A DNA stretch of 64,000 nucleotides from Pseudomonadales bacterium. Lineage in GTDB: Bacteria > Pseudomonadota > Gammaproteobacteria > Pseudomonadales > Azotimanducaceae. The stretch is taken from positions 1-64,000 of the forward strand of contig JAFMIA010000003.1 of the NCBI GenBank assembly GCA_017854255.1. The letters are read 5' to 3'. Under the pieces are notes generated by a model. It searched no databases. It saw nothing but the letters and a program-made list of their open reading frames with translations, and had not been told where the DNA came from. Shown piece by piece: positions 1-64,000 of the stretch. Position numbers and translations under genes: made by a program. Position 1 is the first letter of the stretch; each line of letters opens with the position of its first letter.

Positions 1-479
1 TTTTAACCAGCCCTTATCACGGCCCCGAGAAAAGTATTCGGCAATTTAATGCCGAGCACATGATGATGTCCTTTGAAATCAATACCGCGCCCATTTTAAA
101 CCTGGCCAAACATGCCCAAGCAGCACTCAAAGCCAGCAATCAACCGATCATCGTCGCGCTATCAGCTCGCGTGGGCTCAATTGCTGACAACGACTTGGGA
201 GGCTGGTACAGCTACCGATGCGCGAAGGCGGCTCTCAATATGGCCGTTAAAACCCTTGCAATCGAATGGCAAAGAAGTCTGCCGATGGCAACGCTTATTG
301 CGTATCACCCCGGCACTGTTAGAACCGCGCTATCAACACCGTTTCTAAAATCCGGTTCGACCAGCGTCACGCTAAGCCCCGGGGATGCCGCCGAGCACTG
401 CCTCCAATTGCTCGATACGCTTACGCCAGCCAACACAGGATCTTTTTGGGACTGGCGAGGGCAAAAGATTCCTTGGTAA
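1..479 (+). CDS. SDR-family oxidoreductase, C-factor/CsgA-like (5' end outside window)
   Basis: The reading frame is open from the left edge (codons begin at base 3) to TAA at 477-479, so the gene is cut by the window and lacks its N-terminal Rossmann GxxxGxG part. What remains has the short-chain dehydrogenase catalytic core: SARVGSI with the active Ser, then the YSYRCAK box (YxxxK). The HPGTVRTALS stretch and the C-terminal GxFWDWRGQxIPW ending are typical of the bacterial C-factor/YgfF-like subgroup. An internal ATG at 60 exists, but homologous-looking sequence continues upstream of it, so it is not the true start. The substrate is unknown; NAD(P)-dependent oxidoreductase is a family-level call. 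Confidence 0.8.
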   Translation, partial: LTSPYHGPEKSIRQFNAEHMMMSFEINTAPILNLAKHAQAALKASNQPIIVALSARVGSIADNDLGGWYSYRCAKAALNMAVKTLAIEWQRSLPMATLIAYHPGTVRTALSTPFLKSGSTSVTLSPGDAAEHCLQLLDTLTPANTGSFWDWRGQKIPW

Positions 480-674
480 TTTATTCGATGTTTGCTACAA
501 AGCAGTTAGCAGATCGATTAACCCGTCTATAGATTATCTGTGTCGAACGCTTCTGCTGACCCGATTTAACTTTTTTGTTGACGCATGACGCGGTGTATTG
601 GGGATCACGCGTTGGCTATTTTTTCTGATCGCCGCGACCCCACATAACGATCGATCAGGAACAAGGAGCAAGGC

Positions 675-1211
675 ATGAAAGGTATCGTTATGAATATTTT
701 AGCCGAGATGGTGGAAACACAGCTTGGTTTAGAAGAATGGAACAACGTGCTTGACGAAGCCGATGAGAGCGGCATCTATACATCAACTGCGATTTACGAC
801 GATGAGCGACTCCTCAACCTGGTCGGTATTCTCAGTCAACGCAATAACATCCCTGCAAGCGATCTTGTCTTTGCTTTCGGCCAGTTCATGTTTCCCGCTT
901 TTTACAAGCGTTACCCGCAGCTGATCGATGGTCACGCTAATATGCTGGATTTCTTGGAATCTTTAGACAGCGTGATCCACGTCGAAGTCGTCAAACTCTA
1001 TCCTGGGGCCATTACGCCCGGATTCGAGCCAGACCGACGCAGTCAGGATCAATTGTTTTTGAAGTACGAATCAAACCGAAATCTTTGCCGACTGGCCGAA
1101 GGCCTGATCGATGGGGCAGCATCACACTTCGGCCATGATTACACCATCGCGCACGAGCCCTGCGCGCATCACGGCGCTGACCACTGTGGGCTGCTGGTGA
1201 GCTTAGCCTAA
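675..1211 (+). CDS. hnoX: H-NOX heme nitric-oxide sensor protein
   Basis: This 178-residue protein matches the stand-alone bacterial H-NOX (heme-NO/O2-binding) family. Key positions fall at canonical numbers: the proximal heme ligand His102 in the IHVEV stretch, Pro115, and the heme-propionate YxSxR motif as Tyr131/Ser133/Arg135. Cys138, His160, Cys163 and Cys171 form a pattern like the zinc/redox cluster known from Shewanella and Vibrio H-NOX. The start MKGIV matches the family and follows a purine-rich AAGGAGCAAGGC. The gene lies 5 bp upstream of a histidine kinase, the classic H-NOX/HnoK arrangement in which NO-bound H-NOX inhibits the kinase. Location is cytoplasmic. No distal O2-stabilising Tyr can be assigned by eye. 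Confidence 0.9.
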   Translation: MKGIVMNILAEMVETQLGLEEWNNVLDEADESGIYTSTAIYDDERLLNLVGILSQRNNIPASDLVFAFGQFMFPAFYKRYPQLIDGHANMLDFLESLDSVIHVEVVKLYPGAITPGFEPDRRSQDQLFLKYESNRNLCRLAEGLIDGAASHFGHDYTIAHEPCAHHGADHCGLLVSLA

Positions 1212-1216
1212 CTCAC

Positions 1217-2137
1217 ATGTCAGATAATCCTTATGAGAAGGCCTACCAACGCGAAAAATTGGCCCGCAATGAGGCAGAGCACCTGCTCGAAGACTTGTCT
1301 CGCAAGCTGTATGACAAAAACGAGGAAATAAACCGTCTCTACGAAGACCTTAAGCGCAACCAATCCATTATGGTGCAGCATGAAAAACTGGCATCGGTTG
1401 GTGAATTGGCGTCGGGCATCGCGCATGAGATCAACAACCCGGTCGGCTTTTGTCTCACCAACATTAATTCGCTTCAGGATCAGCTGCCCATTTTACTCGA
1501 AGCTTGTGCTGCGGGTTCTCCCGACTGGGACGCAGAGAAACGGGCTGATGCCGACTATCTCCGAGAGGACCTACCGATATTAATTCGAGAAACCATTGAC
1601 GGCCTGATCAGCATCCAAACAATCGTTCGGGACCTCAGGTACTACTCAAGAAACAGCAACCAGGACGCCTTTTCAGGCGCCGACTTGAACCAAGGCATCA
1701 AATCGACCCTGAATGTCCTCCGAAACAAAATCAGTGCCCAGTATCAAATTCATTTAGCCCTTGGTGACCTTCCTTTAATCCATTGTAACCAAGGCAAGTT
1801 GAACCAAGTCTTCACGAACCTTATTCTGAATGGCCTACAAGCCATGGGGGCGTCGGGCAACCTTTATATCGACAGCTATCAAGATGGCGATCAAGTGGTC
1901 ATTCGAATATCCGATGATGGTCCGGGTATCGAAGATGCGATTGCGCTGGAGATCTTTCAGCCCTTCTACACCACAAAAAAAGTGGGTGACGGCACGGGGC
2001 TTGGCCTATCGATCAGTCGCAGTATCATCACTGAACTGCACGCTGGCCAGATCTGTCTCGTTAAAGATGGCCGTGGCCAAGGCGCGACCTTTGAGATCCG
2101 CATTCCCATAGAACAAGAGGACTTAGGCTCAGCCTGA
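1217..2137 (+). CDS. H-NOX-associated sensor histidine kinase (HnoK-like)
   Basis: A 306-residue soluble kinase without membrane segments. Residues 8-58 are charged and predicted coiled coil. The H-box is ASGIAHEINNP with phospho-acceptor His70. The C-terminal HATPase domain shows an N-box (NLILNGLQAM), a G1 box (DDGPGIED), an F-box (FQPFYTTKK) and a G2 box (GTGLGLSIS). It starts 5 bp after the H-NOX stop, so the two are surely co-transcribed, and kinase activity is probably gated by the H-NOX partner. No receiver-domain gene is next to it, so its phosphotransfer target must lie elsewhere. The TGA at 2135-2137 ends the gene. Confidence 0.9.
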   Translation: MSDNPYEKAYQREKLARNEAEHLLEDLSRKLYDKNEEINRLYEDLKRNQSIMVQHEKLASVGELASGIAHEINNPVGFCLTNINSLQDQLPILLEACAAGSPDWDAEKRADADYLREDLPILIRETIDGLISIQTIVRDLRYYSRNSNQDAFSGADLNQGIKSTLNVLRNKISAQYQIHLALGDLPLIHCNQGKLNQVFTNLILNGLQAMGASGNLYIDSYQDGDQVVIRISDDGPGIEDAIALEIFQPFYTTKKVGDGTGLGLSISRSIITELHAGQICLVKDGRGQGATFEIRIPIEQEDLGSA

Positions 2138-2345
2138 GAGAGGCGCCCAATCAAGCATTCGATTGCTTGCGGCAATATCGAGCTTACAACCAGAGCGCCG
2201 ACGTCATCTTGCGCGCAGGGCTTGCCTGCGGCACTGCCAAAACGGCCATTGATTTTGTGAATCGGGACGAATCAAAAGATTCATTAGCACGTCGGCGAGC
2301 AAGGCCCTAAACTTAACCTTCTCATTATTCTTGGATTTTCAGGTT

Positions 2346-3674
2346 ATGGCCCAACAAGGTGAAGGCAGTTTACAAGCCCCAACACGTCACCCTTTAGGAT
2401 GGCAGGAAGATACTTTCTGGGAGCGGGATTCACTCAACGAGGAATTAGAGCGCGTCTATGATGTCTGCCATGGTTGCCGCCGCTGCGTCAGCTTGTGTGA
2501 TGCCTTTCCAACCCTGTTTGACTTGGTCGATGAATCCGAAACCATGGAAGTTGATGGCGTTGAAAAGAACGACTTTTTTGATGTCGTTGAGCAGTGCTAC
2601 CTTTGCGATCTGTGCTATCTGACCAAATGTCCCTATGTACCGCCGCATGAATGGAACATCGATTTTCCCCATTTGATGCTCCGCGCCAAGGCCCAGAAGT
2701 TTAAAGCCGATGGTGGAAGCTTCCGAGACAATTTATTAACCAGCACCGACGCTATGGGTAAGGCCCTCACGACCATACCGCTGGTCGATGTTACGGCCAA
2801 TGCGTTAAACAAAAATAAGCTCTTTCGGAACGCGCTGGAGACAACGCTTGGCGTGCATGCTGACGCCCCATTACCAGAATATCACCGTAAAACGCTGCGC
2901 AAGCAGTTTTCGGCCGCCCCCAAATCACCCGCCCCCCTCGGGCGCACAACGGGTAAGGTTGCGCTTTATGCTACCTGCTACGGCAATTACAACACGCCAG
3001 ATCTTGGCCAAGATTTCGCCCATGTCTTCGCTCATAACGATATTCATATTGAACTGGTGCCCAAAGAAGCCTGTTGCGGCATGCCCAAATTAGAGCTGGG
3101 TGATTTAGATAGCGTGAATGCACTGAAGGAAAAGAACATTCCCGTACTCGCGAAACTCGTCGATCAAGGTTTTGATTTAATCGCCCCCATCCCGTCTTGT
3201 GTCCTCATGTACAAGCAAGAATTGCCGTTGATGTATCCCGATGATCCGGACGTCTTAAAGGTCAAAAACGCGTTTTTTGACCCCTTCGAATACCTCTTCC
3301 TAAGACACAAAGAAGGTGGCCTAAAATTAGATTTTAAAGAAACGCTCGGAGAGGTCAGCTACCAGGTCGCATGTCACCTCAGAGTCCAAAATATTGGTAA
3401 TAAAACCCGTGATATCCTGAATTTAGTGAACGATACCGTCGTGCATACGATTGAGCGATGCTCAGGCCATGATGGCACCTATGCGGTAAAAGAAGAGACT
3501 CGTGCAAAATCGGTCAAAATTGCCAAGCCTGTCGTAAAATTTGTGGACTCAAAACAAGCCAAGCATTTTGCCAGCGATTGTCCGATGGCTGCGGTTCACA
3601 TCGCAAACCTTTCTGAATCGGTAGACTTGGCGGCCCACCCCATGACCCTGCTGAGGAAAGCTTACGGTTTATAA
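2346..3674 (+). CDS. Fe-S / CCG-domain heterodisulfide-reductase-like protein (GlpC/HdrB type)
   Basis: The N-terminal part has two 4Fe-4S ligand sets, CHGCRRCVSLC and CYLCDLCYLTKC. The C-terminal half has two CCG-type blocks, one around EACCGMP and one around VACHLRVQ...RCSGHDG. This is the architecture of GlpC/HdrB-like electron-transfer subunits. The particular subfamily (EGSLxAPTRHPL near the start, CPYVPPHEW after the second cluster) is usually coded beside rubrerythrin and a DUF3501 protein; neither is here. An in-frame TTG at 2331 would add five residues; I prefer the ATG at 2346 because the family begins near this point, though neither has a good Shine-Dalgarno. Its redox partner is unknown. 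Confidence 0.85.
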   Translation: MAQQGEGSLQAPTRHPLGWQEDTFWERDSLNEELERVYDVCHGCRRCVSLCDAFPTLFDLVDESETMEVDGVEKNDFFDVVEQCYLCDLCYLTKCPYVPPHEWNIDFPHLMLRAKAQKFKADGGSFRDNLLTSTDAMGKALTTIPLVDVTANALNKNKLFRNALETTLGVHADAPLPEYHRKTLRKQFSAAPKSPAPLGRTTGKVALYATCYGNYNTPDLGQDFAHVFAHNDIHIELVPKEACCGMPKLELGDLDSVNALKEKNIPVLAKLVDQGFDLIAPIPSCVLMYKQELPLMYPDDPDVLKVKNAFFDPFEYLFLRHKEGGLKLDFKETLGEVSYQVACHLRVQNIGNKTRDILNLVNDTVVHTIERCSGHDGTYAVKEETRAKSVKIAKPVVKFVDSKQAKHFASDCPMAAVHIANLSESVDLAAHPMTLLRKAYGL

Positions 3675-3691
3675 AGGCCCTAGCATCGCCC

Positions 3692-4456
3692 TCATTCAAT
3701 CAGGCGGGTTTCAATACCGGTGAACAGCGTGGACGCGGCAAAGTCGATGAACTTTGCTTCGTCTTCGACCGCTGCACGACTCGCGTTCCGGCGGGCATCT
3801 TGGGTGCCACCGTCCGGCCCCACCCAAACCTCAGCGTGTCCTAAATAAACTGGGCACTCGAAACCCAAAGCAGCAGCAATGTTTGCATTCACGGGATGAT
3901 CCAATCGGTGCACCTGGACATACCGCGCGATGCCTGAGTCGGGTGCGTGTTGCCGAATGAGGGGACCATGCGATTGCAACCAATACTGCCGTGCCGCGGC
4001 TTCTGATAGATCGCGACGATGCTGCAGCGGGAACTGCAGTTTTTTCAGGACGCCGCCGGCACTTGCTAGCAAATCTTCAGGGGTTGGATTGACTTGAGGG
4101 TATTCCATCGCAAGCCATGCGGGGGACCGCGGCGCATCCAGCCAAACGGCTTGCGCCGCAACCAGGTCCGCAAGCCGCTCAAGGCCACCGCCTGTCAAAG
4201 CCCGAACGGCCCCGGCATCGGTTGTCCACCAAAGTTCAACGACCAAATCAAAAGGGGCTTGCATCGAGCCACCTCGAGCGTGATTCATTTGATCAAACAG
4301 GTCATTGTGCTGTCCGAGTACCGCCAATGCGCGCAGGCAACCGAGGCTATTGAGCACGTCTAACCAAGCGGTTTGCAGGCCATCTTGCCAAGCGACCTGA
4401 AACCCCTCTGAACTGACATGCGGCTGCCGCCGGAGATAATACTCGAATCGAATCAC
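3692..4456 (-). CDS. EthD-domain (dimeric alpha-beta barrel) protein, tandem
   Basis: A 254-residue protein that reads as two ferredoxin-like alpha-beta barrel halves. The second half has the EthD signature: an aromatic-rich YWLQSHGPLIRQH segment followed by a RYVQVHRL strand. The first half (MIRFEYYLRR ... FDLVVELWW) looks like a diverged copy. EthD-like proteins are small oxidative-degradation accessory proteins with mostly unknown reactions. It runs convergently to the Fe-S gene with a 17-bp gap and lies downstream of the GFA gene on the same strand. The substrate cannot be inferred. Confidence 0.7.
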   Translation of the reverse strand: MIRFEYYLRRQPHVSSEGFQVAWQDGLQTAWLDVLNSLGCLRALAVLGQHNDLFDQMNHARGGSMQAPFDLVVELWWTTDAGAVRALTGGGLERLADLVAAQAVWLDAPRSPAWLAMEYPQVNPTPEDLLASAGGVLKKLQFPLQHRRDLSEAAARQYWLQSHGPLIRQHAPDSGIARYVQVHRLDHPVNANIAAALGFECPVYLGHAEVWVGPDGGTQDARRNASRAAVEDEAKFIDFAASTLFTGIETRLIE

Positions 4457-4559
4457 ATTATTTCTCCTGGGTTACGCCGGATTCTCGCCGCAACTTGTGT
4501 ACTGGATGATCACGACCCAAATTACCCGGCATCAAGTCCTGCCTATAAAGACCATGGGT

Positions 4560-4970
4560 TTAACCTTGGGTTGCCATCTGCGGCACCCCTTCGGCCAATT
4601 CCACCCAGTTTTGTTTGCTATCACACCAAACATGGAACTGAGGTGCAAAGCTATCCGTTTGATCCAACGTGCCGGTCTTCAAAAACAACATCTCAGCCTG
4701 AGCCGGAATCAAGGAGTACAAGGGCGACCCGCAACGTCCGCAAAAATATCGCTCAACCTGATTGCCACTGCTCGTCTCAGCATCTAAATAGAGTTTGGGT
4801 TCAGAACCCGAAAACGTAATGCTGGTCTTTGGAACGCCCCATAACGTCGAGAACGCCGAACCCGCTTGGCGCTGGCAGTTTTTGCAATGGCAAACCCCAG
4901 CCATTGACGGCTCCCCCGAGATTTCATAGGTGATATCACCACAAAGACACTGACCTGAATATGACGTCAT
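4560..4970 (-). CDS. GFA-family (CENP-V/Gfa-like) zinc protein
   Basis: A 136-residue protein with the Gfa/CENP-V zinc-binding pattern: an early CLCGDITYE, then CHCKNCQRQAGSAF, then RYFCGRCGSPLY. The family was named after glutathione-dependent formaldehyde-activating enzyme, but most members have no proven activity, so only the fold and metal sites are supported. It starts at ATG 4970 and lies about 100 bp upstream of the EthD-like gene on the same strand, so the two may be co-transcribed. It has no membrane segment or signal peptide. Confidence 0.85.
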   Translation of the reverse strand: MTSYSGQCLCGDITYEISGEPSMAGVCHCKNCQRQAGSAFSTLWGVPKTSITFSGSEPKLYLDAETSSGNQVERYFCGRCGSPLYSLIPAQAEMLFLKTGTLDQTDSFAPQFHVWCDSKQNWVELAEGVPQMATQG

Positions 4971-5491
4971 ACTGCGCTCCTGAATGGGTTTAAAGACAAT
5001 TTGGTCTCAACAAAAAAGGTTATCGAGCGGAAGGCGCCTAGCCAAGCCTTAATTCCCATTGGATCAAGCCCCCGCGTCAAGCGCATCCCGACCAGCACAC
5101 TGTAAGCTTTATTGACAGTCAATCCAAATTCCAGACCGTAATGCTGACCCGTATCTGGCATGCAAGAACCGCGCATTCAAGGCTGATCAAACAGCGCGCC
5201 GCATCGTTCAATCAAACGCGCGCCATTTCAGCATGCGGCGACCAGCTAACAATCCGCCTCACCGCCTCAGGACCGGACCGCCTCGGCACCAAGCAATCAA
5301 ACGATCCAGACCCTGTGGTGGACCGAAGACGCGACTCCGCAGGGAATCCAAGGTGCGCATCAGCTCGCAATCGCCAGGTCTTTCCTTGCGGAAAACCCAA
5401 AAAGGGTCTCAATCATCAGACGCTTTCATTCGCCGCTCAATCTTTGGTAACCTGCTTGCAAAGACAGCAAGCGCTCTAAAAAGGACCACTG
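4971..5491. other. Intergenic stretch without a supported gene
   Basis: This 521-bp stretch separates the GFA gene (minus) from msrB (plus). I found no recognisable protein, tRNA or repeat in it. A minus-strand frame of 69 codons (4967-5176) ends in an ATGA overlap with the GFA start codon but has no recognisable family and sits in otherwise non-coding-looking sequence. It probably holds the divergent promoters and 5' leaders of both genes; I cannot place them confidently. Confidence 0.5.
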
Positions 5492-5857
5492 ATGACAGAT
5501 CACCGAAAACCACTGACGCCGGAAGAATCTTGGGTCATTCTACAAAAAGGCACTGAAAGGCCTTTTACCGGAGAATACGACGATCACTTTGATGCCGGCG
5601 TTTACGTTTGTCGCCAATGTGATCAGCCGCTGTATCGCTCTGAAGACAAGTTTCAGGCCCACTGCGGCTGGCCTGCCTTCGACGATGAAATACCCGGCGC
5701 GGTTCGTCGGGAAGTCGACGCCGATGGCCACCGGGTCGAAATTCTCTGCAGTCAGTGTGATGGCCACCTGGGTCATGTCTTCGAAGGCGAGCGCATCACC
5801 GAAAAAAACACCCGGCACTGCGTCAATTCAATCTCGATGCGCTTCCAAGCTGTTTAA
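5492..5857 (+). CDS. msrB: Peptide methionine-R-sulfoxide reductase MsrB
   Basis: A 121-residue MsrB. It has the two zinc-binding CxxC pairs (VCRQC and LCSQC), the GWPAF substrate-pocket motif, GHVF, and the catalytic [11 protein letters not shown] with the active cysteine near the C-terminus. It reduces methionine-R-sulfoxide in oxidised proteins in the cytoplasm; no signal peptide is present. It begins at ATG 5492 after AAAAGGACCACTG. It is a single-gene unit, with a divergent gene on the left and a convergent one on the right. Only one Cys lies in the catalytic block; the resolving cysteine was not assigned. Confidence 0.95.
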
Positions 5858-6034
5858 AGCTTCTGCATGCAATCCTTCTGAATCAAATTCTTCCGTATCG
5901 AATGCGTCTGTATTAACAGGCGCGCAGAAGGATCGCAGCAACCGGCTAGATCGGCCATTCAGGCTTGGTCTTGGCCTGCGGAAAGGGTGTTAACCCAGGC
6001 CCCCGCGGCGAACGTCATCTGAGCTTGCTCAGGT

Positions 6035-7546
6035 CTAACGCATCCGTTTTGCAATGATCGGCGCGACCAGCATTAAACCAATACCCATGACGACCGCCAA
6101 CAATCCCAGCTTTTCAAACACGGTCACATAAACCGCAAGGGATGCCGTACCAGGGACATCGCCGCCAGCGCCTTCTATGGCCATCAAACTGGCAATCCAA
6201 CCGCCGACGTAGGCTGCAAAGGCACTCGATAAGAACCAAACCCCCATCATCATGGCAGCAACCCGTTGCACCGATAGTTTGGTGACCATGGACAAGCCAA
6301 CGGGGGAAAGACACAACTCACCCATCGTATGCAGCCAGTACATCAGCACCAACCACACGACTGCTACCTGGCCGTTAGGCCCGGCATAAGCCGCACCCAG
6401 CACCAAGGCATAAAACCCTAGGCCGACCAGTAAAATGGCCACGCCAAACTTCATTGGGGTGGACGGTTCGCGTTGAACGCGGGCCATCATGACCCAAAGT
6501 AGCGCAAAGATGGGCGCAAACATGATAATAAACAGGGAATTCAAACTGCCAAACATACCCGCTGTGAAAAAATCACCACGGTCCACGTTGCGGTCCGTAA
6601 ACAGCGTTAAGGATGATCCGGCCTGCTCGAACAACGCCCAAAACACCACTGACAAAAACATGAGCAGCAACATCGACAACATTCGATCTCGCTCCTGGGG
6701 CGTACATTCTGTAATCGAAAACCAAATCACGTAGGCCGTGATCACGCTGGTAAACAAGGTCAATACGACCCCCATCTCCTGAGTATTCTGAATCGCAAAC
6801 CAAATCAGACCCACAAACACGACGGCTGACGCATAGATTCGATGTTCCAGCGAGACACCGAACCGTCGAGCCGCCAAAGCCGCCGGCGCTGGTGGCAGGC
6901 CCAGTCCTGCGAGATACTTCGAGCCGAGTAAAAACGTCAGCAACCCGATCACCATACCGATCCCAGCTAAACCAAAACCGTATCGCCAGCCATAGGTTTC
7001 GCCCAAATACGCACACAGAAGCGTCGCCACAAAAGCGCCTAGGTTGATCCCCATATAAAAGATGGTAAAGCCACCATCACGCCGGGGATCACCCTCACCA
7101 TAAAGCCCGCCCACAATGGTTGAAATATTCGCTTTTAAAAAACCAACCCCGACGATAATAAACGACAGGGCAAGATAGAAAGCTTGCTCATGTTGGGCTG
7201 ACCGCTCAACCGTCTCGCCAATAACAACCGCGGGCGGACCTTCGTAGGCCATCCCGAGATGCCCTGCAACCAGCAATACCGCGCCAAAAATAATCGCCTT
7301 GCGGAGGCCAAGATACCGATCGGCAATCATGCCGCCCAACACTGGAACGGCGTAGACCATCGCCGCGTAGCTACCATAAATCATCGCGGCCTCACCATCG
7401 GCATACAACCAGTGCTTGGTGAGGTATAAAATCAACAGGGCCCGCATCCCGTAATAACTAAACCGTTCCCACATTTCGGTCGCAAATAAAACAAATAATC
7501 CGGGCGGATGGCCAAGCCAAGTCGACTCCCTAGGGGTTTGCATCAT
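6035..7546 (-). CDS. POT/PTR-family proton-dependent oligopeptide transporter
   Basis: A 503-residue integral membrane protein with about 14 hydrophobic segments. The first helix carries the family hallmark ExxERFSYYGMRALL, and a DRYLGLRK loop follows helix 3. These identify the proton-coupled di/tripeptide transporter family (DtpA/DtpB/YjdL group) of the major facilitator superfamily in the inner membrane. The start is one of two adjacent ATGs (7546/7543). The gene stands alone; its neighbour upstream on the same strand is an enoyl-CoA hydratase more than 50 bp away. Confidence 0.92.
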   Translation of the reverse strand: MMQTPRESTWLGHPPGLFVLFATEMWERFSYYGMRALLILYLTKHWLYADGEAAMIYGSYAAMVYAVPVLGGMIADRYLGLRKAIIFGAVLLVAGHLGMAYEGPPAVVIGETVERSAQHEQAFYLALSFIIVGVGFLKANISTIVGGLYGEGDPRRDGGFTIFYMGINLGAFVATLLCAYLGETYGWRYGFGLAGIGMVIGLLTFLLGSKYLAGLGLPPAPAALAARRFGVSLEHRIYASAVVFVGLIWFAIQNTQEMGVVLTLFTSVITAYVIWFSITECTPQERDRMLSMLLLMFLSVVFWALFEQAGSSLTLFTDRNVDRGDFFTAGMFGSLNSLFIIMFAPIFALLWVMMARVQREPSTPMKFGVAILLVGLGFYALVLGAAYAGPNGQVAVVWLVLMYWLHTMGELCLSPVGLSMVTKLSVQRVAAMMMGVWFLSSAFAAYVGGWIASLMAIEGAGGDVPGTASLAVYVTVFEKLGLLAVVMGIGLMLVAPIIAKRMR

Positions 7547-7600
7547 GGTTTCATTCCATTTTGTTGATCAAAGTGATGCTGTAAGCATCCAGCGCTGTCG

Positions 7601-8329
7601 TCAGCTTTTAACTTGGGCGGCGGTCAGCAAGGCATTGTTGGTCGATACTGGAAACACAGTTTCGGGATCCATCGGTCTAAAACTTCGAATACGATTAATG
7701 ATGACATCGCCGGCGCCGACGGGAAAACTGGCCAATCGGGCGGCCCAAACTCTGGCTTGGGTTAACACCTCGTCATCGGGCACCACCGATTGAATTAACC
7801 CAATGTGCGCAAGTTCCGTCGCGCCAACTCGATCACCCAATAAAGCCAACCGCGCAAGGGTTTGCTCTGATGTTTTCAGGCGCAACCAGGCCGCATTGAT
7901 TGGGATATCCGAGCCTTGCTGAATCTCGCCAATCTGAAGAAAGGCCGAGTCCCCGGCAACAACTAAATCACAGGCAAAGACAAGCGCGGCACCGGCATTA
8001 ATCGCGTATTTTTCTAAAGCACAAATAAGCGGCTTGGGACAGCGATAAAGCGCGAGATGCAAGGCTCTAATCGACGCCTGATGCCAAACACCATCCTCAC
8101 TACCAGGGTCTTCATTACTTTGTAGCGCTTTTAAATCAATCCCTGAGCAGAAGCAATGATCTGCGCCGCGCAGCACGATCGCCGCAACCTCAGCAGAGCG
8201 TGACAAGCCTTCTAGGGCCGTTGTGAGTTGCGCTGCCAAACCAGGCGTTAGTGCATTACGGCGCGCTGGCCGGTCTAAAATAATTTCCGCCCAGCCTTGA
8301 TGCTGCTCAATTTGAACAAGATTCATCAT
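7601..8329 (-). CDS. Enoyl-CoA hydratase/isomerase family protein
   Basis: Crotonase-fold protein of about 242 residues. It shows the N-terminal LDRPARRNALT motif, the first oxyanion-hole strand (CFCSGIDLKAL) and the second-hole region (INAGAALVFACDLVVAGDSAFLQIGEI). The frame can be extended to GTG 8389, but ATG 8329 is preceded by GGTAGGGGA at good spacing and gives the usual N-terminus, so I use that. In strict hydratases a catalytic Glu follows the second oxyanion region; here the matching stretch is FLQIGEIQQGSD, so hydratase versus isomerase activity cannot be settled. Probably acts in fatty-acid or aromatic acyl-CoA breakdown. Confidence 0.85.
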   Translation of the reverse strand: MMNLVQIEQHQGWAEIILDRPARRNALTPGLAAQLTTALEGLSRSAEVAAIVLRGADHCFCSGIDLKALQSNEDPGSEDGVWHQASIRALHLALYRCPKPLICALEKYAINAGAALVFACDLVVAGDSAFLQIGEIQQGSDIPINAAWLRLKTSEQTLARLALLGDRVGATELAHIGLIQSVVPDDEVLTQARVWAARLASFPVGAGDVIINRIRSFRPMDPETVFPVSTNNALLTAAQVKS

Positions 8330-8613
8330 GGCGATTCCCCTACCGATTTCTGTCATTAAAGGATGCATTAATCGCTGAAACTTTACCACCGAGCTGATCG
8401 CTTTGAATCAGGCCTTTGGGCATGGTTCGGCCTATTTCTTCATCATCGCGCGCCTTCCGAGCCAGCGTCCAAGTCAAACTTTTAGCAAGACTCGACCGCT
8501 ACGGCCTTTTACCCGTGCGTGAGATCTGAGATGATCTCCGCGCAGAGACGCGTCGCACTAGACCACTACGCCGTCTAGCACTCGGGTTTCACGATCACTC
8601 AAGGATTCACAGC

Positions 8614-10389
8614 ATGACGACCATTACCCAGCGATTAGCAATGCTTAGAACCAAGATGCGCGAGGCCAACATTGCAGCCTACATCGTGCCAACAACAGAC
8701 GAATATCTGGGGGAATATGTTCCCGAGCAGAATAAACGCTTGGCCTACCTCTCCGGTTTCACCGGATCCGCCGGCACGCTCGTTGTAACCCAGGAGCAGG
8801 CCGCGCTTTTTGCGGACGGCCGCTACACGTTGCAAGCCTTAAACCAGTGCCCAGAGCCGCTCTTTGAACATCACCATCTCATCAGCGAGCCCGTGCTGGC
8901 GTGGCTAAAAGAGACTTTACTGCCCGGTCAATCCGTTGCGCTGGATGGTCGGGTTGTAACCTATCGATTTTTTAAAACGGTGGAGGCTGAACTGCGCGAC
9001 CTGGGCATCACCTTGCAGGCCTTAACCCACAATCTGATCGATGATATTTGGACGGATCGCCCAGCGGCTTTGATGTCACCCGCAATCCTTTTGAGTGAGG
9101 CGTATTCGGGCGAGTCCAGCACATCAAAACGTTCGCGGGTTGCAGAAAGCCTCAAAGCGGCAGGCGCTGACGCTGCCATCATCAGCCAACTGGACTCCAT
9201 CGCATGGCTGCTGAACATTCGTGGTAATGATGTCCCGCACTTACCGGTCCTGCTCAGTCAATCCATTTTGCTCAGTGACGGAACGCAGCATTTGTTTATC
9301 GACCCTGCCAAAATTCCGGATGGCTTTACCGAACATGTTGGCAAATCGGTCTTCGTGCACGACGCTGCTGATTTTTCAGGCTTCTTAGAGCGCTACGGCG
9401 CCCAACAACCTAGTATCTTGTTGGACCCGGATAGCACCAATGCGCTAACGGCCCTCACTTGCTTGTCTTCTGATTGCCGCTTAATTGAACAAAAGGACCC
9501 GGTTGAGTTACCAAAGGCGCAAAAGAACGCCGTGGAGGTCAGCGGTATACGCGCGGCACACATCCGTGATGGCGCGGCCCTCAGCGAATACCTCTGTTGG
9601 ATTGACGAAGAGGTTAGCAAGGGCCACTACCCTGACGAAGGCGTATTATCGGATCGACTCGAGCAATTTCGCCGCGCCTTACCGGAACTTAAAGACCTCT
9701 CGTTTTCAACCATTTCCGCAGCAGGCAGCAATGCTGCGATGGCCCATTATTCACACACCAATGGCGTCCCTGCCGCGCTCACGCCGAACTCACTGTATCT
9801 CGTCGACTCGGGCGGTCAATATTTCGACGGTACAACCGACGTCACTCGAACAATCGCCATCAATGCGCCCAGAGTTGATCATAAGGACCTGTTTACTCGG
9901 GTCCTAAAAGGCCACATCGCGCTGGCAACCGCCCGCTTCCCAGAAGGGGTTCAGGGCCATCAGTTAGACGTGCTAGCACGGCAATTCCTTTGGGAGATCG
10001 GCAAAGACTTTGACCATGGTACCGGCCATGGTGTGGGTTGTTATCTGAGTGTGCATGAAGGACCTCAACGCATTGGCAAATCACCACACCCCACCGCCCC
10101 ATTGCTACCTGGCATGGTGGTATCCAACGAGCCGGGATATTACGAACCCAACGACTATGGCATTCGCTGTGAAAACCTCATGGTGGTGGTGCGCTTGACG
10201 TCGGGCATGCTGGGATTTGAAACCTTGACCTTTGCGCCGTTTGATCAGCGTCTCATCGATCAGGACCTGCTCACCGAGGCAGAGCGACGATGGTTGAATG
10301 ATTACCATGAAGCCGTTTTTGAAAAGCTTGGCGACCGTATTGATCCAGCCGCGAAGCCTTGGTTATTACAAGCCACGGCGGCGATTTGA
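8614..10389 (+). CDS. Xaa-Pro aminopeptidase (aminopeptidase P, M24B, long form)
   Basis: A 591-residue protein, the length of the three-domain aminopeptidase P form (two creatinase-like N-terminal domains, a pita-bread M24 domain and a short C-terminal domain). The dinuclear metal ligands are visible: Asp in YLVDSGGQY, Asp in GTTDVTRT, His in GHGTGHGVG, Glu in SNEPGYYEP and Glu in RCENLMVV. It removes an N-terminal residue preceding proline in peptides, in the cytoplasm. The start at ATG 8614 follows CAAGGATTCACAGC. It is monocistronic, with a 220-bp upstream gap holding nothing recognisable. Confidence 0.93.
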   Translation: MTTITQRLAMLRTKMREANIAAYIVPTTDEYLGEYVPEQNKRLAYLSGFTGSAGTLVVTQEQAALFADGRYTLQALNQCPEPLFEHHHLISEPVLAWLKETLLPGQSVALDGRVVTYRFFKTVEAELRDLGITLQALTHNLIDDIWTDRPAALMSPAILLSEAYSGESSTSKRSRVAESLKAAGADAAIISQLDSIAWLLNIRGNDVPHLPVLLSQSILLSDGTQHLFIDPAKIPDGFTEHVGKSVFVHDAADFSGFLERYGAQQPSILLDPDSTNALTALTCLSSDCRLIEQKDPVELPKAQKNAVEVSGIRAAHIRDGAALSEYLCWIDEEVSKGHYPDEGVLSDRLEQFRRALPELKDLSFSTISAAGSNAAMAHYSHTNGVPAALTPNSLYLVDSGGQYFDGTTDVTRTIAINAPRVDHKDLFTRVLKGHIALATARFPEGVQGHQLDVLARQFLWEIGKDFDHGTGHGVGCYLSVHEGPQRIGKSPHPTAPLLPGMVVSNEPGYYEPNDYGIRCENLMVVVRLTSGMLGFETLTFAPFDQRLIDQDLLTEAERRWLNDYHEAVFEKLGDRIDPAAKPWLLQATAAI

Positions 10390-10583
10390 GAGATTATGAC
10401 TTGAGGCGCTTTGGCTTGTTTAACCGGGTCTTGCGTCAGCCCGCGGCTGAAAGCGTGCTCATTTCCAGTCGTTGTTCCAAAGCCCATTTTGATGCCTGAC
10501 AAACCTTTTTACGCGGCCCGAGCGCAATGCGGGTTTTGGGCCAGACGCGGTCTTATACCCCACGCTTAATGAATCAGCGCCGC

Positions 10584-10613
10584 TTGCTTTTAAAAAACCG
10601 ATACCATCATAAT
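10584..10613 (+). promoter_or_regulatory. Candidate sigma-70 promoter for the acyl-CoA synthetase gene
   Basis: TTGCTT (10584-10589), an 18-nt spacer and CATAAT (10608-10613) lie about 45 bp before the ATG at 10658. The region is AT-rich compared with its surroundings. The match is moderate and rests on eye inspection. Confidence 0.35.
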
Positions 10614-10657
10614 CCATCAAATAAAGTTTTCGAGCATCAATCAAAGGAGCTGAACGG

Positions 10658-12352
10658 ATGAACCCATCCCGCACCGAGGCCATCAAAACGCTCACCACCA
10701 CCGGTATGCCCTACGCGCTTGAAAACGGCCTTATCAATGGCAGGCCCTGTCGATTTTTCACCCATGCGCCCCATACCCTTGGGCAGCTGTTTGCGGACAA
10801 CGTCTCGGATAAAACCTTTTTGGTTTACGAGGACGAGCGGCTCACTTTCTCAGAGGTTTATGATCAAGCGATGCAACTGGCTAATATCCTCGCCAGTGAA
10901 TTCGGGGTCAAGCACGGTGATCGCGTCGCCATCTCTATGCGCAACTATCCGGAGTGGGTCATCTCGTTTATGGCGGTCACCGCAATGGGCGGCGTTGCGG
11001 TTTGCATGAACGCGCTCTGGCAAACCGATGAGATTGAATACGGCCTAACCCATAGTGGTAGCAAAGTCTTCATCGCCGATGAGCAGCGCCTGCAACGCGT
11101 TGCGCCGATTGCTGACAAGCTGGGTCTGAAAATTATCGGGACCCGCTATGAAAATCTCGGCAGTCTTCCGAGCTGTCGGTCATTTTCGGAACTGCTGGCA
11201 CAGAACCCGTCAACAGACCTTAGCTGGGCCGCGGTCGGTCCAGATGACTACGCCACAATTTTTTATACCTCAGGATCAACCGGTCATCCCAAAGGCGCCG
11301 TATCCTGCCATCGAAACATCATTAGCGCGCTGTTCTCCTGGGAGCTTGATCTTGCAGCTCGACAATTGGAATTAGGCGTGTCACCACCGCCGGCCACCGA
11401 GCAAGCCGCAACCCTACTCGCAGTACCGTTATTTCATGCAACCGGTTCCCATGCGGTCTTCTTACAGTCCTACAGAGCCCAACGCAAAATGGTTTCCATG
11501 TATCGCTGGGACCCCATGCAGGCAGTCCAACTGATTGAATCAGAGCGCATTACCTCCTTTGTCGCCCCGGCGGCCATGACTGGCGATCTCATTGAGGCTG
11601 GCAAGCAAACCAATGCTGACCTCAGCAGCTTATTGTCCGTCGGGGGTGGTGGCGCGCCGCGCGCCCCAGCACAGGTTCAAAACATTCCCGAGGCGTTTAC
11701 CAACGCGTTGCCGAGCACCGGTTGGGGCATGACAGAAACCAATGCCATTGGCACCGGTATCGGTGGCGAAGACTATCTGTTGCGGCCGGCCAGTTCCGGC
11801 CGATGCTCAGCGGTCCTCGACATTTTAATTGTCGATGATGCGGGCAACCCACTCCCTTCTGGCGAACGCGGTGAGTTGCGGATTCGTGGCGCATCGGTAA
11901 TCGATCGCTATTGGGATCGCCCTGAAGCCAACGCCGAAACCTTTGAAGATGGCTGGCTCAAAACCGGCGATGTGGCCTACTTAGACGATGAGGGGTATCT
12001 CTTCATCGTTGATCGAATCAAAGATCTCGTCATTCGGGGCGGCGAGAATATCGGTTGTGCGGAAGTCGAAGCTGCTTTACTCGCGCTGGATCAGGTACTT
12101 GAAGCCAGCGTGTACGCCGTTCCCGATGCGCGCTTGGGCGAGGAAGTTGGTGCGACCTTGTATTCTCAGCATAATCTCAACATCACCGACATCCAGACCC
12201 AACTCGCGTCTCACATCGCGAAATTTAAGATTCCCAGATACATTCATCTTCAGGCAGAGCCACTACCTCGAATCGCCTCGGGCAAGATCGACAAGCGCGC
12301 ATTACGAGCGATTGCAGCAGACAGATTGGGCCTCGCCGGCGAGTCCGTTTGA
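10658..12352 (+). CDS. AMP-dependent acyl-CoA synthetase (ANL superfamily)
   Basis: A 564-residue adenylate-forming enzyme. Core motifs: the phosphate-binding loop FYTSGSTGHPKGAV, GWGMTETNA, and the hinge/C-terminal signature with GWLKTGDVAYLDDEGYLFIVDRIKD and GGENIG, plus a final ASGKIDKRAL holding the catalytic Lys. Such enzymes activate a carboxylic acid with ATP and load it on CoA. The length and gapless core fit a medium- or long-chain fatty acyl-CoA ligase, but the substrate pocket cannot be read by eye. It starts at ATG 10658 after AAAGGAGCTGAACGG and is followed by asnS on the same strand with a 56-bp gap. Confidence 0.9.
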   Translation: MNPSRTEAIKTLTTTGMPYALENGLINGRPCRFFTHAPHTLGQLFADNVSDKTFLVYEDERLTFSEVYDQAMQLANILASEFGVKHGDRVAISMRNYPEWVISFMAVTAMGGVAVCMNALWQTDEIEYGLTHSGSKVFIADEQRLQRVAPIADKLGLKIIGTRYENLGSLPSCRSFSELLAQNPSTDLSWAAVGPDDYATIFYTSGSTGHPKGAVSCHRNIISALFSWELDLAARQLELGVSPPPATEQAATLLAVPLFHATGSHAVFLQSYRAQRKMVSMYRWDPMQAVQLIESERITSFVAPAAMTGDLIEAGKQTNADLSSLLSVGGGGAPRAPAQVQNIPEAFTNALPSTGWGMTETNAIGTGIGGEDYLLRPASSGRCSAVLDILIVDDAGNPLPSGERGELRIRGASVIDRYWDRPEANAETFEDGWLKTGDVAYLDDEGYLFIVDRIKDLVIRGGENIGCAEVEAALLALDQVLEASVYAVPDARLGEEVGATLYSQHNLNITDIQTQLASHIAKFKIPRYIHLQAEPLPRIASGKIDKRALRAIAADRLGLAGESV

Positions 12353-12408
12353 TCCTCACCAGTCGAAAGCTGTTAATATAGCAGCCTTCCATCGAGAGTC
12401 ATTGTCCT

Positions 12409-13791
12409 ATGCAAACTCACCCAATTTCCAGCCTATTTAAGGCGAACCCGCCACTCGGTCAAAGCGTTCAAGTTCAAGGTTGGGTCAGGACCAAACGAGA
12501 CTCCAAGGCAGGGTTTTCGTTTGTGGCCGTACACGATGGGTCGTGTTTCGATCCCATTCAAGCCGTCATTCCGGCAACCCTCACCAATTATACGAGCGAA
12601 GTTCTCGCGCTCTCCACAGGCTGTTCGGTCACCATCATCGGAGAGCTCACCGCCTCAGAAGGCCGGGGTCAAGCGGTTGAGATTCAGGCCACGTCCGTTG
12701 CGGTTCATGGTTGGGTCGATGATCCCGAAACCTATCCGATCGCCAAGAAGCGGCACACGTTTGAGTATCTGCGGAGCGTTGCCCATCTTCGTCCCAGAAC
12801 CAACACCTTTGGTGCAATCACTCGCGTCCGAACGGTTCTGGCGAATGCGATCCACAATTATTTTTTTCAAAACGGATTTCATTGGATCAACACCCCGTTA
12901 ATCACAGCAAGCGACTGTGAAGGCGCGGGTGAACTGTTTCGCGTGAGCACCTTAGACCTGGTCAATCAAAAAGATGTCAGTTTTGAAGATGATTTTTTTG
13001 GCAAGGAAGCCTTCCTCACCGTTTCTGGACAATTAAATGTCGAGGCCTACTGCCTTGCCATGAGCAAAGTCTACACTTTTGGCCCAACCTTTCGGGCTGA
13101 AAACTCCAACACCTCACGCCACCTGGCTGAATTTTGGATGGTTGAGCCTGAGATTGCCTTCTCCGATCTGGCCGACAATGCCGATCTGGCTGAGGCGCTT
13201 TTAAAACACTGCTTGAAAGCAGTCCTCGAGCACTGCCAGCAGGACATCGATTTCTTCAATGAGCGGATCGATAACACCGTTCGAAGTCGTCTTGAAACCG
13301 TCGTGCAGGCGCCTTTTGAGCGGATGTCGTACACACAGGCCATTACAATTCTAGAGGCTTCGGGTAAAAAATTCGATTTCCCAGTGGCCTGGGGCCGAGA
13401 TCTACAAAGCGAGCATGAACGCTTTCTCGCTGAAACCCATGTCGGCCGACCCGTCGTCCTATTAGACTACCCGAAGGATATCAAAGCCTTTTATATGCGT
13501 CTGAATGACGATGAAAAAACGGTGGCCGCGATGGATGTGCTCGCGCCGGGAATTGGCGAAATCATTGGGGGCAGTCAGCGTGAGGAGCGCTTAGACGTCT
13601 TGGACGCAAGGATACCCGATGAAGCGATGCGAGAGAGCTTATGGTGGTATCGAGATCTTAGGCGTTACGGCACAGTTCCCCATGCTGGCTTTGGCTTAGG
13701 CTTTGAACGACTGCTGAACTATGTGACCGGCATGGACAACATCCGAGATGCTATCCCCTTCCCAAGAACACCCGGTCACGCGGACTTTTAG
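12409..13791 (+). CDS. asnS: Asparaginyl-tRNA synthetase
   Basis: A 460-residue class IIb synthetase. The N-terminal OB-fold ([14 protein letters not shown]...FVAVHDGS) binds the tRNA anticodon. Motif 2 is around [27 protein letters not shown], and motif 3 is [29 protein letters not shown], where the ending IPFPRTPG and HAGFGLG are typical of AsnS rather than AspS. It charges tRNA-Asn in the cytoplasm. The gene ends 3 bp before the stop of a convergent metallo-hydrolase gene. Confidence 0.97.
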
Positions 13792-13794
13792 AGC

Positions 13795-14478
13795 TTACCC
13801 ACCCATCATCATTTTCCAGGTTTCAGGGTCTTTGATCTTGAGATAGGTGTTGCTGCGCTTGGTTTCGCCCATCGTGGCATGGGGCACCGCACTGTAATTG
13901 TGTCCGGGCAGTAACAACGTGTCATCGGGCAAGCTCGCCAGCTGCTGCAAGCTCCGAAACATGTCCTCGGTGTTCGACCCTGGCAGATCCACCCGCCCGC
14001 AACCGTCAATAAAGAGCGTGTCTCCTGAGATTAAGGTGTTTTTAACTCGAAAGCATTGTGACCCTGGCGTGTGACCTGGGGTGTGCAGAAACTCGATTTC
14101 GATATCGCCGATTTTCAGTTTTTGACCTGAGGTCACTTTTTTAATATCCGTGTCAGATATACCGGTGACTTTCTTCACGCCCGCCGCTTCGTGTTCATTG
14201 GCATAAATCGGAACACTGTGATGTTCGAGTAAGCGGCTAACCCCCTCGACCGTATTGTGTCCAAAACTACCGCCACAGTGATCAGGGTGGTAATGGGTCA
14301 AGAGCGCGCCGGTTAATATGTAATCACGCTCCTCAATCATGCCCAACAATCCAGGAATATCCCAAGCAGGATCCACAACGACAACCTCTCTTGTTGTGCG
14401 ATCTCCAACTAAATACGCAAAATTCTGCATTGGCCCGATTTGGATTTGTTCTACGATCAATTGTTCCGCGACTTGCAT
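13795..14478 (-). CDS. MBL-fold metallo-hydrolase (glyoxalase II-like)
   Basis: A metallo-beta-lactamase-fold hydrolase of 227 residues. The metal motif is THYHPDHCGG; later ligands are in HTPGHTPGS, SGDTLFIDGCGR and LPGHNY. The fold and the TLFIDGCGRVDLPGS stretch resemble hydroxyacylglutathione hydrolases and persulfide dioxygenase relatives. The frame extends to 14514, but ATG 14478 has a perfect AAGGAG upstream and gives the normal N-terminus. It follows the RidA-family gene with a 10-bp gap, so they form one unit. The substrate is open. Confidence 0.85.
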   Translation of the reverse strand: MQVAEQLIVEQIQIGPMQNFAYLVGDRTTREVVVVDPAWDIPGLLGMIEERDYILTGALLTHYHPDHCGGSFGHNTVEGVSRLLEHHSVPIYANEHEAAGVKKVTGISDTDIKKVTSGQKLKIGDIEIEFLHTPGHTPGSQCFRVKNTLISGDTLFIDGCGRVDLPGSNTEDMFRSLQQLASLPDDTLLLPGHNYSAVPHATMGETKRSNTYLKIKDPETWKMMMGG

Positions 14479-14488
14479 ATTGGTCTCC

Positions 14489-14842
14489 TTATTCGACGGC
14501 CGCAGTGACCGCAATTTCTACCTTTAATGCCGGCACCACCAGCTTCGACTCAACACAGGCTCGGGTTGGGGACGCCCCAGGGGTAACCCATGCATCCCAA
14601 ACGGTGTTGAATTCTGAAAAATCATTGATATCCGATAACCAGATCTGCGCCGTTAGCAACTTGGACTTATCCGTGCCCGCAGCAGCCAGCAAGGCCTCGA
14701 TTTCTGACAAGATTTCCTGCGCCTGCTCAGCGACGGATCCGCCCGCAGTAATCTTTGCAACCTGGCCGGCAGTCGTCAAAAGTCCCCCATAGACGACCGC
14801 TTGACTCATTCTTGGGTTGGTTTTTAGCCGTTTAATTTCCAT
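14489..14842 (-). CDS. RidA-family (YjgF/UK114-like) protein
   Basis: A protein of about 117 residues with RMSQAVVYGG near the start, then GQV, and the C-terminal ASPTRACVESKLVVPALKVEIAVTAAV. RidA hydrolyses reactive enamine/imine intermediates; the Arg in PTRACVE matches the carboxylate-binding Arg of active members. ATG 14842 gives the family's usual N-terminus and has AAGGA upstream; an in-frame ATG at 14866, also with AGGA, would add eight residues. It is coded just upstream of the metallo-hydrolase. Confidence 0.88.
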   Translation of the reverse strand: MEIKRLKTNPRMSQAVVYGGLLTTAGQVAKITAGGSVAEQAQEILSEIEALLAAAGTDKSKLLTAQIWLSDINDFSEFNTVWDAWVTPGASPTRACVESKLVVPALKVEIAVTAAVE

Positions 14843-14901
14843 TACATTGTCCTTGTAGGTCGCCATCTTTAGTCCTGCATGCTACCACGTTGCCTGGCCT
14901 C

Positions 14902-15483
14902 TTAAAGCGTGGCCGACGCAAGCATCGATCGGCAAGGGGCAAAGGTCCGCCGATGATGCGGCGTTAATCCAAGCGTGCTGAGGGCAGCGCGATGTTTCAA
15001 TGTCGGATACCCCTTATGGGCCGCAAACCCATAACCTGGAAATTCTCTATCTAAGGCCACCATTTCGGCATCCCGAGCAACCTTTGCGATAATGGATGCT
15101 GCCTGAATCGCGCCAACAACCTGATCGCCCTTTACGATCCAGCGACCAATGCACGATATCTTGGGTAACCGATTACCATCAACCAAAGCCAATTCTGGCG
15201 AGACCGTTAGGCCATCAAGCGCCCGCGTCATCGCCAACAAACTGGCTTGTAAAATATTGAGCGTATCGATCTCATCAACTTCGGCTCGTCCGATGGCCCA
15301 AGCGGTAGCGCTGTGTTTGATACGCTCATCCAAACGACGACGACTCGCTTCCGAGACGGCTTTTGAGTCTTTCAAACCCAAGACGGGGTCCGCGCGATCC
15401 AGAATGACGGCCGCGGCGACGACGGGCCCTGCAATGGGCCCACGGCCGACTTCATCTAGGCCTGCAATCCGAAGACCCATCAT
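14902..15483 (-). CDS. rnhB: Ribonuclease HII
   Basis: A 193-residue RNase HII. It begins with the signature [20 protein letters not shown] (catalytic Asp-Glu), continues with [12 protein letters not shown] and ALVDGNRLP (third Asp), and ends with [14 protein letters not shown]. It nicks RNA in RNA-DNA hybrids and at misincorporated ribonucleotides. It overlaps the lpxB stop (ATGA type), as in the standard lpxB-rnhB order. dnaE, which usually follows, is not here; the minus-strand RidA gene follows instead. Confidence 0.97.
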
Positions 15484-16646
15484 ACGCTTTGACGACTCGC
15501 TGCGAGCGCAATGATGGGTTGCGCCGCTTGCCGCCTGAGGTCCCCTTTCAGCGTCAGGTGAATGGCATCAAAGGCTGCTTGCAGTCGGACTGGTTCCGCT
15601 TGGTCTAAAAGCCGCTCTAAGGCTGCCGCTAGATTAGGGCCTGTAACCTGATCCTGAATAAACTCCTCAACCAGCGCCTCACCCGATAAAATATTCGGCA
15701 GGGCAAAATGCCTCGCCTCAACCATTCTTGAGACCAACCAATAGGTCATTGGGCCTAGTCGGTAAGCCATTACCATGGGTTTTCGAAGCAGCATTGCTTC
15801 AAGGGTCGCGGTTCCAGAATTCACCATCACCGCGTCGCTTGCCGCCATGACCGTTAACGCGTTACCCACCTCGACCTGAATAACACTGCTCGCGCCGGAG
15901 GCTTGAATCAAATCTCGAATCTCCTGCGCCCTTACCGGATTAGCTGCTGCAACCAGAAATCGTATTGAGCGCGTCAATAACAATTGATTCGCAGCTGCTA
16001 AATAAGCCGGCATCATCGACGCCACTTCAGTACGCCGACTGCCCGGCAAAAGCGCAATCACCTGCTCACCGGGCGCAATGCCCAAGGCCGCGCGCGCCTC
16101 GGCATTGCGCGTCTGCGCGTCGTCATTCTGAATCAATTGCGCCTTTGGATGCCCAACAAACCGCACCGGGATACCGAACTGCTCATAGATCTCGGTCTCA
16201 AACGGGTAGAGCGTCAACATCAGATCAACCCGGCGCTTAATCGAATGAATCCGGCCTTTGCGCCATGCCCAGACAGATGGTGAGACATAGTGTACTGTGG
16301 GGATCTGAGCGCGCTTGAGCAAACCCGCCAATAAGAGGTTGAAAAAGTTGAAATCAACGCCAATAAACGCCGCCGGCTGAAGCGCCAAACAGCGACGACG
16401 AAGGCGCCAGATCAGGTTAATCAGCATTGGCAATTTCAGAAGCGGTGCAACGAACCCATTGACGGACAAAGCTTCAATATCGAACCAGACGGTCAGTCCA
16501 GCCGCTTGCATCAATTGACCGCCGACGCCCGAGAACTGCGCATTAGGTTGTTCTGCTCTGATGGCCAACATCAGATCTGCACCGAGCGCATCACCCGACG
16601 GCTCGCCCGCAACAAGGACATAGTGGCTAGCCGACTCGAGCGCCAC
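15480..16646 (-). CDS. lpxB: Lipid-A-disaccharide synthase
   Basis: A 388-residue GT19 glycosyltransferase. It begins with [17 protein letters not shown] and carries [10 protein letters not shown], the [13 protein letters not shown] segment, LPGSRRTEV and [21 protein letters not shown], all hallmark LpxB segments. It condenses UDP-2,3-diacylglucosamine with lipid X at the inner membrane. It directly follows fabZ with an 8-bp gap; the usual lpxA gene between them is missing. It overlaps rnhB by 4 bp. Confidence 0.97.
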
Positions 16647-16654
16647 TTTTTAGG

Positions 16655-17092
16655 TCAACTCGCTTTCTGTTCAGCGCACGTCAACAACGTCGAGCATGCC
16701 AATCGATCACCAACAAAGGCTTTGCCTTGGGCTTTCATCCAATGGCTGCGAAGATTGAGGATTTCAACTTCCAATCGCATTTGGTCTCCCGGGACCACGG
16801 AACTTTTAAACTTCGTCTTATCCGTGCCCGCCAAATAATAGATATAACCATCATCAAGGGTTCTACCACGCGAGGCAAATGCTAAAATACCGGCGGCCTG
16901 CGCAAGGGCTTCAACAATCATCACACCAGGAAAAACCGGTGTAGCAGGAAAATGGCCTGTGAAGACCTGCTCGTTGATGGTGACATTTTTGATGCACACA
17001 ATTCGTTTGTCATCAACGATTTCGATCACTCGATCCACCAGCAAAAAAGGGTATCGATGCGGCAATAATTTCCAAATATCCGTTGTTTCCAT
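16655..17092 (-). CDS. fabZ: (3R)-hydroxyacyl-ACP dehydratase FabZ
   Basis: A hot-dog-fold dehydratase of 145 residues. IWKLLPHRYPFLLVDRV leads, and the catalytic HFPATPVFPGVMIVEALAQ (His and Glu) follows. It dehydrates hydroxyacyl-ACP in fatty acid elongation, a step balanced against lipid A synthesis. The frame extends to 17152, but ATG 17092 has GGAGCAGTT before it and gives the family start (METTDIWKLL). It sits between lpxD and lpxB. Confidence 0.96.
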   Translation of the reverse strand: METTDIWKLLPHRYPFLLVDRVIEIVDDKRIVCIKNVTINEQVFTGHFPATPVFPGVMIVEALAQAAGILAFASRGRTLDDGYIYYLAGTDKTKFKSSVVPGDQMRLEVEILNLRSHWMKAQGKAFVGDRLACSTLLTCAEQKAS

Positions 17093-17162
17093 AACTGCTC
17101 CATTGCCGTGAACGTGGCGATGATTGTTTAACTCGTTAAAGGAACCGACCAATCAAGGGTTT

Positions 17163-18191
17163 CTAAGACTCTATTTTGCGCAGTCGTTTATAAAGATCAT
17201 CGAGTTTCTTAAAGATCACTACATTGCGCTTCCACTGCCTGCTCGGCATCAATCCCGTCCCCGAACTATACCGGCCCGGGTCACTGATGGATTGGGTTAC
17301 GAGACTCATCGCAGTGATTTCCACTCGATCACAAATGGTGAGGTTATCGATGATCCCCACCGCCCCGCCAATCATACAATATCGACCAATCCTGGTGCTT
17401 CCGGCAATCGCCGTCGTACCGGATATGACAGTGTGCGCCCCGATTTTAGTGCCGTGGCCGATCTGCACTTGATTATCAATTTTCACACCGTCGCCAACCT
17501 CGGTATCGGTCAACGCGCCTCGATCAATTGTTGTGCCAGCACCAAGCTCGACCTTATCGCCAATCCTTACCCCGTAAACCTGAGGAATCTTCACCAGGCC
17601 GCCCGCTGCAGGGTCAAACTCAAAGCCGAATCCATCTGCTCCGATCACGGCATTCGCATGGATAATACAATGGCTTCCGATTTGGACCTGGTGGTACAGC
17701 ACCACGTTCGAATGAATCTGAGAGCCGTCACCAATGTGCACGTTTTCGCCCACGACCACCCCTGATCCTAAAGCCACATCGAGTCCAAGGACAGCGCCGG
17801 CGCGCACTACCGAATTCGGCCCAATCGACACGCCAAATGCGAGTTCCGCAGTTTCATCAATTTGTGCCGTTGGATGGATATCCGGCCACGCTTCGCTGAC
17901 ATCAAATAACGTGGCAATTCTTGCCCAAGCTAAGCGCGGTTGTTCTGCAATGAGGCCGGGCCTGGTTAGTGCTGTCGCGATTTTTGGGGAAACGACGACT
18001 GCGCCGGCTTGACAAGTCGGCAGTCGACTTAAGTATTTGGCACTAAACAAAAAGGTGATATCTTCTGGCCCTGCTTCATCGAGTGCCGCAATACCGGTAA
18101 TTCTAACCCGCCCATCACCGACGACTGTCAGTCCAAATTGCTCACCAATCTCCGCTAGGGTGGTTGCCAGCAATGGGCGTTTTATCGACAA
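17163..18191 (-). CDS. lpxD: UDP-3-O-(3-hydroxyacyl)glucosamine N-acyltransferase
   Basis: A 342-residue LpxD. The N-terminal uridine-binding domain (to about residue 100) is followed by a long left-handed beta-helix made of hexapeptide repeats (patterns such as IGSHCIIHANAVIG, IGDKVELGAGTTID, IGHGTKIGAHTVIS). The catalytic His should be the one in NVVLYHQVQIG or the later QIGHGTKIG; which one I cannot settle by eye. It adds the second 3-hydroxyacyl chain in lipid A synthesis. It starts 5 bp after the skp stop. Confidence 0.96.
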   Translation of the reverse strand: MSIKRPLLATTLAEIGEQFGLTVVGDGRVRITGIAALDEAGPEDITFLFSAKYLSRLPTCQAGAVVVSPKIATALTRPGLIAEQPRLAWARIATLFDVSEAWPDIHPTAQIDETAELAFGVSIGPNSVVRAGAVLGLDVALGSGVVVGENVHIGDGSQIHSNVVLYHQVQIGSHCIIHANAVIGADGFGFEFDPAAGGLVKIPQVYGVRIGDKVELGAGTTIDRGALTDTEVGDGVKIDNQVQIGHGTKIGAHTVISGTTAIAGSTRIGRYCMIGGAVGIIDNLTICDRVEITAMSLVTQSISDPGRYSSGTGLMPSRQWKRNVVIFKKLDDLYKRLRKIES

Positions 18192-18196
18192 GCCTC

Positions 18197-18721
18197 TTAC
18201 TGAGCCGTTGCAGCTTGATTCAACTTCTCGGTCACTTTACGCGTGACATCATAGAGGTCACCAACATATAAAGCCGCTGCGCGAGGTAAAATCATATCGT
18301 AGTCGTTTTCTAAAACGAGGTCCTCAATGGCCTTACGTACCTTTTCTTCGGTACCGATAAACAGCTCACCCTGACGGGCAGCCACTTCTTTTTGGAGCTT
18401 TTGACGCTGATAGACAAAGTCATTATTGAGTGACTCGATCTCTTGCTGGACTCGACGCTTTTCGTCATCACTCATCACATCTGCATCTTTTTGCATTTTT
18501 TGCAAAAGCTCAGCCGCTTCAGTTTGAATCTTCTTAATGGTGTCTTCGTCTGTTTTGAACTCTTCCTGCAGCTGCCGCAGCAATTTCTGAGCGGCTTCGG
18601 ATCCGGCGACGGCTCGATCAACATCAACCACGGCTATCTTCATTTCTGCCTGAACGGAAAGCGAACCGAACGCGGTCGCCGTTAATACTAAAACCAGGCT
18701 CATTAATTTGTTAAATCGCAC
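18197..18721 (-). CDS. skp: OmpH/Skp-family periplasmic chaperone
   Basis: A protein of 174 residues with a signal peptide (VRFNKLMSLVLVL...LSVQA) and a mature start at EMKIAVVDVDRAV. The middle is a charged, heptad-like helical stretch, as in the tentacles of Skp, which carries unfolded outer-membrane proteins across the periplasm to BAM. The frame extends to 18850, but GTG 18721 has AAGGAGATGCGTT upstream and gives a clean signal peptide, so I use it. It is coded between bamA and lpxD. Confidence 0.9.
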   Translation of the reverse strand: MRFNKLMSLVLVLTATAFGSLSVQAEMKIAVVDVDRAVAGSEAAQKLLRQLQEEFKTDEDTIKKIQTEAAELLQKMQKDADVMSDDEKRRVQQEIESLNNDFVYQRQKLQKEVAARQGELFIGTEEKVRKAIEDLVLENDYDMILPRAAALYVGDLYDVTRKVTEKLNQAATAQ

Positions 18722-18873
18722 AACGCATCTCCTTCGCACAACTGATTTCATCAGCGCTTTTTCCAAAATTCTGACCCAAAACACCAGGCCAGGTTGATTG
18801 CACCCCTTCCGAAAATACCCGGATACTCCTCGGGGCGCAGATATTGTCATACCCTGAAGCGGGATTCAAATTA

Positions 18874-18900
18874 TTAGACTACGGCGTGTTTAAAAAGTTC
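18874..18900 (-). promoter_or_regulatory. Predicted sigma-E (RpoE) promoter for skp-lpxD-fabZ-lpxB
   Basis: On the minus strand GAACTT (18900-18895), a 16-nt spacer and TCTAA (18878-18874) match the sigma-E consensus GAACTT-N16-TCnnA. The -35 box lies in the last codons of bamA, and the -10 is about 150 bp before the skp start. A sigma-E promoter before skp is known in E. coli. Confidence 0.7.
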
Positions 18901-21232
18901 GCCCCAATTCGAACTGGAATGACTCACCCTCATCCCCATCCCGCCGGTTAAAGGGATAAGAGATCGCAAAACTAATGGGTGCGAACCCGGTTATCCAAGT
19001 CACTGAAAAGCCCGCGGAATACCGCAGCTCGCCGTCTGACGGACTAAGGCAATAGACGGAAATTTCAGGGCAATTGGTGTTGAAAACATTACCTGCATCA
19101 ATGAACATCGCCGACTTTAACTGGCGCTGATCCTCAACAAACGGTAATGGAAACAGTATCTCAGCACTGGTCTCAATCAAGACATTACCCCCCAAAGGAT
19201 CGGGCTCGCCATATTGGTCATTTGGTGATCGCGTGGTGCGGGGACCAAGCGTATTACTCTCGTACCCTCGAACCGATCCCATACCGCCCGCATAGAAATG
19301 CTTATAAAACGGATAGGTTTCGGTACTGCCAAACGTGCCGCCATAACCCAGATCGGTTCTAAGGCGAAGCGTAAACAGTTTTGTCAGCGGAAAGAAAATC
19401 TGCCCAGAGTAATTGATCCGATAGAATTCGAGCTGACTGCCCGGCACGGTTGCTTCGAACGACAAGGTTTGAGCACGCCCTGCCGTTGGCAGAAGGCCTC
19501 GATTCAAAGCTGACATCGTGTAGGCGGCTGAAACGGTTACCAGCGAAAAGTCGTTCCCTTCCTTTGATAGGAATCGAGAGATTTCTTGGGAGGGGAAAAT
19601 ACCTTCTTTGATGTTGGTATTTTCGGCACCCACTGAAAAGTTGATCCTCGATATCTCATTAATCGGATAACCGAAATTAACCGTCGCGCCTAAGGAGTCT
19701 GTTGAAAAACGTGCAATGTTTCGTTCGTCATAGGATGTGCTCCGATAAAAAATTGAGTAGCCCCGACTCACACCATCCACCGTGAAATACGGATCGAAAA
19801 AAGACAAGTTATAGGCCGTTTGATAGGAGCTGCGGTTTACAGACACGTTAAACGAGTTGCCCGAGCCGAACACATTGGACTCCTGATAGGATAACCCCAG
19901 TATGGCGCCAAAATCCTGGGCATAACCAAAGGTTGCTGAAATTGCGCCGGACGGTTGTTCTTCTACGGTGTATTCGACATCGATCTGGTCTTCAACGCCA
20001 GCAACTGCTGGCGTTTCAACGTTGACTTCTTTAAAGAAACCAAGCCGCTCAAGCCGGACTTTCGAGGCTTCAATATAAGCATTCGAGGCCCAGCCTCCTT
20101 CCATTTGACGGAGTTCTCGTCGCAACACTTCGTCCTGGGTTAAGGTGTTTCCCCGGAACGAAATTCGGCGAACATACGCCCGGTTGCCTGCGTCCACAAA
20201 GAATCGCACCACAACCGTCTCACCGTCTTCAGATAAGGCTGGATTACCCGTTGCACTCGAAAAGGTGTAGCCGGCATTGCCCAAAATCATCTCAATGCGC
20301 TCTTCCGAGGCGGTCATGAGCTCTCTTGAATAAATCTGACCTTCCCGCGATAAGATTAGTTGTCGAATAGACGCTTCCGGAATATCTCGGAGTTTGCCAG
20401 AAATCTCGACGCGACCCACCTTAAATTGTTGACCTTCGTCGACATTAATCGTGATGTAAACATCTTCCATATTGGGCGCAATGGCCACTTGGGTCGACTC
20501 GACCGCAAAATTCAAATAGCCCCGGTCCAGGTAATAGGACTCAAGGTTCTCTAAATCGCCTTTCAGCTTTTCACGGGAATATTGAGCATCTTTTGTATAG
20601 AACGACAACAAACTCGGGAGCTGCAACTCGAACAGCTCTCTTAAGGTTGCATCATCGAAAACCCGATTGCCCACGATATTGATGTGCCGAATACCGGACA
20701 CACTGCCCTCATCGACTTCAATCTTAATCCCCACTCGATTACGCGGCAGGTTTTCAACTTCGGTTGAAATTTTGGCGTCATACCGACCTTGGATGACATA
20801 TTGCCTTTCAAGTTCGGCGCCCATTTGATCCAGGGTGACTTTTTTGAAAATTTCACCCTCAGACAAACCCGCGCCACTTAATCCCTCGAGCAAGGCCTCA
20901 CTTTTAATCGCCTTATTGCCGTCGATTTCAATCATTTCGATCGTGGGCCGCTCGCTGACAATAATCAGCAGTACGTTGCCATCGCGGCCAACTTTAACGT
21001 CATCAAAATTTTCGGTTCGGAACAACGCGCGAATGATCTGCCGAAGCCCGTCGTCATCCACCTCATCGCCAACATTAAAAGGAATCGCGCCAAACACCGC
21101 GCCCGCACCAATGCGCTGCAACCCTTCCACCCGGACATCGGTGATCACAAAGGCCTGAGCCTGAATCACACCACACAACAACAAGGCGAAGGTGCCCAAA
21201 CGAACAAGAGATTTCAACGCAGCGATCTTCAC
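18890..21232 (-). CDS. bamA: Outer membrane protein assembly factor BamA
   Basis: A protein of about 780 residues: a signal peptide ending near VIQAQA, five POTRA domains (the first starting FVITDVRVEGLQRI), then an Omp85 barrel. The barrel shows the conserved VRGYESNTLGPR loop-6 motif and a C-terminal aromatic (LGRTF) as in the beta-signal. It inserts beta-barrel proteins in the outer membrane. The open frame reaches ATG 21262, overlapping rseP; GTG 21232 gives a better signal peptide, but neither start has a clear Shine-Dalgarno, so the start is uncertain. Confidence 0.95.
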   Translation of the reverse strand: MKIAALKSLVRLGTFALLLCGVIQAQAFVITDVRVEGLQRIGAGAVFGAIPFNVGDEVDDDGLRQIIRALFRTENFDDVKVGRDGNVLLIIVSERPTIEMIEIDGNKAIKSEALLEGLSGAGLSEGEIFKKVTLDQMGAELERQYVIQGRYDAKISTEVENLPRNRVGIKIEVDEGSVSGIRHINIVGNRVFDDATLRELFELQLPSLLSFYTKDAQYSREKLKGDLENLESYYLDRGYLNFAVESTQVAIAPNMEDVYITINVDEGQQFKVGRVEISGKLRDIPEASIRQLILSREGQIYSRELMTASEERIEMILGNAGYTFSSATGNPALSEDGETVVVRFFVDAGNRAYVRRISFRGNTLTQDEVLRRELRQMEGGWASNAYIEASKVRLERLGFFKEVNVETPAVAGVEDQIDVEYTVEEQPSGAISATFGYAQDFGAILGLSYQESNVFGSGNSFNVSVNRSSYQTAYNLSFFDPYFTVDGVSRGYSIFYRSTSYDERNIARFSTDSLGATVNFGYPINEISRINFSVGAENTNIKEGIFPSQEISRFLSKEGNDFSLVTVSAAYTMSALNRGLLPTAGRAQTLSFEATVPGSQLEFYRINYSGQIFFPLTKLFTLRLRTDLGYGGTFGSTETYPFYKHFYAGGMGSVRGYESNTLGPRTTRSPNDQYGEPDPLGGNVLIETSAEILFPLPFVEDQRQLKSAMFIDAGNVFNTNCPEISVYCLSPSDGELRYSAGFSVTWITGFAPISFAISYPFNRRDGDEGESFQFELGRTF

Positions 21233-21242
21233 AGGAGCCCAA

Positions 21243-22664
21243 TCATAATCTGAGCAAATCATTATAGAAGGCTAGCATCATGATTCCTACAAGAAAGACC
21301 ATACCAATTTGTAATCCCCAAGTTTGTATCTGCTCAGAAACCGGCTTACCGGTAACGCCTTCAATCAAAAAGTACAAGAGATGTCCGCCATCGAGCATCG
21401 GAATGGGTAATAAATTCAGCACGCCCAAACTAATGCTCACTAACGCAATAAATCCCAGAAAGCTCTCTAGCCCATTACCCGCCGTTTGATTCGCGATTTT
21501 CGCGATGGTGATCGGCCCGGAAAGGTTGCTCGTTGAAACCAAACCCTGAACCATTTTGCCGATGCTTTCAAAGGTAAACCGAGTCATCTCAAAGGTCTTA
21601 TTAAGGGCGGGTAACCAAGCCGTATAAAACGGCGCTCGCGTCAGCCGCTGCATCGACGAAGGCCATTGTTGAGGCCCAAGAGCTACCCCGATCCGACCGA
21701 TCGTGCCGTCAGAGGTCACAACCGCCGCTGGCGTGACCTCGAGGTACAGGTCACTCTGCCCGCGTTTAACCCGCAATGAAACGCGCTGCCCGGCGCGCGC
21801 CTGCACCAAGGAAACAAAATCAGACCACGCATCCATTGCAACGCCATCCACCATGACCACCTGATCACCGGCTTTCAACCCCCCAAGATCCGCAGGACTG
21901 CCCGCTGAGACTTCCCCTAAAATCGGCGCAATGACAGGTTGCATCAGCCTCAGTCCCAGGGCCGCGGCTGGCCGCGGCTCGTCTTCACCAGCTAAAAACC
22001 GAGCAATGGGAAGGGACAGCGTTTGCACGTTGCTCAGCCCAGGCTCAGGCCGAACGATCACCTTGATTGCCCCGGTATCGCCCAAACGATCAAATAGTCC
22101 AAGGTTAACTTCAGACCAGGTCACCGTTGCTTTATCGTCAACGCTTAGGATTTCAAAGCCAGCCTTCAGGCCAGCCCGCTCAGCCGCACTGCCTGGCAGC
22201 GGCTCATCCAAGATTGGCGCGACACCCCCGACCCCAGCAACAAACAAGATCCAGTAGACAAAAAATGCCAATATAAAATTCGCTAAAGGTCCAGCTGCAA
22301 CAATTAACGTTCTCTGCCATAACGGTTTTCGGTTAAAAGCAAAGCCCAACAGGTCATCCGCGACGAACGTGTCCCGTTCATCCAGCATTTTGACATAGCC
22401 ACCTAAGGGGATCATCGCGATGCAATACTCGGTGCCAGCAAGTGGTTCATTACTGACTGTGCGCGCGCCATCGGTCGCGTACGCTTCATCCAGGTTGGGC
22501 GGTTTGCCTTGCAGGCGGAATAAGACCTTGCCAAAGCCAACGCTGAACCGCTCAACATGCACACCACATTTTTTTGCGACATAAAAATGTCCGAATTCGT
22601 GCACCGTCACCAAAATCGATATTGTGACGATGAGTGCCAGCACGCTTTGCATAAATTCAATCAT
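21243..22664 (-). CDS. rseP: RIP metalloprotease RseP (site-2 protease)
   Basis: A 473-residue inner-membrane zinc protease. The active site is HEFGH near residue 23, with the third ligand in [10 protein letters not shown] near the C-terminus. Two PDZ domains lie in between ([15 protein letters not shown] and [16 protein letters not shown]). RseP cuts the RseA anti-sigma factor within the membrane after the first cleavage, releasing sigma-E. Its targets rseA and rpoE are about 40 kb away in this same window. It overlaps dxr by 4 bp. Confidence 0.97.
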
Positions 22665-23830
22665 AGGCTACTCAGAATACGCCGGGTCAGCGTCCTCGCC
22701 AGGGTGTCACAGGCTAGGACATCATCGAGGCTGTGGAGTTCCGGGGCCTCTGCCGTATCCAGCGCCGCCTGGATCACGACGCTGATATTTAAAAATGACA
22801 ACTGTTCCGCCAAAAAGGCCTCAACCGCCACCTCATTGGCCGCATTAAACGTAACCGCAAGACTCTTTGGCCCGCTCGCTACCTCACGAGCCATACGTAA
22901 AACAGGGAATCGACTCAGCTCTGGCGCTCGAAACTCCAGCGCCGTGAGCTTGTTAAAATCTAACGGCGCAACCCCTGCGTCCGCGCGCTCCGGAAACGCT
23001 AAGACATGTGCGATGGGCGTCCGCATGTCAGGCTGACCCAATTGCGCAACCACTGACCCATCAACAAACTCAACCATGGAATGCACAATGCTTTGCGGGT
23101 GTATCACGAACTCGATTTTCTCAGGCGGCACATCGAATAACCAACAGGCTTCGATCAACTCCAACCCCTTGTTCATCATCGTGGCCGAATCCACAGAAAT
23201 CTTTCGGCCCATATCCCAATTCGGATGCCGACAGGCATCATCAGGTGTTACATGATCTAAAGCTGCCAGCGGCGTGTCCAAAAAAGGCCCGCCAGATCCG
23301 GTCAACAGAATTCTCTGAACACCCTTACCAACATGAGATGATTGTCCAAGGCACTGAAAAATCGCATTGTGCTCGCTATCCACCGGCAACAAGGTGGCAT
23401 TCGATCGCGCCACGGCGTCCATAAAGATTGCGCCCGCCATCACCAAGGCTTCTTTGTTTGCCAGTAAAATGACCTTCCCGGATTCGGCAGCTGCAAAGCT
23501 TGGCGCAAGGCCCGCGCCCCCGACAATGGCTGCCATAACATGGGTCACAGCAGGATCCGCGGCGACCTGGACCAGCGCCGCCGGTCCGCTTAGCACTTGC
23601 GTTGCAAGTCCAAGGATTTGCAGTTTTGCCGCGAGATCTTGGGCCAACGCCGCGGCGCCCAGCACCGCGAATTCAGGCTTAAACTGTTGGCATTGCGCAA
23701 GTAACAGATCGACATTTCCATTTGCCGTGAGCGCAAAGACTTCATAATCGGGTTGCGTTGCCAACACCTTCAGTGTGCTTTGACCGATTGAGCCGGTCGA
23801 ACCTAGGATCGTAATGCGCTTATTGTTCAC
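22661..23830 (-). CDS. dxr: 1-deoxy-D-xylulose 5-phosphate reductoisomerase
   Basis: A 389-residue Dxr (IspC). The NADPH-binding start is [15 protein letters not shown]; the active-site region includes [49 protein letters not shown] and the [11 protein letters not shown] loop. It makes MEP, the committed step of isoprenoid synthesis. It overlaps cdsA and rseP by 4 bp each, so translation is coupled. Confidence 0.98.
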
Positions 23831-24636
23831 TTCAAACTCGCAGTCAAATACAGCAATCCGCAGTAGATCGGCGCGGCTGAGAACACACTATCCAAGCGGT
23901 CCAAAAAACCGCCATGACCCGGCAGCAATTGACTAGAGTCTTTTATCCCTCGACTCCGCTTGAACATCGACAGCGTTAAATCGCCTAAAACAGAAATAAG
24001 TCCAATACCAAGGAACAGCCATAGCCAACCGGCATATCCCAACGCGCGGCCATCCACCTTCGGCATCAGCTCAAGCGTTGCAAAGCCTGCGATCACGGCA
24101 ATCAATAAGCCGCCGACTAAACCTTCAACCGACTTTCCAGGACTGACATTGGGTAACAGTTTTCGTTGGCCAAACCGCCGGCCAACAAAATAGGCACCGA
24201 TATCCGCCGCCCAAATCAAGACCAACAGGAGCAGCAGTACCGTTGCAGCATCACTTTGCGTTTTCAACCACACAAGGCTTGCGCCACATGGGATCAGTGT
24301 CACAACGCCAATCAACCCAATTACGTCTGGCCGCTGCCAGCGCGCTGACTGAGAGGGGTAGTGCGCAATGAGCCATAAAGCGGTGACCCACCAAAGCACG
24401 GCGGCGGCGAGCCAGGGCACTAAAAAGTCGCTTGAGACAAAAAACAAGGCGCCTAAACCACCGGCATAGATGATCCGACCGGGCGACTGAAGGCGCGCAA
24501 AATTTGCCCACTCCCATCCGGAGACTAAAAGGATCAGTAACAAAAACCATTTAAAATTTGAAGCGGAGAGATAAAACAAACCCAGGAGCGCAATCGGTGC
24601 AATCACGAGGGCGGTCAAGATTCTGGTTTTGAGCAT
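23827..24636 (-). CDS. cdsA: Phosphatidate cytidylyltransferase
   Basis: A 269-residue polytopic membrane protein with about eight hydrophobic segments. It ends with the CDP-alcohol signature [28 protein letters not shown]. It makes CDP-diacylglycerol for phospholipid synthesis at the inner membrane. It begins 18 bp after the frr stop; uppS, which normally separates frr from cdsA, is not there. Confidence 0.96.
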
Positions 24637-24654
24637 GCTTGCTGTCGACGGGCC

Positions 24655-25212
24655 CTAGAGCGCCATCAAGTCGTTCTCTTTGCCGGACAACAGTTGGTCG
24701 GCTTGCTTGATCATTTCATCGGTCAACTTTTGAATCTGATCTTCGCCACGCCGGGCTTCGTCTTCGCTGATTTCCTTTTCTTTCAGGAAGTCTTTGACAT
24801 CGTTGTTGGCGTCTCGACGGATATTTCGAATCGAGATTCGCGCGTTTTCCGCCTCCGAGCGGGCAATTTTAGCCAAGTCGCGACGGTTTTCTTCCGTTAA
24901 TGGCGGCATCGAAATTCTAATACTTTCGCCACTACTAGACGGATTAACCCCCAAATCTGATTTAAGAATCGCTTTTTCGATCACCGGAATCATTGAGCGC
25001 TCCCAGGGCACGATAACGAGGGATCGGCCTTCCTCGACATTGACGTTCGCCATTTGTCTGAGGGCTGTGGTGTTGCCGTAATAATCAACATTCACTGAAT
25101 CTAAAAAACTGGGGTGCGCGCGTCCCGTTCGAATCCGAGCGAAGGCAACCTCAAGGGCAGCCAGGCTCTTCTTCATGCGTTCTTCCGCATCTTGCCTGAT
25201 TTCCTCGATCAT
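24655..25212 (-). CDS. frr: Ribosome recycling factor
   Basis: A 185-residue RRF of standard length. It has [20 protein letters not shown], the [15 protein letters not shown] segment and the charged C-terminal helix [24 protein letters not shown]. With EF-G it splits post-termination ribosomes. It overlaps pyrH by 4 bp (ATGA). Confidence 0.98.
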
Positions 25213-25961
25213 TCAGCCATCTCCTCTGCTCTTTTTGGCACGACAAGCGTACCTTCACCTTCACCCACCACCGCATTCAGCAGGGCATCTTGTTTGTCGA
25301 GTTGGAATACCCGCAAAGGCATACCATTATCCCTGGCAAGGCAAATCGCAGTCAGATCCATGACCCCCAATTGCTGCTCTAAGATCTCATCATAAGTGAC
25401 GGTTGTAAACCGGGTGGCGCTTGGATTTGTGACGGGATCCGAAGAGTAGATGCCATCGACTTTGGTCGCTTTCAGAACAATATCGGCATCGACTTCGATG
25501 CCCCGAAGGCAGGCGGCGGAATCTGTGGTAAAGAAGGGATTGCCTGTGCCGGATGAGAAGATCACCACATCACCCTCTTCCAAGTGCCGTATCGCAAGCC
25601 TGCGATCGTAGTGTTCAACGACGCCGCTCATCGGAATAGCGGACATCACAACCGTTTGGATGTTCGCTCGCTCTAATGCATCGCGCATGGCAAGGGCGTT
25701 CATCACCGTTGCCAGCATGCCCATATGGTCCCCGGTCACCCGGTCGAGCCCTGCCGCGCTGAGCTCGGCGCCGCGAAAGAGGTTACCCCCTCCGATGACG
25801 ATACCGACTTGGATGCCAATACCGACAAGTTGTCCGATCTCTAAAGCCGTTCGATCCAAGACTTTTGGATCGATTCCAACCCCATTCTTTCCCAACGCTT
25901 CGCCGCTCAGCTTGAGTAAGATTCGCTCGTATTTAGGCGTCGGTTTTTTTGAGGGCATCAT
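25209..25961 (-). CDS. pyrH: Uridylate kinase
   Basis: A 250-residue hexameric UMP kinase of the amino-acid-kinase fold. It has [53 protein letters not shown] and the [11 protein letters not shown] stretch. It phosphorylates UMP to UDP. The start is one of two adjacent ATGs. It lies 6 bp after tsf in the rpsB-tsf-pyrH-frr order. Confidence 0.98.
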
Positions 25962-25967
25962 TCGATC

Positions 25968-26816
25968 TCAAGACAATTGTTGGGCGACCTCTGCCGCGAA
26001 ATCCACTTCTTCTTTATCAATCCCCTCGCCAACTTCGTAGCGCACAAAAGCGAGAACCTCTGCGTTATGTTGCTTCAGCAGCGCACTGATCTTGATATCG
26101 CTGTCTTTTACAAAGGCTTGTTCAGTCAAACTGATCTCAGCTAAGAACTTCTTAACCCGACCTTCCACCATCTTCGCAACGATATCAGCTGGCTTGCCGC
26201 TTTCCGCCGCCTGGGCCGTATAAATTTCGCGCTCTTTATCCAAGATATCTTGGCCTGCATCCGCTGGTGTGACAACCTGAGGACTTGCAGCGGCAATGTG
26301 CATGGCCAAATCTCGTCCCAACGTGTCATCGCCGCCTTGAAGGTGAACCAGCACCCCTATTTTACCGTTGGTATGCAAATAAGACGCAACCTGGCCTTGA
26401 TAAATCTGACCGCGACGAACACTGCAGTTCTCACCAATCTTCTGCACTAGGGCTTCCCGTGTTGCCTCAAACCCTGATGTCATAAGGCTTTCAACGTCAG
26501 TTGACTGGGCCTCAAACATCGCTGCAGTCACCTGATCGGCAAAGTTAATGAAATTATCATCCTTGGCCGCAAAATCCGTTTCGCAGTTCACTTCAACCAT
26601 CAGACCTTGCGTCCCATCCATCTGGATGCGAATCAAGCCATCAGCCGCCGTTCGAGAGGCTTTTTTCGCAGCCTTCATGCCACTGGATTTTCTTAAGTTA
26701 TCGATGGCGAGATCCATATCCCCATCCGATTCAACCAAGGCCTTTTTACAATCCATCATGCCAAGCCCGGTGCGCTCTCTCAGCTCCTTGACCATCGCTG
26801 CTGTCACTGCCGCCAT
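25968..26816 (-). CDS. tsf: Translation elongation factor Ts
   Basis: A 282-residue EF-Ts. The N-terminal UBA-like domain has LRERTGLGMMDCKKALVESDGD. The core has GLMVEVNCETDFAAKDDNF with the conserved TDFV-like contact region. It exchanges GDP on EF-Tu. Between rpsB and tsf lies a hairpin-plus-U-run that could lower read-through into tsf. Confidence 0.98.
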   Translation of the reverse strand: MAAVTAAMVKELRERTGLGMMDCKKALVESDGDMDLAIDNLRKSSGMKAAKKASRTAADGLIRIQMDGTQGLMVEVNCETDFAAKDDNFINFADQVTAAMFEAQSTDVESLMTSGFEATREALVQKIGENCSVRRGQIYQGQVASYLHTNGKIGVLVHLQGGDDTLGRDLAMHIAAASPQVVTPADAGQDILDKEREIYTAQAAESGKPADIVAKMVEGRVKKFLAEISLTEQAFVKDSDIKISALLKQHNAEVLAFVRYEVGEGIDKEEVDFAAEVAQQLS

Positions 26817-26839
26817 AACCCTTCCTTAATTTTGTTCTC

Positions 26840-26866
26840 AAAAAAAGCGATCTCTATGACCGCTTT
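26840..26866 (-). terminator. Intrinsic terminator/attenuator between rpsB and tsf
   Basis: On the minus strand AAAGCGGTC, loop ATAGA, GATCGCTTT form a 9-bp stem (one G-T pair) followed directly by TTTT. It lies 45-70 bp after the rpsB stop and about 24 bp before the tsf ATG, so it is likely a partial terminator tuning the S2 to EF-Ts ratio. Confidence 0.65.
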
Positions 26867-26911
26867 CGATTGTTTCTATTATTCGCGCCTACCTGCTCAA
26901 ACGCATGACGC

Positions 26912-27826
26912 TTAAGCTGGCTTGCCTTCTTCTGCTGCGGCATCTGCCGCAACCACCTCTGGCGCTGCGGCTTCAACGGCCGCTTCGGGCGCAGTTTCTG
27001 GTGCAGCCTCTACTGCAGCTTCTGGGGCAGCCTCTGGCGCAGGTTCTGGCACTTCTGTTGCTGCTGGCGCGTCAACGGCTGCCGTCTCTGGCGACCCAGC
27101 ATCGGCTTCTGCCACTTCAACAAAATCGCTCTGAACCACGTCCGTTTGGCCCTTAGCCTCTAAAATTGCATCGGCAAACGTACTCATGAATAACCGGACC
27201 GACCGAATCGCATCATCATTGCCGGGTATCAAAAAGTCCACATTGTCTGGATTGCTATTGGTGTCAACGATTGCGACAACAGGAATACCCAGGGTTTTCG
27301 CTTCCGTCACAGCAATCTTTTCATGATCTACGTCAACAATAATGATGACATCCGGCAAACCGCCCATGTTTTTGATTCCACCAAGACTGCTTTCGAGTTT
27401 CTCGAGCAATCGCTGCCGCGTCAGCGCTTCATGCTTGGTGAGTTTCGCAAAGGTGCCATCGGTGCTTTGCTCTTCGAGGTCTCGCAATCGGCGAATCGAT
27501 TGACGAATCGTTTTATAGTTCGTCAGCATGCCGCCTAACCAGCGTTTGTCGACATAAGGCATGCCGCACCGAGAGGCTTCTTCTTTAATGATTTTACTGG
27601 CGCTGCGCTTTGTACCCACGAACAGCACTTTGTTCTTTTTCGCGGCCAGGGAGGCCACGAACGCTAAGGCTTCTTCGAATGCCGGAACGGTTTTTTCCAA
27701 GTTGATAATATGGATATCGTTGCGAGCACCAAAGATAAATTCACCCATTTTAGGGTTCCAGTATCGCTTTTGATGTCCGAAGTGGACGCCTGCTTCTAGC
27801 AGGTCACGCATGTTGACTTGAGCCAT
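26912..27826 (-). CDS. rpsB: Small ribosomal subunit protein S2, with acidic C-terminal tail
   Basis: A 304-residue S2. The body is standard: [56 protein letters not shown] and the [17 protein letters not shown]-like segment. About 240 residues is usual; here about 66 more (residues 239-304) form a low-complexity tail rich in Ala, Glu and Pro. It is first in the tsf-pyrH-frr... operon, preceded by a promoter and a long leader. Confidence 0.97.
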
Positions 27827-27960
27827 GATGTCTCCAAATTGTATGGGTTAGGCTTCCACACATCCCAGACTGCAACCCGAAGGCACCCGCAACCTGTGAC
27901 GATGTGTGTGCTGATTTAAGATGAAGGCGTTTGCCGACACCCCGATTTACGTTTCCGCGG
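27827..27960 (-). promoter_or_regulatory. rpsB mRNA leader, possible S2 autoregulatory region
   Basis: The promoter lies about 140 bp before the rpsB ATG, leaving a long untranslated leader. It contains GC-rich, foldable sequence (GGTTGCGGGTGCC, GGGTTGCAGTC, GTGTGGAAGCCTAACCC) just before TTTGGAGACATC-ATG. S2 represses rpsB-tsf through its leader in enterobacteria; a matching fold here is inferred, not shown. Confidence 0.5.
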
Positions 27961-27965
27961 CGCGC

Positions 27966-27994
27966 TTTATACCATGTTTGGCGCATTAAACCAA
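27966..27994 (-). promoter_or_regulatory. Sigma-70 promoter of the rpsB operon
   Basis: On the minus strand TTGGTT (27994-27989), a 17-nt spacer and TATAAA (27971-27966). A GC-rich stretch (GCGCGCCGCGG) right after the -10 resembles a stringent-control discriminator, as expected for a ribosomal operon. Confidence 0.65.
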
Positions 27995-28003
27995 TGATTT
28001 AGC

Positions 28004-28032
28004 CTGCCATAGGGCGGCTTGCCTGCTATACT
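28004..28032 (+). promoter_or_regulatory. Sigma-70 promoter of map
   Basis: CTGCCA (28004-28009), a 17-nt spacer and TATACT (28027-28032) lie just upstream of TAAGGAGGCGAAC and the map GTG. The promoter is close to, and divergent from, the rpsB promoter. Confidence 0.55.
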
Positions 28033-28055
28033 CTCGCCCGGTTAAGGAGGCGAAC

Positions 28056-28835
28056 GTGGTCAACATCAAAACAGCGACTGAGATTGAAAAAATGCGCGTG
28101 GTGGGCGCTCTGGCGGCGGAACAGCTGGAAATGATCGCAGACTACATCACCCCCGGGATCAGTACGGGCGAGCTCGACCGTATCTGCCACCGGTATACCA
28201 TCGATCATCAAAAAGCGACGCCTGCCCCGCTCAACTACCGAGGATTTCCGAAATCGATTTGCACGTCGGTGAACCATGTTGTGTGCCATGGCATCCCGTC
28301 AGATGACAAAATCCTGAAAGACGGCGATATTGTCAATATTGATGTGACCCTCATCAAAGATGGTTTTCATGGCGATACCAGCAAAACCTTTGTTGTGGGC
28401 AACGGCACGGTTCGCGGCGAGCGCCTGGTTCAGACCTGTAAGCAGAGCCTTAATCTTGGCATTGCGGCGGTTAAACCGGGGGCGCAACTGGGCGACATTG
28501 GCTTTGCCATCCAAAGTTTTGCGGAAAAACATCGGTTTTCAATCGTTCGCGAGTACTGCGGCCACGGCATCGGTCGCGTCTTCCATGATGAGCCTCAAGT
28601 GCTGCACTACGGGCGAGCAGGAACGGGCATGACCCTCAAGCCCGGCATGATTTTCACCATCGAGCCTATGATTAATGCGGGCAAGCCTGCCGTTAAGCTG
28701 CTGCCAGATCAGTGGACCGTTGTGACCAAGGATCATCAATTAACCGCACAGTGGGAACATACTATCTTGGTAACCGATACCGGCTATGAAATACTCACCC
28801 ACCGGTGCGATGATGACCTCCCTCGAATTGGTTAG
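28056..28835 (+). CDS. map: Methionine aminopeptidase, type I
   Basis: A 259-residue MetAP. Metal ligands are visible: Asp in VNIDVTLIKDGFHGDTSKTF (two Asp), His in YCGHGIGRVFHDEP, Glu in TIEPMI and Glu in WEHTILVT. It removes the initiator methionine from nascent proteins. The start is a GTG at 28056 with a strong AAGGAGG. It is divergent from rpsB and overlaps the glnD start by 26 bp. Confidence 0.98.
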   Translation: MVNIKTATEIEKMRVVGALAAEQLEMIADYITPGISTGELDRICHRYTIDHQKATPAPLNYRGFPKSICTSVNHVVCHGIPSDDKILKDGDIVNIDVTLIKDGFHGDTSKTFVVGNGTVRGERLVQTCKQSLNLGIAAVKPGAQLGDIGFAIQSFAEKHRFSIVREYCGHGIGRVFHDEPQVLHYGRAGTGMTLKPGMIFTIEPMINAGKPAVKLLPDQWTVVTKDHQLTAQWEHTILVTDTGYEILTHRCDDDLPRIG

Positions 28836-31515
28836 CCCGGATCTTGCGGCACTCACTGACGCGGTTTCTGGGAGCAAGACCCCATTACCCCTGCTAAAGG
28901 CGGCACTCGCTGATTTCCGAGCGCATCAGCACACCGACTTTGCGAATGGGACCAGCGTTACCCAGCTGATCACCGCAAGGGCTGCCTTTATCGATCATAT
29001 TCTGAGCCTTTGCTGGCAACGATTCAGTTGGGATGAAAATCTATCCAGCCTTAGAAAAAGTCGGATTTCTTTGGTTGCCGTTGGCGGTTACGGGCGTCGT
29101 GAACTCTTGCCCAACTCCGACATCGACCTGCTGATTCTCATCGAACGGGCCAACGCGCAACACCATAGCTCGAACATTCAATCCTTTCTTGCCCTGCTTT
29201 GGGATATTGGTTTGGAAGTTGGGCACAGCGTTCGTTCTGTTAAAGAGTCTCTTCACCAAGCTGCGCACGATGTAACCATCATGACCGCCTTACTCGATGC
29301 AAGAGCAATCTGTGGCGCGCCTTACCTGCTGCAACAGTTGCGCTTAAAGTTACGATCCAAAACCGGCTGGAAAACCAAAAGCTTCTTCCAAGCAAAATAT
29401 GCCGAACAGCAAGACCGACATGCCAAGTCCAACCACACCGAATACAGCCTGGAGCCCAATTTAAAAACGGCGCCCGGCGGACTGCGCGATATCCAGACGA
29501 TCTTATGGATCGCACAATTTCACCATCAAACCAGCGCGCTCAACGCTTTAGTTGACGAAAAATTTTTGGAACTGGAAGAAGCCAATAAAATCCTCGATGC
29601 CCGCGAATTCCTGTGGAAGATCAGGTTTGTGCTGCACGATCTCCTTGAGCGCGATGAAAACCGGTTGTTTTTTGACAATCAGAAAAAAGTAGCCTTTGCA
29701 CTAGGCTATCGGGATGACGCGCAACTGGCGGTTGAGCAATTCATGCAGGACTACTATCGATTTGCAAAGTCTGTGAGCACCATCAATGAGATCATCCTGC
29801 AGGATTTCGATGAGCAAGTCGTTCAGGGTGGCCGACGTGCCAAGCCCATTAAAATCAACGAGCGATTTCAAACCAACAACCACTATTTGGAAGTTACCCA
29901 ACCCGATATTTTCGAGCGCAACCCCGAGGCGCTACTTGAGATGTTCGTCATTCTGGGCGAAACACCCGAGCTTAAAGGCATTCGAGCGAGCACCATCAGG
30001 CAAGCCCAAACCTCAGCCGCACGAATCGATGATGCCTTCAGACAGAGCGAACTCGCAACAACCTTGTTTTTGAATCTGCTGCGAGTCGAGCACCATCTTT
30101 TTTCCCAACTTAGGCGCATGAATCGCTATGGTATTCTGGGGGCCTACTTGCCCGAATTCGAACGCGTTGTGGGTCAAATGCAGTTCGATTTATTTCACAT
30201 TTATACGGTTGATGCGCATACCCTGCAGGTCGTTCGCAACATGCGCCGCTTCCGTTACAAAAATCAGCAACAAGAGTTCCCGATCGCCGCGCACATCCAT
30301 CATCGTTTACCGAAAATCGAATTACTCTACATTGCTGGCTTTTTCCACGACCTTGCAAAAGGCAAAGGAGGCGATCACTCCGAGCTGGGTATTGAAATCG
30401 CCAGCGCCTTCTGCGCCCGCCACCAATTGGGGACTTGGGATACCAATTTGGTTTGCTGGCTGGTCAAAAACCACCTTCTCATGTCGACGACAGCCCAACG
30501 CAAAGATATTTTCGACCCGGATGTGGTCCGAGACTTTGCGGAACAAATGGGGGACCAGGTGAGACTCGATTACCTCTACGCCCTGACGGTTGCGGACATC
30601 AATGCCACCAACCCAACGCTTTGGAATAGCTGGCGCGACGCCTTAATGAGCCAACTCTATCTCGAGACGAAACGAGTCCTACGACTTGGCGTTGACAATA
30701 TGATCGATCGAGAAGACTACTTAGCACAAGTGCAATTGCGCGCGAGCGCCAAGCTCACAGCCAAGGGCATCGCGCTCGAGCGTGTGCGGTCTCTATGGGA
30801 AGGGTTAGACGATGACTACTTCCTACGCGAATCAGAGCTCAACATCATTAACCATACCGAATCACTCGATGCTTATGATCCTGCAACTGGACCACTCATT
30901 CTCATCGAAGACAGCCAATCACGGCTCACAACCGATTCCGGCGTGACCCATATTTTTATTCATCTGCCATCAGATCAACCGCTATTTTTCGCCATTGTGT
31001 CTGCCTTTGATCAGCTCGGTATGAACATTGTTGATGCGCGCATTCCAGGCAACACGAAAGGTCGCACAGACTACACTTTTGACGTGCTCGAGACCCAACC
31101 GCTGAGTCAGCAGAGCCGAGAAAACAGACTCAATCGTGTTCGCCAAACGATTAACCAGGCAATCACGGCAGGCGATGACTTTAAAGTTTCCGCCCGACGA
31201 ACGCCCAGAATTTTAAAAGAATTCAACGCTCGAACCCAAATTTCGATCGACTCCCGCGCCAATGAAACCTTCACCCTGCTTGAAGTCGTTGCCGCAGATC
31301 GACCTGGATTACTGGCGAAGCTCGCCCGCGTTTTTCAGTCCCACCACATTCAGATTCAGGCCGCAAAAATCACGACCCTCGGTGAGCGCGTTGAGGACGT
31401 CTTCCATATTGTGAACAAAAATGGGTTGCCAATGAATGACCCTGATGCTGAAGCCCAACTCTCAAAGGCGATTCAAGCGGAACTCGACCAGCACATTCAA
31501 AGGTTTTCTGCATGA
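28810..31515 (+). CDS. glnD: Bifunctional PII uridylyltransferase/uridylyl-removing enzyme
   Basis: About 900 residues, the normal GlnD size. Domains in order: nucleotidyltransferase (GGYGRRELLPNSDIDLLIL), a linker helical domain, HD hydrolase (FFHDLAKGKGGDHSELG) and two C-terminal ACT domains (IFIHLPSDQPLFFAIVSAF and LLEVVAADRPGLLAKLA). It modifies PII in response to glutamine. The frame opens at ATG 28786, but the ATG pair at 28810/28813 gives a more typical N-terminus; the gene overlaps map either way. Confidence 0.96.
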   Translation: MMTSLELVSPDLAALTDAVSGSKTPLPLLKAALADFRAHQHTDFANGTSVTQLITARAAFIDHILSLCWQRFSWDENLSSLRKSRISLVAVGGYGRRELLPNSDIDLLILIERANAQHHSSNIQSFLALLWDIGLEVGHSVRSVKESLHQAAHDVTIMTALLDARAICGAPYLLQQLRLKLRSKTGWKTKSFFQAKYAEQQDRHAKSNHTEYSLEPNLKTAPGGLRDIQTILWIAQFHHQTSALNALVDEKFLELEEANKILDAREFLWKIRFVLHDLLERDENRLFFDNQKKVAFALGYRDDAQLAVEQFMQDYYRFAKSVSTINEIILQDFDEQVVQGGRRAKPIKINERFQTNNHYLEVTQPDIFERNPEALLEMFVILGETPELKGIRASTIRQAQTSAARIDDAFRQSELATTLFLNLLRVEHHLFSQLRRMNRYGILGAYLPEFERVVGQMQFDLFHIYTVDAHTLQVVRNMRRFRYKNQQQEFPIAAHIHHRLPKIELLYIAGFFHDLAKGKGGDHSELGIEIASAFCARHQLGTWDTNLVCWLVKNHLLMSTTAQRKDIFDPDVVRDFAEQMGDQVRLDYLYALTVADINATNPTLWNSWRDALMSQLYLETKRVLRLGVDNMIDREDYLAQVQLRASAKLTAKGIALERVRSLWEGLDDDYFLRESELNIINHTESLDAYDPATGPLILIEDSQSRLTTDSGVTHIFIHLPSDQPLFFAIVSAFDQLGMNIVDARIPGNTKGRTDYTFDVLETQPLSQQSRENRLNRVRQTINQAITAGDDFKVSARRTPRILKEFNARTQISIDSRANETFTLLEVVAADRPGLLAKLARVFQSHHIQIQAAKITTLGERVEDVFHIVNKNGLPMNDPDAEAQLSKAIQAELDQHIQRFSA

Positions 31516-32711
31516 ACCCCAATTTAGCCCGATTAAATCCCTACCCCTTCGATCGGTTGAACCAGTTGTTGAAGTCGGTGCAACCCGCTGACCAACGCTT
31601 CATTTCTCTTGCTATGGGTGAGCCACAACATGAACCCCCTGATTTCATTATCGCGTTTTTAAAACAAGGCGACATGGCAAAGCAAAGCTTAAAGACCTAT
31701 CCGCCAACCAAAGGCACGGACCAACTTCGTCAGGCCATAGCGGGGTTTCTCCAAAACCGTTTTTCACCCGCTCATCCTGACCCGGATCATCAGATATTGC
31801 CGGTTAACGGAACCCGTGAAGCCTTATTTGCCGTCGCACAGGCTTTGAGTCGGCCCCTTACAAAGCCGCTGACCTTGCTGCCAAATCCCTTTTACCAAAT
31901 TTATGAAGGCGCTGCCCTGCTGGCAGGCACCACACCCCATTACCTCGACTGTCCTGCCAGCCAGGGTTTTAAACCCAATTTTAGCGAAATCGATGACGAG
32001 ACCTGGGCCCGCGTGGGAATGGTGTACCTGTGTAATCCCGGCAATCCACATGGCGCCTTGATGACCGAGCAAGATCTGCAAAGCCTCATTCGCACCGCGA
32101 TAGAGCATGACGTGATCCTTATCGCTGACGAATGCTACTCCGAGATTTATGCCGACGAAGCCGCGCCACCGGTGGGTCTTTTGCAGGCCGCAGCCGCCAT
32201 GGGCAATACCGACTTTAAGCAATGCCTTGCCTTTAATAGCTTATCAAAACGTTCAAACCTGCCTGGACTGCGGTCAGGCTATGCCGCTGGTGATGCCGAC
32301 CTAATAAGACAATTTTTGCTGTACCGGACCTATCATGGCAGCGCGATGCCGGTGCATACGCAAAAACTGAGCGCGTTGGCTTGGTCGGACGAAGCCCACG
32401 TTATCGATAATCGCGCCTTGTATCGAACTAAAACCCAAGCGTTCATACAGACTCTCGCACCTGTTTGGCCGATCACGGCCCCCGCCGCAAGCTTCTATTT
32501 ATGGCCTGAAACCCCCATCGATGACGAAGAGTTTACGCAGAACCTCATGCGGCTCTGCAACATTAAGGTGTTACCGGGCCAATATTTGTCCCGGGAGGTC
32601 AACGGCCTAAACCCCGGAGCAGGACGTGTTCGAATTGCCCTGGTTGCCGAGCAAGCCGCCTGTATTGAGGCCGCCGAGCGAATCAAAGCGTGTTTTCAGG
32701 CGCTTGGCTGA
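31512..32711 (+). CDS. dapC: Succinyldiaminopimelate transaminase
   Basis: A 399-residue fold-type I aminotransferase. The PLP lysine is in NSLSKRSNLPGLRSGY; other conserved parts are YLCNPGNPHG and ADECYSEIY. The DapC assignment rests on similarity to the Pseudomonas-type enzyme (start NLARLNPYPFDRLNQLL) and on the direct dapD and dapE neighbours. It makes N-succinyl-LL-DAP. It overlaps glnD by 4 bp. Confidence 0.94.
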   Translation: MNPNLARLNPYPFDRLNQLLKSVQPADQRFISLAMGEPQHEPPDFIIAFLKQGDMAKQSLKTYPPTKGTDQLRQAIAGFLQNRFSPAHPDPDHQILPVNGTREALFAVAQALSRPLTKPLTLLPNPFYQIYEGAALLAGTTPHYLDCPASQGFKPNFSEIDDETWARVGMVYLCNPGNPHGALMTEQDLQSLIRTAIEHDVILIADECYSEIYADEAAPPVGLLQAAAAMGNTDFKQCLAFNSLSKRSNLPGLRSGYAAGDADLIRQFLLYRTYHGSAMPVHTQKLSALAWSDEAHVIDNRALYRTKTQAFIQTLAPVWPITAPAASFYLWPETPIDDEEFTQNLMRLCNIKVLPGQYLSREVNGLNPGAGRVRIALVAEQAACIEAAERIKACFQALG

Positions 32712-32778
32712 AAGTTCGGGTGAAACCAGTCATAATCCTGTCCTTTGGCAGCAAGCGCCCTGAGTCGTTGGAGACATT

Positions 32779-33795
32779 ATGTTCAGTATTGGAATTGGGA
32801 TCGGAACAAAAAACGCAAACGATGACTGGCTTGAGGTCTTTTATCCTCGCCCACTGTTGCAACCCAGCCCGGACTTAATCGAAAGCTTCGGCCAGATCGT
32901 TGATTTCTCAGCAAGCGAAGGCCTGTTCCCCCTCGATGAGGCGGCGCGTGCGGCTTTATGCACTTGCATTGAGCAGCCAGAGCAACTTGCCTTACTCAAA
33001 GCCCTGCAAAACAGCCAAAAGCCGTGTGTCCTGACCTGGCTAAAAACCGACGGTCCGATTACATCGACTCCCGCGGCCTATCTGAAGCTTCATTTGCTAT
33101 CCCACGGCTTAACGCGACCCAACAGTCTGAATCTAGACGGCATTTATGCTGCACTGCCCAATATCGCCTGGACCTCAGAGGGCCCTATGGCAATCTCAGC
33201 GCTGCCCGATGCGATGTTATTGGCCCGCGTCGAGGGACGCCATTTAGAGGTCACAAGCCTCGATAAATTTCCCAAACTTACCAACTATGTCGTGCCCGAC
33301 GGCGTGCGAATCGCCGATTCGGCAAGAGTCCGTCTGGGCGCTTATCTCGGTGCGGGCACGACTGTCATGCACGAGGGTTTTGTTAATTTTAATGCTGGGA
33401 CGGAAGGGCCCAACATGGTCGAAGGCAGAATCTCACAGGGCGTCTTTGTCGCCAAAGGCACTGATCTTGGTGGCAGTGCCTCTACAGCCGGCACCTTGTC
33501 TGGGGGCGGTAATCATGTCATCACCATCGGCGAGGATTGTTTGATCAGCGCCAATGCTGGAACCGGCATCTCGCTGGGTGATCGTTGCACCATCGAAGCG
33601 GGCCTGTATATTACACCCGGCACTCAGGTCAGTCTGCTGGATGAACACGGCGAAACGGTTAAAAGGCTCAAAGCGCGAGAACTCAACGGGCAAAGTGATT
33701 TACTGTTTATCCGTCATTCTCAAACTGGCGTGGTGCAATGCCGAACCAATCGCCAAGCCATCGCCTTAAACGCCCAACTCCATCAACACAATTAA
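32779..33795 (+). CDS. dapD: Tetrahydrodipicolinate N-succinyltransferase
   Basis: A 338-residue DapD of the longer, Pseudomonas/actinobacterial type rather than the 274-residue E. coli type. The C-terminal half is a left-handed beta-helix (VRLGAYLGAGTTVMHEGFVNFNAGTEG, GVFVAKGTDLGGSASTAGTLSGGG, ISLGDRCTIEAGLYITPGT). It succinylates tetrahydrodipicolinate in lysine/DAP synthesis. It lies between dapC and dapE. Confidence 0.95.
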   Translation: MFSIGIGIGTKNANDDWLEVFYPRPLLQPSPDLIESFGQIVDFSASEGLFPLDEAARAALCTCIEQPEQLALLKALQNSQKPCVLTWLKTDGPITSTPAAYLKLHLLSHGLTRPNSLNLDGIYAALPNIAWTSEGPMAISALPDAMLLARVEGRHLEVTSLDKFPKLTNYVVPDGVRIADSARVRLGAYLGAGTTVMHEGFVNFNAGTEGPNMVEGRISQGVFVAKGTDLGGSASTAGTLSGGGNHVITIGEDCLISANAGTGISLGDRCTIEAGLYITPGTQVSLLDEHGETVKRLKARELNGQSDLLFIRHSQTGVVQCRTNRQAIALNAQLHQHN

Positions 33796-33799
33796 CCGG

Positions 33800-34969
33800 A
33801 TGACGAATTCCATCGAACCCATTGACGACACCGAAACGCTGGCCCTGGCCCAAGCGTTGATTACAAAACCTTCTGTTTCACCAAAGGATGAAGGCTGCCA
33901 GGCCCTCATGATTGAGCGCCTGACGGCGATGGGTTTTGATATCACCCCCATGCCCTTTGCCGATGTCGAGAATTTTTGGGCCCTCAAGGACAGTGGCATA
34001 CCGGGTCCAACCCTGGTTTTTGCCGGACACACCGACGTGGTCCCAGCGGGGCCCTTGACGGACTGGACCTTTCCGCCTTTTGCGGCGACGGTATCCGATG
34101 GCTGGTTATACGGTCGCGGCAGCGCTGACATGAAATCGGCCTTAGCCGCCATGATCATTGCCTGTGAGCGATTTATCCACCAACAAGGTACTTTCACTGG
34201 CAAGATTGGCTTTCTCATCACAAGCGATGAAGAGGCCGCAGCAAAGCATGGCACCGTGCGCGTGATGCAAGCCCTTGCCGATGCTCAGATTCATTTCGAT
34301 TACTGTGTTGTCGGCGAACCTTCAAGCTCGCAAACCTTGGGCGATATGATTCGAGTTGGTCGTCGCGGTTCATTGAACGCCCATCTTGTGATTCGAGGCA
34401 AGTCAGGCCACGTGGCCTATCCAGACACCCTCATAAACCCAATCCATCAGGCCATGCCAGCCATTAACGCCTTGGCCTGCAAACAATGGGATCAGGGCAA
34501 CGACTTCTTTCCGGCAACCACCTTCCAAGTCTCCAATTTCAACGCGGGTGTGGGTGTCCAAAATGTTGTGCCCGGTGATGCCCAGATCGAATTCAACTTC
34601 CGCTACTCATCTGCCTCAACCCAGGCTGGGCTGATTGCCCAAACGGAAGCGATTTTGGACGCACACGGTCTCGACTTCGAAATCCAATGGTCGCTCTCAG
34701 GTGAGCCCTTTTTGACCGAAAAGGGACGGCTCATCGATGCAGCCGTTGCTACCTTAAGAGCCATCACTGGCCAAGAGGTCATCCTATCCACTGGCGGGGG
34801 CACCTCTGATGGACGATTTATCGCGCCCTACGGCATTGAGCTCATTGAACTGGGACTGGTTAATAAAACCATTCACAAGGTCAACGAACGCGTTCGCGTT
34901 GGGGATCTTGCGGTGCTCACAACCATTTACACCGACCTGTTAGTTCGTTTGCTGGGCAATCATGACTAA
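33800..34969 (+). CDS. dapE: Succinyl-diaminopimelate desuccinylase
   Basis: A 389-residue M20 dizinc hydrolase. Ligands: His in FAGHTDVVPAGP, Asp in YGRGSADMKSALAA, catalytic Glu-Glu in TSDEEAAAKHG, Glu in CVVGEPSS and a C-terminal His in NKTIHKVNERV. STGGGTSDGRFI is the DapE substrate loop. It completes a dapC-dapD-dapE run. It starts 4 bp after dapD and overlaps the next gene by 8 bp. Confidence 0.97.
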   Translation: MTNSIEPIDDTETLALAQALITKPSVSPKDEGCQALMIERLTAMGFDITPMPFADVENFWALKDSGIPGPTLVFAGHTDVVPAGPLTDWTFPPFAATVSDGWLYGRGSADMKSALAAMIIACERFIHQQGTFTGKIGFLITSDEEAAAKHGTVRVMQALADAQIHFDYCVVGEPSSSQTLGDMIRVGRRGSLNAHLVIRGKSGHVAYPDTLINPIHQAMPAINALACKQWDQGNDFFPATTFQVSNFNAGVGVQNVVPGDAQIEFNFRYSSASTQAGLIAQTEAILDAHGLDFEIQWSLSGEPFLTEKGRLIDAAVATLRAITGQEVILSTGGGTSDGRFIAPYGIELIELGLVNKTIHKVNERVRVGDLAVLTTIYTDLLVRLLGNHD

Positions 34970-35342
34970 GACCCGCTATCCAGATCTTGAAATTTATATT
35001 AAGGCGCCTGAACTGGACCTTGTTGCCGATACCATCACGGCAATCTTAGGCCCCGTCAGCTGGTCAAAAACGCCGAGCCTGTATCAAGGCTTGGCCACAA
35101 CCGATCAGGGCAGCAGTGAAGTAATTCTGCAAACCCGGGCCTATAAAGCCTTTACCAGCATCTGGCTTAAAGCCAATATATCGACTTGGGACACCGACCT
35201 TGATTTTGCGCTCGCGCTGAGCGCGCAACTCTCAAACGAAATCCGCTGCAGCATTGATTCCTGGCAGGAGCAAGAAGGCGACGCGCCGGATCTTTGGTGG
35301 CGCATCCTTGATGGTGCTCAAAAGAAAGTCCAATGGGGTTGA
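34962..35342 (+). CDS. Hypothetical protein between dapE and gspN
   Basis: A 126-residue cytoplasmic-looking protein with no signal peptide or membrane segment. I do not recognise a domain. It is acidic in its C-terminal third and ends with EGDAPDLWWRILDGAQKKVQWG. Two features support it as a real gene: it overlaps dapE by 8 bp and gspN by 10 bp in the same direction, and its codon use looks like its neighbours. I recall similar small proteins downstream of dapE in other marine gammaproteobacteria, but cannot verify this. Confidence 0.7.
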   Translation: MTKTRYPDLEIYIKAPELDLVADTITAILGPVSWSKTPSLYQGLATTDQGSSEVILQTRAYKAFTSIWLKANISTWDTDLDFALALSAQLSNEIRCSIDSWQEQEGDAPDLWWRILDGAQKKVQWG

Positions 35343-36082
35343 TCCGTTGGGGGATAACCGGGCTGCTAGCCTTGGTCATAGCCCTCGTCGCGACCGCCTG
35401 GTTTCTGCCCGCAAGCCTTGCCTTTCGACTCATTGAGCCAAGCCTTACTTTGCCAACGGATATTAAGGTTGCCCTGCCCCGAGGGTCCCTTAGAGCCGGT
35501 CATGTGCTGGTACAGTTTCGAGGCTTTCCGCCATCACGCGTATCTTGGCAGTTGCAATGGCCCAGTTTTTCCCTGGGTACCATGACATTCTTCCAAACAA
35601 TGAGCATTGTTGGGCCCGGTCATCAGATCACCGGCAGACTCGGGATCATACCGGGCCAAAAAATTCTAATGATAGAAAATCTCAGCGGTGAAATTAACAG
35701 CAGTGACATTAACCAACTCGCAAGCGTCTACGGACATCAGTTTTCAGGATCGGTAACACTCAAAAACGGCTCTGCTAAGGCCTCCGCGGAATGCTTAACC
35801 GATTTCGCAGGCGATTTGGTTTGGTCAGGCGGCCGAATCGCACTCAATGGTTTTAATGGCGTTGCCCAGTACCAACTGCCCCCGCTACAGGCCAAACTCA
35901 ACGTTGAAGCTTGCTCGCCAGCCCTCAACCTCACTCGGGACTCGGACTATCTGGCGCGTTTTGTGCTGAGTCTCGACGGTTGGTTCAGCGCCGAATTACA
36001 GCCCCGGTTGCTCGTGCTCGCGCAGGTTCCTGGGGCCATGCAACTCACGCAGCCACTGCTGTTTGAAGAAAAAATCCTGTAA
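35333..36082 (+). CDS. gspN: Type II secretion system protein N (GspN-like)
   Basis: A 249-residue protein with one N-terminal membrane segment (LIRWGITGLLALVIALVATAWFLPASLAF) and a beta-rich periplasmic part, as in GspN. The VSWQLQWPSF stretch and the AxxExLxxFxGDLVWSGG motif fit the family. GspN is an accessory part of the secretin-side assembly of type II secretion. It comes directly before gspC. The call leans partly on this neighbour. Confidence 0.75.
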   Translation: MGLIRWGITGLLALVIALVATAWFLPASLAFRLIEPSLTLPTDIKVALPRGSLRAGHVLVQFRGFPPSRVSWQLQWPSFSLGTMTFFQTMSIVGPGHQITGRLGIIPGQKILMIENLSGEINSSDINQLASVYGHQFSGSVTLKNGSAKASAECLTDFAGDLVWSGGRIALNGFNGVAQYQLPPLQAKLNVEACSPALNLTRDSDYLARFVLSLDGWFSAELQPRLLVLAQVPGAMQLTQPLLFEEKIL

Positions 36083-36112
36083 CCTTACGAAAACACAATC
36101 GCTTAAGTCTCC

Positions 36113-37006
36113 ATGGGTCAATTCAATCTCGAAAGCTTCCGAAAACCGGTGTCTTTAGGCGTCTTGTTCATGCTGGGTGCCTGGACTATTTATCTCGTGG
36201 TTGAAAATGTGTTTTTTTATCTGGATGCAGATTTAGCAGCGACGGTCTCTGAGCCTTCCGAATCTGTCCAAAGCCCTGCGTCGACCGTTGCCGGCACCGG
36301 GCCAAGTCAAGCCACACGCCAACTTTTTGGCCGCGTCGACGACAATCAACCCGAACAAGTTGTGAGTGCACCAACCACCCGCCTCAACCTCGAGCTTCAG
36401 GGCGTTTTCTTAAGTGATGTACCTAGCACCTCAAGCGCAATCGTCGCTGAGCGCGGCAAGGACGGCAAACTGTATCTCGTTGGTGACAAACTACCGGGAA
36501 ACAGTGTCCTACATTCGGTTGAATCCGATCACATCCTCTTGCGTCGCGGTGCAAGGCTCGAGAAGTTACTCTTTATCACGAAGCGCCTGAACATTAAGGC
36601 CTCGAGCACGGCGTCTACTCGCGCCAAAGATCGCGGCCGTAAAACGGCATCAAATACGCGCCAACCCGCCCAAGCGCCACAAGCGGGCTCATCCAGCGCT
36701 GGGTCAACAATCCTGAGTCAGGTCCGAGACCGACTACAACGCAACCCCCAGGCCGTCCTCAAGGAATATGGTCTAAGCGCTGTTGCCCCTGGTAGTAGCC
36801 AAGGTTATAAGGTCGATACGGCGCATCCGGCACTCAATAACACGGGTTTGCAACCTGGCGATCGCGTCGTATCGGTGAATGGCGCGCCCCTAGGCGTCGC
36901 CATGAACGACGCCAGATTAATCGATCAAGCCCGTGCAGCGGGCCGAGTTCGGGTCGAAGTCGAACGCGGCGGCAGACGCTTTTTCCTCACGATTCCGATA
37001 CCCTAA
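36113..37006 (+). CDS. gspC: Type II secretion system protein C (GspC), PDZ type
   Basis: A 297-residue inner-membrane protein. It has an N-terminal membrane segment (GVLFMLGAWTIYLVVENVFFYL), then a homology region (LFGRVDD ... LNLELQGVFLSDVPSTSSAIVAE ... VGDKLPGNSVLHSVESDHILLRR), a Ser/Thr/Lys linker and a C-terminal PDZ domain (NTGLQPGDRVVSVNGAPLG). GspC links the secretin to the inner-membrane platform. The next gene is gspD. Confidence 0.9.
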   Translation: MGQFNLESFRKPVSLGVLFMLGAWTIYLVVENVFFYLDADLAATVSEPSESVQSPASTVAGTGPSQATRQLFGRVDDNQPEQVVSAPTTRLNLELQGVFLSDVPSTSSAIVAERGKDGKLYLVGDKLPGNSVLHSVESDHILLRRGARLEKLLFITKRLNIKASSTASTRAKDRGRKTASNTRQPAQAPQAGSSSAGSTILSQVRDRLQRNPQAVLKEYGLSAVAPGSSQGYKVDTAHPALNNTGLQPGDRVVSVNGAPLGVAMNDARLIDQARAAGRVRVEVERGGRRFFLTIPIP

Positions 37007-37055
37007 GCGAGCATGATCCAGTAAACTCAAACGCAAAGAGCGAACCGCAAACCTT

Positions 37056-38945
37056 ATGACTTTTGTTGCAAGAATCCTTTTCCTTCTGTGCTTAATGACA
37101 CCAGCAATGGCTCAGGCAGATGACAGCTGGAAGATCAATTTAAAGAATGCCGATATCCGGGAGTTTGTGACCCAAGTCTCGGCGATCACGGGCAAAAGCT
37201 TTATCATTGACCCCCGTGTAAAAGGCGATGTTACGGTTATCTCCAACGTCAACATGGATGAAGAATCGGTTTACCAACTCTTTCTCAGCGTGCTTCAGGT
37301 CCATGGCTTTGCAGCGGTTTCAGCAGGATCCGCCATCAAAATTGTTCAAACCGTCCTGGCAAAACAAAGCAGTAATCCCGACGACTTTGTCGATGATCTC
37401 GAATCCCAAGAACTGGTGACCCGCGTGATTACCGTCACCAATGCGCCATCAGAAGAAATGGTCAAGGTGCTGCGTCCACTGATCCCACAGTATGGTCACA
37501 TTGCCGCCTTAAGCGAGCCCAATGTGCTGATCATTAGCGATCATGCCTCCAACATTAACCGCTTGGTTGAAATCATTAATCGGGTCGACATCGCCGACAG
37601 TCTTGAAGTTGCCATTATCAACCTCAAAGAAGCCTGGGTTGAAGACATGGTTAAATTGCTCGAAGAGCTCGCGCCCGATCAAATCGGTAAAAGCGCTAAG
37701 GGTCCCAATCGGATCAGCATCGTGGCCAGCGAACGAACGAACAGCTTGGTGATTAAAGGTGAACGCTATACGCTCGCACGGGTTAAAGCGCTGGTTGATC
37801 AGCTTGATGTTCCTGCGAATCGATCAGGGACTATTAAAGTCATCCAGCTGTCGCACTCTGATGCGACCAAGATGGCGGAGATCCTGAGCAACTTGATCAG
37901 CAGCAAGAGCAAAAGCAGCGAAGACTCGATGGTTGAAGTCAGCATTCAGGCCGATGAAGCGATTAATGCCTTGGTCATTCGAGCCGACCCATCCAATATG
38001 ATCGATTTGATCGGCATCATTGAAAGCCTTGATGTCCGCCGAATGCAGGTCTTAATTGAAGCCGCCATTGTCGAGGTGACCTCAGATTTCAGCCAACAGT
38101 TGGGCAGCGAGCTCGCGGTTGGCGATGCCTCAACGGGTACAACGCCCCTGGGACTCACCGCCCCGAGCGGTACCTTGGCTCAAATTCTGCAAGGCCTGGC
38201 TGCCCCGAGCGGCCTCATTTCCCCCCCATCAAGCTTTGGAGAATCACCCCTCATTGCCGGCGGCAAGGTGTCGACAACCGGGACGAGCTTTGCGTTTATT
38301 GTGAAGGCCTTGGCCGCCAATAGTGATGTTAATTTGCTATCAACGCCGAGCATCACGACCATGGACAACGAAGAAGCTAAAATCGTTGTGGGTCAAAATG
38401 TCCCCTTCAGAACGGGCTCCACCGTCACGGGTAGTCAGGGTACAACCAATCCCTTCACCACCATTCAACGCGAAGATGTGGGGTTAACCCTTGAGGTAAC
38501 GCCGCACATCAATAGCGACAGCCTAGTCCGGCTTTTAATCCACCAGGAGGTCTCTGAGGTCGATGCCTCGAGCCTAACCGTGATTGGCTCCGAGGCTGCA
38601 GCCGACTTGATCACCAATAAACGAACCATCGATACCACCATTTTGGTCGAAAACGGGGAAGTCATTATTCTCGGCGGTTTGATTCGAGACAAAGAAACGC
38701 AAGCCGAGTCTCGTGTCCCCTTGCTCGGTAGCATCCCGGGACTTGGCGCGCTGTTTCGAAGTCGCACCAAAAATATCGAAAAACAGAATTTGTTAGTCTT
38801 TCTTAGACCCACGGTTTTAACCTCTGGAGCGGATGTCGCCGCGGCCTCTGAACGAAAATTTAATCGTATTTTTGAAGTTGAAATTGAAGGCAATGGCCGA
38901 AACACTGCCGAGCGTCTTTCCGATCTGCTAGATGGCAGGCTCTAG
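37056..38945 (+). CDS. gspD: Type II secretion system secretin (GspD)
   Basis: A 629-residue secretin. A signal peptide ends at MAQA; then come N0 (WKINLKNADIREFVTQVSAITGKSFIIDPRVKG) and N1-N3 domains with repeated LxxSxxTKMAEILSNLI-type folds. The secretin core has VNLLSTPSITTMDNEEAKIVVGQNVPF and NGEVIILGGLIRDKETQAESRVPLLGSIPGLGALFRS. It forms the outer-membrane channel. It overlaps plsB by 14 bp; no gspE-M genes follow. Confidence 0.95.
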   Translation: MTFVARILFLLCLMTPAMAQADDSWKINLKNADIREFVTQVSAITGKSFIIDPRVKGDVTVISNVNMDEESVYQLFLSVLQVHGFAAVSAGSAIKIVQTVLAKQSSNPDDFVDDLESQELVTRVITVTNAPSEEMVKVLRPLIPQYGHIAALSEPNVLIISDHASNINRLVEIINRVDIADSLEVAIINLKEAWVEDMVKLLEELAPDQIGKSAKGPNRISIVASERTNSLVIKGERYTLARVKALVDQLDVPANRSGTIKVIQLSHSDATKMAEILSNLISSKSKSSEDSMVEVSIQADEAINALVIRADPSNMIDLIGIIESLDVRRMQVLIEAAIVEVTSDFSQQLGSELAVGDASTGTTPLGLTAPSGTLAQILQGLAAPSGLISPPSSFGESPLIAGGKVSTTGTSFAFIVKALAANSDVNLLSTPSITTMDNEEAKIVVGQNVPFRTGSTVTGSQGTTNPFTTIQREDVGLTLEVTPHINSDSLVRLLIHQEVSEVDASSLTVIGSEAAADLITNKRTIDTTILVENGEVIILGGLIRDKETQAESRVPLLGSIPGLGALFRSRTKNIEKQNLLVFLRPTVLTSGADVAAASERKFNRIFEVEIEGNGRNTAERLSDLLDGRL

Positions 38946-41364
38946 CCGCCCTCGTGGCTCTATTTATAGAGTCATTAACCAGCAACTTCTGCATCTGTTT
39001 AGACTCTGGCTACGGCCGACTTTCATCAACCATGAACAAACAGCCCTTGCGCTTGCCCAACACGCAATCCCCACCAACGTTCGCTACATCCTAGATTCCG
39101 ACTCGTTAGCCGACCGGCTATTGCTTGAACTGGGCTGTGAAGCGAGCCGCTTACCAGAGCCTCTGACGCTAGACCCCAACGCGCCCAACGCCTACTTTTG
39201 CCTAAATCACCGAGAAGGTTTCTGGGGTCGCCGCTCAGCCAGAGGAGACGCTCGGTCCACCTCACTGAAGGTTGATCCCGCTATCGGTGACGAATTGGCA
39301 ACGCGCCTAATACCCGTTTCCATTTACTGGGGGCACCAACCCGACCGTGCGCTTTCCCTGTGGAAAGTGCTGCTTTCAGATCAGTGGGCATCAACCTCAA
39401 AATTTCGAAAGATCTTGTGTATCGCGCTCACCCGACGGCATATCTTAGTACACTTTGGTGACCCGCTTGATGTCGACGAACTTACCAACGACCTACCTTC
39501 CGCAGCCCTTAAAACCAAACGCATCCATCGATTACTCCGGCGTCATTTCAAGAGTCAAAAACAGTCTATTATCGGCCCCGACTTGTCACACCGGCGAACA
39601 CTGCTTGATGAACTATTAGCGGCACCGGCGGTCGATGCCGCCATTATGACCGTTGCCGAAGCCAGCGAACGGCCCCGACATCGGGTCGCTGCGCAAGCTT
39701 ACCGTTATGCCTCTGAAATTGCGTCGGATCAGTCTTACCGCGTGATTCGTTTTTTTAGCATCATCCTGACGTGGCTTTGGAACCGACTCTATAACGGCAT
39801 CGAAGTCAGCCATCTAGAGCGGGTACGCGCCGTCTCGGATAACGCTGAGATCGTTTATGTGCCGTGCCATCGAAGTCATATCGATTACCTATTACTGTCC
39901 TACGTGCTCTATCACAACGGCTTGGCGCTGCCGCATATTGCCGCCGGCATCAACCTCAACCTATTCCTCGTGGGCCCCCTCTTGCGACGCGCCGGCGCGT
40001 TTTTTATGCGTCGTAGCTTCAAAGAGGACCTGCTTTATAAAGCAGTCTTCGACGAATACATTCACTTACTTTTATCGAAAGGCTACAGCCTAGAATACTT
40101 TGTCGAAGGCGGCCGCAGTCGGACAGGCGGTATGCTGACGCCTCGACCTGGCATGATCAATATGACTTTAAGGGGATACTACCGAGATCATCATCGAGAC
40201 ATACAGTTTGTTCCAGTCTACTTCTCCTACGAGCGCGTTCTGGAAATCAGCAGCTATCTGGATGAACGCAAAGGCCATCAAAAAAAGACCGAGTCCTTAC
40301 GCGACCTCTTCGGCGTGTTTCGATATTTTAAACTCGATTTTGGCCAGGTCTCGGTTAATTTCGGCGAACCCATTTCTCTTGAGCAGTTTTTGTCTATGCG
40401 AGTGGACTCGGACTTGGAAATGATCGAGCCCGACAAGCACAAAGCCATTTGTCGCGAGCTCGGACATCACATTGTTCAAGGCATCAATGCCGCTATACCG
40501 GTTAACCCAACTCAGATATTAGCAACCTTGTTTGTGCATGCGGGTCATCTCGAGATTCCTGAAGAAAGACTTCGCCGCCAACTTCGGTTTTTAACCACCC
40601 TCATTGAGGCCGATCAAATCTCCTCAATTTTTGACCAATCCGATGCGCAAATAATCGACTACTTTTTATCAACCTCTGGCGCCGAACGACAGCTCAGGGA
40701 CGGTGAGCCGATGATTACCATTACGCCCGGCGGACTCATTGATATGCGCTATTACAGCAATAGCGTCACGCACCTTTTCGTTTTACCGAGCCTCATTGCC
40801 AATCGTTTAATCCAAGAACCGATGATTGACCCTGAGCCGTTTTTTGATCAGCTTACAGTGCTCGCGCCCCTGCTCAACGCAATTTGTTTCTCCAAGCTTG
40901 CGCCTAGCGCTGAACGCATCAATGAACTGCTTGAGATCTTCGATTATAAAACCGAGGGCCAGCAAGTGTCTTCGGCGCGCGTTGACAGCCCCTTGGCCTC
41001 TGATCTAATTCAAATCGCCGGTATTATCGAGCCCGCCCTAAAGCAAATCGCCTTAGCTTGCGCGCTACTCAAGGTTAAACCCGACTTACTGGACGATCTC
41101 GCTACAATCAATGAACGCATCAAAACCCTGACAATCACGACGACCGCCTTCAACCCAGAGGATTTGATCTTGACTGAACGACTGATTCAGATGCTTAGCC
41201 AAACTCAGCCGATCAATGATAGGAAGGCGCAGGACAATGCGAATTGGATTAAGCCCCAGGCGGCGCTCGCCACTCTAATCAGCGAGGCGAGTCAAACCGA
41301 TCTGCAGCACTTGGCACTAGACTTGATTAAAGAAAACATCCAATCGGCTGCTACGACCCGTTAG
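38932..41364 (+). CDS. plsB: Glycerol-3-phosphate 1-O-acyltransferase PlsB
   Basis: An 810-residue protein, the usual PlsB length. The acyltransferase motifs are clear: HRSHIDYLLLSYVLYHNGLALPHIAAGINLN (motif I), the GAFFMRRSF block, the phosphate-binding FVEGGRSRTGGM and VPVYFSYERVLE. It puts the first acyl chain on glycerol-3-phosphate at the inner membrane. It starts inside the last codons of gspD, and its last 48 bp overlap the 3' end of rsmJ on the other strand. Confidence 0.96.
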   Translation: MAGSSRPRGSIYRVINQQLLHLFRLWLRPTFINHEQTALALAQHAIPTNVRYILDSDSLADRLLLELGCEASRLPEPLTLDPNAPNAYFCLNHREGFWGRRSARGDARSTSLKVDPAIGDELATRLIPVSIYWGHQPDRALSLWKVLLSDQWASTSKFRKILCIALTRRHILVHFGDPLDVDELTNDLPSAALKTKRIHRLLRRHFKSQKQSIIGPDLSHRRTLLDELLAAPAVDAAIMTVAEASERPRHRVAAQAYRYASEIASDQSYRVIRFFSIILTWLWNRLYNGIEVSHLERVRAVSDNAEIVYVPCHRSHIDYLLLSYVLYHNGLALPHIAAGINLNLFLVGPLLRRAGAFFMRRSFKEDLLYKAVFDEYIHLLLSKGYSLEYFVEGGRSRTGGMLTPRPGMINMTLRGYYRDHHRDIQFVPVYFSYERVLEISSYLDERKGHQKKTESLRDLFGVFRYFKLDFGQVSVNFGEPISLEQFLSMRVDSDLEMIEPDKHKAICRELGHHIVQGINAAIPVNPTQILATLFVHAGHLEIPEERLRRQLRFLTTLIEADQISSIFDQSDAQIIDYFLSTSGAERQLRDGEPMITITPGGLIDMRYYSNSVTHLFVLPSLIANRLIQEPMIDPEPFFDQLTVLAPLLNAICFSKLAPSAERINELLEIFDYKTEGQQVSSARVDSPLASDLIQIAGIIEPALKQIALACALLKVKPDLLDDLATINERIKTLTITTTAFNPEDLILTERLIQMLSQTQPINDRKAQDNANWIKPQAALATLISEASQTDLQHLALDLIKENIQSAATTR

Positions 41365-41967
41365 CTGATACACAGGGCGAGGCGCGTTAACCAAAGGTGC
41401 TCGGTCGAGGCGAGGCCGTTTAACAATCGTACGCCGAATACCCAGTGCCTGGGCTGCCGCTAAAAACGGCTGGAGTTCAGCGCCTTGGCCTAAAAACGCC
41501 TGCAACATCTGCATATTTCCGGGCGGCAGCGCAGACTTCTTTTTCTCTTCAAACATCGGGTCTACCAAGGCCGCATCAAACCCTTTTGCTGGCAGAAAGG
41601 GTGAGGTGCTATCCCAATGGTGTATTGCCAAACGGGCCACCACCGGCTGCAATTCGTCATCTTGCGCCGCCCGCTTAAGCGCATCCTTAACCAACAAAAA
41701 GACTGTTTTAGAACGCTCAAGCATCATCACATGATGTCCGTAGGACGCCAATATCAACGCATCAATACCAAGTCCTGCGGTCATATCAAGCACTCGGGCA
41801 CCCGGCTTTTCTTTCACTGCGCGAATCAAGAGCTCGCCCTTGGATGAAATTTTTTTCTGGCGGAGTCTTAATGAGGGACTGCCGTAGTCGACGGTCAGCG
41901 GTGGTTTTTGGCCATAGTGATCAACCAGAGCAAGTCCGGTTGGGAGGGCCTTTAATCCATAACGCAT
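41317..41967 (-). CDS. rsmJ: 16S rRNA (guanine1516-N2)-methyltransferase RsmJ
   Basis: A 216-residue SAM-dependent methyltransferase. The SAM motif is VLDMTAGLGIDALILASYGHHVMMLERS, and the catalytic VDPMFEEKKKSALP and C-terminal GRSSRLDVFF are RsmJ hallmarks. It methylates G1516 of 16S rRNA. It is translationally adjacent to tsaB: the TAG of tsaB is followed with no gap by the rsmJ ATG. Confidence 0.94.
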   Translation of the reverse strand: MRYGLKALPTGLALVDHYGQKPPLTVDYGSPSLRLRQKKISSKGELLIRAVKEKPGARVLDMTAGLGIDALILASYGHHVMMLERSKTVFLLVKDALKRAAQDDELQPVVARLAIHHWDSTSPFLPAKGFDAALVDPMFEEKKKSALPPGNMQMLQAFLGQGAELQPFLAAAQALGIRRTIVKRPRLDRAPLVNAPRPVYQLTGRSSRLDVFFNQV

Positions 41968-42633
41968 CTAGGAACGAGACTTCTGAGCAACGGTTTCGCG
42001 AACATAAAGGGGGGCCGCCTCAAGCGCTGAAACGACCTCCCCAGCAGCAAGCATCGCCTCCGCGATCTGTAATAGGTTGTGAACATCCGGCGACGTAATG
42101 TCGATGACACCTTGGGGTTGAGGCGATAGTGCTTTCATTAAAAAAACCCCATCGCCCGCAAGAGACCAAGAGGCTAAGTCATGATTGGTTAACATGGCCG
42201 TGGTGTAGACTTCAGCCTGCCCGATAAGACGAGGCACCAATCCATCACACCCGTCATAAAAAGCACCATAAAGCTCTTCTTCACGTGCGTGCATTGTAAC
42301 CAATACCCGGGCAACCTGAGCTTGCTGACCCGCCGCCCGGGCAACAATCGCCATGGTTGGAACGGGGATGACCGGCAGACTAAGACCATAAGCAAGGCCT
42401 TGAATGACGCCAACAGCGATTCTCAATCCCGTAAACGATCCAGGTCCCTGACTGAACGCCAGAGCTTGAATGGATTTTAAGCTTTCACCTTCTTCGCGTA
42501 AAAACTGCAGGAGTTGAGGCAAAATCTGGCGTGAGTGCCGAAGATCATTGCTGAACAGGCGACTTCGAACTTCTCCTTTGCAAATAAGGCCCAGCTTTAA
42601 ATCACGGCCGGTGGTATCGAGTCCTAAAATCAT
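41968..42633 (-). CDS. tsaB: tRNA N6-threonylcarbamoyladenosine synthesis protein TsaB
   Basis: A 221-residue ASKHA-fold protein. It has ILGLDTTGRDLKLGL, the LRHSRQILPQLLQFL helix and FSQGPGSFTGLRIAVGVIQGLAYGLSLPVI, typical of TsaB. With TsaD/TsaE it makes the t6A37 tRNA modification. It lies between a YoaA-type helicase gene and rsmJ, overlapping the former by 4 bp. Confidence 0.95.
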   Translation of the reverse strand: MILGLDTTGRDLKLGLICKGEVRSRLFSNDLRHSRQILPQLLQFLREEGESLKSIQALAFSQGPGSFTGLRIAVGVIQGLAYGLSLPVIPVPTMAIVARAAGQQAQVARVLVTMHAREEELYGAFYDGCDGLVPRLIGQAEVYTTAMLTNHDLASWSLAGDGVFLMKALSPQPQGVIDITSPDVHNLLQIAEAMLAAGEVVSALEAAPLYVRETVAQKSRS

Positions 42634-44543
42634 CGTCTTTTATCCATAAAGTCTAGGGCGTCTGATGCACTCTGCGTCCATCTAAACTCAGGCAAGCTGG
42701 CTTGCAGTAAACCGGAGTAACTCGCATTCCAAAAACGCGGATCTCCGATGATAAAAATACCTTGATCACATTCTTTTCGGATCAATCGGCCAAAACCTTG
42801 CCTTAATTTTAGTGCGCAGTCTGGCAAAATATAGTCAGAAAAGAAATCCAAACCGGCCGATTGGCACGCCTTCCGCCGCGCAATCAACCTCGGATCATCC
42901 GGCGTTAGGAACGGTAATTTATCGATCACCAAACACTCAACGCCCGCACCGTTGAAGTCAACGCCCTGCCAAAAACTACTCGTTCCCAGCAAAAAACCAT
43001 GGGTCACTTTTTTGAAATCTTGAACCAGCCGCTGACGCGGGCGTTCACCTTGAATAAATATCTCACCTGGGTAGGACGTCGCCAGATAACTCGCAGCACT
43101 CGCGAGCGCTCGGTGCGAGGTAAACAGCATCAGCGTTTTTAGCGGGCGCAGCGCCTTTAGATCCTCTAACAATGCTGGTATGAACGCGGGATGATCCGGC
43201 GCCAGCTGCTGCGAGGTTTGGAAGCCCATAACTTGCTTAGAATAAGAAAAAGCATTCGCGACCTTGATCGCTTTGCGAGCGTCATAGCCGATCTGTCGGC
43301 TAATAAACGCAAAGGAACCATTCACGCTGAGCGTTGCTGATACGAATATTTTTGGCGCCGGGGTCGTTAAGACATCCGCCATGGCCTCATCCGTTGCCGC
43401 CACAACGCTGCGGAACGCAGCGCCACCCCGGGCGTCCTCCTCCCACCAATAACTTTGTGCATCCTCTTCAACATCGGCTGCGAGCGCGAGCAGTTGATCC
43501 ATTCGCCAAGCGAGATCTTGATGCGCATCGCGCAGTATTTTCCCATGATTCAACCTTGATTCTAAAACACGCGTCAGCCGAGCAAGCAGCAACTCCAACT
43601 CATCGATCTGCCCCAGCACCCTCGCTTTTACCACCGGTTCTGAGAAGGCGCGTCCGACAATCGCCTCATAGGCCCTTTCAAAACGCACTTTTTCTCGACC
43701 GAGCAACACCGCCCAATCACCAAGCACCGCGTCATATTGCTGCGGGTCTGCATTGATCCGGCCTAGGGTGATCGCAAGTTCCCGCATCCAATTAAAACTA
43801 AAAGCAAACTGCTTGCTCTCACGCAGGAGTCTCAGGAATTGATCAGCTTCATCAATTAATTGCACATCCATCTTATCGATCACATCAACCAGGTCATCGC
43901 TTGGGTTTTCATATCTAGACATGAGCAACTGATGATTCACAATCACCACGTCAGCCAGGTCGGCCGCCTTACGAGCGTTATAAAGCGGGCACTGATCGAA
44001 GTTTGGACAAAGCCGCTTCTGGCACTCTTCAGCGGTTGCCGTGATCAAGGGCGTCAAATCAGCGCTTAGGACTTCGAGTTCAGATAAGTCACCCGTATGG
44101 GTCCGGGTCGACCAAGCCTTTATTGCGGAAACCGCCACAAGCGCGTCGGCGGACAGCTCCTTGGTAGGCGACTCAAACAACTGCCCAAACTTGAAAGGAC
44201 AAAGATAATTACGCCTGCCTTTCAGCACCGCCACCTTTTTAGCCGATGCTAAAACCGTTCGTGCGATCGAAAGATCCTCGTAAAAAATTTGATCTTGTAA
44301 CAGTTTGGTATAGGTCGAGATGAGCACACGCTTGTTAGACAACAGAACGGGCATTAAATAGCCAAGGCTCTTCCCAATACCGGTCTCGGCTTCGATGACC
44401 GAGTCACCTGACTGCTGCAGAGACGCCTCGATGGCCTGCGCGAATTCAATTTGCCCGGCTCGCGAACGAAAAGACGGCAGGGTTTGACTCATCAATCCCA
44501 CTGGGGAGAATAGCGCTTTGAGTTGGTGATCAGACATAGCCAT
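42630..44543 (-). CDS. yoaA: ATP-dependent DNA helicase, YoaA/DinG family
   Basis: A 637-residue XPD-like superfamily 2 helicase. Walker A is EAETGIGKSLGYLMP; the cluster cysteines are NYLCPF, then ECQKRLCPNFDQCPLY (4Fe-4S); the Walker B is LIDEAD; the last motif is GFGRLIRKECDQG. YoaA unwinds damaged DNA with the chi subunit of Pol III in E. coli. The neighbour tsaB (the yeaZ gene of E. coli) fits the E. coli yoaA locus. Start ATG 44543 or 44537. Confidence 0.9.
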   Translation of the reverse strand: MAMSDHQLKALFSPVGLMSQTLPSFRSRAGQIEFAQAIEASLQQSGDSVIEAETGIGKSLGYLMPVLLSNKRVLISTYTKLLQDQIFYEDLSIARTVLASAKKVAVLKGRRNYLCPFKFGQLFESPTKELSADALVAVSAIKAWSTRTHTGDLSELEVLSADLTPLITATAEECQKRLCPNFDQCPLYNARKAADLADVVIVNHQLLMSRYENPSDDLVDVIDKMDVQLIDEADQFLRLLRESKQFAFSFNWMRELAITLGRINADPQQYDAVLGDWAVLLGREKVRFERAYEAIVGRAFSEPVVKARVLGQIDELELLLARLTRVLESRLNHGKILRDAHQDLAWRMDQLLALAADVEEDAQSYWWEEDARGGAAFRSVVAATDEAMADVLTTPAPKIFVSATLSVNGSFAFISRQIGYDARKAIKVANAFSYSKQVMGFQTSQQLAPDHPAFIPALLEDLKALRPLKTLMLFTSHRALASAASYLATSYPGEIFIQGERPRQRLVQDFKKVTHGFLLGTSSFWQGVDFNGAGVECLVIDKLPFLTPDDPRLIARRKACQSAGLDFFSDYILPDCALKLRQGFGRLIRKECDQGIFIIGDPRFWNASYSGLLQASLPEFRWTQSASDALDFMDKRR

Positions 44544-44598
44544 CGAACTAACCGTAGTTTGCGCTTATGCTGGCCTCTTATCCTAGGAATTACAAACG

Positions 44599-45177
44599 AT
44601 GAACAGTGCGTTTTCGACCATCATACTTGCCGGCGGGAAAGGCCAGCGATTGGGCGGGCAGGATAAAGGTCTCGTGCCCTATCAGGGTCATCCCCTTATC
44701 CATCGCAGCGTTGGATTAGCGCGCCAATGCAGTAACGCGATTATCATCAGCGCCAATCGAAATGTCGCAAGATATGAAGCCTTTGCCGAGTCGGTCGTTC
44801 AAGACAACACGCCAAACTATGGTGGCCCTTTATTGGGCATTCAAGCCTGTGCCAACAGGGTTTTAACAAATTACACATTGATCATGGCCTGCGACCTACC
44901 GAGACTGACGATTGATCTAGTACAACCCTTACAAAGCGCTTTGCTGGATCAGGGGCCCCAACTCGATGCGGTCGTTTATCGGCAAAATGGCTTTTTACAG
45001 TGCGGGTTGGTTGCAATCAGAACAGCCGCACTCGCCTCAATCGATTCTGAACTGGAACATGGCCAACGCTCGATAAAAAGATGGCTAGAATCGTTATCGC
45101 TTTTAGTGCTCGACAGTGATGACGCATACGCGTTCACGAACTTTAATACTCCAAACAGCTTCACAACCGCGTTGTAA
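44599..45177 (+). CDS. mobA: Molybdenum cofactor guanylyltransferase MobA
   Basis: A 192-residue nucleotidyltransferase with the GTP loop LAGGKGQRLGGQDKGLVPYQGHPLI, the MACDLPRL metal site and YGGPLLGI. It adds GMP to molybdopterin to give MGD for molybdoenzymes. It is divergent from the helicase gene and stands alone; the usual mobB partner is not seen. A bidirectional terminator follows. Confidence 0.93.
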   Translation: MNSAFSTIILAGGKGQRLGGQDKGLVPYQGHPLIHRSVGLARQCSNAIIISANRNVARYEAFAESVVQDNTPNYGGPLLGIQACANRVLTNYTLIMACDLPRLTIDLVQPLQSALLDQGPQLDAVVYRQNGFLQCGLVAIRTAALASIDSELEHGQRSIKRWLESLSLLVLDSDDAYAFTNFNTPNSFTTAL

Positions 45178-45311
45178 CCTAAAGCGAGATGGCCCACTGC
45201 AAACGACGAACCAATTGTAAAGTGTGGGGAAAGCGGCCGCCTTCCTGCACCTCGGCAAACTATCACCGCAACACCGATTTAAACGCGGCCGCGCGCTAAC
45301 TTTTTTCAGGC

Positions 45312-45344
45312 AATAAAAAAGCCCTATAAAAGGGCTTTTTTATT
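45312..45344. terminator. Bidirectional intrinsic terminator between mobA and the histone-like gene
   Basis: A perfect 14-bp inverted repeat (AATAAAAAAGCCCT / AGGGCTTTTTTATT, arms 45312-45325 and 45331-45344) with a 5-nt loop. A-rich and T-rich arms give a U-run on either strand, so it can end both mobA and the convergent histone-like gene. Confidence 0.85.
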
Positions 45345-45380
45345 GTCCAGCGCATTGATAAGCGCTGATGGTTTTGACAC

Positions 45381-45710
45381 CTACTTCTTTTTCTTAGCAG
45401 CCGCTTTCTTAGGAGCGGCTTTCTTAGCAGCAGCCTTCTTAGGAGCCGCTTTCTTAGCAGCCGCCTTCTTAGGCGCGGCTTTCTTAGCAGCCGCTTTCTT
45501 AGGAGCAGCTTTCTTAGCAGCCGCTTTCTTAGGAGCAGCTTTCTTAGCAGCCGCTTTCTTCGGAGCAGCTTTCTTAGCAGCCGCTTTCTTTGGTGCTGCT
45601 TTTTTAGGCGCCGCTTTCTTAGCGACTACTTTTTTAGCAACGACTTTTTTCGCAACTGCTTTCTTAGCAGCAGGCTTTTTCTTTGCAGCAGGTTTCTTTT
45701 TTGCGACCAC
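45381..45710 (-). CDS. Histone H1-like Lys/Ala-rich repeat protein
   Basis: A 109-residue, very basic protein made of [10 protein letters not shown]-type repeats with no other domain. Such C-terminal-H1-like proteins (AlgP, PhaF tail, Hc-like proteins) bind DNA without sequence preference and may condense it. The start is a GTG at 45710 preceded by AAAGGAGTATTAACT. Seven 30-bp tandem repeats code for most of it. The repeat number is likely to vary between strains. Exact orthology is uncertain because repeats mislead alignments. Confidence 0.8.
45391..45600 (-). repeat. Seven 30-bp tandem repeats within the histone-like gene
   Basis: Units begin every 30 bp from 45391 (plus-strand core TTCTTAGCAGCCGCTTTCTT). 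They differ by a few third-position changes, and the unit keeps the reading frame (10 codons). Gain or loss of units would lengthen or shorten the protein without breaking it. Confidence 0.9.
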
Positions 45711-45789
45711 AGTTAATACTCCTTTAGTGACTTTTACTTTTAAGACTCACTCATTTTAGCTATGAAGCATCTCCTCGGCATAACTCAGA

Positions 45790-45817
45790 ATCATAGCGTA
45801 ATTCAGAGCTGGGGTAA
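45790..45817 (-). promoter_or_regulatory. Candidate promoter of the histone-like gene
   Basis: On the minus strand TTACCC (45817-45812), a 16-nt spacer and TATGAT (45795-45790), about 80 bp before the GTG start. Confidence 0.45.
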
Positions 45818-45934
45818 CATCGATGCGCTGGGGTCAAGTTTAGAAAATTCTCTCCACTTTGCACACCTTTTTTTTAAAAAGAAAACACAACAAAAATCGA
45901 CCCTAATTTGTTCGCCGGTGTTCTTAGCCGAGCC

Positions 45935-46585
45935 CTAAAGCGCCTTAAGTGTTTTTTGAACCATAGACTTAATTTCGTCGGTGGTCCCTTGTCCATCGAT
46001 CATCGCGTATTGCGCGCCGGTTTGGGCTGTGAGGGATTTATAAAACGCGACCAGCGGTGCGGTTTGATCGAGATAAACCCGAAGACGATCCCGAATCGTT
46101 TCTTCTTGATCGTCATCTCGCTGAACAAGGGCCTCGCCTGTTTCATCGTCGATGTTCGCGGTTTTAGGCGGATGATATAAAACATGATAGGTCCGACCAG
46201 AACCGGGATGAACGCGGCGCCCACTCAAACGCTTTATAATTTCCTCATCCGGCACCGTGATCTCGATCACATAATCAATTTCTACACCGGCATTTTTTAA
46301 CGCTTCCGCCTGAGGAATCGTTCGAGGAAATCCATCGAACAAAAAGCCCTCTCGGCAATCGTCTTGTTGCAAACGCGCTTTCACTAAATTGATTATGATG
46401 TCATCGGTCACTAATTCACCACGATCCATCACCCCCTTCACTTCAAGTCCCAAGGGCGTTTGATCCTTAATCGCCTGCCTTAACATGTCGCCGGTTGAAA
46501 TTTGGGGAATGCCATAGGCTTCAGTAATGAACTGCGCCTGCGTTCCCTTGCCAACCCCTGGCGCACCTAACAAGATTAATCGCAT
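45935..46585 (-). CDS. adk: Adenylate kinase
   Basis: A 216-residue adenylate kinase of the long type with a LID domain. P-loop [17 protein letters not shown] site [43 protein letters not shown]. It interconverts ATP, ADP and AMP. It begins 30 bp after relA on the minus strand. An AT-rich region of about 220 bp separates it from the histone-like gene. Confidence 0.98.
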
Positions 46586-46615
46586 AAAATTCCCTTACCC
46601 TTTTTAACTTTATTT

Positions 46616-48832
46616 TTAACTTGTGAATCGACGTGCCGACACAACATTCGGAATCTTTTGCATCATTTCTAAAACCTTAATCAAGGTTTTCAAAGATTCA
46701 ACTTCAATCGTCATATCAATATCAACGCGCTGAGCAACCTGGTCCGTAACAGAATGTAACCTAATCACGTTTATGGCTTCTTTGACAAACAACGCGGTTA
46801 TATCAAACAGAAGACCAGACCGATCATAGGCTTCAACTTTTAAGTCCACGGAAAAGACGGCTTGTGCACCCTCTTGCCAAGACAATCGCATCAACCGACC
46901 GTAAGCATCGCCCTGAAGCACCTCGACGCATTCTTGAACGTGCACGCCAACAATACCCGTGTCACTGATAATACCCGCGATAGAATCTCCGAGCACTGGA
47001 TTACAACACTTTGCGATTTCATGCGCTCGACCGCCCAGGCCTTTAATTAATCTGGGCGCGAGATCCGTATCAAAGCCAAGGGGAAGCTGAGAAGACTTCC
47101 GGATATCCAATTCATTAACAGCTACCCATTCAGCGACATCTGACAACTGAAGGTCACCTCGTCCAAGGGCGACCAAGAATTCCTCCTCATCTGAAAAACC
47201 AAAAGCAGCACCAATCAAAACTTTCCGTGCCGCATCAATCCCCAATTGACGGAGTTCACCTTCAACGAGTCGCTGCCCTTCTTCCAGATTTTTTTTGCGT
47301 TCCCGAAGCCCAAACCAAGCTTGGATTTTTGTTTTCGCTTTGGAGGTTGTCACATATCCTAAATGAGCATGGAGCCACTCGCGTCTGGGTAAGGCCTCAT
47401 TACCTGTGATCACCTCAACATGATCTCCGGAGATCAAAACCTGGTTGAGCGAAACCACCTTGCCATTGACCTTTGCACCACGACACTTATGGCCAATCTC
47501 AGTGTGAACCTTGTAGGCAAAATCAACGGGGGTTGCCCCGGGCGGCATGTCGATCACATGACCGTCAGGGGTAAACAAATAAACTCGGTCAAGACTCACA
47601 TTGGCCATCATTTCACTAGCGGACTCGGGCAAGTTCTTCACCTCATCTTGCCATTCAATCACTTGCCGCAACCAAGACAAACGGCGTTCATAACGCTCGA
47701 CGCGGCCAGTTGGCGACTTTTCCTTGTAGGTCCAATGCGCGCAGACCCCATACTCGGCTTCATGGTGCATCCCTTCCGTTCGAATTTGAACTTCCAAGAT
47801 TTTGCCCTCCGGGCCAATAACTGCCGTGTGAAGGGACTGATAACCATTGTCTTTTGGATTCGCAATGTAATCATCAAACTCATTGGGGATATTGCGCCAA
47901 AGGTTATGCACAACCCCTAAAGCCCGATAGCAGTCATCCGATGAGTTAACCAAGATTCGAATCGCGCGAACATCATAGACTTCAGAAAAGGCGATGCCTT
48001 TTCGGTTCATCTTTTTCCAAATACTACAGATATGTTTTGCTCGGCCTTCAAGACTTGCTTTGAGCTTCACAAGCTCAAGTTTGGACTCAAGGGATTCCAG
48101 CACAGAGCCGATATAGCGATCTCGCATCGTCCGCTTTTCATCAAGCAAGGCTGCAATCCGGCGATACGCATCGGGCTCTGTAAACCGAAAAGCGAGATCT
48201 TCTAGCTCCCACTTCAAGTGCCCTATACCAAGACGATGGGCCAACGGTGCATAGATTTCAGTGATTTCTTGCGCAAGCCTTAATTGCTTGCTTCGATCTG
48301 CGTGCCCGGCGGCCCTAATGGCGCAGGTTCTTTCCGCCAACTTAATCAGCGCAACGCGAATGTCATCGACCAAAGCCACAAGCATTTTCTTGGCCTGCTC
48401 AACCTGATCGGACGTCTCTCCCAAGACCATTTCATTTTTGAGAATATGGATATTGCTAATGGCGGCCATTTTCAGAACGCCCTCAACCAAATTTGAAACC
48501 TTTTCACCAAATTGCTTACGGATGTGATTAACCGTAATTTGCTTCTCTCTTGCGGCTCGATAAACAATTGCGGCGATCAAGCCATCTTCATCAACTCGAA
48601 AATCTCGCAAAAGATCGGCAATTTCTAATCCCATAAAATAACTGCTGCGACCCGACGGCCAACCCGATCCCAACTGAATTGCTTTTTCCTCGGCTTGCGC
48701 CGACAGATCACAGGCTCGACTAATTCTGTCTAGATCCAAGTCTTCTCGGTCTGCGCCCAGCTCATTCAACCATTGCGCCCGATCAAACTGACCCGCTTCA
48801 AAAACAATTCGCTGCTCTCGTGCCTTAACCAT
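46616..48832 (-). CDS. relA: GTP pyrophosphokinase RelA (stringent response)
   Basis: A 738-residue long RSH protein. The N-terminal hydrolase domain lacks an intact HD motif (AIVYRAAREK), so it is a RelA-type synthetase rather than SpoT. The synthetase region has YDVRAIRILV, NPKDNGYQSLHTAVIGP, EVQIRT and CAHWTYKE. TGS (DRVYLFTPDGHVIDMPPGATPVDFAY), a helical region and a C-terminal ACT domain follow. It makes (p)ppGpp on stalled ribosomes. It overlaps rlmD by 8 bp. Confidence 0.97.
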   Translation of the reverse strand: MVKAREQRIVFEAGQFDRAQWLNELGADREDLDLDRISRACDLSAQAEEKAIQLGSGWPSGRSSYFMGLEIADLLRDFRVDEDGLIAAIVYRAAREKQITVNHIRKQFGEKVSNLVEGVLKMAAISNIHILKNEMVLGETSDQVEQAKKMLVALVDDIRVALIKLAERTCAIRAAGHADRSKQLRLAQEITEIYAPLAHRLGIGHLKWELEDLAFRFTEPDAYRRIAALLDEKRTMRDRYIGSVLESLESKLELVKLKASLEGRAKHICSIWKKMNRKGIAFSEVYDVRAIRILVNSSDDCYRALGVVHNLWRNIPNEFDDYIANPKDNGYQSLHTAVIGPEGKILEVQIRTEGMHHEAEYGVCAHWTYKEKSPTGRVERYERRLSWLRQVIEWQDEVKNLPESASEMMANVSLDRVYLFTPDGHVIDMPPGATPVDFAYKVHTEIGHKCRGAKVNGKVVSLNQVLISGDHVEVITGNEALPRREWLHAHLGYVTTSKAKTKIQAWFGLRERKKNLEEGQRLVEGELRQLGIDAARKVLIGAAFGFSDEEEFLVALGRGDLQLSDVAEWVAVNELDIRKSSQLPLGFDTDLAPRLIKGLGGRAHEIAKCCNPVLGDSIAGIISDTGIVGVHVQECVEVLQGDAYGRLMRLSWQEGAQAVFSVDLKVEAYDRSGLLFDITALFVKEAINVIRLHSVTDQVAQRVDIDMTIEVESLKTLIKVLEMMQKIPNVVSARRFTS

Positions 48833-50129
48833 TTTTTGAGCCTCGACTGAAACAGGCGATCGATTCCATATGCGCGGTATGGGGAAACATATCGATCATC
48901 CCAAGATGATCCAACTGAAATCCGCCTGCACGCAGGATGTCCGCGTCCCGTCTCAGCGTCTTTGGATTACAGGACACGTAAACTATTTTGTTGCACGCGC
49001 TGGCAACGAGCTTCTGGCAAACCAGTTCCGCTCCGGACCTAGGTGGATCCAAAAGCGCTTTATTGATCTGGGGCAAAACAAGCGATGCGCTTTCAGATTG
49101 GTAGAGGTCCGCGACCTCAAAGGAGACATTGCCCAAACCATTGAGCTGGGCATTGCTACTGGCTCTGTCAACACTGGCTCTGGATGCTTCAAGACCAATC
49201 ACGCGAGCGGCCCGTTGTGCGACCGCCAGGGAGAAATTACCAATCCCGCAAAAGGCATCTAAGACCAAATCCTCCGAATTTAAGTCAAGCAAATCTAAGG
49301 CAAGGTTCACCATGTTTTGGTTCACGGCTTGGTTGACTTGGGTGAAGTCCATTGGATGAAACTCAAACACCAAGCCTTGATCGGTTAAGCGGTAATGCAA
49401 CAAGGGATTGGCACCGTCATCGAGGGGCTTAACCGAGTCAGGACCTTTGGATTGCAACAAAATCATAACCTTATGCGCGCCCTGAAATGCCGCGAACGCC
49501 GCCAAGTCCTCAGACGACAAAATTGCCAGATGCCGAACAACCAAGGCTACGGCGCCACTCGAGGCCGCCACTTCTATTTGAGGAATCGTGCTGCGACTGT
49601 CTAGGCCGTCAATCAGGCGAGACAGCGGCTCAATCAGTCTTGCAAGTTCAGGGACCAACACCTGACAGGACGTCATCTCGGTAATATAGGCTGAGCCGAC
49701 CTCTCGAAAACCAATCAAGGTTCGGCCCTTCTTAACAACATGCTTAACCCCAAGGCGGGCTTTACTCCGATAGCCAACTGCATCACCTGAAAGCGTCGGG
49801 ATCCACTGCTTGGGTGAGCAGTCATCGAACAAAGCCTGCAACCAATCACGCTTAAACGCCAGTTGCGCCGAACGATCAAAATGCTGGAAGGAGCAACCGC
49901 CACATTGCGCGGCGTGCGCGCACACAGGGATCACACGCGCCGGATGATCCTGTTCGATATTTTGAGCTTGACACACCCACTGACCCTTTTTTTTCTTCAA
50001 AGGAACAATAAGCGCTTGCTCTCCTGGCAAAAGCCCATGGATTGCAAATCGAGCGTCTTCGCTGACGCAGGTCCCCTCAATCGTCAAGGTATGTCCGACG
50101 TCGGTAAACGGCAGTTTCTTCTTTCGCAT
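48825..50129 (-). CDS. rlmD: 23S rRNA (uracil1939-C5)-methyltransferase RlmD
   Basis: A 434-residue enzyme: N-terminal TRAM domain, a 4Fe-4S site (CAHAAQCGGCSFQHF with a later Cys), and a methyltransferase domain with VLDAFCGIGNFSLAVAQ, LLDPPRSGAE and the nucleophile Cys in IVYVSCNPKTLRRD. It makes m5U1939. relA lies directly downstream and overlaps it, as in Pseudomonas. Confidence 0.96.
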   Translation of the reverse strand: MRKKKLPFTDVGHTLTIEGTCVSEDARFAIHGLLPGEQALIVPLKKKKGQWVCQAQNIEQDHPARVIPVCAHAAQCGGCSFQHFDRSAQLAFKRDWLQALFDDCSPKQWIPTLSGDAVGYRSKARLGVKHVVKKGRTLIGFREVGSAYITEMTSCQVLVPELARLIEPLSRLIDGLDSRSTIPQIEVAASSGAVALVVRHLAILSSEDLAAFAAFQGAHKVMILLQSKGPDSVKPLDDGANPLLHYRLTDQGLVFEFHPMDFTQVNQAVNQNMVNLALDLLDLNSEDLVLDAFCGIGNFSLAVAQRAARVIGLEASRASVDRASSNAQLNGLGNVSFEVADLYQSESASLVLPQINKALLDPPRSGAELVCQKLVASACNKIVYVSCNPKTLRRDADILRAGGFQLDHLGMIDMFPHTAHMESIACFSRGSKNG

Positions 50130-50191
50130 AATCGCAGCCGGTAGCGTTTGGTGGACAACCCCAGACTAACGTTCAGGGCCAAACCGGCATT

Positions 50192-51094
50192 TTATGCCAA
50201 GTCGGCAGTATATACACCCGTCGATAAGTAGCGATCGCCACGATCACAGATAATGGCAACAATCGTTGCATTTTCAACCAGCGCGCTGATCTTAAGCGCC
50301 GCCGCCACCGAGCCGCCGGACGAAACCCCAGCGAAGATCCCCTCCTCACGGGCCAGCCGGCGCATCATGGCCTCGGCATCCTTCTGATCGATATCCATGA
50401 CTCGATCGACGCCTTCTGGCCGATAAATCTTTGGAAGATAAGCTGTGGGCCAGCGCCGAATGCCAGGAATCGCTTGACCCTCAACGGGCTGCAAACCGAT
50501 AATTTCTACTTCAGGTTTGACTTCACCGAAGTATCGACCGACCCCCATAATGGTCCCGGTGGTTCCCATCGAGCTCACGAAATGCGTGACCTCGCCATTC
50601 GTCTGACGCATGATTTCTGGCCCCGTACCATGATAGTGCGCAAGTGGGTTATCAGGATTTGCAAATTGATCCAGCACAATACCGTCGCCGGCCTGCATCA
50701 TCGACTGTGCAAGATCGCGCGCGCCTTCCATGCCTTCTTGCTGTGTCACCAAAATGAGTTCTGCACCATAGGCCTGCATTGCCGCTTTGCGTTCGGCACT
50801 CATATGCGCGGGCATGATCAATTTCAAACGATATCCTTTTATCGCAGCCGCCATGGCCAAGGCGATTCCCGTGTTACCGCTGGTTGCCTCGATCAACACA
50901 TCTCCCGGTTGAATCACGCCGCGCTGTTCTGCGCGCTGAATCATGCTCAGGGCGGGTCTATCCTTGACCGAGCCGGCCGGGTTATTGCCCTCAAGCTTTG
51001 CGAGCACGGTGTTGCTGGTCACCCCTGGTAAGCGCTGTAAGCGAACCAAAGGGGTTTCTCCGACGCATTCCTCAATCGTTGGGTACTGGATAAT
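50192..51094 (-). CDS. cysM: Cysteine synthase B CysM, with non-ATG start
   Basis: A PLP enzyme of about 300 residues. Motifs: TPLVRLQRLPG, KLEGNNPAGSVKDRPA (PLP lysine), EATSGNTGIALA and SSMGTTGTIMG. It makes cysteine from O-acetylserine and sulfide. In frame, the family N-terminus (IIQYPTIEECVGETPLVRL) continues upstream of TTG 51049 to a TGA at 51109-51107, with no ATG, GTG or TTG in that stretch. AAGGAG (51103-51098) sits right before ATT (51094) and ATC (51091). I place the start at ATT 51094, or ATC 51091. The first Gly-Asn of the usual GNTPLV reads GE here. Confidence 0.9.
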   Translation of the reverse strand: MIQYPTIEECVGETPLVRLQRLPGVTSNTVLAKLEGNNPAGSVKDRPALSMIQRAEQRGVIQPGDVLIEATSGNTGIALAMAAAIKGYRLKLIMPAHMSAERKAAMQAYGAELILVTQQEGMEGARDLAQSMMQAGDGIVLDQFANPDNPLAHYHGTGPEIMRQTNGEVTHFVSSMGTTGTIMGVGRYFGEVKPEVEIIGLQPVEGQAIPGIRRWPTAYLPKIYRPEGVDRVMDIDQKDAEAMMRRLAREEGIFAGVSSGGSVAAALKISALVENATIVAIICDRGDRYLSTGVYTADLA

Positions 51095-51216
51095 GGGCTC
51101 CTTGCCTCACTGGCCGTTATGGATTACAAAAGCTTAATCGAATGCAGTCTTTCCTTGAACCATTGACTGCCTCTAAGCTCAGTTCAATTCGGAATAAGGA
51201 CATTTCAAAGGAAGCG

Positions 51217-51389
51217 ATGACGCAATCAAAAACCGAAAAGCGCACCATAAAAAGGTAATCAAGCAGGCTAAACGGGACAGGCCAGCCTACTGGCTCGATC
51301 ATAAGATTAAAGGCTTTGCACCGGACAGCACAGACGTTGAAACCCTCAAGACGGCAGTGCGACGATCAAGCAGGCTGACCCGTTTCTAA
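51217..51389 (+). pseudogene. Small basic-protein ORF with a -1 frameshift (missing A in an A-run?)
   Basis: ATG 51217 follows AAAGGAAGCG and reads MTQSKTEKRTIKR-stop. If the A-run at 51249-51253 had one more A, the frame would continue without a stop to TAA 51387: KKVIKQAKRDRPAYWLDHKI..., ending RRSSRLTRF, about 57 residues in all. The fused product has a protein-like composition. It could be a decayed gene, a sequencing error in a homopolymer, or a ribosomal slip site (AAAAAGG). I do not recognise the family. It lies between cysM and the Hpt gene, within the 340-bp gap 51095-51433. Confidence 0.45.
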
Positions 51390-51433
51390 CCTCGCACAAG
51401 GTCTTCGGTTGTTTTGCCGCCACGGGAGTCTTC

Positions 51434-52321
51434 ATGTCAAACAGTCATATTGCTGCGGATAGCCAATCCGTTATGGTCCAAGGCGAGCCCAAGACCCAAG
51501 CGCTCGCCCAATCGCAAAACCTCATCTTCGTATTGACCAGTTACGCGCTCGATCCAAATCGAGCCATACTGACGCGATTGCTCATCGATCTAGATCGAAA
51601 ATTTATGCTTTTACCGATCGAACGCTTTACCCAAAGCGCCATTAAGATCGCAAAGACAGATCTGATTCTCATTGATGCGGTTCACTTAAGTCAGGCAGGT
51701 TGCGCGAGTCGTGTCCCCAAACTTCTCTTTGACTATCAGGATGCGTGCGCCGTTGTCAGCGACAAGGGTAATCAGACGCCAAGCACGAATCCTGAAAGAT
51801 TTGTGTCCCATCAACAATTACGGCGACAGCTGTCTCTGCCGGCAACCGTTAACCGCCCTGCCTCCCCGCAGATCACCGTCTTAGACCACAATCAAACCCC
51901 ATCGCCAGAAAGGAACCTTTTAGCGGAAGCAGAGGTGGACGATAAGACGCCGGACTTAGCCTTGACGACCCCGAACTTGGAATCCCTGTTCGATCAAAAG
52001 CTCGCCATCGAACGCGCTCGCGGACAACGGAATTTGGCGATGGATCTATATCATCTACTCAAAGTCAGCCTCGAGGAGGACCTTGCTGATCTCGCGACGG
52101 CGCTTCGCGACAATGATTTGAGTCAGCTGCAACGCATATTACATAAATTATCCGGCGCGCTCGCGCTAACCGGTGCTCGTCAGCTAGAACAAGCTGTCGA
52201 GCGCGCCAAAAAGGCTTTAAAAACTGGCGAGGATCTCTCAGCGGCGCGCTCGGTCTTGCTTGCCGGTGAACCGCTATTGGCCCTGATGAACCATGTTTCG
52301 TGGGAGGCGCCGCCTAAGTAA
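51434..52321 (+). CDS. Receiver-like/Hpt phosphotransfer protein (BarA/GacS C-terminal-like)
   Basis: A 295-residue soluble protein. Residues 28-100 look like a degenerate receiver domain (NLIFVLTSYALDPNRAILTRLL ... DLILID with Asp81 at the phospho-acceptor place, but no acidic pair near residue 35). After a linker, residues 180-290 form an Hpt domain with a candidate phospho-histidine, His237, in ILHKLSGALALTGARQLE. It resembles the tail of BarA/GacS hybrid kinases, which usually sit next to cysM in this order. No sensor or kinase domain is coded here. It converges on acpS with an 8-bp overlap of stop regions. Confidence 0.75.
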   Translation: MSNSHIAADSQSVMVQGEPKTQALAQSQNLIFVLTSYALDPNRAILTRLLIDLDRKFMLLPIERFTQSAIKIAKTDLILIDAVHLSQAGCASRVPKLLFDYQDACAVVSDKGNQTPSTNPERFVSHQQLRRQLSLPATVNRPASPQITVLDHNQTPSPERNLLAEAEVDDKTPDLALTTPNLESLFDQKLAIERARGQRNLAMDLYHLLKVSLEEDLADLATALRDNDLSQLQRILHKLSGALALTGARQLEQAVERAKKALKTGEDLSAARSVLLAGEPLLALMNHVSWEAPPK

Positions 52322-52329
52322 TCGGCGCC
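52306..52329. terminator. GC-rich hairpin over the convergent Hpt/acpS stop codons
   Basis: GGCGCCG (52306-52312) and CGGCGCC (52323-52329) form a perfect 7-bp stem whose 10-nt loop holds both stop codons. There is no U-run, so it is either a weak two-way terminator or an mRNA 3'-end stabiliser. Confidence 0.45.
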
Positions 52330-52715
52330 AAGCCCTCGGCGATGGCCACGCTCACGACGAACCCTGCCTCATCACTGAGTGATAGATGCCAGCGCTGAAC
52401 ACCCAGACTGGCCGCTTTCGTTAAAGCCTCGCGCAATAACTTGACACTGGGTTGTCCGGCACTATTTCGCAGAACTTCGATTCGATTAAACTGCACGCCT
52501 TCGCGCATACCGGTACCCAGCGCTTTACTCACAGCCTCCTTTGCCGCAAATTGCTTTGCCACATAGGCAGTCCTGCTAGGCCCAACTTCGAATGCGTCAA
52601 ACCGCGCGCGCTCGGCCTGGCTCAAGATTCGACCAACAAATCGATCCGGATGTCTTGCTAAGACCCGAGCAATCCGATCAATGCAGACGAGGTCTGTACC
52701 AACACCAATAATCAT
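52314..52715 (-). CDS. acpS: Holo-[acyl-carrier-protein] synthase
   Basis: A 133-residue AcpS with [14 protein letters not shown], the Mg-binding Asp in GTDLV, and QFAAKEAVSKALGTGM (Glu). It transfers phosphopantetheine to ACP. It overlaps recO by 4 bp; pdxJ normally lies between recO and acpS but is missing here. The end of the protein overlaps the convergent Hpt gene. Confidence 0.96.
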   Translation of the reverse strand: MIIGVGTDLVCIDRIARVLARHPDRFVGRILSQAERARFDAFEVGPSRTAYVAKQFAAKEAVSKALGTGMREGVQFNRIEVLRNSAGQPSVKLLREALTKAASLGVQRWHLSLSDEAGFVVSVAIAEGLAPIT

Positions 52716-53428
52716 AATTGAGGCGACTCCAACAAATCTCGCGCCTTTAACGGTCGACCACCCAACAAATGATGAACAACTTGCCGAACCACTAACTTAA
52801 CAATTTTGGCACCCTGATCACTCATAATCCCATCTCCCAAAGCAATCAGGTCAGCGCCGCTATAACCAGAACCCTCCGGCCGAGCTAGCCAGCGAAACCC
52901 TTGTTCCGGGAAGAAGTCGTACTGCCCCTCAATCTTTATCGTGGTTTGTCGACTCGCATCGAACCGAAAATCAATACCAAACCCGAGCTCCGCCAACATC
53001 GCTAATTCAAAAATACGGAGCGCTTTCAAATCGAGCGGCGTCACCCTCAGCGTCCGAATCAATCGATCATAGGCATCGAATAAAGCGCTTTGGGCCTCAA
53101 ACCGCCCCACCAAACGGTAAATCAATTCATTGACATACAGCCCAACAATCGCAGCTTGTCCCACAAGCGGCACGTAATCTCCAAGACTTTCTATTACCTT
53201 CGCCGTTGCAAGCTCCCCGCGACTTAACCGTTGAACGGCTAACTTGCGAAACAAGTGCAACTCTGCCCGGCTTGATAGTTGTTTTTTTTGCTGACGGCGA
53301 ATTCCCTTAAACAGCAAAGCGCATCGTCCTTGATCTCGTGAAAAAAACTCAACGAGCAGACTCGTTTCTTGAAACTTACGGGTATGCAGAACATAACCCG
53401 TTAAACAATCGGTTTCAGATATCGTCAT
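52712..53428 (-). CDS. recO: DNA repair protein RecO
   Basis: A 238-residue RecO: N-terminal OB fold ([36 protein letters not shown]), then the helical domain ([28 protein letters not shown]). The C-terminal zinc-binding cysteines seen in some RecO are not present. RecO loads RecA on SSB-coated DNA with RecR. It overlaps the end of era by 14 bp. Confidence 0.94.
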
Positions 53429-54314
53429 AGCCTAGGCTCTTGAGGGCTCGATCACTGTCCGACCAACCCGATTTCACCTTAACCCAAGTATTCAGCATCA
53501 CCTTTTGCGCCAGTAATGCTTCGAGATCCTTTCGTGCCTCGATCCCAATTTGCTTCAATCGTTTACCTTGGCTACCGATCAAAATACTTTTCTGACCCTC
53601 GCGCTCGACGAAAATCGTCGCTGTAATGTGGGCAACACCCCGTTCTTCCTTAAAGGCATCAATCTGAATGGTTAACGCATAGGGCAACTCGTCACCGAGC
53701 TGGCGCATCAACTTTTCTCGGATAATCTCTGAGGCTAAAAACCGTTCACTACGATCGGTCACCTGATCCTTCTGAAAGTAAAATGGACTTTTAGGCAGAT
53801 GCGCACAGACGTCTGCCTCTAGCGCCTCTAGGTTATCGCGCTTTTCACCAGAAATGGGCATTACGACCGCTTTGGGCGAGCGGGCTTGCAACGACGCAAG
53901 CAGCGGTAGCAAGCTGCCTTTATCTTTCATCAAATCGACTTTATTGACCGCGATGATCAAGTGCGCCTTCGTACCTTGAATGGCATCTTCGACAAGTTGA
54001 TCATCTTCATTCCAATTTTTACGATCCAGGACAAAGATCACGACATCAACATCCCGAATCACGCTCAACGCATTCCGGTTCATGTAACGATTTATCGCGC
54101 GCTTACCCGCCACATGAATCCCTGGTGTGTCGACATAGAGAATCTGATCACCCTGGGTTGTCTTGATCCCAAGCAATTGATGCCGAGTGGTTTGGGGCTT
54201 TCTCGACGTGATACTTAACTTTTGCTCGAGCAAGGCATTCAACAAGGTCGACTTACCAACATTCGGGCGGCCTACTATCGCCACATAACCACAACGCGTC
54301 TTAACTTCATCCAT
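53415..54314 (-). CDS. era: GTPase Era
   Basis: An Era GTPase of 299 residues. G1 [11 protein letters not shown]2 area [12 protein letters not shown]3 VDTPGIH, G4 NKVDLMK, and a KH domain with [26 protein letters not shown]. It matures 16S rRNA and 30S subunits. The frame runs back to 54479, but ATG 54314 overlaps the rnc stop by 8 bp and gives the usual start ([15 protein letters not shown]), so I use it. Confidence 0.97.
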
Positions 54315-55002
54315 TTGGTTTCTCTCGATGTAGTTGTGCAAGGCAAGTTTCGGCGGCTTTTTGCTCCGCTTGTTTAATTGAGTCGCCCTCTGCAACCGCG
54401 GGGGTTGCAAGCAACTGACAGGTGCACGTGACGGTAAATCGCTGCTGATGACCGAGGCCCGTGGTTTGAAGTAACGCATAGGTCGGTAGGGGCATGCCCT
54501 CGGCCTGCAAAAACTCCTGCAACGCCGTTTTGGAATCCTTGATCACACGACGCGCATCCAAACGGTTAAACTGATCTTCAAACCAGTCTGTGATGAGCTC
54601 GGTCACAGTCTGTAATCCCGCCTCCAGATAGATCGCGCCGAGAATCGCCTCAAGGCTATCCGCCAGGATAGAGTCTCTCTCCCAACCGCCGGACTGCCGT
54701 TCACCCGGGCCCAGGATCAGGTGCCGCCCGACCCCAAGCTCGCGCGCCTTGCTGGCCAAGCTCTCTTTCCGAACCAACTGCGCTCGAAATCGGCTTAACC
54801 GGCCCTCATCAACCCCTGGAAACTGGTGATACAACCGATGCGTCACCACAAGTTCCAAAACGGCGTCACCCAGGAATTCTAGACGTTCATTATGAAGCCC
54901 TGCGGCACTGCGATGGGTCAGCGCTAGTTTGAGACCGGTAACGTCGGTAAAAACGTAACCTAATTGCGCTTGTAGTTGTTCTATCTTGTCTTGGGCCGGC
55001 AA
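54307..55002 (-). CDS. rnc: Ribonuclease III
   Basis: A 231-residue RNase III. The catalytic block is [17 protein letters not shown], a second acidic site is [15 protein letters not shown], and the dsRNA-binding domain is [18 protein letters not shown]. It cuts rRNA precursors and other dsRNA. The only usable start is TTG 55002, four bases after the upstream gene's TGA, with no clear Shine-Dalgarno, suggesting coupling. era follows with an 8-bp overlap. Confidence 0.96.
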
Positions 55003-55006
55003 AATA

Positions 55007-55381
55007 TCAATCGTCTAATCGAATCGAGTCATCAAAGGCAATGACATAGTCTATGTTCACTGCCAAATCCCCACGCACCTCGTATTGCAGGCGCACAACC
55101 GACCGGTCCGATCCCGATTCTAATTCGAATCGATTTTCTTTAATAAAATCGTGCAGGTTGTTCAATTTAAACCGCCGTTCAATCATTGTTTGCAGCGCAT
55201 CAGATTCTAATTGAGACGTCTCAGGGCTTTGCGCGAGGTCTTCCACAATCGAAATCGCCGTTCGATGATCCCAATAGACTGGCACAAATTTAGCGCCAAT
55301 CGAACCGACAGCAATACAGATCGACAACCAAATCAGAATTTCACTAAAGGCCAACCCTTCGGTCTTTCTGACAAAAGTCAT
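55007..55381 (-). CDS. DUF4845 membrane protein
   Basis: A protein of 124 residues with one N-terminal membrane segment (FSEILIWLSICIAVGSIGAKFVPVYW) and a charged C-terminal part on the periplasmic side. It matches the DUF4845 family found between lepB and rnc in gammaproteobacteria (PA0769-like). It resembles pilin-like N-termini, but its function is unknown. Start ATG 55381 fits better than 55390. Confidence 0.85.
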   Translation of the reverse strand: MTFVRKTEGLAFSEILIWLSICIAVGSIGAKFVPVYWDHRTAISIVEDLAQSPETSQLESDALQTMIERRFKLNNLHDFIKENRFELESGSDRSVVRLQYEVRGDLAVNIDYVIAFDDSIRLDD

Positions 55382-55391
55382 CTCGACCACT

Positions 55392-56171
55392 TTATTTTAT
55401 CCAACCGTTTCGCGAGAAATTGGGTAACGATAACCCGGGCTCCTTGTGCAGCCAGACCGCGAAGGCCTTACCGACAATCTTATCTTCTGAGGCAAAGCCC
55501 CAATACCGACTATCGCTGCTTTGATCACGATTGTCGCCCATCATAAAATAATGGCCGCTGGGCACTAACCATTCCTGGACTCTCGCATCCTGGTATTGGT
55601 TTCGATGGATCTCATGTTGCGACGACCCAAATACCTCGCTAAATCGCAATTGTTCTGGCCGAGTGTTCGGCACTTCCCCAAGGTAGGTCTGCACCTGCTC
55701 AACATTATTAATATAGAGCACCTTATTCTGGTACCGAACCCGGTCGCCTGGGAGCCCCACCACGCGTTTGATGAAATAGTCTTCCTGATGGGGCGGAATA
55801 AACACCATCGCGTCACCGCGAGCCGGTTCGCCGACCTCAAAGACTTTGGTCCCAACAACCGGCAACCGAATACCATAGGCAAACTTATTGACCAAAATAA
55901 AGTCACCGACCTCAAGCGTTGGAATCATAGAGCCTGAAGGAATCTGAAACGGCTCCGCGAGGAAAGAACGCAAGATCAAAACAAACAACAGTACGGGAAA
56001 AAAGGAGATCGCGTATTCCACAACCGCAGGTTGAGCGAGATTGCTTTGATCAGGACTGTCTTCGGCTTTGGGTCGCCGAGGCGCAAGCCAATAGGCTTCA
56101 AACAGCCAGATCAGGCCGCACCCACCGGTTAACAGGACCAAAATCAAGGGGAAGTTAATACTCAAATCCAT
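55392..56171 (-). CDS. lepB: Signal peptidase I
   Basis: A 259-residue SPase I: one segment at the N-terminus, a second at VVEYAISFFPVLLFVLILRSFL, then the catalytic Ser in QIPSGSMIPTLEVGDFILVNKF, the Lys in DYFIKRVVGLPGDRV, and box E MGDNRDQSSDSRYWG. It cleaves signal peptides of exported proteins. It is coded between lepA and the DUF4845 gene. Confidence 0.97.
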   Translation of the reverse strand: MDLSINFPLILVLLTGGCGLIWLFEAYWLAPRRPKAEDSPDQSNLAQPAVVEYAISFFPVLLFVLILRSFLAEPFQIPSGSMIPTLEVGDFILVNKFAYGIRLPVVGTKVFEVGEPARGDAMVFIPPHQEDYFIKRVVGLPGDRVRYQNKVLYINNVEQVQTYLGEVPNTRPEQLRFSEVFGSSQHEIHRNQYQDARVQEWLVPSGHYFMMGDNRDQSSDSRYWGFASEDKIVGKAFAVWLHKEPGLSLPNFSRNGWIK

Positions 56172-56198
56172 TGGCTTGCCTCCTTGGCCGGAACACGC

Positions 56199-57992
56199 TC
56201 AGCGGTCGACTTTCAGCACCGCTAAAAATGCTTCTTGTGGAATTTCAACACTACCCACCTGTTTCATTCTGCGTTTACCCGCTTTTTGTTTCTCGAGCAG
56301 TTTCTTCTTTCGGGTGATATCGCCACCATAGCATTTCGCTGTGACATTTTTTCGAAGCGCTTTAACCGTCTGACGCGCAATAATCTGTCCACCAATCGCC
56401 GCTTGGATCGCCACATCAAACATTTGCCTCGGAATCAGTTCCTTCATCTTGCTGGTAAGGGCCATACCTTTACTTCTGGAGTCTTCTGTATGAACGATAA
56501 TCGCCAGCGCATCGACTCGATCGCCATTGATCAAAACATCTAAACGCGCCAGTTTCGCCGCTTGAAAGCGCACAAAGCTATAGTCAAGTGACGCATAACC
56601 GCGTGATACAGATTTAATTCTGTCAAAGAAATCCAGAACGACTTCATTCATTGGCAACTCATAAGCCAAGGAGACTTGCTTACCCACAAACTGCATATCT
56701 TTTTGAACGCCACGCCGCTCCTCGCACAAAACAATCACGTTGCCTAAATGCTCCGAGGGCACCAAGATATTCGCTAAGACAATCGGTTCACGCATTTCTT
56801 GAATACTACCCATGTCGGGTAGCTGCGATGGATTATCAACGCTAATGACCTCATTTCCCTTTGTGAGCACCTCATAGACCACCGTTGGCGCGGAGGTAAT
56901 CAGATCCAGGTCATACTCGCGCTCTAAGCGCTCCTGAACGATTTCCATATGGAGCATGCCCAGAAACCCACAGCGAAACCCACTGCCCAAGGCATCGGAG
57001 CTTTCTGGCTCATAGATCAAGGAAGCATCGTTCAGGGTGAGTTTTTCTAGGGCATCTCGAAAATTATTAAAGTCATCTGCACTGACCGTAAACATGCCGG
57101 CATAGACTTGCGGGCTGACCCGTTCAAAGCCAGGCAAGGCCTCGGTGCCTGCCCCAGGGCTCACAATGGTATCCCCAACAGGTGCACCTCGCACCTCTTT
57201 AATCCCGGCCACAACAAACCCCACTTCCCCTGACGCAAGGCTGTCAGTTTCGGTCCGCTTGGGCGTAAAGATACCCACCGCATCGGCTTGGTGGGTCTTG
57301 CCGGTTGAATGAATAATGAACTTATCTTTCTTCTTGATCCGGCCCTTAATCACTTTAATGAGCGATACCACACCCAAATAATTGTCGAACCAAGAGTCGA
57401 TGATCAGTGCTTGGAGCGGCTCTTCTCGATAATCTTTTGGTGGTGGGATCAGCTCAACCAAACTTTCCAACAAGTCCCGAACGCCAACACCCGTTTTGGC
57501 ACTAACCGAAATCGCAGCACTGGCGTCAATGCCAATAATTTCTTCAATTTCCTGACAAACCCGCTCTGGCTCCGCTTGGGGTAAATCAATTTTGTTCAAG
57601 ACCGGCAGGACCTCAAGCCCCTGACCTACCGCTGTGTAACAATTTGCAACCGATTGCGCCTCAACGCCTTGTGCTGCGTCAACCACCAGTAAAGCGCCCT
57701 CACAGGCCGCCAAGGAGCGGGAGACTTCATAACTAAAGTCAACATGCCCAGGGGTATCAATGATGTTGAGCTGATAAACCTGGCCATCGGCTGCAGGGTA
57801 ATTTAAGGAGACACTTTGCGCTTTAATCGTGATCCCACGCTCTCGCTCGATATCCATCGAGTCCAGTACCTGGCTCGCCATTTCTCGTTCGCTCAGACCG
57901 CCGCAGAGCTGGATAAAGCGGTCAGCCAGGGTCGACTTCCCATGATCAATATGGGCGATAATCGAAAAATTTCGGATAAATTTAGGATCCAT
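56199..57992 (-). CDS. lepA: Elongation factor 4 (LepA)
   Basis: About 597 residues. G1 [11 protein letters not shown]3 DTPGHVDF, G4 NKIDLP, and the LepA-specific C-terminal end with [25 protein letters not shown]. It acts on stalled or mispositioned ribosomes. It follows mucD and precedes lepB. The start ATG at 57992 lies one codon after a TTG at 57995. Confidence 0.98.
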
Positions 57993-58075
57993 CAAAACGG
58001 TACTAACCCTAGGAAATGCGGCGGAGTCTAATGGAAATCACTGGATTTCGCCATCAGACTTCCCGGATCTTGCCG

Positions 58076-59464
58076 CTAAGAATCGATCTTTATGGCAATG
58101 AACTGTGGCTGTTTCGCCCGAATGATTCGAACGGGCACGGCAACGCCGACTGGCAGGGTCGCGATCGCGGTGTTGAATTCCGTGATGGAGTCTACCCATT
58201 GGCTGTTGATCGTGGTGATCACATCGCCAACGTTTATGTTCCCAGATTCACCTGGGCCTTGCCCGACCGCAACCACCAATACCCCTTGCGCCGCATCCAG
58301 CGCTACTTTCTCCTCCGCTGTCATCACACGAACCTCAAGTCCCAACCGGTTCTGAGTGGGTTCTGGGCTGGCCTGCCTGGACGGAAGCCCTGCATCCTGC
58401 GCATCGAGTTCACCGACCTTGACCGACAATTTTACTGACGCGCCAGCACGTTGAACGACCAGGTGCGTCTCGGAACCCGCTTTAAACCGCCCAACAACAT
58501 GCGGCAGATCGGAGGACAGATCGATCACCCGTCCACCGAACTCAATGATAATATCCCCCTCCCGGACACCCGCTGCTGCGGCTGGACTGTCGGCGAACAC
58601 CCGGGTCACGAGCGCGCCCGCCGCACGATCCAAGCCAAAAGACTCAGCCAAGTCACGATCTACTCGTTGGATTTGGACGCCCAACCAACCCCTCGACACC
58701 GAGCCTTTCTCTTTGAGTTGCGCCACCACCTCCATCGCCACGTCAATTGGAATGGCAAAAGACAATCCCATAAAGCCACCCGACCGGGTAAAAATCTGGG
58801 AATTAATCCCAACCACTTTGCCGTCTAGATTAAACAAAGGCCCACCAGAATTGCCGGGATTAATCGCAACGTCGGTCTGAATAAATGGCACGTAGTTACC
58901 GAGATCGTCTGGCAAACTCCGTCCTTTAGCACTCACAATTCCGGCTGTCACCGACAGCTCGAAACCAAAGGGTGAACCAATGGCCATGACCCATTCACCC
59001 ACTTTGAGCGATTGAGACGATCCGATCGTTACAACCGGCAAATCCACTGCATCGATTTTCAATAGCGCTAAGTCAGAAACCGGATCGGCGCCAATCAAAA
59101 CAGCTTCTCGCTCCCGGCGATCGCTCAGGGCGACAATGATTTCGGTCGCATCCTGAACCACGTGGTGATTGGTCAGCACGTACCCATCCGATGAGATCAG
59201 GAACCCGGATCCGGTTGCAGGCCGAGGCGTCCCACGCTGCTGATAGTCCCGAAAAAAGCGCCGTAGCATTTCCGGCACTTCTTCTTGATTGTTCTCCAGC
59301 AAAGCAGGATCTTGTCGAGTTGCCGTAATGTTCACAACAGCGGGCGACGCATCCGTTACCAAACTTGTGAAATCAGGCAAATTGTTTCGCGCGAGACCAT
59401 CGAGGCTGAGGGTACCCAGCAGAACAAAAAGACTGCCTAAAATAATTCTTTTCATGACGAACAC
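58076..59464 (-). CDS. mucD: Periplasmic serine protease, MucD/DegP (HtrA) family
   Basis: About 460 residues with a signal peptide (MKRIILGSLFVLLGTLSLDGLA). The trypsin-like domain has His in VLTNHHVVQDA, Asp in SDLALLKID and Ser in PGNSGGPLF. Two PDZ domains follow (VFADSPAAAAGVREGDIIIEFGG and the GPGESGNINVGDVI region). It degrades misfolded periplasmic proteins. GTG 59464 has GGAGA upstream and is preferred; ATG 59455 is next. It overlaps the rseC stop by 13 bp, as in the algU-mucABCD order. Confidence 0.95.
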   Translation of the reverse strand: MFVMKRIILGSLFVLLGTLSLDGLARNNLPDFTSLVTDASPAVVNITATRQDPALLENNQEEVPEMLRRFFRDYQQRGTPRPATGSGFLISSDGYVLTNHHVVQDATEIIVALSDRREREAVLIGADPVSDLALLKIDAVDLPVVTIGSSQSLKVGEWVMAIGSPFGFELSVTAGIVSAKGRSLPDDLGNYVPFIQTDVAINPGNSGGPLFNLDGKVVGINSQIFTRSGGFMGLSFAIPIDVAMEVVAQLKEKGSVSRGWLGVQIQRVDRDLAESFGLDRAAGALVTRVFADSPAAAAGVREGDIIIEFGGRVIDLSSDLPHVVGRFKAGSETHLVVQRAGASVKLSVKVGELDAQDAGLPSRQASPEPTQNRLGLEVRVMTAEEKVALDAAQGVLVVAVGQGPGESGNINVGDVITTINSQWVDSITEFNTAIATLPVGVAVPVRIIRAKQPQFIAIKIDS

Positions 59465-59844
59465 GACGTCTCCTCTCTGCTGCGAATATGGATTAATGAT
59501 TGCGCATAGGCCCGGCAACTCAATCGTCCGATGCCCAAACCCAAGATAGCCAGCCCAAATTGCAGCCCTTCATGCAAGCCCCAAAAATGTCCGAGCCCAG
59601 CACCGAGGAGCAGTCCCATTAAGGGCAACCCTAGAGAATTTGCCAATAACAACCCAAAGTCTAAGGCTTTGATGTCAACACCGATGGGACCTTCATTGAG
59701 GGCGGTGTCGACCGGGATGCGATGTGTTTTCGCTCGGCAGCCTGCTTTTTGACAACCGGCGCAAGCTCGCCCGCTTGCGACCTCGGCAAACCGGATATTG
59801 TTTTCATCGATAATCAGATGTGCGGGCACTGTCAACATTGACAT
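59452..59844 (-). CDS. rseC: SoxR-reducing/RseC-family membrane protein
   Basis: About 130 residues with an N-terminal Cys cluster (CAGCQKAGC) and two membrane segments (LLLANSLGLPLMGLLLGAGLGHFW and LQFGLAILGLGIGRL). This is the RseC/MucC pattern. It modulates sigma-E in some species; the exact role is unclear. The open frame runs to 59910, but ATG 59844 fits the family start (MSMLTVPAHLIIDENNIRFAEV). Confidence 0.88.
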   Translation of the reverse strand: MSMLTVPAHLIIDENNIRFAEVASGRACAGCQKAGCRAKTHRIPVDTALNEGPIGVDIKALDFGLLLANSLGLPLMGLLLGAGLGHFWGLHEGLQFGLAILGLGIGRLSCRAYAQSLIHIRSREETSCSS

Positions 59845-59906
59845 AAAGATCCCATGCCTTGGTTGTTGCTTGGTTTCAAACCCATGGGCTCTATTACGAT
59901 CAACCT

Positions 59907-60926
59907 TCAATATAAGATTGGTTCCACAGATTCGGCAAGTCTTTGGGCCGTCGTAACGGGTAAGCCGCCAATAATCGTCACCTGGCCTTTGCTTTGACCC
60001 AACGCGCGGGTCACGATCGTTCGCCCTTCAACTTCAGTAGCAAGATTCGGTAGCCCGCGCTGGGCCTCAAGAAAGACCGAGAAGGTCACGATACCATCGC
60101 TAAAATGTAACCGATTGCCGGACTGACGCACGACCTTAAAACCGTCAGGCAACCACTTCACTTTGAAACTGGGCTTGGTGTTTTGATCAATAAAATCATC
60201 TGCTAAGCGATGGCTCACTGTTTGATCGGGATCAATCGCTGTCATCAATAATTGCGTATCCGGCATAAAATCGATGTCAGAGAACGCAAAGACCTCTTTA
60301 ACGCGACCCCGCTCGACTAAATGAGACTGAAGCAATAATCCAGTTTGGTAATCAAGCCAAAGCAGGTAACCAAATCGATCTGCATTGACCGGTTGAATAG
60401 ACAACCTGATTGCACGCCGATCGGCGATACGGTCCTCACCATGCAGCGCGGTATGATAAAAATGGCTGGACTCACTGATCAAGGCCGTAAACGATTGGCT
60501 AAAGGGCCCGAGTAGCACGTGATGCCGAAGATCACCAGGATCGTTGATATCGTGATAACAAATAATCTCATCTTGCCAGCGCCGGATATCAATCTTTTGA
60601 CCGTTAAGCTTCAGAATTGACTCTCGAACCGTGTCTCCGGAGGCATCATGAACGATCCGCATTGTGTTGAATTCTTTGCCTCGAATATAGGTAAACGTTC
60701 CAGCGTAGGTTTCCTCACTAAACGCCAAGGCCATTTTCTCTAACCAATACTCGGGGCTTGCAACGTTCAGATGTTGAGTACCGTCAGTTTTTTTATTTTC
60801 AATCTGCTCTTCAGACTTTTGAACATCAATCGCTGATGGTTCCGCCAGTGTTGAGCAGACGAAAACAGTGGTCGCAATACCCAACCCTAGATTCGACAAA
60901 AACCGATTGAAAACAAGCGTTACCAT
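59907..60926 (-). CDS. rseB: Sigma-E regulatory protein RseB (MucB)
   Basis: A 339-residue periplasmic protein: signal peptide (LGLGIATTVFVCSTLAEP), then the RseB lipoprotein-sensing domains (YWLEKMALAFSEETYAGTFTYIRGKEFNTMRIVH and the LSIQPVNADRFGYLLWLDYQTGLLLQSHLV strands). It binds RseA and blocks its cleavage until lipid or LPS stress signals arrive. It follows rseA by 18 bp. Confidence 0.94.
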   Translation of the reverse strand: MVTLVFNRFLSNLGLGIATTVFVCSTLAEPSAIDVQKSEEQIENKKTDGTQHLNVASPEYWLEKMALAFSEETYAGTFTYIRGKEFNTMRIVHDASGDTVRESILKLNGQKIDIRRWQDEIICYHDINDPGDLRHHVLLGPFSQSFTALISESSHFYHTALHGEDRIADRRAIRLSIQPVNADRFGYLLWLDYQTGLLLQSHLVERGRVKEVFAFSDIDFMPDTQLLMTAIDPDQTVSHRLADDFIDQNTKPSFKVKWLPDGFKVVRQSGNRLHFSDGIVTFSVFLEAQRGLPNLATEVEGRTIVTRALGQSKGQVTIIGGLPVTTAQRLAESVEPILY

Positions 60927-60944
60927 CTCGAACGACCTTACGGG

Positions 60945-61553
60945 TTAATTTGAAGAAGTAGACGAAGGATAATTGACAAAGACCTGTCTGGAACCCAATT
61001 GCGATAATTCATCATGCTGCTTCAGATAAGCCCGTAACTGCGCGCGCCCGACTTCATCTAAAGCTTTTAGATCCGGATTGGCGCGCATCTCGTCAAACGC
61101 AACCTCACTTGTATCCGTTGTATTGAACGCGGCCAACGCCACGCTTTGACGCGGATCAACCGGCGCCTGAACAGCCACCTGGCTCGGCCCAAGCGTTGGC
61201 GCCGGCACTTGCAGGCTTGGCACGATAAAAGCCGCAAGCGCAACGATCAGAACAGACGCTGCAAGCCCATAGATCCAGGGACGACCCAAGGAAAACGTGT
61301 TCGTCTCAGGGACCGCAAGTCCGTCCGTCTCAGCAGCCACCTCGGCTTGAATTCGACGGAACAGCGCTTGCTGCTCTGACAGATCCACGTCAACCGCTTG
61401 CCCCCCTCGGAGCACACGCCCGATCAACTGCCAACGCTGAACGGTTTCGATCGCCATTGCTGGATCATGATCCCGAAGAAACCGACGCTCTTCGAGTGAT
61501 TCTGACTCGCCATCGATCAAGGCCGAAAGGGTTGCTTTTTCATCACCATTCAT
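60945..61553 (-). CDS. rseA: Anti-sigma-E factor RseA (MucA)
   Basis: A 202-residue anti-sigma factor. The N-terminal cytoplasmic part (LSALIDGESESLEERRFLRDHDPAMAIETVQRWQLIGRVLRG) binds sigma-E. One membrane segment (YGLAASVLIVALAAFIVPSL) follows, and then a periplasmic tail ending RQVFVNYPSSTSSN for RseB and protease recognition. The rpoE-to-rseA gap holds a 14-bp tandem repeat array. Confidence 0.94.
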   Translation of the reverse strand: MNGDEKATLSALIDGESESLEERRFLRDHDPAMAIETVQRWQLIGRVLRGGQAVDVDLSEQQALFRRIQAEVAAETDGLAVPETNTFSLGRPWIYGLAASVLIVALAAFIVPSLQVPAPTLGPSQVAVQAPVDPRQSVALAAFNTTDTSEVAFDEMRANPDLKALDEVGRAQLRAYLKQHDELSQLGSRQVFVNYPSSTSSN

Positions 61554-61586
61554 AAAAAAACCTTCATTGTCACTAATGCGCTTAGC

Positions 61587-61684
61587 GGCTCTTTTCTAAC
61601 CGCTCTTTTCTAACCGCTCTTTTCTAACCGCTCTCTTCTGTTCACTTTTTTCTGACCACGCTCTTCTGGCCACGCTCTTCTGAA
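61587..61684. repeat. Seven 14-bp tandem repeats between rpoE and rseA
   Basis: Units start every 14 bp from 61587: the first three (GGCTCTTTTCTAAC, then CGCTCTTTTCTAAC twice) are nearly identical, and four further units (core CTCTTCTG or TTTTTCTG) are diverged. On the transcribed minus strand the repeats are purine-rich (AGAAAAGAG). They lie in the untranslated gap of the rpoE-rseA mRNA. Confidence 0.9.
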
Positions 61685-61743
61685 AGCGGCCCGAACCTTA
61701 CGCGTTGTCTCCGCGTTCGTTTTCGCCGCATTTTAGATACGCG

Positions 61744-62319
61744 TTAACCCATCTGAGCGATTTTTTTCTCGATCGTTTCCCGGGCTCTGAAGATTCTTGA
61801 CCGCACGGTACCAACCGGGCAAGCCATTATTTCAGCGATTTCTTCATAACTTAACCCATCAAACTCCCGTAGCATCAGGGCCGTTCTTAAATCCTCCTGC
61901 AGATCATCCACCGCAGCTAATATGACAGACTGCAATTGATCCCGCGCCAGCAACGTTTCGGGCTGATCCTCAGCTTCTAAGACAACTGAATTCTCGGAAA
62001 ATTCCCCGTCGTTAATGTCTTTATCCGTATTCGGCGGCCGTCGAGACTTGGCAACGAGATGGTTTTTTGCCGTATTGATCGCGATTCGATAGAGCCAAGT
62101 ATAAAACTGCGCGTCCCCTCGGAAATTCGCCAGAGCCCGGTAGGCTTTGATAAAAGCCTCTTGCGTCACGTCAGCGACTTCATCCTGATCTCGAAGATAG
62201 CGTGAGACAATGCTCGCAATTCGTTGCTGGTACTTTAAAACCAACACGTCAAAGGCACGTTTGTCCCCTTGCTGGGATCTTACAACCAGCCGCTGATCAG
62301 ATTCGTGCTCAGATTTCAA
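61744..62319 (-). CDS. rpoE: RNA polymerase sigma factor RpoE (AlgU)
   Basis: A 191-residue group 4 sigma factor. Region 2 has the DVTQEAFIKAYRALANFRGDAQFYTWLYRIAINTAKN stretch; region 4 has REFDGLSYEEIAEIMACPVGTVRSRIFRARE. It directs the envelope stress response and is held by RseA. Its own promoter is visible upstream. Confidence 0.97.
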   Translation of the reverse strand: MKSEHESDQRLVVRSQQGDKRAFDVLVLKYQQRIASIVSRYLRDQDEVADVTQEAFIKAYRALANFRGDAQFYTWLYRIAINTAKNHLVAKSRRPPNTDKDINDGEFSENSVVLEAEDQPETLLARDQLQSVILAAVDDLQEDLRTALMLREFDGLSYEEIAEIMACPVGTVRSRIFRARETIEKKIAQMG

Positions 62320-62358
62320 AACAAACCCTATTCCTTACCGCGACGCTTAAGTCACTCT

Positions 62359-62385
62359 TTTGACCACGCGTTTCAATCTAGGTTC
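62359..62385 (-). promoter_or_regulatory. Predicted sigma-E autoregulatory promoter of rpoE
   Basis: On the minus strand GAACCT (62385-62380), a 16-nt spacer and TCAAA (62363-62359) match the sigma-E consensus except one base in the -35. The -10 is about 40 bp before the rpoE ATG, as expected for a sigma-E-dependent self-activating promoter. Confidence 0.65.
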
Positions 62386-62493
62386 GCGATTTACCGTATT
62401 TTACACAATCCATTGCGCGAATTGATAATATCTAGCATCCGCGGCCTGGCTGCGGCCCCACTGACTTTCCCTTCAATCAACAGGACTTTCTCA

Positions 62494-64000
62494 GTGCTCA
62501 AGCCTAAACCAGAACATTTTGACGTTATCATCATTGGCAGCGGCGCCGCCGGCATGACGTTAGCGCTGCATTTACCTGATGACTACCGCATCGCAATGCT
62601 TTGCAAAGAGGCGCCGCTTGAGGGTTCTAGCTACTACGCCCAAGGCGGTGTTGCGGCGGTGCTCGATGAGTACGATAGCATTGCCGCACACATTGACGAT
62701 ACGCTCGTTGCAGGAGACGGTCTGTGTAATCCCGATACCGTGGCCTTCGTGGTCGAGCAAAGTCCAGGCATCATCGATTGGCTCGTAACACTTGGCGTGA
62801 ACTTTGACACCCGCATTAGCAATAGTGGTCGTTCAGAGTTTCACTTAACCCAGGAAGGTGGACACACCCACCGCCGAGTAATCCACGCAGCAGATGCCAC
62901 CGGCAAAGAGATCACCGAACGACTCGCTGAGGCGCTGAGTGAACGCAAAGGCGTTGAATTCTTCACCGATCACATTGCGATTGATCTGATTACCAGTGAT
63001 CAATTGGCCGAATCGTCAAAATATTGCTGTGGCGTTCACACCTTGAACCTAAAGACCACCGAGACGCAGACCCTGTCCTGTCAAAACTTGGTCCTGGCAA
63101 CCGGTGGCGCCAGCAAAGTTTATCTGTATACCAGCAACCCTGACACGGCATCCGGAGATGGCATCGCGATGGCTTGGCGCGCGGGCTGCCGAGTCGCAAA
63201 CCTTGAGTTCAATCAATTCCACCCCACCTGTCTTTACCACCCGACCGCCAAGTCGTTTTTAATCTCAGAAGCACTTCGGGGGGAAGGCGCAAGGCTTCTA
63301 CTCCCGGACGGCACGCCTTTTATGGAGCACTTTGATCCGCGAGGGGAACTTGCGTCTCGGGACATTGTGGCCCGCGCCATCGATTTTGAAATGAAACGTT
63401 TGGGCTGTGATTTTGTGCTGCTCGACATCAGTCATAAAGAGGATGATTTGATTCGATCGCACTTTCCGAATATCTACGAGCGATGTCTTAGCCATGGCTT
63501 TGATTTAACCCAAGCACCGATTCCAATTGTGCCCGCAGCGCACTACACCTGCGGGGGCGTCGTCACCGATCTCAGCGGGCGAACCGATATTGAAAACCTC
63601 TATGCCATTGGCGAGGTCAGCTATACCGGGTTGCATGGCGCTAATAGAATGGCCAGTAACTCCTTGCTCGAATGCATGGTCTTTGGCCGCGCAGCCGCGG
63701 AATCTATCCGAAAAACGCCTAAACAAAAGCATCCGGTCAATCCCATTCCACGCTGGGATGACAGCCAGGTCTCGCGCTCTCGGGAGGACGTCATCCTCGC
63801 CCATAACTGGGAAGAGCTTCGACGACTCATGTGGGATTATGTTGGGATCGTTCGATCTGATCGAAGGCTCTTACGGGCCCAGCGACGCATCCAATTATTA
63901 CAACAAGAGATCAACGACTATTACGCGCATCACACCATCAATCGAGATTTACTTGAGCTTCGCAATCTCGCCCAGGTCGCTGAATTAATTGTTCGCTCCG
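62494..64000 (+). CDS. nadB: L-aspartate oxidase (3' end outside window)
   Basis: An open frame of 502 codons from GTG 62494 (AGGACTTTCTCA upstream) to the right edge. FAD-binding FDVIIIGSGAAGMTLALHL, SSYYAQGGVAAVL, HTHRRVIHAADATG, LATGGASKVY, NQFHPTCLYHP, LISEALRGEGARLL, FDPRGELASRDIVARAID, AAHYTCGGV and GLHGANRMASNSLLECMVFG are all NadB hallmarks. It oxidises aspartate to iminoaspartate for NAD synthesis. Only the last C-terminal part is missing. It is divergent from rpoE, as in Pseudomonas and E. coli. Confidence 0.96.
   Translation, partial: MLKPKPEHFDVIIIGSGAAGMTLALHLPDDYRIAMLCKEAPLEGSSYYAQGGVAAVLDEYDSIAAHIDDTLVAGDGLCNPDTVAFVVEQSPGIIDWLVTLGVNFDTRISNSGRSEFHLTQEGGHTHRRVIHAADATGKEITERLAEALSERKGVEFFTDHIAIDLITSDQLAESSKYCCGVHTLNLKTTETQTLSCQNLVLATGGASKVYLYTSNPDTASGDGIAMAWRAGCRVANLEFNQFHPTCLYHPTAKSFLISEALRGEGARLLLPDGTPFMEHFDPRGELASRDIVARAIDFEMKRLGCDFVLLDISHKEDDLIRSHFPNIYERCLSHGFDLTQAPIPIVPAAHYTCGGVVTDLSGRTDIENLYAIGEVSYTGLHGANRMASNSLLECMVFGRAAAESIRKTPKQKHPVNPIPRWDDSQVSRSREDVILAHNWEELRRLMWDYVGIVRSDRRLLRAQRRIQLLQQEINDYYAHHTINRDLLELRNLAQVAELIVRS

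Follow-up and report, generated by a model that had tools for sequence, protein, structure and literature searches.

The question raised by this locus is why a gene cluster that joins a sigma factor to its own anti-sigma protein should carry, between these two genes, a long untranslated stretch that is occupied by short tandem repeats. The DNA analyzed, here called the window, is a stretch of 64,000 nucleotides in which genes for an ECF sigma factor, an RseA_N protein and a MucB/RseB protein lie on the same strand, all three scoring above their Pfam cut-offs, which is the gene arrangement of a sigma-E operon. The component features, all on the minus strand, are as follows:

58076–59518, minus strand: gene for a mucD/degP-like trypsin-PDZ protease (ORF, Pfam), whose true start may lie downstream of the listed TTG.
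59907–60926, minus strand: rseB, encoding a MucB/RseB protein (ORF, Pfam).
60945–61553, minus strand: rseA, encoding an anti-sigma-E protein of 202 aa (ORF; Pfam RseA_N at 25.7 bits, cut-off 24).
61554–61743, minus strand: untranslated rpoE–rseA spacer of 190 bp, with little C in its transcript (C 0.16, G 0.32).
61561–61565, minus strand: possible rseA ribosome-binding site GAAGG, followed by seven T and then ATG, as read from the sequence.
61585–61682, minus strand: array of seven 14-bp units (TRF, exact matches, unit alignment, shuffles).
61588–61629, minus strand: three identical copies of GGTTAGAAAAGAGC within the array (exact matches).
61744–62319, minus strand: rpoE, encoding an ECF sigma factor of 191 aa with Sigma70_r2 and r4 domains, TTG start as listed (ORF, Pfam).

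On the transcript strand, the array consists of seven consecutive 14-mers with the consensus CAGAAAAGAGCGGT, to which the successive units agree at 10, 11, 10, 13, 13, 13 and 11 of 14 positions, while the 14-mers that flank the array on the outside score just 3 and 2. TRF reports an array at 61588–61639 (period 14, 3.7 copies, 97% matches, score 97) and a second stretch at 61650–61683 (period 14, score 61). The best TRF score among 2000 dinucleotide shuffles of the gap was 68, none reaching 97, and the head-to-tail arrangement at this locus is thus beyond chance. A first-pass annotation of the same DNA had placed repeats in the untranslated rpoE–rseA gap, and TRF, ORF and Pfam results bear out both the array and its flanking genes; its count of seven 14-bp units also stands, while the interval that it gave, 61587–61684, covers this array with the phase shifted by two bases. 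Three of the units had been described as almost identical, and in the phase of GGTTAGAAAAGAGC the three that start at 61588, 61602 and 61616 are fully so. A whole-genome search for GGTTAGAAAAGAGC with at most two mismatches returned 24 places, where the only perfect matches are these three array units.

The 14-bp repeat itself is incidental. The hot spot to which it belongs is real and unusual, and it is met again and again in the genus. Among 58 genomes in a search of relatives, RseA was found in 16, eleven of them belonging to the fifteen genomes of the window's genus; RpoE was found in 11 of those fifteen, and three genomes that returned neither an RseA nor an RpoE match (G010, G012 and G014) were left out. 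This yielded ten complete rpoE–rseA gaps in the genus, ranging from 36 to 589 bp. All nine complete gaps of at least 90 bp contain tandem arrays (TRF score of at least 45), a count that is partly post hoc as arrays had been noticed in the printed gaps beforehand, compared to 17 of the 163 further gaps between co-directional genes that measure 90–600 bp in the same genomes (Fisher 1.1e-8), these control gaps being derived from a simple codon-usage gene caller and mostly from G000, G003 and G001, for which most sequence was fetched. Arrays make up 41% of the bases in the rpoE–rseA spacers of the genus as against 2.4% in the control gaps. The spacers of G004 and G005, which are broken by contig ends and were kept outside the nine, also contain arrays, so that, of the 12 genomes of the genus that provide spacer sequence, 11 possess one; the gap of G013, at 36 bp below the 90-bp limit, is array-free.

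Arrays are also present elsewhere in these genomes. Large intergenic examples are found at L149 5996–6848 in G003 (420 bp of repeat) and L163 10907–11717 in G001 (340 bp of repeat), indicating that the genomes are repeat-prone beyond the rpoE–rseA gap. In the window's own genome, a co-directional gap of 861 bp beyond the window (L060 15108–15969; contig C51 of G000, approximately 79108–79969) holds a 27-bp array of 4.6 copies, and this gap is G-skewed and purine-rich on its transcript strand (skew 0.49, purine 0.70). Within the window, 45390–45671 carries a 15/30-bp array (18.8 copies of 15 bp according to TRF), which is probably coding, as its unit is a multiple of three and its minus strand, if read, gives Ala/Lys repeats resembling a histone-H1-like tail; G007 carries a similar 30-bp array (L167 1854–3193).

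The units that occupy the rpoE–rseA spacer are of many kinds. G000, G002 and G005 have GGTTAGAAAAGAGC or a near form of it in common. G003 falls with G002 and G005 by its RpoE sequence (support 83/87, which is not strong) and contains units of 13, 10 and 23 bp instead. Units of 19, 15 and 7 bp are present in G009, G006 and G008, respectively; G007 combines units of 13, 14, 7 and 8 bp, its sister G004 has a different 13-bp unit, and G001 and G011 carry related units of 9–11 bp. When units were matched against the gaps of other species, scores were at the level of shuffles except within the G000/G002/G005 set and for three scattered values of 2.0–2.5, although this measure is weak for short units (the plainly common units of G001 and G011 score only 1.2–1.3), and the verdict that units are unrelated leans also on a reading of the printed gaps. 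As far as these sequences tell, it is the place that is conserved and not the repeat, with units differing between most species, a pattern that is read as the repeated birth of arrays at one place.

The first-pass annotation had envisaged changes in copy number, and constancy is indeed not what was found among the assemblies compared, which derive from uncultured organisms with one genome per species, each of a species other than that of the window. Over 300 nt of rseA, G001 and G011 share 98% identity, yet their gaps measure 146 and 113 bp, and the 33-bp difference falls among units of 10–11 bp. Furthermore, two contig ends of the single G005 assembly cover its gap with seven and six units, respectively, counted from the same first unit, and differ by one inner unit, a difference that is either strain variation or an assembly error. 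The contigs of both G004 and G005 end inside the rpoE–rseA gap; variable repeats often cause contig breaks.

To what extent the array-bearing spacers have a lasting property was assessed across the family, where RseA_N was found in 112 of 150 genomes and 76 genomes, including 12 of the genus, were surveyed; G004, G005, G021 and G095 (2 bp in another measurement) are without a measured gap, G025 contains masked bases and G133 is without a clear start. In the composition count of 38 spacers of 60–600 bp from other genera, for which regions of up to 8 kb and G025 were skipped, all 38 show an excess of G over C on the transcript strand, as compared to 118 of 215 controls. The mean C content is 0.180 in these spacers and 0.269 in controls, and the mean purine content 0.609 as against 0.499 (p=8e-19), while T is slightly lower (0.211 versus 0.231) and G is not reduced (0.306 versus 0.275). 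The skew is the same outside arrays, where these spacers average 0.260, whereas the mean is -0.004 in terminator-free controls (n=139) and 0.019 in same-strand terminator-free controls within 8 kb downstream (n=74); given the simple gene caller, the control gaps may not be intra-operon, and C-poverty may be general to true intra-operon spacers. Arrays themselves are only mildly enriched in other genera for gaps in the 90–600 bp range (7 of 33 versus 8 of 171, p=0.004). The lasting property of the spacer is thus that of a C-poor and purine-rich RNA, which is common to array-free spacers, and the array is one way to fill it. The spacer of the window conforms to this, with A 0.35, C 0.16, G 0.32 and T 0.17 on the transcript and a largest C/G of 0.73 in any 78-nt window.

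We infer that the selective reason for this composition may be avoidance of the termination factor Rho, which the genome encodes. Rho prefers RNA that is unstructured and free of ribosomes, rich in C and poor in G, and at least 70–80 nt long (PMC6407284), and a transcribed spacer of the present length would be a natural target. A 78-nt window with more C than G occurs on the transcript strand of 13 of 46 spacers, where length-matched controls predict 36.5, and in one of nine within the genus (that of G006), while on the opposite strand all 46 contain one; such windows are therefore rare on the transcript strand only, as would be expected of spacers that evade Rho. Against this stand the 13 spacers which do contain such a window, the one of G006 among them, a terminator-like site in 11 of 49 spacers as judged by a crude scan (from a set with 40 non-genus spacers, also used for folding), and the finding that, base for base, spacers have less structure than controls, by which avoidance of structure could be the reason instead.

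According to this proposal, an untranslated spacer has expanded inside an rpoE–rseA–rseB–mucD cluster that is probably carried on one transcript, and its RNA would be held C-poor and purine-rich such that the ribosome-free stretch does not become a Rho utilisation site and RNA polymerase can proceed to rseA, rseB and mucD. Within this compositional constraint, sequence and length would be free, and minisatellite-like arrays with units of approximately 7–23 bp could arise, expand, contract and be replaced, probably through slippage. The arrays would be tolerated by-products of fast turnover that change the length of the spacer, the 14-bp array being its current occupant. The long spacer would also separate translation of rseA from that of rpoE, judging from its length relative to a median gap of 22 bp in a class-level survey (17 measured genomes), which drew 20 regions from the 23 best-scoring of 102 RseA_N genomes and is biased to typical RseA; three of the 20 are without a readable rseA start, one of the 17 (L185, 114 bp) was probably misread, and with only two gaps reaching 60 bp the survey is silent on composition outside the family. 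To this reading, in which Rho-loading sequence is kept out of the spacer and rseA, rseB and mucD thereby stay transcribed, with the arrays as by-products, we assign a probability of roughly 0.45.

Several other properties of the spacer RNA were considered. An enrichment of stop codons was weak (504 versus 479.8, z 1.94; z 2.43 in the genus) and was dropped, Hfq-type ARN runs were fewer than in shuffles (11 versus 21.4), and GGA motifs were slightly fewer (205 versus 225.9). Shine–Dalgarno-like motifs are depleted in spacers (ratio 0.69, z -4.5), which lends at most weak support to an avoidance of stray initiation, since controls are mildly depleted also (0.87, z -2.8).

It could alternatively be argued that the spacer is a mutational hot spot under no selection, in which a long unconstrained stretch in repeat-prone genomes yields a G-skewed nascent RNA that favors R-loops and slippage. 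Purine-rich low-complexity sequence slips easily, and arrays in other intergenic gaps of the genus become more frequent with length (12 of 61 co-directional gaps of 400–2000 bp). Length alone is, however, insufficient, given the excess of arrays over co-directional gaps of matching size, and simple deamination of C would raise T, which is instead slightly lower; moreover, the skew is equal outside arrays and in other genera. We consider this explanation somewhat unlikely.

The first-pass annotation raised the idea of a functional role. In the version considered here, the number of units would govern how strongly rseA is translated compared with rpoE, by way of distance, standby sites or the stability of the mRNA, and heritable variation in sigma-E activity would come from slippage. 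Copy number does vary between close relatives, and probably within one population, and in 11 of the 12 genomes the arrays keep to one location, a gene pair that is sensitive to dosage. Suggestive in this respect is the spacer of G003 (L063), where, in the last ~75 bp before rseA (spacer positions 332–404), the 23-bp repeat carries copies of the ribosome site and ATG of rseA; as read from the sequence, this gives a run of three mini-ORFs of eight codons ahead of rseA, in which every stop codon overlaps the start codon that follows. This has to be set against the lack of a conserved unit, period or fold, in consequence of which length would be what matters, if anything, against G013, which does without an array, and against a conserved composition that spacers of other genera possess without any array. 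The array may tune the RpoE:RseA ratio, but we regard an evolvable tuning of this kind as unlikely. The same low standing applies to a combined version, in which unrelated Rho-proof arrays would regrow at a fixed site because spacer length adjusts the amount of anti-sigma per sigma factor, such that sensitivity to envelope stress evolves fast by slippage with both proteins untouched.

Avoidance of RNA structure, by which C-poverty would keep the rseA leader open to ribosomes independently of Rho, draws on the per-base folding energy, which is -0.225 kcal/mol per nt in spacers (cut to their last 200 nt) versus -0.298 in terminator-free controls (the first 120 of 139; p=1.8e-5), a difference that follows from composition. 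Compared with their own shuffles, spacers are not less folded (mean z -0.44; controls -0.47), by which measure no conserved fold is seen, and the spacer of the window folds slightly better than its shuffles (z -1.84). In addition, there is no reduction of G, a base that can pair with C as well as with U. On balance, this reading appears improbable, though it is a live rival to Rho avoidance. Least credible by far is that the spacer acts as an rseA promoter, conceals a small gene or encodes a conserved regulatory RNA: the array-free 145-bp spacers of three g8 genomes do align at 81–92%, and some spacers are therefore conserved over short times (shuffled 72–75%, the comparison needed as free gaps inflate identity and global alignment of spacers measures little), but the gap of the window has no Rfam match, a crude scan of 61400–62560 returned no promoter-like site on the rseA strand, stops are present in every frame of all six spacers examined (6, 2 and 2 in the three frames of the window gap), and sister species possess different spacer sequences.

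If the Rho-avoidance reading is right, what selection acts on in this untranslated operon spacer would be its base composition and not its sequence, and the family would offer a natural series of sequence-unrelated 'anti-rut' spacers for studying how Rho is excluded from ribosome-free RNA. It would also mark the ratio of sigma to anti-sigma as adjustable by slippage within a population. No paper on arrays in the rpoE–rseA spacer was found among titles and abstract beginnings of the open-licence literature (the best 10 of 46 matches listed for algU/mucA intergenic regions and the best 12 of 125 for VNTRs and operon spacer length), and a query that combined anti-sigma factors with intergenic tandem repeats returned no paper there.

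Phase-variable intergenic VNTRs, for example the promoter tandem repeats of Mycobacterium tuberculosis (PMC12817950), are one related kind of locus. As in the locus described here, these consist of short non-genic units whose copy number varies between close relatives; those described are located in promoters, whereas the present array separates two co-directional genes, has a unit that gives way to another from one sister species to the next, and is known from sequence alone. Rho utilisation sites (PMC6407284) resemble the spacer in being ribosome-free RNA of 80 nt or more and are opposite to it in composition, the spacer being C-poor and G-rich, with a C/G per 78 nt of at most 0.73 in that of the window. 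A further close counterpart is the gammaproteobacterial rpoE–rseA–rseB(–mucD) sigma-E operon, of which the gene order and domains are alike here, while the spacer differs in its length, i.e., 190 bp as compared to a median of 126 bp in the family (70 measured genomes) and the class-level value given above, and in the arrays that it contains.
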